Position numbers and translations under genes: made by a program
Shown: piece after piece, positions 1 through 36,507 of the stretch
How positions within the stretch are numbered: position 1 is the first letter of the stretch
Layout of the letters: each line of letters opens with the position of its first letter
Assembly (NCBI GenBank): GCA_020249045.1
Contig: JADCGK010000229.1
Location: forward strand, 1-36,507
Origin: Azospirillum sp.
GTDB lineage: Bacteria; Pseudomonadota; Alphaproteobacteria; CACIAM-22H2
Direction of reading: 5' to 3'
Length of the DNA stretch: 36,507 nt
The notes under the pieces: model-generated
Database searches by the model: none
What the model was told of the DNA's origin: nothing
The model's input: the letters and a program-made list of their open reading frames with translations, nothing else

Positions 1-217
1 CGGCTACGACGCGCGCGCAAACGATCCCTATAAGGGCGTCGAACTCGTCCGCCGCCACGGCCGTCCGGCCGAACACAGGCACGCGATCCAGATCGAGGTG
101 AACCGGCGGCTTTACATGGACGAGACGACGCGCGAACCCAACGCGCTGTACGCGCGCACCAAGGGCCATCTCGAAGGGCTGTTGGCGGCGATCGCCGGCT
201 GGATCGCCCGCCGATGA
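1..217 (+). CDS. N-formylglutamate amidohydrolase, C-terminal part (5' end outside window)
   Basis: The reading frame is already open at base 2 and encodes about 71 C-terminal residues. The segment NDPYKGVELVRRHGRP followed by IQIEVNRRLYMDE is the typical end of the N-formylglutamate amidohydrolase family (HutG-like), which releases formate from N-formyl amino acids such as N-formylglutamate in histidine degradation. The stop codon overlaps the ATG of the next gene (ATGA), so the two genes are probably translationally coupled. Only the tail is visible, so active-site completeness cannot be judged. Family assignment rests on this short conserved C-terminus. Confidence 0.8.
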   Translation, partial: GYDARANDPYKGVELVRRHGRPAEHRHAIQIEVNRRLYMDETTREPNALYARTKGHLEGLLAAIAGWIARR

Positions 218-1011
218 TTGCCCCGAGACTGGCGCGTCTGCGCCCCGGCCCCCGCTTCCGCGACAAGGCGGATTACGAGGCGGCGCTCGCCAAGCTCCAG
301 CGCAAGATGCTGTCGATCCAGCAGGCGTATTGGCATGCCAAGCGGCGCGCCGTGATCGTCTTCGAAGGTTGGGACGCGGCGGGGAAGGGCGGGGCGATCC
401 GGCGCTTGACCGAAAGGCTCGACCCGCGCGGCTTCCACGTGTGGCCGATCGGCGCGCCGACGGCCGAGGAGCAGGGCACGCATTATCTGTACCGGTTCTG
501 GCGGCGCTTGCCCGCCCCTGGGCTGATCGCGATTTTCGACCGGTCCTGGTACGGGCGCGTGCTGGTGGAGCGCGTCGAAGGACTGGCGCCACCGCGCGCG
601 TGGAAACGCGCGTATCGCGAGATCGTCGAGTTCGAACGTCTTTTGGCGGAGGACGGCGCGCGCGTCGTCAAAGTCTTCCTGCACATCACGCCGCAAGAGC
701 AGCTCGAACGTTTCGCCGAGCGTATGGAGACGCCCGAGAAGCGCTGGAAGCTCGGTCAAGCCGATATCGACGCGCATCTCGAATACGACGCCTATTTCCG
801 CGCGGCCGACGACATGTTCGCCAAGACCTCGTGGTCCGGCGCGCCGTGGAAGGCGATCCACGCGGACTCGAAATGGCGCGCGCGGGTGGATGCGCTCGCG
901 CATGTCGTCGACGAACTCGGCAAGGGCGTCGATTTGAGCCCGCCGCCGCTCGATCCGGATTTCATGAAGGCGGCCAAGCGGCTGCTCGACGGGCGCAAGC
1001 GCAAACGTTAA
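214..1011 (+). CDS. PPK2-family polyphosphate kinase
   Basis: This 265-residue protein matches the single-domain PPK2 family, cytoplasmic enzymes that transfer phosphate between polyphosphate and nucleotides. A Walker A loop, GWDAAGKG, lies at residues 52-59. The family lid/Walker B signature FDRSWYGR lies at about 108-115, followed by VERVEG. Length is normal for a one-domain PPK2. The ATG overlaps the stop of the preceding amidohydrolase gene, which fixes the start. The gene converges on nadK and the two stop codons overlap by a few bases. Whether it prefers ADP, GDP or AMP cannot be told from the sequence alone. Confidence 0.93.
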
Positions 1012-1775
1012 GGCGCGAACTGCTCTTTGAGCACGCGCTCCTCGAAATTGTGTTCGGGATCGAACAGAAGCGTCAGGCGTTTGGTCCGGTCCTCGGCCAC
1101 GTCCACCCGCGCCACGTCGCGGATTTCCATCTGGTCGGCGGTCGCCGAGACCGGACGCTTGTCCGCCTCCAGGATTTCGAACGACACCTTGGCGGCGGCC
1201 GGCAACAATGCGCCGCGCCAGCGCCGCGGCCGGAAGGCGGTGATCGGCGTCAGCGCCAGAAGTTCGGCGCCCATCGGCACGACGGGACCGTGGGCGGACA
1301 GATTGTAGGCGGTCGAACCGGCGGGTGTGGCGACCAGAACGCCGTCGGCGATCAGTTCCTCCATCCGCACCACCCCGTCGACCGAAATGCGGATCTTCGC
1401 CGCCTGGCGAAGCTGGCGCAGCAGCGACACTTCGTTGATCGCCAGCGCTTCGGCCGGCCGTCCCTTGCGCCGGGTCACCGTCATGCGCAGCGGATGCAGC
1501 GTCACGCGCGTGGCCTTGGCGATCCGCGCGGTGAGGCCGGGCACGCGGAAATCGTTCATCAGGAAACCGACCGACCCGCGGTGCATGCCGAAGACCGGCA
1601 CGCCGCGTTCGAGCACGCGATGCAGTGTCTGCAGCACGAAACCGTCCCCGCCGAGGGCGACCACGATATCCGCGCGCTCCACGGGCACGTGCGCGTAACG
1701 CTTGCGCAAGCTCGCCAGCGCGTGGCGCGCATTCGCGGTCTCGGCGGCGACGAAGGCGAGTCTGGGCCCGGACAT
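1008..1775 (-). CDS. nadK: NAD kinase
   Basis: This 255-residue protein phosphorylates NAD to NADP in the cytoplasm. The diagnostic GGDG motif sits at residues 42-45 ([13 protein letters not shown]), and the second family motif, a conserved Asn-Glu, is visible in [11 protein letters not shown]. The segment [17 protein letters not shown] is the nucleotide-binding region of the family. Length is typical of the short alphaproteobacterial enzymes. It lies 31 bases downstream of moaA on the same strand and is probably co-transcribed with it. An AAGGG-like ribosome site lies just upstream of the ATG. It converges on the polyphosphate kinase gene with overlapping stops. Confidence 0.95.
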
Positions 1776-1806
1776 GGCCCTTTGTACGACGTTTGAGGCG
1801 GAAATG

Positions 1807-2835
1807 TCAGCCGCCGGTCACGCTCATGTGCCGGGGCACCGCCGGGCCGGAATTCCGCCGGTCGATGACGAAATCGTGTCCCTTGGGCTTGCGCGAGATC
1901 GCCTCGCGGATCGCCGCGTCCAGCACGGCGTCGTCGTCCGAAGCGCGCAACGCCGCGCGCAGATCGGCCGCGTCGTTCTGGCCCAGGCACATGTAAAGCG
2001 TGCCGGTGCAGGTCAGCCGAACGCGGTTGCAGCTTTCGCAGAAATTATGGGTGAGCGGCGTGATGAAGCCGAGGCGCCGGCCCGTCTCGGCCACCGTGAA
2101 ATAGCGCGCGGGGCCGCCCGTGCGATAGCCGGTCTCCGCCAGGGTCCAGTTCTTCGCGATGTTCGCGCGCAGGATCGACAGCGGCAGGTACTGGTCGAGG
2201 CGCGCGGCGTCGCCGATCTCGCCCATCGGCATCACTTCGATGAAGACCAGATCGAAGCCTTCCTCGCCCGCCCAAGCGATCATCCGGTCGACTTCGTCGT
2301 CGTTCTTGCCCTTGAGCGCGACCGCATTGATCTTGACCTGCAGGCCCGCGCGCTTGGCGGCTTGCAGGCCGTCGAGCACGACGTCGAGCTTGCCCCAGCG
2401 CGTGAGCTCGGTGAACTTCGCCGCGTCCAGCGTGTCGAGCGACACGTTGATTCGCTTGACGCCCGCGGCGGCCAGTTCGTCGGCGTATTTGGCGAGTTGC
2501 GAGCCGTTCGTCGTGACCGTCAATTCGTCGAGCGCGCCGGTCTTCAGATGGCGGCCGAGATTGCGGAACAGGCTCATCACGTTCCGGCGCACCAGCGGCT
2601 CGCCGCCCGTCAGCCGCAGCTTGCGCACGCCCATGCGCACGAAGGCCGAGCACAGGCGGTCCAGTTCCTCGAGCGACAGCACGTCCGCCTTGGGCAGGAA
2701 AGTCATGTCCTCGGCCATGCAATAGACGCAGCGGAAATCGCAGCGATCCGTGACCGACACGCGCAGATAAGTGATCGCGCGCGCGAAGGGATCGATCAAA
2801 GGGGCCGAACCGGCGGGGGCGTTCGCTCCGTCCAT
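1807..2835 (-). CDS. moaA: GTP 3',8-cyclase, molybdenum cofactor step 1
   Basis: MoaA is a radical-SAM enzyme that converts GTP to 3',8-cyclo-7,8-dihydro-GTP, the first step of molybdopterin synthesis. The radical-SAM cluster motif is seen as CDFRCVYC, preceded by the conserved [10 protein letters not shown] second, C-terminal cluster is indicated by the Cys spacing in [15 protein letters not shown]. The protein ends in Gly-Gly, as typical MoaA proteins do, and its 342 residues are normal. The ATG is the only sensible start before the conserved core. It has no Shine-Dalgarno sequence and lies very close to a promoter-like element, so the message may be leaderless. It supplies cofactor for the FDH encoded nearby. 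Confidence 0.96.
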
Positions 2836-2841
2836 GGGCGC

Positions 2842-2870
2842 TATATACGGCGGGATACGACGGGGCTCAA
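2842..2870 (-). promoter_or_regulatory. Sigma-70-like promoter for moaA
   Basis: Read on the minus strand, TTGAGC (2870-2865) and TATATA (2847-2842) are separated by exactly 17 bases. The -10 hexamer ends only six bases before the moaA ATG, so the predicted transcription start falls at or next to the start codon. The element is inferred from consensus similarity alone. Confidence 0.5.
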
Positions 2871-2887
2871 GTGCGGCTTGGCCGCAC
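2871..2887. other. Perfect short hairpin between the iron-sulfur gene and moaA
   Basis: GTGCGGC and GCCGCAC form a perfect 7-bp stem with a 3-base loop, immediately upstream of the moaA -35 element. No U-tract follows on the minus strand, so it is at best a weak terminator for the upstream iron-sulfur gene. The sequence GTGCGGCTTG recurs at 2902-2911, at the end of that gene. Confidence 0.4.
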
Positions 2888-2899
2888 GTCGCGTGGGGT

Positions 2900-4948
2900 T
2901 TAGTGCGGCTTGTCGCGCTTGGCGCGTTCGGCTTCGCGCAGATAGTCCTCTGTCGTGCGGGTCAGCGGGCGCGGCGGCCCGGCGAACGGGTCGATCGCTG
3001 ACTCGGCTTGTCGGATCAGGCGGCAGTCTTCGCACATGCGAATGCGCTCGATCACGTCCTGCTTCTGGAACATCGAGTGCTTGCCCGCGAGCTTGGCCGA
3101 TACGGCCTCGATGGCGCCCAGGGTGCCGAACGCCTTGCCGCAACGCACGCAGCAGGCCGGCTCCTCCTCCTTGATCACGCGCGGGGACTTCGCCGCGTCG
3201 CGGAAGTCCAGCTGCGGCTTCAACTGTATGACCTTCTCGGGGCAGGTCGTCTTGCAAAGGCCGCACTGCACGCACGCGTCCTGCTGGAAACGCAGTTGCG
3301 GCATATCCGGGTTGTCCTGCAACGCGCCGGTCGGGCAGGTGCCAACGCACGACAGGCACAACGTGCAGCCGGCGACGTCGATCTCCAGCGATCCGAAGGG
3401 CGATCCCGACCCCAGCGGCAGCACGTCGACCTTCTGGGGTGCCACGTCGTGCAGATGGCGCAAGGCCAGCAACGTGACTTCGCGCTTGCCGCCCATCGGC
3501 AGGAAACCGCCTTGCTTGGCGCCCGCCGCGGGTTTGGCGCCGTAAAGCTCGGCCTCGACCGCCTCGGGATCGGCCGCATCGATCGTCGCCACGCGGCCTT
3601 CGCCGAAGCCGAGACCGACCATCGCCGTCTCGGCGAGCCCGATCTGCCCGGCGAGGCCCGCTAATTCGTCCCGCTTCTTGGGATCGACAAGCAAACGGAT
3701 CTGCGCGGCGCCGAAGGCCAAGGCCGCGGCGAGGAAATCGAATCCCACTTGCGTGACTTCGTTGACCGCGAAGGGCAGCACGTTGGCCGGCAATCCGCGC
3801 CCGTGACGGGCCATCGCGTCGATCATCGCTTCGCCGTGGGTCTTGTCGTGCACCAGCAGCACGCCCCGCTCGCCGCCCGCGCGCGTGTAGGCGTGCAGCA
3901 GCGTGCGCAGACGTTCGAACAGCGAGTCCTTGCCCGGCAGTGCGTAGGTCGCCGCCCCCGTTGGGCAGACGGACGCGCAACTGCCGCAGCCCGCGCAAAT
4001 ATGGGGATCGATTTCGACGTTGTCGCCCTTCGAGGCGATGGCGCCCGTCGGGCAGACGTCCAGGCAGCGCGTGCAGCCCTTGCGCGTGTTGCGGCTGTGC
4101 GCGCAGATCTCGGGCGTGTAGTCGACGTAGCGCGGCTTCTCGAACTCGCCCACCATATCGGCCATGGCGAAGATCGCGCGCTCGACGGCCAGCGGATCCT
4201 TCGGGTCGGGCCGGAAATAGCCGTCGCGCTTTTCGTGCGCTTGGAACAGCGGCGTGCCGCCGGTCAGATCGAGGATCAGGTCGCATTTGGACGTGGCGCC
4301 GTCGCGCGCGCGTTCGAAGGCGAGCTGGCCGCGCGAAGCGGGCAGGGCGGGCGCGTAGTCGTCGACGACGATCTCAAAGGCGCCGAGATGGCCCTTGGCC
4401 CCCTTGATCGTGCCCTGGAAGACCGGCACATCGGTCAACCGGGGCGGCACCACGGCGGCGGGTTTGGAGAGCAGCACCGTGCAGTCAAGCTTCTCGGCAA
4501 GCCGCTTGGCGGCTTCGATGGCGATTTCGTCGCGGCCGTAGACCAGCGCGATCCCCTCCGAGCGCATGGTCACGGAGTTCGGCGGCTCGGGCGTCAGGGC
4601 CGCCTCGGCCAGCAATGCCGCGATCTTCGGCATGGCCGCACCGGCCTCGTCGGACCAGCCCGCGCGCTCGCGGATGTTCACGAAGCCGATGTCGTTGTCG
4701 AGCCCGAGTTCGGCGCGCATCTCGGCGAAGTAGGGCGCTTCCTGGGTGCAGGCGATCAGCAATTCTCCACCCTGCTTCAGGGCGGATTCGAAATTGCCGA
4801 TCTGCGCGCGGCAAAGGATCGTATCGGGCGCCACTTCGCCGACGTCGGTCCCCATGGCGGCCGAGCAGGCTTTGCGCAAAGCCTTGCCGTCCAGCGGCAT
4901 CGTGCCGGTGCAGTCGCAGACCAAAACGGTTTTGTCGCCCAAACGCAT
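2900..4948 (-). CDS. Multi-cluster 4Fe-4S ferredoxin-like protein
   Basis: This 682-residue soluble protein has at least four ferredoxin-type 4Fe-4S motifs in two pairs. The first pair lies in the middle ([10 protein letters not shown] and [13 protein letters not shown]), the second nearer the C-terminus ([13 protein letters not shown] and [13 protein letters not shown]). The N-terminus has a CDC pair (C11, C13) plus C28 and C46. The C-terminus has CCVRC and CEDC pairs that resemble a zinc or extra metal site. No signal peptide or membrane span is seen. The ATG at 4948 is chosen because upstream frame content is low-complexity and reads into the divergent modA promoter region, and an AGAGG-like site precedes the ATG. 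It sits between moaA and the metal-uptake genes. A role in electron transfer with the FDH is an inference; no precise function is recognised. Confidence 0.85.
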
Positions 4949-5032
4949 GGCCTCTATCTCGCAAGCCCGACGCGCGCGTTCAAGAGGTTTTCGTTTGACC
5001 CGCCGGCGTGCGCTCGGGTGAGATGCCCTCCG

Positions 5033-5794
5033 ATGATGTTCCGCGCATTCGCCGTCCTCGCCGTTTGCCTGAGTTGCGCAACGCATGTGCGCGCGCAAAC
5101 GCCGCAAATCACGGTCTACGCGGCCGCCTCGCTCGCGGGCGCGTTCGAAGCGATGGTCGAACCCTTACGCGCACAAGGGATATCGCCGCGGTTCTCGTTC
5201 GCGGCGTCCTCCACGCTCGCCCGGCAGATCGAACAAGGGGCGCTCGCCGACGTTTTCGCATCCGCCGACGAGGAATGGATGGATCATCTCGGCGCGCGCG
5301 GGTTGGTCGCGCCCGGTACGCGCCGCGTTTTCGCGGGCAATCGGCTTGTGTTGATCGCTCCGGCCGACCGGCCACGCGCGGCGGATATCGGCCCCGCGAC
5401 GGATTTCGCGGCGCTGCTGGGGCCGGGCGGGCGGTTGGCCGTGGGCGATCCCGCGCACGTGCCGGCCGGACGCTACGCCCGCCAGGCGTTCGAAGCGCTG
5501 GGCCGATGGTCCGATCTGCGCGGGCGGATCGCCGCAGCCGACAATGTGCGCGCGGCGCTGGCGCTGGTCGAACGCGGCGAGGCGCCGCTGGGCGTGGTCT
5601 ACGCGACCGATGCGCGCGCCTCGGCCCGCGTCGCGGTGGTGGGCATTTTTCCGGCCGATCTTCACCCGCCCATCGTCTACCCCGCGGCCATCGTCGCGCG
5701 GCGCGACGCGCCGGCCGCGCGCGCGTTCCTCGCCTATCTCGAGAGCGCCGACGGCAAGGCGGTTTTGCGCCGCTTCGGTTTCACGACCGATTAG
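5033..5794 (+). CDS. modA: Molybdate ABC transporter substrate-binding protein (orphan ModA)
   Basis: This 253-residue periplasmic binding protein starts with a signal peptide (about residues 1-22, ending VRAQ). It has the ModA hallmarks: ITVYAAASLAGAF, FAASSTLARQIEQGALADVFASAD cut here at its key serines, and DPAHVPAGRYARQA. Family members bind molybdate or tungstate in the periplasm and deliver it to ModB/ModC. No modB or modC is present alongside it. Its last 14 bases overlap the end of the convergent tupA gene. A second in-frame ATG follows immediately (5036) and could equally be the start. It is divergent from the iron-sulfur gene. Without a partner permease it may use one encoded elsewhere. 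Confidence 0.9.
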   Translation: MMFRAFAVLAVCLSCATHVRAQTPQITVYAAASLAGAFEAMVEPLRAQGISPRFSFAASSTLARQIEQGALADVFASADEEWMDHLGARGLVAPGTRRVFAGNRLVLIAPADRPRAADIGPATDFAALLGPGGRLAVGDPAHVPAGRYARQAFEALGRWSDLRGRIAAADNVRAALALVERGEAPLGVVYATDARASARVAVVGIFPADLHPPIVYPAAIVARRDAPAARAFLAYLESADGKAVLRRFGFTTD

Positions 5795-6586
5795 CGGCGG
5801 CCTGGGCGTTCGGGAAGAACAGCTGTTCGCCGCCGATTTTGTAGTCGGCGATCGCGCGCTGGCCGTCCGGCCCGACGAGCCAGGCGATGAACGTGCGGCC
5901 CATCTCGACCCTCACATGCGCGTGGCGCTGCGGATTGACCAGGATCACGCCGTATTGGTTGAACAGCCGCTCGTCGCCTTGCACCAGAACGTCGAGATCG
6001 GCGCGATTGCGGAAGTTCAGCCAAGTGGCGCGGTCGGCCAAAATGTAGGCGTTCATGGCGGCTGCGGTGTTCAGCGCCGGACCCATGCCCTGGCCCACCT
6101 CGCGATACCAGGCGCCGGCGGGCCGCACGCCCGCCTCCTGCCAATAGCGCAGCTCGGCCGCATGCGTGCCGGACCGGTCGCCGCGCGATACGAACGGCGC
6201 GCCGGCGCGCTGCACGCGGCGGAAGGCTTCGGTCACGTCCTTCAGGTCCTTGATCCGCGCGGGATCGGCCTTGGGCCCGATCACCACGAAGTCGTTGTAC
6301 ATGACCTGGATGCGTTCGACGCCGAACCCTTCGGCGACAAAGCGGTCTTCGGCGGGCTTGTCGTGGACGAACACCACGTCCGCGTCGCCGCGCCGGCCCA
6401 CGTCCAGCGCCTGACCCGTGCCCAGCGCCACGATGCGCACCGCGATTCCGGTCGCCGCTTGAAAGCGCGGCAGCAGATGGCCGAAGAGGCCGGATTGGTC
6501 CGTCGAAGTCGTCGACGCCACGGTGATGAAGCGTTCCTGCGCTTGCGCGGGCAGCGCGAACAGGAACAACGCGAGCAGCATCCGGA

Positions 6587-6590
<4 letters not shown>
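5781..6590 (-). CDS. tupA: Tungstate ABC transporter substrate-binding protein
   Basis: This 269-residue protein has a signal peptide (about residues 1-18, ending AQAQ) and the TupA oxyanion-binding motif ASTTSTDQSGL near residues 25-35. Further TupA-type features are VRIVALGTGQALDVGRRGD, DVVFVHDK, and MYNDFVVIGP. TupA proteins bind tungstate with high selectivity over molybdate. It is the last gene of a minus-strand operon tupB-tupC-tupA, overlapping the stop of tupC by four bases (ATGA type). Its 3' end overlaps the end of modA. The substrate assignment follows the family; selectivity cannot be read directly from the sequence. Confidence 0.92.
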
Positions 6591-7278
<688 letters not shown>

Positions 7279-7282
<4 letters not shown>

Positions 7283-7977
7283 CGCTCGGCGGCCCGCTTG
7301 AGTGCCGCGGCGAGCGCGTTCACCGCCAGGATCGTCGCCACGAGCACGAAGCCGAGGCCCAGCGCCAGCGGCAAATCGCCCTTGGACGTTTCGAGCGCGA
7401 TCGCCGTGGTCATCGTGCGCGTGACGCCGTCGATGTTGCCGCCGACGATCATCACGGCGCCCACTTCGGCCGCGGCACGGCCGAAACCGGCGAGCACGAC
7501 GGTGACCAGCGCGAAGCGCGTGTCCCACAGCAAGGTCGCCACGGCTTGCGCGGGGCGCGCGCCCAAAGAGGACAGCAAGTCGCGATATTCGCGCCAGGAA
7601 TCCTCGACGATCTGACGGGCGAGCGCCGCAACGATCGGCAGGATCAGGATCGCTTGCGCGATAACCATCGCCGCGGGCGTGAACAGCAAGCCCAGGGGGC
7701 CCAATGGCCCCGCGCGCGACAGCAACAGGTAAACCAACAAGCCCACCACGACCGGCGGCAGGCCCATCATTGCGTTCAAAACGACGACCACCCCCGACCG
7801 GCCGGGGAAGTGTCGCAGCGCGATGAGCGCCCCCAACGGCAAGCCGATCAACGCCGCGATGGCCACGGCAAGCAGGCTGACCTGCAGCGAAAGGAAAATG
7901 ATCGCGAAAAGCTTCGCGTCGCCCGCGGAAACCAGCCCAGCCGCCGCCGAGAATGCTTGCCAAAGATCGTTGCTCAT
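7279..7977 (-). CDS. tupB: Tungstate ABC transporter permease
   Basis: This 232-residue inner-membrane permease has about five hydrophobic spans and an EAA-type coupling loop, GRAAAEVGAVMIVGGNIDG. MGLPPVVVGLLVYLLLS is typical of ModB/TupB permeases. Of two candidate ATGs, the downstream one (MSNDLWQAF) is preferred, because the alternative 13-residue extension (MTPGLPEST...) is polar and would run toward the divergent regulator. It is first in the tupBCA operon and is transcribed away from the regulator gene at 8072. Confidence 0.9.
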
Positions 7978-8057
7978 CGCCGGTGGGACCGTGCTTTCCG
8001 GCAAACCCGGCGTCAACCCGACGATAGGACAGAACTTGCCGGTTTTTGCTGGAATAT

Positions 8058-8068
8058 GCCAATTTGGC
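8058..8068. promoter_or_regulatory. Candidate operator palindrome between tupB and the regulator
   Basis: GCCAA-T-TTGGC is a perfect 11-bp inverted repeat. It ends three bases before the ATG of the regulator at 8072, in the 94-bp divergent interval with tupB. Position and symmetry suggest an operator for that regulator, but one short copy could be chance. Confidence 0.35.
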
Positions 8069-8071
8069 CTT

Positions 8072-8953
8072 ATGGCGCCGATGACCCTGCTGGAAGCCGC
8101 GCGGTTCCTTCGTTTGAGCGAGCGTTCGCTCTACGCGCTGGCGCGCGCGCGCAAGGTTCCGTGCGCGCGCATCGGCGGAAAATGGCTGTTCGAGCGTGCG
8201 TTGCTTGAATCCTGGTTGCGCAAGCGCACCGATTTCGGGACGGATGGCGACGCGCTACTTGTCCCGCCGCCGATCCTCGCCGGCAGTCATGATCCGCTGC
8301 TCGAATGGGCGGTGCGCCGGTCGCGCTGTGGGCTCGCGCTCAAGCCCGGCGGATCGCTCGACGGGCTCGATGCGCTGGCGCGCAACGAAGCGCTCGTGGC
8401 CGGGGTGCACGTGGTCGATCCGGACAGCGGCGATTACAATCGCGCGGCGATCGACGACGCGCTGCCCGGACGCGACGTGGTCGCCATCGAATGGGCGGCA
8501 CGCGAACAAGGGTTGATCCTGGCCGCAGGCAACCCGCACGGCATCGCGGATCTGTCCGGCGTCGTCGCCAAGCGCCTGCGCTTCGTGCCGCGCCAGGAAC
8601 AGGCGGGCAGTCACGTGCTGTTCCTGCATTTGCTGAGCGAGGCGGGAATCGCGCTCGACGCGGTGACGCGCGCCGCCGATGCGGCGCTGTCGGAAAGCGA
8701 CGTCGCCGCGTCGATCGTCGAAGGCAAGGCCGACGCCGGCTTCGGCATCCGCGCTTCGGCCGCGCAAGCCGGTCTGGGCTTCGTGCCGCTCGCGCGCGAG
8801 CGTTTCGATCTGGTGCTGCGCCGACGCGACTATTTCGAGCCGCCGATGCAGACCTTGCTCGCCTTCGCCCGCGGCGCGGAATTCGCCGCGCGCGCGGCGC
8901 GGTTGACCGGTTACGACGTGTCCGGCCTCGGCCGCGTCGTCCTCAACCGATGA
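8072..8953 (+). CDS. One-component regulator: excisionase-type HTH plus PBP-like sensor domain
   Basis: This 293-residue cytoplasmic protein starts with a MerR/excisionase-like helix-turn-helix (residues about 1-50: LLEAARFLRLSERSLYALA, then GGKWLFER). The remainder resembles the PBP-like domain found in regulators of molybdate and tungstate genes, with SHDPLLEWAV near its start and EGKADAGFGIRA and YFEPPMQTLL toward the end. It is divergent from tupBCA and upstream of fdhD, so it probably senses an oxyanion such as tungstate or molybdate and controls tup and/or fdh genes. No Shine-Dalgarno precedes the ATG. A second in-frame ATG lies at 8081. Ligand and direction of control are inference. 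Confidence 0.85.
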   Translation: MAPMTLLEAARFLRLSERSLYALARARKVPCARIGGKWLFERALLESWLRKRTDFGTDGDALLVPPPILAGSHDPLLEWAVRRSRCGLALKPGGSLDGLDALARNEALVAGVHVVDPDSGDYNRAAIDDALPGRDVVAIEWAAREQGLILAAGNPHGIADLSGVVAKRLRFVPRQEQAGSHVLFLHLLSEAGIALDAVTRAADAALSESDVAASIVEGKADAGFGIRASAAQAGLGFVPLARERFDLVLRRRDYFEPPMQTLLAFARGAEFAARAARLTGYDVSGLGRVVLNR

Positions 8954-8983
8954 AGCCCCGCCAGGAATAGGGTTGAAGCGGCG

Positions 8984-9889
8984 ATGCTTCGGGGCCATCT
9001 TCAGCCCGCCATGGCCGACGACTTCCTCCTCAAACCGAACCCGACGGACGCGCGATTGTCCGCGCGCGTGCAAGGCCGCGACCAGACCGGTGCGGCGGTC
9101 GACATCTCCGTCGTCGTCGAACGGCCGCTGACGCTGTTTTTGAACGGCCGCGAGATCGTCACGATGATGACGATCGGCGACTATCCGCAGTATCTGGCGG
9201 TCGGTTATCTGCTGAACCAGAACATGCTCGCGGCGGACGACGAGATCGTCGGCGTCGAATTCGACGCCGAGACCGAAACGGTCGTGGTGCGCACCAAACG
9301 CGTCACCGACTACGAGGAGAAGCTGAAGAAGAAGACGTTGACGTCGGGCTGCGCGCAAGGGACCGCGTTCGGAGATCTGATGGAGCGCTTCGAGACGGTG
9401 ACGCTGCCGACCGACGCGAAGCTGAAGACGTCGTGGCTTTATCGGCTGATGCGCAAGATCAACACCGCGCCGTCGCTCTATCTCGAGGCGGGAGCGATCC
9501 ATGGCTGCGTGCTGTGCCAGGGCGACCGTCCGCTCGTCTATATGGAGGATGTGGGCCGTCACAACGCGGTCGACAAAATCGCCGGCTGGATGTTCCTCGA
9601 GAAATCCGACCCGGCCGACAAGATTTTCTACACGACCGGGCGGCTCACTTCGGAAATGGTCATCAAGACCGTTCGCATGGGCATCCCCATTCTGGTGTCG
9701 CGGTCGGGTTTCACGGCGTGGGGTGTGGATCTCGCGCGCAAGGCGAACCTGACGCTGATCGGGCGCGCGCGCGGCGCGCGGTTCGTGACGCTGGCGGGCG
9801 AGGGGCGCATCGAATACGACGCCGACGCGCGCGCGGTGGCCGAAGAGGACGCGGCCGCGCGCCGCAAGGGAGCGCGCGATGACGAATGA
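8984..9889 (+). CDS. fdhD: Formate dehydrogenase accessory sulfurtransferase
   Basis: FdhD carries sulfur from the cysteine desulfurase to the molybdenum or tungsten bis-MGD cofactor before it is inserted into FDH. Family motifs are visible: [50 protein letters not shown], and [18 protein letters not shown]. The mobile catalytic loop reads [11 protein letters not shown], so only one of the two cysteines found in the CxxC loop of E. coli FdhD remains (C123 by this start). Two further cysteines occur in HGCVLCQGD. The ATG at 8984 gives 301 residues. The ATG at 9011 (MADDFLL) is a realistic alternative, as neither has a strong ribosome site. Its end overlaps the next gene by 11 bases. Confidence 0.95.
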
Positions 9890-11039
9890 TGTGGCCGGTA
9901 TCGTGCTCGCCGGCGGTCTGTCGCGGCGCATGGGCGGCGGCGACAAATGCCTGCGCGATCTGGCGGGCAAACCGATCCTCGCGCATATCCTCGAACGCGC
10001 GACGCCGCAGGTCGGCAAGCTTGCGCTGAACGTCAACGGCGATCCCGCGCGTTTCGCGGCGTTCGGTCTGCCGTGCGTGCCCGACAGCGTCGAAGGCTTC
10101 GCGGGCCCGCTCGCGGGCGTGCTGGCGGGCCTCGATTGGGCGGCCGCGAACGCGCCCGACGCGAAATGGGTCGCGAGCTTCGCGTCCGACGCGCCGTTCC
10201 TGCCGACAGACTTGGTCGCGCGGCTGCGCGAGGCGGCGGCGCGCGAAGGCGCGGACATGGCGAGCGTGGCGAGTGCCGGCCAGACGCATCCGGTATTCGG
10301 TCTGTGGCCGGTCTCGTTGCGCGAGCAATTGCGCCATGCGTTGACGCAGGAAAAGATCTTCAAGGTCGATCTGTGGACCGCGCGCTATCGGCTCGCGGTC
10401 GTGGATTTTCCCGTCGGCGAGATCGACCCGTTCTTCAACGCCAACGCGCCCGAGGATTTGGCGCGCGCGCTGATGCATCTGGGCGCCGTGCCGCCCGTCG
10501 CCAAGGACGAGAAATTCCCCGTCGGTCTGTTCGTCCGCTCGGCGCCGCCGAAGACGCAATGGGGCGAAACCCAGTGGACGCCGCATTCGGTGATCGCGGG
10601 CGGCGCGCCGCTCGAACCGTGGAGCAAGGTCCGCGAAGAAGGCGAGACGACCGTCTGGTTCGCGGGCAACCACGTGCTCGAACTCTTCGTGGCCGAAACG
10701 ATCATGTACAAAATGAATCTCGAGCAATACGAGCCCGGGATCTACGTCGTGCTGCGGCGCGATCCTTCGCTGCCGCCACCGGGCATCGTCGTGCGCCACG
10801 TGAGCGCGTCGCCGGGGGAGGGCGAGGCGTTTTCCGTCGACGGCGAACACATCGTCGCCAAAGTGGCCCTGCCGCCCGAGATCGGCGCGTGGCTGGCCGA
10901 CTACATCACCGCCTATCACGTCGAGGAAACGTTCAAGAAACGCAAGCGCAGCAAGATCGATCCGCGCAAAGGCTTCGGGAAGGGCGCGGGCTCGAACGAT
11001 TACGGCGCGTCCTTCGCCCAGAAGGAGAACCAGTCGTGA
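9879..11039 (+). CDS. MobA-type guanylyltransferase fused to DUF3305
   Basis: This single 386-residue frame holds two domains. Residues 1 to about 200 are a MobA guanylyltransferase, which attaches GMP to molybdopterin to make the MGD cofactor. The nucleotide-binding signature is [16 protein letters not shown] (about 10-25), with the metal-binding FASDAPFLP (101-109) and the C-terminal NANAPEDL. Residues about 212-350 match DUF3305 ([45 protein letters not shown]), normally a separate FDH-linked protein. A basic tail ([15 protein letters not shown]) follows. No stop or plausible internal start separates the halves. The next gene starts at GTG overlapping this stop. A dedicated MGD delivery role for FDH is inferred. 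Confidence 0.9.
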
Positions 11040-11623
11040 GCCGCGAGGGCGAATCCCGACTGGGCCGTTGGGCGCGGTTGAAGGCCGAGGCGCGGGCGGC
11101 CGAGCGCGAAGTGCCGCGCGAAGAAAAGCCGGTCGCGCCGATCGCGGCGGTTCCGCCGCCGACCGAGGCGGCGGTGGTCGCGCCGCCCGCCGGCGTGGAT
11201 GCCGCCCCGGCGGCGGCTGAGACCGAACGCGACAAGGCGCCCGAACTGCCGCCCCTCGAAACGCTGACCGAGAAGTCCGATTTCTCTTTGTTCATGCGCG
11301 GCGGCGTTCCCGACGACGCGCGCAAAGCGGCGTTGCGGAAATTGTGGTCGGTCGATTCCCATTTCGCGCAGATCGACATTTCCGAGTGCCATTCGATCGA
11401 CTTCAACGCCGTGCCGACATTCCCCGAGGGTTTGAAGAACACCATCTATCGCGTCGGTTCGGGCATGGTGGAAGCGATCGAGGAGATCGAACGCCTGGAA
11501 CGCGAAGCCGCCGAGAAGGCGCAACTCGCCGCGGCCGGGTCCGATTCGAAGTCGAGCGACGCCGATTCGGCTGAAGATGGACCGGAATCGCCCGCATCCC
11601 CGTCGCCGCCGGCGAAAGCCTGA
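11036..11623 (+). CDS. DUF3306 protein
   Basis: This 195-residue protein starts at a GTG that overlaps the stop of the upstream gene (GTGA) and is preceded by a good AAGGAG site. The N-terminal [13 protein letters not shown] is the typical start of DUF3306 proteins. The conserved core is [31 protein letters not shown] (quoted in parts: SDFSLFM and ALRKLW are the key elements). A Pro/Ala-rich linker lies between the N-terminus and the core, and the C-terminus is acidic and low-complexity. DUF3306 genes regularly follow DUF3305 in FDH loci; biochemical function is unknown. It probably assists FDH assembly. Confidence 0.88.
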
Positions 11624-11707
11624 CGCCGCGCGCCCGCCAAAAAGCCCCGATTTGTATGCCCAAAAAACGTGCTGCACTGCGGAAGTAGCGGAGTACGCCG
11701 GAATTGC

Positions 11708-11737
11708 TTGACGCGCGCGCCGCCAACTTGCTTTACT
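11708..11737 (+). promoter_or_regulatory. Sigma-70-like promoter before the HTH-TorD and FDH genes
   Basis: TTGACG (11708-11713) and TTTACT (11732-11737) are spaced by 18 bases in the 251-bp, locally AT-richer interval between the DUF3306 gene and the HTH-TorD gene. The -35 is close to consensus and the -10 is moderate. The interval also contains an inverted repeat overlapping the -10; nothing else convincing was seen in it. Confidence 0.45.
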
Positions 11738-11743
11738 AAGTTG
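11724..11743. promoter_or_regulatory. 20-bp inverted repeat, candidate operator
   Basis: CAACTT (11724-11729) and AAGTTG (11738-11743) are perfect inverted halves around an 8-bp centre. The centre includes the proposed -10 hexamer, which is the expected position for a repressor site. The closest DNA-binding gene is the HTH-TorD fusion that starts 131 bp downstream, so autoregulation is suggested but not shown. Confidence 0.5.
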
Positions 11744-11874
11744 TTGGTGAGGCCCAATCCCCCTAGAAAATATGGGTTTTTCGCCAACATCGATCCATCG
11801 CCAAGTAAAAAACGACCCCCCGGGATGCGCCTGTTTTCGATCGACCCCACCAATTCGTTTGTAAGGGCCGCGGC

Positions 11875-12717
11875 ATGAACGCCGACGCGTCGCTGCAAGC
11901 ATTGGAGCGCGCCGTGGAACTGGCCGGTGGCCAGTCGGCGCTGGCGCGCGCGATCGGCAAGTCGCAAAGCCATATCTGGCACTGGTTGAAGGTGGCCAAG
12001 CGAGTTCCGGCCGAAGCGGCGGTGGCGATCGAAAAGGCGACCGGCATCCCGCGCCGCGAATTGCGGCCCGACCTTTACGCGCAAAGCGACGACATGACCT
12101 CCCCGAAGATGGAAAACGAGCAGAGCGCCGCCGAGATCGCCGACGAGGATATGCTGCGCGCGCAGCTTTACGCGCTGCTGGGTGAATTGCTGGCCGACAT
12201 TCCGACGGCGCAGACTCTGGCGCGGGTGGGCGAATTGTCGGGCGATCCGGCGACCGAACTCGGCGAATCGGTCAACGCGCTCGCCGCCGTCGCGCGGAAG
12301 ACGACCGCCCAACAGGCGTCGGACGAATATCACGATCTTTTCATCGGCGTGGCCGCGGGCGAGTTGCAGCCTTACGCGTCGGTTTATCTGACCGGCTTCC
12401 TGCACGAGAAGCCGCTTGCCGATCTGCGCGGCACGATGGGCGAGTTGGGCATCGCGCGCGCGGCCAAGCGCGCCGAACCCGAGGACCACATCGCTTCGTT
12501 GTGCGAAATGATGGCGGGCTTGATCGTCGGCGGCTTCGGCGCGCCGGCCGATCTCAAGACTCAGCGCGAATTCTTCGACCGGCACCTCGCCCCGTGGGCG
12601 GGCCGGTTCTTCGAGGATCTGGCCGCGGCGAAGGCCGCGCGCCTCTACATGCCGGTGGGACGCATCGGCAAATTGTTTTTGGAGATCGAACGCGAAGCCT
12701 TCGCGATGGACGCGTGA
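11875..12717 (+). CDS. YdaS/Cro-like DNA-binding domain fused to a TorD/DmsD-family chaperone
   Basis: This 280-residue protein has two parts. Residues about 5-65 form a YdaS/Cro-type helix-turn-helix: AVELAGGQSALARAIGKSQ, then HIWHWLK, and IEKATGIPRRELRPDLYA. After an acidic linker, residues about 92-280 match TorD/DmsD/NarJ chaperones, which bind Tat signal peptides and unfolded molybdoenzymes. EYHDLFIG (151-158), PYASVYLTGF, and the hallmark EPEDHIASLCEMM (201 onward) are visible. A GTAAGG ribosome site lies 8 bases before the ATG. An internal ATG at 12094 could give a chaperone-only form but lacks a clear ribosome site. It lies directly upstream of the Tat mini-protein and fdhA, so FDH is the likely client. 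Coupling of folding to transcription is inference. Confidence 0.88.
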   Translation: MNADASLQALERAVELAGGQSALARAIGKSQSHIWHWLKVAKRVPAEAAVAIEKATGIPRRELRPDLYAQSDDMTSPKMENEQSAAEIADEDMLRAQLYALLGELLADIPTAQTLARVGELSGDPATELGESVNALAAVARKTTAQQASDEYHDLFIGVAAGELQPYASVYLTGFLHEKPLADLRGTMGELGIARAAKRAEPEDHIASLCEMMAGLIVGGFGAPADLKTQREFFDRHLAPWAGRFFEDLAAAKAARLYMPVGRIGKLFLEIEREAFAMDA

Positions 12718-12761
12718 GGGCGGAGCGGAACGGCAATCCGGGAGAGGAAGAGGGCTCGAAC

Positions 12762-12953
12762 ATGGACAAGAACCCCGAAACGAAGGCGGCCAGCCGCCGC
12801 GACTTCTTCAAGAAGACGGGCCTCGGCGTCGCCGTCGCGGCCGGTGCGGCGGGTGCCGCGCCGGGTGCGGCGAAGGCGAGCGCGCCCGCGGCCGATGCCG
12901 CCGGCTACGCCGAGACGGCGCACGTGAAGACCTATTACGAGCTCGCGAAGTAA
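12762..12953 (+). CDS. Small Tat-signal protein of FDH loci
   Basis: This 63-residue protein has a twin-arginine motif SRRDFFKKTGLG (R12, R13), followed by an Ala/Gly-rich hydrophobic stretch and a short hydrophilic tail ending HVKTYYELAK. It matches the small 'formate dehydrogenase region TAT target' proteins that precede FDH catalytic genes. A GGGAGAGGAAGAGG stretch upstream supplies the ribosome site. It ends 13 bases before fdhA, so it is co-translated with it. Function is unknown. It might be a Tat escort or a small extra subunit. Confidence 0.85.
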   Translation: MDKNPETKAASRRDFFKKTGLGVAVAAGAAGAAPGAAKASAPAADAAGYAETAHVKTYYELAK

Positions 12954-12966
12954 GGGAGGCGAGAGC

Positions 12967-15909
12967 ATGTTGACCAAGAAATCCGCCAGCACGGCCGCCA
13001 AGGGCGGTCTTGCCAAGGCGCTCGCGGGCGCCTCGGGTGCCGCGATCGACCGCCGCGCGTTCCTGCGTCGGTCGGGCCTCGCCGTCGGCGGCGTCGCCGC
13101 CGCCGCTTCGCTGAAGCTCGGCACGGTCGAAGCCGCGGGCCGCATGGGTCCGCCGACGAACGCGCCGATCACGCGCGTCAAGAACATGTGCACGCACTGC
13201 TCGGTCGGTTGCACCGTCACCGCCGAGGTGCAGAACGGCGTGTGGACCGGTCAGGAGCCGTCCTTCGAATCGCCGATCAACCTGGGCGCGCACTGCGCCA
13301 AGGGTGCCGCGATCCGCGAGTTGGTCCACGGCGACCGTCGCTTGAAGTATCCGATGAAGCTGCAGAACGGCCGCTGGGTCCGCATGACCTGGGACCAGGC
13401 CGTCAACGAAGTCGGCGATCGCCTGCTCAAGATCCGCGAAACCAGCGGTCCGGACTCGGTCTACTGGCTCGGCTCGGCGAAGTTCACCAACGAGAGCGCG
13501 TATCTTAACCGCAAGTTCGCGGCCTTCTGGGGTACGAACAACATCGACCATCAGGCGCGCATCTGCCACTCGACGACGGTCGCCGGCGTGGCGCAGTCGT
13601 GGGGTTACGGCGCGCAGACCAACTCCTACAACGACATCCAGAAGTCGCGCTCGATCTTCCTGATCGGCGGCAACCCCGCCGAAGCGCATCCGGTGTCGTT
13701 GCTGCACGTCCTGCGCGGCAAGGAGCAGAACCAAGCGCCGATGATCGTGTGCGATCCGCGCTTCACGCGCACGGCCGCGCACGCGACCGAGCACGTGCGC
13801 CTGCGCCCGGGCACGGACATTCCGCTGATCTGGGGCATTCTGTGGCATGCGTTCCAGAACGGCTGGACGGACGAAGACTTCGTCAAGCGCCGCGTCTACG
13901 GTTGGGAGCAGGTCAAGGCCGAAGTCGCCAAGTATCCGCCGGAGGAAGTCGAGCGCATCACCGGCGTTCCGGGCGCGCAGCTGCGCCGCGTGGCGCAGAC
14001 GCTGTGGAACAACCGTCCCTTCACCGTGATTTGGTGCATGGGCGGCACGCAGCATACGGTTGGCTCGGCCAACGTCCGCGCCTACTGCATCCTGAACATG
14101 AACTACGGCACGATCGGCGTTTCGGGCGGCGGCACGAACATCTTCCGCGGCCACTGCAACGTGCAGGGTGCGACCGATCTCGGCCTCGACGTTCTGAACC
14201 TGCCGAACTACTACGGCCTGACCGAGCAAGCGTGGCGCCACTTCGCCCGCGGCTGGGGCGTGTCGTACGAGTACATGCTCGGCCGGTTCAAGTCGAAGGC
14301 CCTGATGGAGATGCCTGGCACGCCGCAGTCGCGCTGGCATGACCTCGTGTTGGAGAACAAGGCCAACATCCAGGGCCAGACCGAAAACGTGAAGGGCATG
14401 GTGTTCTGGGGCCACGGCGCCAACACCCAGACCCGCGGTCCGGACGGCAAGAAGGCGATGGAGAAGGTCGATACGCTCGTCGTCATCGACCCGCATCCGG
14501 TGCAGATCCCGGTCATGGCGGCCGAACGCAAGGACGGCGTCTACCTGCTGCCGGCTTGCACCTCGCTCGAAATGGACGGCAGCCGGACGGCGTCGAACCG
14601 CTCGCTGCAGTGGGGCTACAAGGTCGTCGATCCGATCTTCGAATCGAAGAACGATCTCGAGATCATGTACCTCTTCGCCCGCAAGTTCGGCTTCGCGGAT
14701 GAGATGTTCAAGAACATCAAGGTCGACGGCAACAAGCCGCTCGCCGAAGACGTTCTGCGCGAGATCAACCGGACCTGCTTCACCGCCGGCTACTCGGGCC
14801 AGAGCCCCGAGCGTCTGAAGGCGCACATGGCCAACCAGGAGGTCTTCGACAAGACCAACCTGAAGGCTCTGCGCGCCATTCCGGCGCGCGACGGCATGGC
14901 CGAGATCAAGGCGGGCGAGTTCTACGGTCTGCCCTGGCCGTGCTGGGGCAAGCCCGAGCACCGTCACACCGGCACACACATCCTGTACGACATGTCCACG
15001 CCGGTCGCCGAAGGCGGCGGTTCGTTCCGCGCGCTGTTCGGCGCCGAGTTCCAAGGCCAGTCGCTGCTGGCCGACGGGCTCTACCCGAAGGGCGCCGAGA
15101 TCAAGGACGGTCACCCGCACTTCACCTACGGGATGCTCAAGCGTCTGGGTTGGGACAAGGACCTGACCGAGGCCGAGCGCAACGAGGTCGAGGAGATCGG
15201 GCGGATGGTGTTCGGCGGCAACGTCGACAACGTCACCTGGAACTTCGACACGTCGGGCGGCATCATCCGCGTCGCCATCGCGCATGGTTGCAACCCGAAG
15301 GGCAACGGCCGCGCCCGCGCCCATGTGTGGAACTTCCCCGATCCGGTGCCGACGCACCGCGAACCGCTGTACTCGCCGGACCGCCAGATGGTGGCGAAGT
15401 ATCCGACCTATACGGACCGGATGCTCCATCGCGTGCCGACGCTCTTCAAGTCGATCCAGGACAAGGCGATCGAGAACAACGTCGACCGGCGTTTCCCGAT
15501 CGTGCTGACTTCGGGCCGACTGGTCGAGTACGAGGGCGGCGGCGACGAAACCCGCTCGAACAAGTGGCTTGCCGAACTCCAGCAGGTCTCGTTCGTCGAG
15601 ATCAATCCGGCCGACGCGCGCCGGATCGGCGTCAAGAACAACGACGACGTCTGGCTGTTCGGGCCGGAGAACAACGCCAAGATCAAGATCAAGGCGCTGG
15701 TCACCGAGCGCGTGGGCCGCGGCGTCGCGTGGATGCCGTTCCACTTCGCGGGTCACTGGATGGGCAAGGACATGCGCTCGTCCTACCCGCAAGGCACCGA
15801 CCCCATCGTGCTGGGCGAAGCCGTGAACACCGCGACGACCTACGGCTACGACCCGGTCACGCAAATGCAGGAAACCAAGACCACCTTGTGCCGTATCGAG
15901 AAGGCCTAA
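12967..15909 (+). CDS. fdhA: Formate dehydrogenase catalytic (alpha) subunit
   Basis: This 980-residue Mo/W-bis-MGD enzyme oxidises formate to CO2. A Tat motif DRRAFLRRSG (R29, R30) shows export of the folded enzyme. A 4Fe-4S site is formed by C75, C78, C82 and C110. The metal ligand is C200 in HQARICHSTTVAG, followed by the conserved H201; the codon is TGC, so this is a cysteine, not a selenocysteine, enzyme. The late region AHGCNPKGNGRARAHVWNF and the C-terminal molybdopterin-binding domain (LTSGRLVEYEGGGDETRSN, shown in its key residues) are typical. Length is normal for membrane-attached FDHs. A GGGAGGCGAGAG site precedes the ATG. fdhB follows after 19 bases. Confidence 0.97.
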   Translation: MLTKKSASTAAKGGLAKALAGASGAAIDRRAFLRRSGLAVGGVAAAASLKLGTVEAAGRMGPPTNAPITRVKNMCTHCSVGCTVTAEVQNGVWTGQEPSFESPINLGAHCAKGAAIRELVHGDRRLKYPMKLQNGRWVRMTWDQAVNEVGDRLLKIRETSGPDSVYWLGSAKFTNESAYLNRKFAAFWGTNNIDHQARICHSTTVAGVAQSWGYGAQTNSYNDIQKSRSIFLIGGNPAEAHPVSLLHVLRGKEQNQAPMIVCDPRFTRTAAHATEHVRLRPGTDIPLIWGILWHAFQNGWTDEDFVKRRVYGWEQVKAEVAKYPPEEVERITGVPGAQLRRVAQTLWNNRPFTVIWCMGGTQHTVGSANVRAYCILNMNYGTIGVSGGGTNIFRGHCNVQGATDLGLDVLNLPNYYGLTEQAWRHFARGWGVSYEYMLGRFKSKALMEMPGTPQSRWHDLVLENKANIQGQTENVKGMVFWGHGANTQTRGPDGKKAMEKVDTLVVIDPHPVQIPVMAAERKDGVYLLPACTSLEMDGSRTASNRSLQWGYKVVDPIFESKNDLEIMYLFARKFGFADEMFKNIKVDGNKPLAEDVLREINRTCFTAGYSGQSPERLKAHMANQEVFDKTNLKALRAIPARDGMAEIKAGEFYGLPWPCWGKPEHRHTGTHILYDMSTPVAEGGGSFRALFGAEFQGQSLLADGLYPKGAEIKDGHPHFTYGMLKRLGWDKDLTEAERNEVEEIGRMVFGGNVDNVTWNFDTSGGIIRVAIAHGCNPKGNGRARAHVWNFPDPVPTHREPLYSPDRQMVAKYPTYTDRMLHRVPTLFKSIQDKAIENNVDRRFPIVLTSGRLVEYEGGGDETRSNKWLAELQQVSFVEINPADARRIGVKNNDDVWLFGPENNAKIKIKALVTERVGRGVAWMPFHFAGHWMGKDMRSSYPQGTDPIVLGEAVNTATTYGYDPVTQMQETKTTLCRIEKA

Positions 15910-15928
15910 GGGATAGGGAGCGAATCAA

Positions 15929-16525
15929 ATGGCTCGTATGAAGTTCCTCCTCGACGCCGAGCGCTGCATCGAATGCAACGCCTGCGTCACCGCGTGCAAA
16001 AACGAACACGAGGTTCCCTGGGGCATCAACCGCCGGCGCGTCGTCACGCTGAACGACGGCAAGCCGGGTGAACGGTCGATCTCCATGGCGTGCATGCACT
16101 GCTCGGACGCGCCGTGCATGGCCGTCTGCCCGGTCGACTGCTTCTACAAGACCGCCGAAGGCGTGGTCCTGCACTCCAAGGACCTTTGCATCGGTTGCGG
16201 CTACTGCTTCTACGCGTGCCCGTTCGGCGCGCCGCAGTACCCGCAAGCGGGCAATTTCGGCAGCCGCGGCAAGATGGACAAGTGCACCTTCTGCGCGGGC
16301 GGTCCGGAACCCTCGAACACGGCGCAGTCGTTCCAGAAGTACGGCCGCAACCGTCTGGCCGAGGGCAAGTTGCCGCTGTGCGCGGAAATGTGCTCGACCA
16401 AGGCGCTGCTGGCCGGCGACGGCGACGTGATCGCGGGCATCTACCGCGAACGCGTGGTCACGCGCGGCTACGGCTCCGGCGCTTGGGGCTGGGCGACCGC
16501 CTACGGCGACGGCGTCCGGTCCTGA
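15929..16525 (+). CDS. fdhB: Formate dehydrogenase iron-sulfur (beta) subunit
   Basis: This 198-residue protein carries electrons from the catalytic subunit toward the cytochrome b subunit through four 4Fe-4S clusters. Cysteine groups are C13/16/19/23, C55/58/63/67, C87/90/93/97 and C119/122/151/155. Motifs such as CIECNACVTAC and CIGCGYCFYACPFGAPQ are characteristic. No signal peptide is present, so it is expected to be exported with FdhA as a complex. A GGATAGGGAG site precedes the ATG. Unlike E. coli FdnH it has no C-terminal membrane helix. Two strong hairpins follow it before the membrane genes. Confidence 0.96.
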   Translation: MARMKFLLDAERCIECNACVTACKNEHEVPWGINRRRVVTLNDGKPGERSISMACMHCSDAPCMAVCPVDCFYKTAEGVVLHSKDLCIGCGYCFYACPFGAPQYPQAGNFGSRGKMDKCTFCAGGPEPSNTAQSFQKYGRNRLAEGKLPLCAEMCSTKALLAGDGDVIAGIYRERVVTRGYGSGAWGWATAYGDGVRS

Positions 16526-16533
16526 CGGACTGG

Positions 16534-16557
16534 CGGGCTCCGCCGATGCGGAGCCCG
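16534..16557 (+). other. Perfect hairpin after fdhB
   Basis: CGGGCTCCGC and GCGGAGCCCG form a perfect 10-bp stem with a 4-base loop, starting 8 bases after the fdhB stop. No U-tract follows. It may protect the 3' end of the fdhAB message or act with the terminator-like hairpin just downstream. Confidence 0.65.
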
Positions 16558-16565
16558 ATGGGATG

Positions 16566-16594
16566 AAGGTGGCGCATGGGATGCGCCACCTTTT
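16566..16594 (+). terminator. Terminator-like hairpin between fdhB and the membrane genes
   Basis: AAGGTGGCGCAT and ATGCGCCACCTT pair perfectly over 12 bp around a GGG loop, followed by a short TT run then CCC. The weak U-tract suggests partial termination or a processing site. Readthrough would still be needed to express the downstream cytochrome b subunit unless a further promoter exists. Confidence 0.65.
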
Positions 16595-16656
16595 CCCGTA
16601 CCGGCCCAGTACAAACAACAACGCGAGCCCCGAACGGCTCGCAAGGAAACACCGCC

Positions 16657-16860
16657 ATGTCGCAAGGCAATCGTACGATCCTCTGGTTCCTGTTCGGCCT
16701 TCTCCTCGTCACCGCCGTCGGCTTTTCGGCGCGCGACGCGGGCAAGCCCGACGGCCAAAAGGGCAGCTATCTGGGCCGCGAGGTCCGGCAGGATCAGCCC
16801 GTTCCGGCGCCCGCGCGCGATGCGCTCGCCGGTCGCGCCGAAGCCGGCCAGCGTTTCTGA
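16657..16860 (+). CDS. Small single-span membrane protein of the FDH operon
   Basis: This 67-residue protein has an N-terminal hydrophobic helix (about residues 7-24, ILWFLFGLLLVTAVGF) and a hydrophilic tail rich in Gly, Asp and Arg (SYLGREVRQDQPVP). The start is chosen at MSQGNR because an AAGGAA site precedes it; an upstream in-frame ATG would add hairpin-derived sequence. It lies 40 bases before the cytochrome b subunit gene. No family is recognised with confidence. Its place suggests an accessory or assembly subunit of the membrane part of FDH. Confidence 0.75.
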   Translation: MSQGNRTILWFLFGLLLVTAVGFSARDAGKPDGQKGSYLGREVRQDQPVPAPARDALAGRAEAGQRF

Positions 16861-16900
16861 TCCTTCGCGCCCCCCGAACCAAGCCACGGGAGTTTTCCCA

Positions 16901-17989
16901 ATGACCATTTTCGCTTCCCTTCGCGGTGCGGCCCTCGCGGCCCTCGCGGTCGTCTGCGCCGCCGCTTTGTCGCCCGCTTCGGCGCAGGCGCCGGCCGCCC
17001 CCGCGCCGGTCCGTTCTGAGGCCGCGCCCGCGTTCTCCGCGCCGGCGAACGAGCGCATCCCGCCCGCCTTCACGGGCACCTATCAATCGCCCACGCAGCG
17101 TCCGGACGTCGGCCTGATGGCCAACGACACCGAATTGCTGCGCGCGCTGCTGCCGACGCGCGGTCAGGTCACGATCCCCGACCAGAAGCTCGCCACGCTG
17201 ATCCAGCCGGCGGGCCGCGACTGGCGCGAGACGATCAAGGGCCCGATCCGCGTTTGGGGTTCGTGGCTGATCCTCGGCATGTGCTGCGTTCTGATCGCCT
17301 TCTATCTGCTGCGCGGCAAGATCATGATCGACTCGGGCATGTCGGGCCGAACGATCGAACGCTTCAACCCGTTCGAGCGTTTCATCCATTGGATGACGGC
17401 GGGCTCGTTCGTCGTGCTCGCGTTGTCGGGTCTGAACATCACCTACGGCCGCTACGTGCTGCTGCCGTTGTTGGGGCCCGAGGCGTTCACTTCGCTGTCG
17501 ATCGCCTTCAAGTACGCGCACAACTACCTCGCCTTCCCGTTCATGCTGGGCGTGCTGTTGATGCTGGTCACCTGGATCCGCTTCAACATTCCCAGCAAGG
17601 TCGATCTGCAGTGGATCGCGGTCGGCGGCGGGCTGTTCAGCAAGGGCGTCCATCCGCCGGCGGACAAGTTCAACGCGGGCCAGAAGGTCATTTTCTGGTC
17701 GGTCGTCGCGGGCGGCGTGGCGCTGTCGGTCACCGGCGTGTGGCTGATGTTCCCGTTCTACTTCGGGGACGTGGCCTCCATGCAGCTGATGCAGGTGATC
17801 CACGCGATCGTGTCGCTGATCCTGATCGCGGTCGTGATCGCGCACATCTACATCGGCTCGATCGGCATGGAACAGGCGTTCGACGCCATGTCCACCGGTC
17901 AGGTCGACGAGAACTGGGCCAAAGAGCACCACGGCATTTGGCTCGCCAAGGTCAAGGGCACGCCGATGCCCAAGATGGGCCACGACTGA
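16901..17989 (+). CDS. fdhC: Formate dehydrogenase cytochrome b (gamma) subunit
   Basis: This 362-residue membrane protein anchors the FDH complex and passes electrons to quinone. It has an N-terminal signal peptide (about residues 1-29, ending SASAQA), a periplasmic Pro/Ala-rich segment of roughly 80 residues, and then transmembrane helices of the cytochrome b556 type. Candidate haem-ligand histidines are H163 (RFIHWMTAG), H207 (YAHNYLAF), H301 (VIHAIVSL) and H315 (IAHIYIGS). The helices fit the FdnI/FdhC family, while the extended N-terminus is the longer form found in many alphaproteobacteria. A CGGGAG site precedes the ATG. A strong terminator follows the stop. Confidence 0.94.
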   Translation: MTIFASLRGAALAALAVVCAAALSPASAQAPAAPAPVRSEAAPAFSAPANERIPPAFTGTYQSPTQRPDVGLMANDTELLRALLPTRGQVTIPDQKLATLIQPAGRDWRETIKGPIRVWGSWLILGMCCVLIAFYLLRGKIMIDSGMSGRTIERFNPFERFIHWMTAGSFVVLALSGLNITYGRYVLLPLLGPEAFTSLSIAFKYAHNYLAFPFMLGVLLMLVTWIRFNIPSKVDLQWIAVGGGLFSKGVHPPADKFNAGQKVIFWSVVAGGVALSVTGVWLMFPFYFGDVASMQLMQVIHAIVSLILIAVVIAHIYIGSIGMEQAFDAMSTGQVDENWAKEHHGIWLAKVKGTPMPKMGHD

Positions 17990-18004
17990 GGCCCGCCTTC
18001 GAGG

Positions 18005-18040
18005 GGGCCCGGAGCCGTTCCACGGTTCCGGGCCCTTTTT
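18005..18040 (+). terminator. Rho-independent terminator of the FDH operon
   Basis: GGGCCCGGAGCCG pairs with CGGTTCCGGGCCC (13 bp with one G-U) around a 5-base loop and is followed by TTTTT, then CTTTT. It lies 16 bases after the fdhC stop and closes the FDH transcription unit. Confidence 0.9.
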
Positions 18041-18058
18041 CTTTTCCGGATATCCGAA

Positions 18059-19009
18059 ATGATCCGCCGCCTTCTCTTCGCGACGCTCCTCGTGCTTTCC
18101 GCACCGGCCGCGGCCGAGTTGCAGGGGCACGGCGCCATGGTCAACGCGGTGGCCGTGTCGCCCGATGGACGGCGCGCGTTGACCGGATCGTGGGACTATT
18201 CGGTGCGGCTGTGGGATCTGGCCGCGCATAAGGAACTCAAAGCCCTCGAAGAGCACACCCAAAGCGTCAATGCCGTCGCGTTCCTGCCCGACGGCCGGCG
18301 CGGCATGTCGGGTTCTTTCGACGGCACGATTCTTCTCTGGGATCTCGAGACCGGAAAGGTCGAGCGCAAATTCGAAGGCCATCGGGCGAGCGTGGCGGGG
18401 CTTGCCGTGTCGCGCGACGGACGGCGCGCGTTCTCGGCCAGTTGGGACCGCACGCTGCGCCTGTGGGACGTCGCCGCGGGCCGTTCGTTGCGCGTGTTCG
18501 AAGGGCACACGCAGAACGTCAACGCCGCGCTGATCCTGCCCGACGGCCGGAGCGGCGTTTCGGCGAGCTACGATCTCACGATCCGGTTGTGGAACCTCGA
18601 AACCGGCGAGGCGCTCGGCGTTCTCGAAGGACACACGAATTCGGTCAACGCGCTGGCGATTTCGGCCGACGGGAAAATCCTCGCCTCGGGCTCGACCGAC
18701 GGCACGGTGCGGCTGTGGGATCTCGCCGCGCGGACGGAACTGCGCGTGCTCGAAGGCCATCGCGGTTTCGTCACCTCGGTCGCGCTGACACCCGACGGCA
18801 AGCGTCTGCTTTCCGGCGGCGGGGACCGCACGTTCCGGCTGTGGGACGCGGAGACGGGCCGCCAACTGCGCAACATGCAGGGGCATCGGCGGCCGGTCTG
18901 GAGCGTGGCGTTCTCGCCCGACGGGCGGCGCGGCCTATCGGCGGGCTACGACGAAGTCGTGAAAATCTGGGACCTCGCCACGGGCGAGGAAGTTCCGGCG
19001 CCGCAATAG
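18059..19009 (+). CDS. Exported seven-bladed WD40-repeat protein
   Basis: This 316-residue protein begins with a signal peptide (about residues 1-20, ending APAAA). It then has seven WD40 repeats at a 42-residue period, with Gly-His or Glu-His starts at about 23, 65, 107, 149, 191, 233 and 275 and WD/WN ends (RLWDLAA, LLWDLET, RLWDVAA, RLWNLET and so on). Seven repeats would close one beta-propeller in the periplasm, a likely protein-interaction platform. There is no haem-binding CXXCH. It starts just 19 bases after the FDH terminator, without a clear ribosome site, so its promoter may lie within or upstream of that terminator. Partner and function are unknown. Some WD40 domains are fused to cytochromes, but not this one. 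Confidence 0.88.
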   Translation: MIRRLLFATLLVLSAPAAAELQGHGAMVNAVAVSPDGRRALTGSWDYSVRLWDLAAHKELKALEEHTQSVNAVAFLPDGRRGMSGSFDGTILLWDLETGKVERKFEGHRASVAGLAVSRDGRRAFSASWDRTLRLWDVAAGRSLRVFEGHTQNVNAALILPDGRSGVSASYDLTIRLWNLETGEALGVLEGHTNSVNALAISADGKILASGSTDGTVRLWDLAARTELRVLEGHRGFVTSVALTPDGKRLLSGGGDRTFRLWDAETGRQLRNMQGHRRPVWSVAFSPDGRRGLSAGYDEVVKIWDLATGEEVPAPQ

Positions 19010-19023
19010 CGTATGCTGCCGGG

Positions 19024-20886
19024 ATGATCGATTCCGGCGAATTGGCCGCCCGTCTGGAAGCGCTGGCCGACCTCGTGCGCGCGGGGCGCGCGGCGGAGGC
19101 GTTGCCCGGCATCGACGCGGTTCTTGCCGCCCGGCCGTCGTTGGGCCTCGCGCATTTTCTCATGGGCGTTGCGTTGCTGGGCTTGGGCCGGGCGGTGGAG
19201 GCGGCCGATGCCGGTGACCGCGCGGCGGCCCTCGATCCGGTCAACGGCGACGCGTTGTGGCTTGCCCTCGTTGCGCGCGATTTGGCCGGGGACTTGGACG
19301 GCGCTATCGCCCGCGCCCGAGAAGGGACGAAGCGTCACCCCGAACGCGTCGATTTCGGCACGATGCTGGCGTTGCTGTCGGATCGCGCGGGCGCGCCCGC
19401 GCAGGCTTACGATGCGGCGCGCGCGGCACGCGACCGGCATCCGTCGGATGCCAAAGCGGCGTTCGTGCATGCCATGCAAGCGCAGAAAGTTTGGCGCTTG
19501 GCGGAGGCCGAAGCCGGTTTCGCGCGTACGGCCGAACTCGATTCCGGATCGGTGGACGCGCAGTTCGGCCTTGGCAATTGCGCGCTGGAGGAGGGGCGGT
19601 TCGCCGACGCGAACGCCGCCTACGAGCGCGCTTTGGCGTTGCGGCCCGATTACGAGCCCGCGTGGCTCAACCGGCTTTACGCCGCCAACTACGATCCGGC
19701 GGTCGACGCGGCCGCGCGCCGCGCGTTGCACGAGGCTTGGGCCGCGAAGTTCGCGGCGCCGCATTTCCCGGCCGCGCCGCCGGTGGCGCGCGATCCCGGC
19801 AAACGCTTGCGCGTGGGCTATGTGTCCGGCGATTTCCGAACGCATTCGGTCGCGCCGTTCGTCCGGCCGCTGTTCCGTCACCACGATCGCGCGGGTTTCG
19901 AGGTCGTGGCCTATTCCAATGTCGAAAAGCCGGACGGCGAAACCGAGGCGCTGCGCGCGCTCGCCGACGAATGGCGGCCGATCTTCGGGATCGACGACGA
20001 TGCGGCCGCAGCCCAAATCCGCGCTGACGGGATCGACATCCTCGTCGACTTGGCCGCACATACCGCCGGCAATCGGCTTGGCGTGTTCGCGCGCAAGCCG
20101 GCGCCGGTGCAGGCGAGTTGGCTCGGCTATTGCGGCACGTCGGGCTTGCGCGCGATCGACTGGTTCCTGACCGATCGCCATATCGTGCCGGACGGCCATG
20201 AAGCCGCCTTCACGGAAGGCGTCTGGCGCATGGACCACGCCTACGCTTTCGAACCGCAAGCCGCGTTGCCGGCCGTCGCGCCGTCGCCCGGTCTCGCGGG
20301 CGGTGCGATAACGTTCGGACATTTCGGGCGGCTCGCCCGTCTCAACGACGGCGTATTGCGAGTATGGGCGCGCGTGCTTGCCGCCGTGCCGGGATCGCGG
20401 CTGATGCTCAACACGTTGGCGCTGAACGATGCGGCCGTACGCGCGCGGCTGGCCGCGCGCTTCGCCGCGAACGGCGGTGATCCCGCCCGGCTCGACCTCG
20501 CATCCACCCATCCCCAACCGGCGACGTGGGCGGCATACGCGCGCATCGACATCGCGCTCGATCCATTCCCGTTCAACGCCGGGGCCACGACGTTCGAGGC
20601 ATTGTGGCTGGGCGTGCCGGTTCTGACGCTCGATTCCACGCCGCCGTTCGGGCGGATGGGGGCTTCGATTCTGCGCGCGGCCGGCATGGCCGACTGGGTT
20701 GCGGCCGACGCCGACGCGTATGTCGCCCGCGCCCGGCGCGCGGCGGCCGATCCGGCGGGGCTGGCGACCCTTCGTGCGAGCCAACGCGACCGCTTGCGGG
20801 CTTCGCCCTTGCTCGACGGGCCGGGCTTCGTACGCGGCTTCGAAGCGGCTTTGCGGGCAATATGGGCACGCGCCGCAGCCCGCTAA
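19024..20886 (+). CDS. TPR-containing GT41 (O-GlcNAc transferase-like) glycosyltransferase
   Basis: This 620-residue protein has about five TPR-like helical repeats (residues about 1-225) followed by a GT41 catalytic region (about 260-610). Visible GT41 features are GYVSGDFRTHSVAPFV (H274 matching the conserved OGT histidine), QASWLGYCGTSGLRAIDWFLTD, and FEALWLGVPVLTL. In the segment FGRLARLND, R439 seems to take the place of the lysine essential in human OGT (K842). The ATG is used because it lies 14 bases after the WD40 gene; the longer upstream frame is a shadow of that gene. Such enzymes glycosylate proteins (for instance flagellin or adhesins) or make glycans; the substrate is unknown. 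Confidence 0.88.
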   Translation: MIDSGELAARLEALADLVRAGRAAEALPGIDAVLAARPSLGLAHFLMGVALLGLGRAVEAADAGDRAAALDPVNGDALWLALVARDLAGDLDGAIARAREGTKRHPERVDFGTMLALLSDRAGAPAQAYDAARAARDRHPSDAKAAFVHAMQAQKVWRLAEAEAGFARTAELDSGSVDAQFGLGNCALEEGRFADANAAYERALALRPDYEPAWLNRLYAANYDPAVDAAARRALHEAWAAKFAAPHFPAAPPVARDPGKRLRVGYVSGDFRTHSVAPFVRPLFRHHDRAGFEVVAYSNVEKPDGETEALRALADEWRPIFGIDDDAAAAQIRADGIDILVDLAAHTAGNRLGVFARKPAPVQASWLGYCGTSGLRAIDWFLTDRHIVPDGHEAAFTEGVWRMDHAYAFEPQAALPAVAPSPGLAGGAITFGHFGRLARLNDGVLRVWARVLAAVPGSRLMLNTLALNDAAVRARLAARFAANGGDPARLDLASTHPQPATWAAYARIDIALDPFPFNAGATTFEALWLGVPVLTLDSTPPFGRMGASILRAAGMADWVAADADAYVARARRAAADPAGLATLRASQRDRLRASPLLDGPGFVRGFEAALRAIWARAAAR

Positions 20887-20917
20887 GCCGCTGACCCAAA
20901 AGCCGTTAGGGTGCCGC

Positions 20918-20946
20918 TTGCATTCGCGGGGTGGGTGGGGTAAACG
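20918..20946 (+). promoter_or_regulatory. Possible promoter of the rpsB operon
   Basis: TTGCAT (20918-20923) and TAAACG (20941-20946) are spaced by 17 bases. The -10 is weak. It is the best candidate in the 219-bp interval before rpsB, but remains uncertain. Confidence 0.3.
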
Positions 20947-21007
20947 CTCGGCCGCGTCGCCGGGCATCCCGCTCGTCCGACAGCAACCCTCACGCGGGAC
21001 ATTCCGT

Positions 21008-21064
21008 CTTCCGGCGCCATAGGCCGGAAGTCGTTCCGGTGCCGGTCCCCTCGGGGTTCGGTGC
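21008..21064 (+). other. Structured 5' leader of rpsB (two hairpins)
   Basis: CTTCCGGC and GCCGGAAG (21008-21030) form a perfect 8-bp stem with a 7-base loop. A second stem (21039-21064) pairs GTGCCGG..CCCC with GGGG..TCGGTGC, including several G-U pairs. Leaders of rpsB are known to be bound by ribosomal protein S2 in some bacteria; that this one acts so is inference. Confidence 0.45.
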
Positions 21065-21105
21065 TCGTCCCGCGGCGGATCAACCGGAGAAAGGATACCT
21101 CGCCG

Positions 21106-21984
21106 ATGGCGATTCCGAGCTTTACGATGCGTCAGCTGCTCGAAGCGGGCGTGCATTTCGGCCACCAGACCCGTCGCTGGAACCCGAAGATGGCGCCGTT
21201 CCTGTTCGGCGTGCGCAACAACATCCACATCATCGACCTGCAACAGACCGTGCCGATGCTCGACCGCGCGCTGCAAGCCGCGCGCGACGTCGTGTCGGGC
21301 GGCGGGCGCGTGCTGTTCGTCGGCACCAAGCGCCAGGCGCAGGAACCGATCGCCGAATCCGCCAAGCGTTGCGGCCAGTATTACGTGAACCACCGGTGGC
21401 TGGGCGGCATGCTCACCAACTGGAAGACGATCTCCAACTCGATCAAGCGTCTGCGCGAGATCGACGAGCAGGTCGTGGGCGAGACCTCGGGTCTCACCAA
21501 GAAGGAATTGCTGTTCATGACGCGCGAGAAGGAAAAGCTCGAGCGTTCGCTGGGCGGCATCAAGGAAATGGGCGGCCTGCCCGATCTGCTGTTCGTGATC
21601 GACACCAACAAGGAGTCGATCGCGGTCGAAGAAGCGCGCCGCCTCGGCATTCCGGTGATCGCGGTTCTCGACTCGAACTCGGATCCGAAGGGCGTCACCT
21701 CCCCGATCCCGGGCAACGACGACGCGCTGCGCGCGATCCAGACCTATTGCGACCTCATGGCGGGCGCCGTCCTCGACGGGTTGCAGGCCGAAATGAAGGC
21801 CGCGGGCGTGGACGTGGGCGCCGCAGTGCAGGCGCCGGCGGAAACCGTCGCGGCCGAAGCGCCGGCCGCGGAAGGCGCCGAAGCGCCGGTCGTCGACAAG
21901 GACGCCGCTGCCGCCGAGGCGAAGGCCGCGCCGAAGAAGCCGCGCGCCAAGAAGCCCGCCAAGGAGAAGGCGTCGGCCGAGTGA
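21106..21984 (+). CDS. rpsB: Small-subunit ribosomal protein uS2
   Basis: This 292-residue protein opens with [20 protein letters not shown] and has [10 protein letters not shown] and [13 protein letters not shown], which are hallmarks of S2. S2 joins the small subunit late and binds S1. The C-terminus carries an extra Ala/Glu/Lys-rich tail (about residues 245-292), a common alphaproteobacterial extension. The start is the ATG after an AGAAAGGA site; an upstream GTG in frame would add unrelated residues. tsf follows 44 bases downstream, as in most bacteria. Confidence 0.97.
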
Positions 21985-22028
21985 TCGGCCGGCACCTTCC
22001 GTTTCAACGAATTCGTTAGAGGAACACG

Positions 22029-22952
22029 ATGGCCGAAATCACCGCCGCCCTCGTCAAGGAACTGCGCGAGAAGAGCGGCGCAGGCATGATGGATTGCAAG
22101 CGCGCGCTCACCGAGAGCAACGGCGACCTGGAGGGCGCGGTCGATTGGCTGCGCAAGAAGGGTCTCGCCGCCGCCGCCAAGAAGGCCGGGCGCATCGCCG
22201 CCGAAGGTCTGATCGGCGTGGCGTCGTCGGGCACGACCGGCGCCGCCGTCGAGGTCAACTCCGAGACCGATTTCGTCGCGCGCAACGACGGCTTCCAGGA
22301 TTACGTCCGGACGGTTGCGACGGTCGCGCTCGGCGCGGGCGGCGACGTCGAAAAGCTGAAGACGGCCGCCTATCCGAGCGGCAGCACGGCCGCCGACGCG
22401 CTGACGGCGCTCGTGGCGAAGATCGGCGAAAACATGTCGCTTCGCCGCACGGCGGCGTTGACCGTCAAGGACGGCGTGGTCGCGACCTACATGCACGCAT
22501 CCGTTTCGCCCGGCTTGGGCAAGATCGGCGTGCTCGTCGCGCTGGAAAGCGCGGGCGACAAGGAGAAGCTGCTTGCGCTGGGCAAGCAGATCGCCATGCA
22601 CATCGCCGCGGCGAACCCGCAGGCGCTGGACATTTCCTCGGTCGATCCTGCCGCGCTCGCGCGCGAGAAGGCCGTGTTGACCGAGCAGGCCGCCGCGTCC
22701 GGCAAGCCCGCCGCCGTCATCGAAAAGATGGTCGAAGGCCGGGTGCGCAAGTACTACGAAGAGACCGTGCTGCTCGAGCAGGTCTACGTCGTGGACGGCG
22801 AAAGCCGCGTGAAGGACGTGATCGCGAAGACCGCCAAGGAACTCGGCGTCGCGGTCGCGTGCACGGGTTTCGTGCGCTACGGCTTGGGCGAAGGCATCGA
22901 GAAGAAGACGGAAGACTTCGCGGCCGAAGTCGCGGCCCAGCTCAAATCCTGA
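22029..22952 (+). CDS. tsf: Elongation factor Ts
   Basis: This 307-residue protein exchanges nucleotide on EF-Tu. The family opening [23 protein letters not shown] (quoted by its core [13 protein letters not shown]) and the TDFVARND motif near residue 80 are present, as is the C-terminal [20 protein letters not shown] site precedes the ATG. Length is normal for the family. It follows rpsB in the expected operon order. Confidence 0.97.
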
Positions 22953-22974
22953 ACCCGAACCCGGGAGCGCGCGG

Positions 22975-23688
22975 ATGGCGATCAAGTACAAGCGCGTGCT
23001 GCTGAAGATTTCGGGCGAGGTGTTGGCCGGGCCCGGCGGGCACGGCCTTCACCCCGAAACCATCGACCGCATCGCGGCCGATGTGAAGGAAGTGGTCGAT
23101 CTCGGCGTCCAGGTTTGCCTGGTCATCGGGGGCGGCAACATCTTCCGCGGTCTCGCGGGCGCCAAGAAGGGCGTCGAGCGCGCGCATGGCGACTACATGG
23201 GCATGCTCGCGACGGTCATCAACGCGCTGGCGTTGCAAAACGCGCTCGAAGGACTGGGCGTGTCGACGCGCGTGCAATCCGCGATTCCGATGGCGTCGAT
23301 CGCCGAGCCCTACATCCGGCGCCGCGCGATGCGGCACATGGAGAAGGGCCGCGTGGTCATTTTCGGCGCGGGCACCGGCAACCCGTTCTTCACGACCGAT
23401 ACGGCCGCCGCGTTGCGCGCCTCGGAAATGGGGTGCGACGCCCTGCTGAAGGGCACCAAGGTCGACGGCGTCTATTCCGCCGATCCGGCCAAGGACCCCG
23501 CCGCCAAGCGCTACGACAAGCTCGGCTACAAGGAAGTGCTCGAGCGCGACCTCGGCGTCATGGACGCCGCCGCGATCGCGCTCGCCCGCGAAAACCGCAT
23601 TCCCATTCTCGTCTTTTCCATCCAGAATCCCGGCGGATTCGCCCGGATCATGAAGGGCGAGGGGACGCACACGCTGGTCGCCGATTGA
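22975..23688 (+). CDS. pyrH: UMP kinase
   Basis: This 237-residue amino-acid-kinase-fold enzyme phosphorylates UMP to UDP. The motifs [14 protein letters not shown] and [10 protein letters not shown], and the nucleotide-binding [17 protein letters not shown], are intact. Its position between tsf and frr is the universal bacterial arrangement. A GGGAGCGCG site precedes the ATG. Nothing unusual was noted. Confidence 0.97.
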
Positions 23689-23732
23689 GGCGCGCCGCGA
23701 ACGCGCCCGGCGCCGATTGAGAGGGAACGAAC

Positions 23733-24293
23733 ATGTCCGCCACCGCCGATATCGAAGAATTGCGCCGCCGCATGACCGGGGCCATGGATCAGCTCAAGAA
23801 GGAATTCGCCGGTCTGCGCACGGGCCGGGCGAACGCCAACATGCTCGATCCGGTCCAGGTCGAGGCCTATGGCAGCCCCATGCCGCTCGCCCAATGCGCG
23901 ACCGTCTCGGCGCCCGAGCCGCGCATGCTGACCGTCCAGGTTTGGGACAAGGGGCTGGTCAAGTCGGTCGAGAAAGCGATCCGCGAGGCCAATCTTGGCC
24001 TCAATCCGATGACCGACGGCCAGTTGATCCGCATTCCGATGCCGCCGATGACCGAAGAGCGGCGCAAGGAATTGGGCAAGATCGCCAAGAATTACGCCGA
24101 GGCGGCGCGCGTGTCCGTCCGTAACGTCCGCCGCGACGGCATGGACGGCCTCAAAGCCGCCCTCAAGGACGGCAAGATGACCGAGGACGAGAACCGCAAA
24201 AAGCAGACCCAGGTCCAGACCCTGACCGACGAGTTCATCAAGAAGGTGGACGAACAACTCGCGGCCAAGGAAAAGGACATCATGGCGGTCTGA
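23733..24293 (+). CDS. frr: Ribosome recycling factor
   Basis: This 186-residue protein splits post-termination ribosomes together with EF-G. The conserved [20 protein letters not shown] segment and [21 protein letters not shown] (key residues [10 protein letters not shown]) fit RRF throughout. The length is almost exactly the family norm. A GAGAGGGAA site lies a few bases before the ATG. It follows pyrH by 44 bases. Confidence 0.97.
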
Positions 24294-24323
24294 GCCGCCG
24301 GTTTCCCGTTCATCGGAGCAATC

Positions 24324-25040
24324 ATGGCCGATTCGGCCCAGATCCCCCGCCACGTCGCCATCATCATGGATGGCAACGGACGTTGGGCCAAGGCGCGGGG
24401 CCTGCCGCGCGTCGCCGGTCACAAGCGCGGGGCCGAGGCCGTGCGGCGTGCCGTGGCGGCGGCCGGCGAGTTGGGCGTGCGCTATCTGACCCTGTTCGGC
24501 TTCTCCTCCGAGAATTGGAAGCGCCCGCTCGACGAGATCACCGATCTCATGGGGCTGCTGCGGGTCTATCTGCGTTCCGAACTCGCCGAACTGCACACCA
24601 AGGGCGTGCGCGTGCGCGTCATCGGCGAACGCGCGCGCCTCGCACCCGACATCCAAGCCCTGATCGAGCAATCCGAGCGGATGACGGCGGCCAACGACCG
24701 GTTGGACTTCGTGATCGCGCTGTCCTACGGCGCTCGGGCGGAGATCGCGCGCGCCGCGCGCGCGCTGGCGCACGAAGCCAAGGCCGGAAAAATCGATCCC
24801 GAAACCATCGGCGAAGCCGACGTGGCGCGCCATTTGTTCACCGCCGACATCCCCGATCCGGACCTGCTGATCCGCACCAGCGGCGAAAAGCGGATATCGA
24901 ACTTCCTGCTGTGGCAGGCGGCGTATGCGGAGTTCGTGTTCCTCGATGTGCTGTGGCCGGATTTCGACCGTGGCCATTTCGAAGCCGCGATCGCCGAATT
25001 CGGCACGCGCGAGCGCCGCTACGGCGCCATCGTGGGATGA
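24324..25040 (+). CDS. uppS: Undecaprenyl diphosphate synthase
   Basis: This 238-residue cis-prenyltransferase makes the C55 carrier for peptidoglycan and O-antigen. The diphosphate-binding IIMDGNGRWAKARG (catalytic Asp at residue 16), the GHKRG that follows, and the C-terminal PDPDLLIRTSGEKRISNF and LLWQAAYAEFVF are all present. The ribosome site is CGGAG. Its stop overlaps the cdsA start (ATGA). Confidence 0.96.
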   Translation: MADSAQIPRHVAIIMDGNGRWAKARGLPRVAGHKRGAEAVRRAVAAAGELGVRYLTLFGFSSENWKRPLDEITDLMGLLRVYLRSELAELHTKGVRVRVIGERARLAPDIQALIEQSERMTAANDRLDFVIALSYGARAEIARAARALAHEAKAGKIDPETIGEADVARHLFTADIPDPDLLIRTSGEKRISNFLLWQAAYAEFVFLDVLWPDFDRGHFEAAIAEFGTRERRYGAIVG

Positions 25041-25858
25041 TCCTCGCCGCCCCGTCCGCGCTGCGCCAGCGCGTGGTGTCGGGCGTCGTGCTGGTGGGCG
25101 TGGCGCTCGCCGGCCTGTTTTCGGGCCGCGAAGTCTTCGAAATCATGCTGGCGTTGGGCGGGGCCGTTCTCGCGTGGGAATGGACGCGCTTGGTGAGCGG
25201 CGGCCGTTTCGGTTCGACCGGCTTCGCCGTCGCCGCAGCGGCGCTTGCCGCCGGGGCCGCGGCGGCGGTGGCCCGGCCGGGCATCGGTTTGGCGCTGTGC
25301 GGGGTCGGGGCGGCGGTGGTCTATGTGTTCGCCAGTACCGGCGGTCGGGACCATCCCAAATGGCTCGCCGCCGGTCCCGTCTATATCGGGGCACCGATCG
25401 TCGCCTTGATTTGGTTGCGTGGCGACGACGCGGCGGGGCTCGAAACTATTCTTTGGCTGATGGCGTGCGTTTGGGCGACCGATACCGGCGCCTATTTCTT
25501 CGGCCGGGCGATCGGGGGGCCGAAACTGGCCCCCGCCTTTTCGCCCAACAAGACATGGGCCGGTTTGTTCGGGGGGATGGCTTGTTCGGCCGGCGTCGCC
25601 GTTCCGGCGGTTTGGCTGGTTCCGGCGGGACCGCCGGCCATGGCGCTGGCCGTTGCCGGGGCGGCTATCGCGGTGGTGGCACAGGCCGGCGATCTGCTCG
25701 AGTCTTTCGTCAAACGGCGTTTCGGCGCCAAGGACAGCGGCACGCTGATTCCCGGCCATGGCGGCTTGTTCGATAGGGTGGACGGCCTGCTGACCGCAGC
25801 GGTCGCCATGGCGCTGTTCCAATGGACGACCGATGCGCGGATACTGTTCTGGCCATGA
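25037..25858 (+). CDS. cdsA: Phosphatidate cytidylyltransferase
   Basis: This 273-residue inner-membrane enzyme makes CDP-diacylglycerol, the precursor of phospholipids. It has about seven or eight hydrophobic spans. The CDP-diglyceride synthetase signature is visible in KRRFGAKDSGTLIPGHGG, followed by FDRVDGLLTA. The start is the ATG overlapping the uppS stop. Its end overlaps dxr by four bases (ATGA). The order uppS-cdsA-dxr is conserved in proteobacteria. Confidence 0.95.
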   Translation: MILAAPSALRQRVVSGVVLVGVALAGLFSGREVFEIMLALGGAVLAWEWTRLVSGGRFGSTGFAVAAAALAAGAAAAVARPGIGLALCGVGAAVVYVFASTGGRDHPKWLAAGPVYIGAPIVALIWLRGDDAAGLETILWLMACVWATDTGAYFFGRAIGGPKLAPAFSPNKTWAGLFGGMACSAGVAVPAVWLVPAGPPAMALAVAGAAIAVVAQAGDLLESFVKRRFGAKDSGTLIPGHGGLFDRVDGLLTAAVAMALFQWTTDARILFWP

Positions 25859-27009
25859 AGCGCGTCAGCATCCTCGGGGCCACCGGATCGGTCGGGCGTA
25901 GCACGGTCGATCTGATCGCGCGCGCGCCCGACCGCTTCGCCGTCGAGGCGCTGACCGCCAATCGCGACGTGGCAAGGCTGGCCGAGCAGGCCAAAGCGCT
26001 CGGCGCCAAATTCGCCGCGGTCGCCGACCCTGCCGCGTATGGCGATCTCAAGGCGGCGCTGGCCGGTTCCGGGATCGAGGCGGGGGCCGGGCCCGAGGCG
26101 GTCGTGGAGGCCGCCCTTCGCCCGGCCGATTGGGTCATGGCCGCGATCGTCGGGGCGGCGGGGCTCGCCCCGACGCTGGCCGCGATCCGTCAGGGCAAAA
26201 CGGTCGGTCTCGCCAACAAGGAAACGCTCGTGTGCGCGGGCGCACTCGTGACCGCGGAAGTCGCCAAATCCGGCGCGACGCTGATCCCCGTGGACAGCGA
26301 GCATTCGGCCATCTTCCAAGTCTTCGACGCGGCGCGGATCGACCGGGTCGCACGGTTGATCCTCACCGCCTCGGGCGGGCCGTTCCGGACCTGGCCATTG
26401 GAAAAGATGCGCGATGTGACCCCTGCCCAAGCGGTTGCGCATCCCAACTGGTCGATGGGGGCGAAGATCTCGGTCGACTCCGCGACAATGATGAACAAAG
26501 GCCTCGAAACAATTGAGGCATATCACCTTTTTCCGGTTGGCGCGGAGCGGATCGACGTGATCGTCCACCCGCAATCGGTCATCCATTCGATGGTCGAGTA
26601 TGCGGATGGCTCGGTGCTCGCTCAGCTGGGAACGCCCGACATGCGCACGCCCATCGCCGTCGCTTTGGCCTGGCCCGATCGGATGGCTGCACCGGTTCCG
26701 CGCCTTGATCTCGCAAAAAACGCGAACTTAACCTTCGAAGATGCTGATCCGATTAGATTTCCCGCCTTGCGCTTGTCGCGGGAAGCCTTGCGCGAAGGGG
26801 GGGCGGCACCTACATTGCTGAATGCTGCCAACGAGGTGGCCGTGGCCGCCTTTTTGGCCGGTCGGATCGGGTTTTTGGATATCGCGGCGTGCGTGGAGGC
26901 GGTTTTGAGCCACGCGCGGCCGGCGGCACCGGCCGACCTTGCCGCGGTCGGCGAACTGGATGCGGCTGCCCGGCGGGCAGCCGAAACTTGGATCGGGAAG
27001 GCGGCGTAA
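25855..27009 (+). CDS. dxr: 1-deoxy-D-xylulose 5-phosphate reductoisomerase
   Basis: This 384-residue NADPH-dependent enzyme makes methylerythritol 4-phosphate in the MEP isoprenoid pathway. The N-terminal Rossmann motif is SILGATGSVGRST. The metal- and substrate-binding VDSEHSAIFQ and SVDSATMMNKGLE are intact, as is HPQSVIHSMVEY. The ATG overlapping the cdsA stop is preferred over one 33 bases upstream because it starts right at the conserved MKRVSILG. Base composition of the middle of the gene is slightly more AT-rich than the rest. Confidence 0.96.
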   Translation: MKRVSILGATGSVGRSTVDLIARAPDRFAVEALTANRDVARLAEQAKALGAKFAAVADPAAYGDLKAALAGSGIEAGAGPEAVVEAALRPADWVMAAIVGAAGLAPTLAAIRQGKTVGLANKETLVCAGALVTAEVAKSGATLIPVDSEHSAIFQVFDAARIDRVARLILTASGGPFRTWPLEKMRDVTPAQAVAHPNWSMGAKISVDSATMMNKGLETIEAYHLFPVGAERIDVIVHPQSVIHSMVEYADGSVLAQLGTPDMRTPIAVALAWPDRMAAPVPRLDLAKNANLTFEDADPIRFPALRLSREALREGGAAPTLLNAANEVAVAAFLAGRIGFLDIAACVEAVLSHARPAAPADLAAVGELDAAARRAAETWIGKAA

Positions 27010-27013
27010 GCCC

Positions 27014-28135
27014 ATGAATCTCGTCGATTACCTGCTGCCGTTTCTGCTCGTGCTGACGGTGCTGATTTTCGTCCACGAGCTCGGGCATTATTGGGTCGCC
27101 AAACGCTGCGGGGTGAAGGTCGAAACGTTTTCGATCGGCTTTGGGCGCGAATTGGTGGGGTGGACCGACAAATCCGGGACGCGTTGGAAGATCGCCTGGC
27201 TGCCGCTCGGTGGTTACGTGAAAATGTTCGGGGACGCCGATGCGGCCTCCACGCCGGCCGAAGGCGTCAAAACAATGTCCGCCGACGAACGCGCGGTCTC
27301 GTTTTTCCACAAAACCTTGCGCCAGCGCGCGGCGATCGTGGCCGCCGGACCGGCGGCGAATTTCCTGCTGGCGATCGTTTTGTTCGCAGGCGTTTTCGCG
27401 TTCGTGGGGCAGCCTTTCACGCCCGCACGCGTGGGCGGGATCGTCGAAGGATCGGCCGCCGAGCGCGCTGGGCTGCAACCGGGCGACATGATCGTCGAGA
27501 TCAACGGCAGCCGGATCGAACGGTTCGAGGATATCCAGCGGATCGTCCAGTTGAATTTGGACCGTCGGCTCGACTTGGCCGTCGAGCGCGACGGCCGCCG
27601 GGTGACGCTCGAAGCCACGCCGGTCGTGACCCAGGAAACCGACCGGATGGGCAATCCCGTGCGCATCGCGCGGCTCGGGATCCGCGGCCAGGGCGTGGCG
27701 TTCAAGCGTCATGGCCCCGGGGAAGCGGTCTGGCGCGGCACGCTGGAGGTGTGGAATCAGACCGCCGGTACGCTCAAGGCGCTTGGCCAGATGATCGCCG
27801 GCAGCCGCGGGACCGAGGAACTGGGGGGGCCCATCCGGATCGCCCAAATGTCGGGCGAGGTCGCCCAAGGCGGCTGGGCCAGCCTGATTGTGTTCATCGC
27901 GGTTTTGTCGGTCAATCTGGGCCTGATCAATCTGTTCCCAATCCCGATGCTCGATGGCGGGCATCTGCTGCTCTACGGGGCCGAAGCGGTGCGCGGTAAG
28001 CCTTTGCCGGAGAAGGCTGTCGATTACGGTTTCCGGATCGGCTTCGCTTTGGTTATAACCCTCATGATTTTCGCGACTTGGAATGACCTCGTCCACACGG
28101 GCGCGGTCAGGTTCCTAGTCGGACTCGTCTCTTGA
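27014..28135 (+). CDS. rseP: Site-2 intramembrane protease
   Basis: This 373-residue inner-membrane metalloprotease cleaves anti-sigma factors and signal peptides within the membrane. The zinc motif HELGH is at residues 21-25 within the first helix, and the third ligand is in PIPMLDGGHLLL near the C-terminus. One PDZ domain (ERAGLQPGDMIVEINGSRI) lies between. E. coli RseP has two PDZ domains; alphaproteobacterial forms often have one, as here. It starts four bases after the dxr stop. Confidence 0.95.
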   Translation: MNLVDYLLPFLLVLTVLIFVHELGHYWVAKRCGVKVETFSIGFGRELVGWTDKSGTRWKIAWLPLGGYVKMFGDADAASTPAEGVKTMSADERAVSFFHKTLRQRAAIVAAGPAANFLLAIVLFAGVFAFVGQPFTPARVGGIVEGSAAERAGLQPGDMIVEINGSRIERFEDIQRIVQLNLDRRLDLAVERDGRRVTLEATPVVTQETDRMGNPVRIARLGIRGQGVAFKRHGPGEAVWRGTLEVWNQTAGTLKALGQMIAGSRGTEELGGPIRIAQMSGEVAQGGWASLIVFIAVLSVNLGLINLFPIPMLDGGHLLLYGAEAVRGKPLPEKAVDYGFRIGFALVITLMIFATWNDLVHTGAVRFLVGLVS

Positions 28136-28222
28136 ACCGGCATCTCGTGATTTGGGGGCCGGATTCGGGTATGACGGAGCGTCGGAGTCGTCCCTCACCG
28201 GGCGACGACGAGGTTTATGCGG

Positions 28223-28248
28223 TTGACGGGACACGGATTTGACGGGAC
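28223..28248. repeat. Direct repeat just before bamA
   Basis: TTGACGGGAC occurs at 28223-28232 and again at 28239-28248, 16 bases apart. The second copy ends two bases before the bamA ATG and contains its weak ribosome site. The remainder of the 115-bp rseP-bamA gap shows nothing convincing. Confidence 0.5.
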
Positions 28249-28250
28249 GC

Positions 28251-30584
28251 ATGGCGCACGGGACGGCACTGGGACGTTGGAGCGGTCGATTGGCGGCGGT
28301 CGCCGTCGCGCTTCTGTTCGCGGCGACGCCCGCTGCGGCGCAATTCGTCTCGCCGCGCACGGCGACTGCGGGCACGGTTCAGGAAATCCGCGTCGAAGGC
28401 ACGCAGCGCATCGCGCCGGAAACGGTTCGCTCCTACGTGACGTTGCAACCCGGCGACGCGCTCGACCCCGAGGGCTTGGATCGATCGTTGAAGGCGCTGT
28501 TCGGGACCGGTCTGTTCGCGGATGTTGCGTTGCGCCAGGAAGGCGGGGCGCTGGTCGTTCGGGTCGTCGAGAACCCGATCGTCAACCGCATCGCGTTCGA
28601 GGGCAATCGCCGCCTGAAGGACGAGCAGATCACGCCCGAAATCACGCTGAAGCCGCGGACGGTCTTCACGCGCGCCAAGATACAGGCCGACGTGAAGCGC
28701 CTGCAGGACATCTATCGCCGTACCGGCCGGTTCGCCGCGACCGTCGAGCCCAAGATCATCCAATTGCCGCAGAACCGCGTCGACGTCGTGTTCGAGATCG
28801 ACGAAGGGGCGATTACCGGGATCCAGCGCATCAATTTCGTCGGCAATCGCAGCTTCGCCGATGGCACGTTGCGCGAGCAAATCCAGACCCGCGAATCGCG
28901 CTGGTACCGCTTCCTGTCGTCCGACGACGTATACGATCCCGATCGTCTGTCGTTCGACCGCGAATTGCTGCGCAAGTATTACCTGTCTTACGGCTATGCG
29001 GATTTCCGAGTCGTTTCGGCGATCGCCGAACTCACGCCGGATCGCGAGGGGTTCCAGGTCACGTTCACCCTCGACGAGGGAGAGCGCTACCGTTTCGGCA
29101 AGATCGATGTCGTATCCCAGATCCGCGATCTCAAGCGCGAGGATCTGATCGACCGTGTCGCGCCGTCCGAGGGGTCCTGGTACGACGCCGACAAGGTCGA
29201 GGCGACCGTAACCGGCCTGTCCGATTTCGCGGCGCAGCGCGGCTTCGCCTTCGCCGAAGTGCGCCCGCGCGTGTCGCGCGACCGCGAAGCCCGGACGATT
29301 TCGGTGATCTTCGAAGTCCAGGAAGGTCCGCGCGTCTACGTCGAGCGGATCAACATCGTGGGCAATGTGCGCACGACCGACAAGGTCATCCGCCGTGAAT
29401 TGACGCTGGTCGAGGGCGATGCGCTCAACACGGCGAAATTGCGCCGGTCGCGCGATCGGATCCGCGGTTTGCAGTTCTTTGATCGCGTCGAAATTACGAA
29501 CGTGCCCGGCGACGCCCCGGATCGATCGGTCGTCAATGTCGAAGTGCAGGAAAAATCGACCGGCGAAGTCTCCTTCGGCGTCGGTTATTCGACGTCCGAC
29601 GGGCCGTTGTTGGATGTGTCGCTTCGCGAACGCAATCTTCTGGGGCGCGGTCAGGACATCCGCGTCGGCGGCACGTTGTCCGGGCGCCGGCAGCAGGTCG
29701 ATTTCTCGTTCACGCATCCGTACTTCATGGATCGCAACATGTCGGTCGGCTTGGACGCCTTCCGCATGCAGCGCGATTTCCAGCGCGAGTCCGGTTACGA
29801 CTACCGCACGACCGGCGTCGTGCCGCGATTGAGCTATCCGATCACGGAGTTCCTGGCGCAGGAGGTGCGCTATACGCTTCGGAACGACGAAATCACGAAC
29901 GTTGCCGCTGGCGCATCGACGATCGTTCAGGACGCCGCAGGCAGCATCGTGCTTTCCAGTGTCGGCCATTCGACGCTCTACGACCGCCGTGACGACCGGC
30001 AAGATCCGACCGACGGATATTTCCTTCGTTTGTCGAATGACGTCGCGGGGGCCGGCGGTAACGCGAAGTTCCTGCGTTCGGGCTTGGCGGCCGGGTTCTT
30101 TTACCCCGTGGCGCCGGAATATGTTCTCGCTCTCAGCGGTGAAGCGGGACACATCTTCGGCTTGAGCGACGACCGCGTGCGGCTGCAGCACCGGTACTTC
30201 CTCGGCGGCGACAATCTTCGCGGTTTCCGCAGCCAGGGCGTCGGTCCGCGTGATCGGGCGACCGGCGGCGCCATCGGCGGCAACACGTTCTATGTTGGAA
30301 CGGCCGAGCTTCAGTTCCCAACCGGCTTGCCGCGGGAATTCGGTCTGCGCGGGTCGTTCTTCACCGAAGCGGGTTCGCTGTGGAGCTTCGACCGGCCGGG
30401 CGCGGGGCGCCCCGGTGCGACGGCGGCTGTGGACGACGACAGCACCTTGCGCGTCAGCGCGGGCGCGGGGCTGTTGTGGCGCTCGCCGTTCGGTCCCATC
30501 CGCGTGAGCGTCGCGAGAGCAATCCAAAAGCAAGAATACGATCGGACGGAGCTTTTGCGCTTCCAGTTCGGATCGCGCTTCTAG
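28251..30584 (+). CDS. bamA: Outer-membrane protein assembly factor
   Basis: This 777-residue protein inserts beta-barrel proteins into the outer membrane. A signal peptide (about residues 1-30, ending TPAAAQ) precedes five POTRA domains, the first starting near residue 43 (VQEIRVEGTQRIAPETV), and a C-terminal beta-barrel. The barrel contains the typical loop-6 region LGGDNLRGFRSQGVGPRD with the conserved RGF. The final residue is Phe in QFGSRF, the expected barrel-terminal signal. The ATG is preferred to an upstream in-frame TTG at 28239. It follows rseP, as is common. Confidence 0.96.
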   Translation: MAHGTALGRWSGRLAAVAVALLFAATPAAAQFVSPRTATAGTVQEIRVEGTQRIAPETVRSYVTLQPGDALDPEGLDRSLKALFGTGLFADVALRQEGGALVVRVVENPIVNRIAFEGNRRLKDEQITPEITLKPRTVFTRAKIQADVKRLQDIYRRTGRFAATVEPKIIQLPQNRVDVVFEIDEGAITGIQRINFVGNRSFADGTLREQIQTRESRWYRFLSSDDVYDPDRLSFDRELLRKYYLSYGYADFRVVSAIAELTPDREGFQVTFTLDEGERYRFGKIDVVSQIRDLKREDLIDRVAPSEGSWYDADKVEATVTGLSDFAAQRGFAFAEVRPRVSRDREARTISVIFEVQEGPRVYVERINIVGNVRTTDKVIRRELTLVEGDALNTAKLRRSRDRIRGLQFFDRVEITNVPGDAPDRSVVNVEVQEKSTGEVSFGVGYSTSDGPLLDVSLRERNLLGRGQDIRVGGTLSGRRQQVDFSFTHPYFMDRNMSVGLDAFRMQRDFQRESGYDYRTTGVVPRLSYPITEFLAQEVRYTLRNDEITNVAAGASTIVQDAAGSIVLSSVGHSTLYDRRDDRQDPTDGYFLRLSNDVAGAGGNAKFLRSGLAAGFFYPVAPEYVLALSGEAGHIFGLSDDRVRLQHRYFLGGDNLRGFRSQGVGPRDRATGGAIGGNTFYVGTAELQFPTGLPREFGLRGSFFTEAGSLWSFDRPGAGRPGATAAVDDDSTLRVSAGAGLLWRSPFGPIRVSVARAIQKQEYDRTELLRFQFGSRF

Positions 30585-30604
30585 GTTTTCGAGAGGATAT
30601 CGAC

Positions 30605-31255
30605 ATGTCGCCCAAGTCGTTCCGCGCGCGTGCCGCGCGTTTGGCCGCCTTCGCCGTCGTTGCGCTGGCTTTCGGCGCCGCCCCCGTTCTCGCGCAGCAG
30701 CAGCAGCCCCAACAGCGCCAAGCGCCGGCCCAGCCGCGCCCGGCGCAACCCGCGGCGCCCGCGCCGGCCGCATCGACCGAACTGCCGCCGCGCGGCACGG
30801 CCGTCGTGTTCCTGGATATCGATGTGATCATGCGCCAGTCGACGGCCATGCAGAACATCAACACGCAAGCCGAGCGCCAGCGCACGACGCTGCAGAACGA
30901 CGCCCAGCGCCAGGAAAACGAATTGCGCCGCGCCGACGAGGAACTCGCGGGCCAACGCAACACCCTGTCCCAGGACGCCTTCAATCAGCGCCGCCGCCAG
31001 TTCGAGGACCGCGTCGCCAACGCCCAGCAGCAGATCCAGAACCGCCGGCGCAATCTCGAACAATCCTACGCCGACGCGGCGGGCCGCGTGCAGCAAGCGC
31101 TGACGGCCGCCGTCGAGGAAGTGATGAACGAACACGAGTATCAGTTCGTGCTGCCGAATTCGGTGATCTTCATGGCGCGCTCCTCGCTCGACATCTCCGG
31201 CGAAGTCGCGCGGCGCCTGAATCGCCGTCTGCCGACCGCCTCGATGTCGAACTGA
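30605..31255 (+). CDS. OmpH/Skp-family periplasmic chaperone
   Basis: This 216-residue protein has a signal peptide (about residues 1-30, ending PVLAQ), then a Gln/Pro/Ala-rich linker (about 31-58) and an OmpH/Skp core. The core opens with [13 protein letters not shown] and continues as a long coiled-coil rich in Gln, Arg and Glu (about 75-165). The core shields unfolded outer-membrane proteins on the way to BamA. The linker is longer and more biased than in E. coli Skp. A GAGAGGATAT site precedes the ATG, and it follows bamA after 20 bases. Confidence 0.9.
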
Positions 31256-31290
31256 GGCCGGCCGGCGCGTCCCGCCGTCCGCCCCGCGCC

Positions 31291-32352
31291 ATGGCCGATC
31301 GGCGTTTCCATCCTTGGGCGGGGCAACTCGCTTTGGGCCGCATCGCGGAAATCGCCGGTGCGGCATTGCCCGCCGGTGCGAATCCCGCGCGCGTCTTCGA
31401 CGGCGTTGCCGCGCTCGCCGACGCGGGGCCCGCGCATGTCTCGTTCCTCGACAATCGGCGCTATCTCGGCGACCTCGCCGCGTCGAACGCGGGCGCGGTG
31501 CTGATCCATCCTTCGCTGGCCGCGCGCGCGCCGGCGACGTGTCTGGCGCTGGCCGTGCGCGGGCCCTACGCCGCCTATGCGCGTGTGGCGGCCGCGTTCC
31601 ATCCCGCGCCGCGAGGCGTGCCGGGCATCCATCCCAGTGCGGTCGTGGATCCCAGTGCGACGCTGGGCGAGCGCGTCGAGATCGGTCCCAATGCGGTCGT
31701 CATGGCGCGCGCGAAGATCGGCGCGGGTTGCCGCATCGGCCCGAACGCGACGCTGGGCGAAGCGGTCGAACTCGGCGAGGGCTGCGTCGTGGGCGCGAAC
31801 GCGTCGATCAGCCATGCGATCGTGGGGCGCGAGGTCGCCATCTATCCCGGCGCGCGCATCGGCCAGGACGGATTCGGCTTCGCGATCGAACCCGGCGGCT
31901 TCGTGAAGGTGCCGCAACTCGGCATCGTGCGCATCGGCGACCGGTGCGAGATCGGCGCCAATGCGTGCATCGACCGCGGCAGCGCCTCCGACACCGTGAT
32001 CGGCGCGGGCACTTGGATAGACAACCTCGTGCAGATCGGGCACAACGTGAAGGTCGGCAAAGGCTGCGTGATCGTGGCCCAGGTCGGAATCTCGGGTTCG
32101 AGCGAACTCGGCGACCAGGTCATGTTGGGCGGTCAGGTCGGCTTGGCGGGGCACCTCAAAATCGGCGCGGGCGCGCGCGTCGCCGCGCAGTCGGGTGTGC
32201 ATCGCGACGTCGGCGAGGGCGAGGCGGTGGGCGGTTCGCCCGCCGTGCCGATCAAGGAGTGGCAGCGGCAATCCGCCAAGCTGCGCCAGCTCGTCCGGCG
32301 GGGGACGGACGGCCGAAGCGACGAGGGGCGGAACGAGGACGAGAGCAAGTGA
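31291..32352 (+). CDS. lpxD: UDP-3-O-(3-hydroxyacyl)glucosamine N-acyltransferase
   Basis: This 353-residue acyltransferase carries out the third step of lipid A synthesis. Its N-terminal domain contains [21 protein letters not shown], with AHVSFLDN as the key signature. A left-handed parallel beta-helix of hexapeptide repeats follows (about residues 110-310). The catalytic His is expected in [11 protein letters not shown], and IAQVGISGS-like sequence (VAQVGISGS) follows. No strong ribosome site is evident before the ATG. Its stop shares a base with the fabZ start (TGATG). Confidence 0.95.
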
Positions 32353-32825
32353 TGAACGACCAGACCCAAAACGCGCCGGCCCCCGGCGAGACGATCGAGA
32401 TCGACCGCATCGTCGACATGATCCCGCATCGTTATCCGTTCCTCATGATCGATCGCGTCGTCGACGTGCGCAAGGACGAGAGCGCCGTCGGCATCAAGAA
32501 CGTCACGATCAACGAACAGTATTTCCAAGGCCATTTCCCCGGCCACCCCGTCATGCCCGGTGTGCTGATCGTCGAGGCAATGGCGCAGACCGCGGGCGTG
32601 CTGGTCGTCCATACGCTTGGACCGAGCGCCGAAGGCAAGCTCGTCTACTTCATGGGTATCGACGAGGCGCGCTTCCGCAAGCCGGTGGGCCCCGGCGACC
32701 AATTGCGCATTCTGGTCACCAAGGACCGTTCGCGCGGCATGGTCTGGCGCTTCCAAGGCGTCGCGACCGTCGACGGCCAGCGCGTCGCCGAGGCGACGTT
32801 CTCGGCCATGATCCGGGACAGGTGA
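32352..32825 (+). CDS. fabZ: 3-hydroxyacyl-ACP dehydratase
   Basis: This 157-residue hot-dog-fold enzyme dehydrates 3-hydroxyacyl-ACP in fatty-acid synthesis and competes with LpxA/LpxD for acyl donors. The catalytic segment [20 protein letters not shown] contains H61 and E75. [13 protein letters not shown] is the family N-terminal motif. Start and stop both overlap neighbours by one base (TGATG), indicating coupled translation between lpxD and lpxA. Confidence 0.97.
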
Positions 32826-33646
32826 TGGACGACACCGCCAAAGCAGCGCCGATGATCCATCCGACGGCGATCGTCGAGCCGGGCGCCAAAATCGGCCCGG
32901 GCGTCAAGGTCGGTCCCTATTGCATCGTCGGCGCCAACGTCGAGTTGGGTGCCGGGGCGGAATTGATCAGCCATGTCGTGCTCGCGGGCCATACGACGCT
33001 CGGCGCGCGCGTGCGCGTGCATCCTTTCGCGGTCCTGGGCCAGCCGCCGCAGGACATGAAGTACAAGGGCGAACCCACGCGCCTCGTCGTGGGCGAAGAT
33101 ACGATCGTGCGCGAGCATGCGACGATGCATCCGGGCACGGCGACCGGCCGTTCCGTGACCGAAGTGGGCAGCAAGTGCCTGATCATGGTGGGTGCCCACG
33201 TCGCGCACGACTGCAAGGTCGGCAACAACGTCGTGATGGTCAACGGCGCCACGCTGGGCGGCCATGTCGAGGTCGGCGATTTCGCGATCTTGGGCGGCAT
33301 CACGGCGGTGCATCAATTCGTGCGTATCGGCAAATACGCGATGATCGGCGGCATGACGGGCGTCGAAGGCGACGTGATCCCCTACGGCCTCGTGATGGGC
33401 GACCGCGCGCGGCTTCAGGGCCTCAACATCGTCGGCCTCAAGCGCCGCGGTTTCGGCCGCGAGCAGATCCACGATCTGCGCACCGCGTACCGCCTTTTGT
33501 TCGCCCAGGAAGGCACGCTCGCCGAACGCCTCGACGACGTGACCGAGCTTTACGCCAAAGTCGCGCCCGTGATGGATATCGTCGCGTTCATCCGCGGCGC
33601 CAACAATCGGCCGATCTGCCTGCCCAAGGCCGACACGGTCGCTTGA
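32825..33646 (+). CDS. lpxA: UDP-N-acetylglucosamine O-acyltransferase
   Basis: This 273-residue enzyme does the first step of lipid A synthesis. It is a left-handed beta-helix of hexapeptide repeats (about residues 10-190) and a C-terminal helical domain. The catalytic His is H128 in [14 protein letters not shown], equivalent to H125 of E. coli. [19 protein letters not shown] is the characteristic insertion. Its start overlaps the fabZ stop. Confidence 0.97.
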
Positions 33647-33651
33647 ACGCG

Positions 33652-34422
33652 ATGGCGCCCCTCGGCCTCATCGCCGGCGGCGGCCGTCTTCCCGAAATCC
33701 TGCGCGCCGCGCGGCCATGCTTCATGATCGGCCTCGAAGGTTTCGCGGACCCCAAACTCGCCGATGTGTCGATCGCCGTCGGCCGCGCGGGCGCCATTTT
33801 CGAGGCGCTGCGCCGGGCGGGCTGTCGCGAGGTGGTGCTCGCCGGCTATTTCCGCCGGCCGAGCTTCGCGGCCTTGCGCGTCGATCGGACCGGGCTCGGC
33901 GTGTTGCTGCGTCTGTTGCCGGGGTGGGGTGGGGATGCGTCGTTGCTCGCACGCGTGGTGCGTGAATTCGAACGCGCGGGCTTCCGCGTCCTCGGCGCGC
34001 AGGATGTCGCACCCGCGCTGCTGGCACCCGAAGGCCCCGCGGGCGCGCGGGTGCCCGATGCGTCCACCCACGCCGACATCGCCGTTGGGTTTGCGGCGGC
34101 CAAAGCGCTCGGTCGGACCCAGCGCGGCCAAGCTGTGCTGGTCAAGGACGGCGCCGTCCTGGCGCGCGAAGGACGCGGCGGAACGGCCGCGATGCTGCGT
34201 TCGGCGGATGCGCGCGGTGCGGTTTTGATCAAAGCGGCGATGCCCGGCCAGGACCGGCGCGTGGATTTGCCGACGATCGGTCCCGACACGGTCGTGCAAG
34301 CGCGCACGGCGGGCTTGCGCGGGATCGCGCTCGAAGCCGGGGCGGCCTTGATCCTCGATCGCGCCGAGACGGCCGCCGCCGCCGACGCGGCGGGTTTGTT
34401 CGTGTTCGGGGCGCGAGTATGA
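33652..34422 (+). CDS. lpxI: UDP-2,3-diacylglucosamine hydrolase, LpxI type (DUF1009)
   Basis: This 256-residue protein matches LpxI, the alternative to LpxH that cleaves UDP-2,3-diacylglucosamine to lipid X in alphaproteobacteria. Family motifs are LIAGGGRLPEILR, LAGYFRRPSF, ADIAVGFAAAKALG, DGAVLAREGRGGTAAML, and PTIGPDTV. The ATG is chosen; an in-frame TTG nine bases upstream that overlaps the lpxA stop is a possible alternative. The stop overlaps lpxB (ATGA). The genomic place between lpxA and lpxB supports the role. Confidence 0.94.
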   Translation: MAPLGLIAGGGRLPEILRAARPCFMIGLEGFADPKLADVSIAVGRAGAIFEALRRAGCREVVLAGYFRRPSFAALRVDRTGLGVLLRLLPGWGGDASLLARVVREFERAGFRVLGAQDVAPALLAPEGPAGARVPDASTHADIAVGFAAAKALGRTQRGQAVLVKDGAVLAREGRGGTAAMLRSADARGAVLIKAAMPGQDRRVDLPTIGPDTVVQARTAGLRGIALEAGAALILDRAETAAAADAAGLFVFGARV

Positions 34423-35576
34423 CCGGGCCATCGATCTTTCTCGTCGCCGCCGAACCGTCGGGCGACAATCTCGGCGCCAAGCTGATCGCGGCCTTGCGCG
34501 CGCGCGCGCCCGACGCGCGCTTCGCGGGCATCGGGGGCGAGCGGATGGCGGGCGAGGGGTTTCAGACTCTGTTTCCGATCGGCGATCTGTCGGTGATGGG
34601 CTTCGTCGAAGTGCTGCCAAAACTTCCCACGGTGCTCGACCGGTTGAAGCGCACGGCCGCCGCCATCCGCGAAACGAAGCCGGATGTCGTCGTGCTGATC
34701 GACAGCCCCAGTTTCGGCCTGCGCGTGGCCGACCGCGTGCGCGATACCGGCGTGCCGATCGTCCAGTACGTGGCGCCCCAGCTCTGGGCGTGGCGCCCGG
34801 GGCGTGCCAAGAAGCTCGCCCGCCGCGTCGACCGCATCCTCGCGTTGTTCCCGTTCGAACCCGCATTCTTCGCGCGTCTCGGTCTCGAGGCTGTCCATGT
34901 CGGGCATCCGGCGCTCGAAGCGGGGCGGGGCGACGGCCCCGCCTTCCGCGCGGCACACGGCATCGCAACCGAGGCCAAGCTTGTGGCGGTGCTGCCGGGA
35001 TCGCGGCGCGGTTTGTTCGCGCGCATGGCGCCGGTTTTCGCCGAGACGCTGCGCGTGCTCGCCCAAGGGCGGACCGATCTCGCCTTCGTGGTGCCCTACG
35101 TCGCCAATACCGACGCCGCCTCGGCCGCTTTCGCCGCCGCGTTGCCGGGACGGGCGGTGCGCGTGTTTTCCGCCGAGGAGAAGCGCGCGGCGCTGGCCGC
35201 GTGCGATGCGGCGCTGACGATCTCGGGGACGTCGGTCCTCGAACTCGCCATCGCGCGCTTGCCGATGGCCGTCGGCCATCGCGTGAACGCGTTTTCGGCG
35301 TTTCTCGCGCGCCGGCTGATCCGCGTCGGGCACGTGACGTTACCCAATCTGATCGCGGGCCGAACGATCGTGCCGGAACGGCTTCAGGAAGATTGCACGC
35401 CCGCAATCCTGGCGGCGGATCTCGCGCGCTTGCTCGACGACATGTCGGTGCGCGCGGAGATGCTGGCCGGGTTCGAAAGCGTTTGCGCGCAACTCGGCGA
35501 GGCGGAAATCGCGCGCGGGGTTTTGCCGTCGGCGCGCGCGGCGGAGGCGGTGTTGGCAGTACTGAGGGTTCGTTAA
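34419..35576 (+). CDS. lpxB: Lipid A disaccharide synthase
   Basis: This 385-residue GT19 glycosyltransferase joins UDP-diacylglucosamine and lipid X at the inner membrane. The conserved FLVAAEPSGDNLGAKLI opening, YVAPQLWAWRPGRAKKLA, and VLPGSRRG are all present, and the later TISGTSVLELA is typical of nucleotide-sugar binding. Start overlaps lpxI (ATGA). It is the last gene of the conserved block. No clear terminator hairpin follows within the 28-base gap. Confidence 0.96.
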   Translation: MTGPSIFLVAAEPSGDNLGAKLIAALRARAPDARFAGIGGERMAGEGFQTLFPIGDLSVMGFVEVLPKLPTVLDRLKRTAAAIRETKPDVVVLIDSPSFGLRVADRVRDTGVPIVQYVAPQLWAWRPGRAKKLARRVDRILALFPFEPAFFARLGLEAVHVGHPALEAGRGDGPAFRAAHGIATEAKLVAVLPGSRRGLFARMAPVFAETLRVLAQGRTDLAFVVPYVANTDAASAAFAAALPGRAVRVFSAEEKRAALAACDAALTISGTSVLELAIARLPMAVGHRVNAFSAFLARRLIRVGHVTLPNLIAGRTIVPERLQEDCTPAILAADLARLLDDMSVRAEMLAGFESVCAQLGEAEIARGVLPSARAAEAVLAVLRVR

Positions 35577-35604
35577 GCTTTGCTCGGCCGACGGAATCGG
35601 GTAA

Positions 35605-36150
35605 ATGGAATTCATGGAAAAGCGGCGCTTGCTTTATACGATCGGCTACGAAAACGCGAATATCGTAGATTTTATTGCGACGCTGACCGCTGCGGGCGTC
35701 GATAAACTCCTCGATGTGCGCGAGGTGACCACGTCGCGGCGGCCTGGTTTCTCGAAGAACCAATTAGCGGCGGCACTAGCTTTGGCAGGTGTGGGTTATG
35801 TGCATCTGAAGGGGCTCGGCGATCCTAAGCTGGGACGCGAAGCGGCGCGTGCAGGAGATATGTTATCGTTCCGGAAGATTTACGCCGCACACCTGGCGAC
35901 GGCGCCGGCTCAAGCCGCGCTTTTCGACGCCTGCCAGGAAGCCATTTCTGCAAATACGTGTTTGATGTGTTATGAAAGAGATCCCTCAGGTTGCCACCGC
36001 TCGATAGTTGCGGATAAAATCGCAAGCGGGACAGGAGTTGTCGTGTCCCACATCGGGGTGCGTGATGGAATTAACCGGACGCGACAAAAGAAGGGAACGA
36101 GCGCTCGTTCTGGTCAAGGCGCTTCCGCACGTGGGGCAGAAGCAAGGTGA
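35605..36150 (+). CDS. DUF488 domain protein
   Basis: This 181-residue protein fits DUF488: YTIGYEN near the start, LLDVREVTTSRRPGFSKNQL, and the late CYERDPSGCHRSIVADKI with its CxRxxxxCHR-type cysteines and histidine. Function is unknown in general. Codon and base usage is more AT-rich than the lpx genes, suggesting transfer. A second in-frame ATG (35614) is close to the first. The last 86 bases overlap a second gene in another frame, and its C-terminus (QKKGTSARSGQGASARG) is low-complexity, so the true functional end may be near residue 150. DUF488 genes often travel as two-gene cassettes, as here. Confidence 0.85.
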   Translation: MEFMEKRRLLYTIGYENANIVDFIATLTAAGVDKLLDVREVTTSRRPGFSKNQLAAALALAGVGYVHLKGLGDPKLGREAARAGDMLSFRKIYAAHLATAPAQAALFDACQEAISANTCLMCYERDPSGCHRSIVADKIASGTGVVVSHIGVRDGINRTRQKKGTSARSGQGASARGAEAR

Positions 36151-36507
36151 AACTGTCTGTTGCGCAGGTGTAACCGCTGACGGCCGCTGGGTTCGTCAAT
36201 TCCCCATTCATTTTCGGCGGTTGAAGGAAAAGTTCAAACGCTGGAATTGGATTGAGTACGACTGGATACCCGCGATAAACGATCGTAGACCCGAGAGTCA
36301 GAGGGTCCAAGAAGATACGATCGAAGTCGTATCAGAGATGCCGTTGAGCAGACGGGCCGATTTCCTTGCACCGTTTGTCCTTCCATCCACGGAAGTCGCC
36401 GCAAGTCGCGGACAGACACTGACTCTTATTCGGCCACGCGATGTCGTTTTCAGTTGGAGCCGCAAAACTGACAATGAGATCGCCGAGGAACGGCGAGCTT
36501 ATCGTGC
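36065..36507 (+). CDS. Uncharacterised DUF488-partner protein, N-terminal part (runs off window)
   Basis: A frame opens at an ATG (preceded by GTG) and stays open for 147 codons to the window end. It begins MELTGRDKRRERALVLVKAL, then PHVGQKQGETVCCAGVTADG and RWVRQFPIHFRRLKEKFK. The following WNWIEYDWIPAINDRRPESQ, with its Trp-Ile-Glu and Arg-Pro-Glu-Ser elements, resembles an uncharacterised family that I recall lying next to DUF488 genes; this is recollection, not a search result. It overlaps the DUF488 gene by 86 bases, suggesting coupled expression. The composition is AT-rich like its partner. No function can be assigned. Confidence 0.7.
   Translation, partial: MELTGRDKRRERALVLVKALPHVGQKQGETVCCAGVTADGRWVRQFPIHFRRLKEKFKRWNWIEYDWIPAINDRRPESQRVQEDTIEVVSEMPLSRRADFLAPFVLPSTEVAASRGQTLTLIRPRDVVFSWSRKTDNEIAEERRAYR

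Follow-up and report, generated by a model that had tools for sequence, protein, structure and literature searches.

The window analysed here, a stretch of 36,507 nucleotides that makes up contig JADCGK010000229.1 of an Azospirillum sp. assembly (GCA_020249045.1), contains a gene that raises the question of why a chaperone of formate dehydrogenase (FDH) should begin with a DNA-binding domain, and whether such a protein could control the operon in which it is encoded. The gene (11875-12717, + strand) is a single open frame of 280 codons without interruption, and its 280-aa product joins a YdaS/Cro-type helix-turn-helix (HTH; 11902-12084, +, residues 10-70, with the recognition helix SQSHIWHW) to a TorD/DmsD/Nitrate_red_del chaperone domain (12142-12714, +). 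This domain composition had been read from the open frame in a first-pass annotation, and Pfam, AlphaFold2 and fused homologues all agree with it. Residues 10-70 match YdaS_toxin (PF15943; E 4e-19, 68.6 bits against a gathering threshold of 30) and residues 126-247 match Nitrate_red_del (PF02613; E 3e-30, 105.6 bits against 22.2). The AlphaFold2 model, for which an alignment of 57 sequences was supplied, shows a confident HTH (residues 2-63) and a confident all-helical TorD-type domain (residues 90-280), with pLDDT mostly above 87, separated by a poorly ordered, low-confidence linker (about residues 64-89) that varies among the fusions. Foldseek matched the chaperone half to YcdY and DmsD (E 1e-5 to 2e-4) and the HTH half to the Xfaso1 Cro protein (3bd1; 1.0 Å rmsd, 42% identity), and a profile search against PDB sequences concurred, with phage Cro proteins as the closest solved HTH structures. 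The "toxin" in the name of PF15943 is a historical label; the HTH found here is fused to TorD inside an fdh operon, whereas a toxin-antitoxin pair requires a stand-alone toxin beside its antitoxin.

The chaperone half scored 50 bits with the NCBIfam equivalog models for DmsD and TorD, under their cut-offs of 132 and 162, which places it by sequence in an FDH-linked branch distinct from TorD or DmsD proper. The EPEDHI motif lies at residues 201-206, and the EPEDH motif is retained in the alignment of the fusions, single changes aside; FdhA carries a twin-arginine signal, and the TorD domain may bind a Tat signal peptide or the apo-enzyme. An assembly artefact was discarded as the source of the fusion, given that six further species of the genus and members of many other families have full-length fused homologues. 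The possibility that the two domains are translated separately was likewise rejected, the linker codons M74 and M79 having no obvious Shine-Dalgarno sequence and not being conserved. In eight close pairs the dN/dS ratio of the HTH was 0.02-0.28 and the linker was under less constraint in most pairs, which indicates from these comparisons that the HTH is intact and under purifying selection.

The fusion gene is directly followed by a gene for a formate_TAT mini-protein (12762-12953, +; 63 aa, twin-arginine, matching TIGR02811 with 1.5e-11, just below the cut-off), and then by fdhA, encoding the formate dehydrogenase alpha subunit with its Tat signal, the presumed client of the chaperone (12967-15909, +), fdhB, encoding an FDH3 beta subunit (15929-16525, +; FDH3_beta above cut-off), and fdhC, encoding the gamma subunit/cytochrome b561 (16820-17989, +). 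The mini-protein, also present in the operons with an HTH-less chaperone, may be a TorD ligand. A secreted WD40-repeat protein (18059-19009) closes the operon and is kept in most relatives. Upstream of the fusion gene there are a DUF3306 gene, a MobA-like region, fdhD for the FDH cofactor sulfurtransferase (8984-9889, +), and a gene (8075-8950, +) combining an excisionase-type HTH_17 domain with a PBP_like/molybdopterin-biosynthesis-like protein, divergent from tupB-tupC-tupA-like genes for a tungstate ABC importer (5781-8016, -). TupA was the sole model matching its gene and TupB came second after a general permease model, and because both matches are below the equivalog cut-offs the tungstate specificity of these window genes is presumptive. 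In Methylorubrum extorquens, a related alphaproteobacterium, FDH maturation genes and tupBCA have been described as belonging together, with TorD and an HTH unmentioned (PMC13197769).

The chaperone itself was found in 56 of 385 genomes of the class, and in roughly ten of these 56 it was fused to the HTH; targeted searches recovered many further fusions, Bradyrhizobium among them. No fusion was detected in 32 TorD-bearing genomes outside the class, and no fused or adjacent HTH at 80 chaperone loci in public records of Alphaproteobacteria; most alphaproteobacterial relatives have a chaperone without HTH in the same FDH slot. At every locus examined where the contig shows it, the fusion stands directly upstream of fdhA, which answers a check suggested in the first-pass annotation; HTH-less TorD orthologues, however, occupy the same place, so the position is no proof by itself. 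Two recognition helices could be distinguished: type 1, QxxVWHW with four extra residues, occurs in family f94 and throughout the genus to which the window belongs, the window included, and type 2, QPSVSxW, in the other fusions. In the TorD tree (143 rows) the type-2 fusions form one group (98/86) and type 1 appears in two places; the HTH state requires a minimum of three changes, and an AU test did not reject a single origin of type 1 (p 0.43). It is likely from the tree that the HTH was fused independently more than once, repeated loss being the alternative, and fusion together with operator apparently arose at least twice. Separate upstream HTH genes considered in L044, L092, L098, L103 and L105 were dismissed, the alignments showing that the tblastn extensions of TorD ran through stop codons by chance. 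One Bradyrhizobium-like genome (G543, contig 97) carries a fused HTH-TorD as well as a separate HTH-less TorD, probably representing two FDH operons.

Aligned upstream regions of the genus contain a conserved palindrome, first seen as AC(A/C)AA-N4-TTTGT right before the start codon. Palindrome A (ACAAA-N4-TTTGT) was found within one mismatch upstream of 17 of 17 type-1 fusions, that is, all nine first examined, including those from the distant f94, and all eight held-out f94 members. It is missing from the corresponding place in type-2 fusions, which have CATAG-N7-CTATG (palindrome B) in common instead; its core, ATAG-N7-CTAT, lies upstream of 33 of 35 type-2 fusions (9/9 in the discovery set and 24/26 held out, L213 and L289 included), the full CATAG-N7-CTATG was present within one mismatch in 21 of 23 held-out loci, and no B site was found at the fusions of G454 and G1019, the genomes behind all these counts being related and hence not independent samples. 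The arms of the palindromes are constant and the spacer letters variable. About 120 upstream regions of HTH-less controls gave one A with one mismatch and no B (80 regions with one A and no B, and 41 more with neither, a few genomes maybe being in both sets), and the frequencies expected by chance within 150 bp are about 1-2% per locus for A and 0.1-0.9% for B. In G002, G003 and G008 the exact A occurs genome-wide solely at this promoter. Nine exact A or B matches elsewhere in genomes were examined, and they were set aside as chance, most being intragenic and none lying at a recognisable Mo/W promoter.

As judged from these sites, each HTH type is matched to its own palindrome at the promoter of the fdh operon, and it is very probable that the fusion protein binds its own promoter specifically through the predicted operators. 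The first-pass proposal that HTH-TorD regulates the fdh promoter is well supported by these comparisons, in that the palindromes accompany fusions and not chaperone-only loci and change with the type of HTH. The predicted operator of the window, ACCAATTCGTTTGT (11849-11862), has one mismatch to A, ends 12 bp before the start codon, and is supported mainly by its aligned position, the copy being conserved in the genus; no exact A was found anywhere in the window's own genome. A half-site, TTTGTATG (11652-11659, +), occupies the position (about -260) of a second operator that is complete in four sister species. Besides, a GTGCTGCACTGCGG-like motif at 11670-11683 is also found upstream in L155, L159, L161 and L164, and the sisters have fuller CTGC-N3-GCAG palindromes, which we take to resemble a PhaR-type site.

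The arrangement of these sites bears on the sign of regulation. A consensus scan called no consensus sigma-70 promoter at 11600-11900; a possible promoter at 11707-11737 (+) consists of a CTTGAC invariant in six members of the genus and TTTACT 18 bp on, and in the genus this invariant CTTGAC falls between the distal and the proximal operator. By eye, the A site in f94 lies between a -35-like TTGNNN and a TA-type -10-like hexamer; in several type-2 sequences, too, the site falls between a -35-like and a -10-like hexamer, and several have TTGAC immediately upstream. Such positions suggest repression by occlusion, and we consider it likely that the fusion protein is a repressor.

Further support for a regulon comes from the tungstate importer. 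In genus g181 of f94, palindrome A precedes tupB, the permease gene of the importer, at positions -82 to -86 in all seven genomes having both tupB and the fusion, and in family f26 two B-type palindromes in tandem precede tupB in both of the two genomes. A regulon is thus the more credible because unrelated operators, in unrelated lineages, have come to stand at one and the same additional gene. The sister genus g402 of f94 does not have A at tupB, neither palindrome was found there in any of the remaining 21 fused genomes for which tupB loci were available, the genus of the window included, and the window tup genes have no A within one mismatch; where the tupB operator is missing, the HTH_17 and PBP_like protein possibly serves as the local regulator responding to tungstate or molybdate. 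Of 22 tupB loci in fusion-less genomes, a single one, that of the sister genome G702, for which the search gave no fusion, retains a degraded A in the corresponding position. The tupB palindromes (L238, L249-L252, L256 and L259; about 80 bp upstream) are longer than the fdh operators, extending as perfect palindromes over roughly 32-36 bp with compensatory arm changes, and because of this unusual length and the matched changes those of f94 could be RNA hairpins instead of DNA operators. In G057 a B site occurs in a mobB-moeA/mobA-fdhD cluster; this palindrome (L211:4009-4025) lies between mobA and a 60-residue ORF beginning MKAFLASMAVAVVLAIG, which may be a further target.

Several readings of the protein were weighed against these data. 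In the one that we favour, a dimer of HTH-TorD would bind the palindrome and repress, while its TorD domain would bind the FdhA Tat signal peptide or apo-FdhA, the two kinds of binding being mutually exclusive. Free chaperone would then repress fdh, plus the tungstate importer where a site exists, and chaperone held by cofactor-less FdhA would let go of the operators, so that more chaperone and metal uptake would follow until the enzyme is filled. Sensing of apo-FDH gains plausibility from the same operators at the tungstate-importer promoter in two lineages. We regard the chances as even that the protein is an autoregulating chaperone-transcription factor with an input of some kind from the TorD domain, in either polarity, and a coupling of DNA regulation specifically to client occupancy of that domain is as easily true as false. 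Granted such a coupling, release upon occupancy is the moderately favoured polarity, and the sole ground for this is that it would make little sense to stop metal import while apo-enzyme builds up.

The strongest competitor, though still a somewhat unlikely one, is a plain autoregulator, in which the HTH represses according to the total dose of the fusion, TorD acts only as a chaperone, and the fusion ties the regulator to the chaperone dose. This accounts for the conservation of the HTH and for the operators, and the flexible, variable linker is by itself no hint of allostery; however, the presence of the same operators at the tungstate importer and the constancy of an FDH chaperone as fusion partner are left unexplained. 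We hold it improbable that the polarity is the opposite one, with the client-bound form repressing as a negative feedback that stops FdhA synthesis when maturation lags. Such a circuit is compatible with the operators and avoids positive feedback on fdhA, which shares the operon, but in f94 and f26 it would turn the tungstate importer off as apo-enzyme builds up.

Very unlikely, in our estimation, is a separate metal-responsive regulator, such as a tungstate or molybdate sensor, that binds the palindromes and makes the fused HTH incidental: palindromes occur at tupB, which is a typical target of metal sensors, and the HTH_17 and PBP_like protein of the window adjoins tup, yet across many families the palindrome depends on whether an HTH is fused and of which type, and HTH-less relatives lack it even when FDH and tup are both present. 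That the Cro domain is a prophage-derived relic, fused by accident and without present function, is scarcely credible: phage Cro proteins are indeed the nearest relatives of known structure, but strong purifying selection and matched operators speak against it.

HTH-TorD shares features with several known systems. Chaperones of the TorD/DmsD/NarJ family (PF02613) share with it the fold (DmsD, YcdY), the EPEDH-type motif and the link to Tat-exported molybdo- or tungsto-enzymes, and to our knowledge none of the described members carries a DNA-binding domain. Cro/YdaS repressors (PF15943; Xfaso1 Cro, 3bd1) have the HTH and the short palindromic operators at their own promoter that are predicted here; unlike HTH-TorD, they are phage or prophage switch proteins with no fused chaperone and no tie to metabolic operons. 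In type III secretion, chaperone-regulators such as SicA/InvF and IpgC/MxiE report chaperone occupancy to transcription, a likeness in logic only, since these are two separate proteins that work by co-activation and respond to secretion effectors, whereas HTH-TorD contains chaperone and DNA-binding domain in one polypeptide. RRNPP regulators (ComR, PlcR, Rgg, PrgX) have the same layout of an N-terminal HTH and a C-terminal helical peptide-binding domain, although that domain is TPR-like and its ligand an imported pheromone; the C-terminal half of the fusion is a TorD domain instead, and the Foldseek matches to them were weak, non-significant and reflect the common layout. In the heat-shock titration circuits HrcA-GroE and HspR-DnaK, chaperone load sets repressor activity, but these involve general chaperones and a separate repressor, in contrast to the enzyme-specific, fused HTH-TorD. 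No description of HTH-TorD fusions or of TorD-linked repressors was found in the open-access literature, the part that could be searched, and HTH-TorD would be a one-component regulator with, as far as found, a sensor half of a new kind.

The HTH-TorD family is widespread in Alphaproteobacteria, and its Bradyrhizobium members currently bear no annotation beyond "molecular chaperone TorD family protein". The fusion probably acts as a regulator too, one that links FDH assembly to metal supply. More specifically, and only tentatively, at somewhat less than even confidence, we propose that it gauges the FDH awaiting its tungsto- or molybdo-cofactor and tunes fdh expression and tungstate import, reading unfilled enzyme and not free metal. 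The metal-cofactor regulators known to us sense metal or free cofactor; a chaperone-repressor would sense demand, in the form of client enzyme still awaiting maturation. With the palindromes at hand the idea of a regulator is directly testable, and, should it hold, protein quality control and gene control would be united in one polypeptide.
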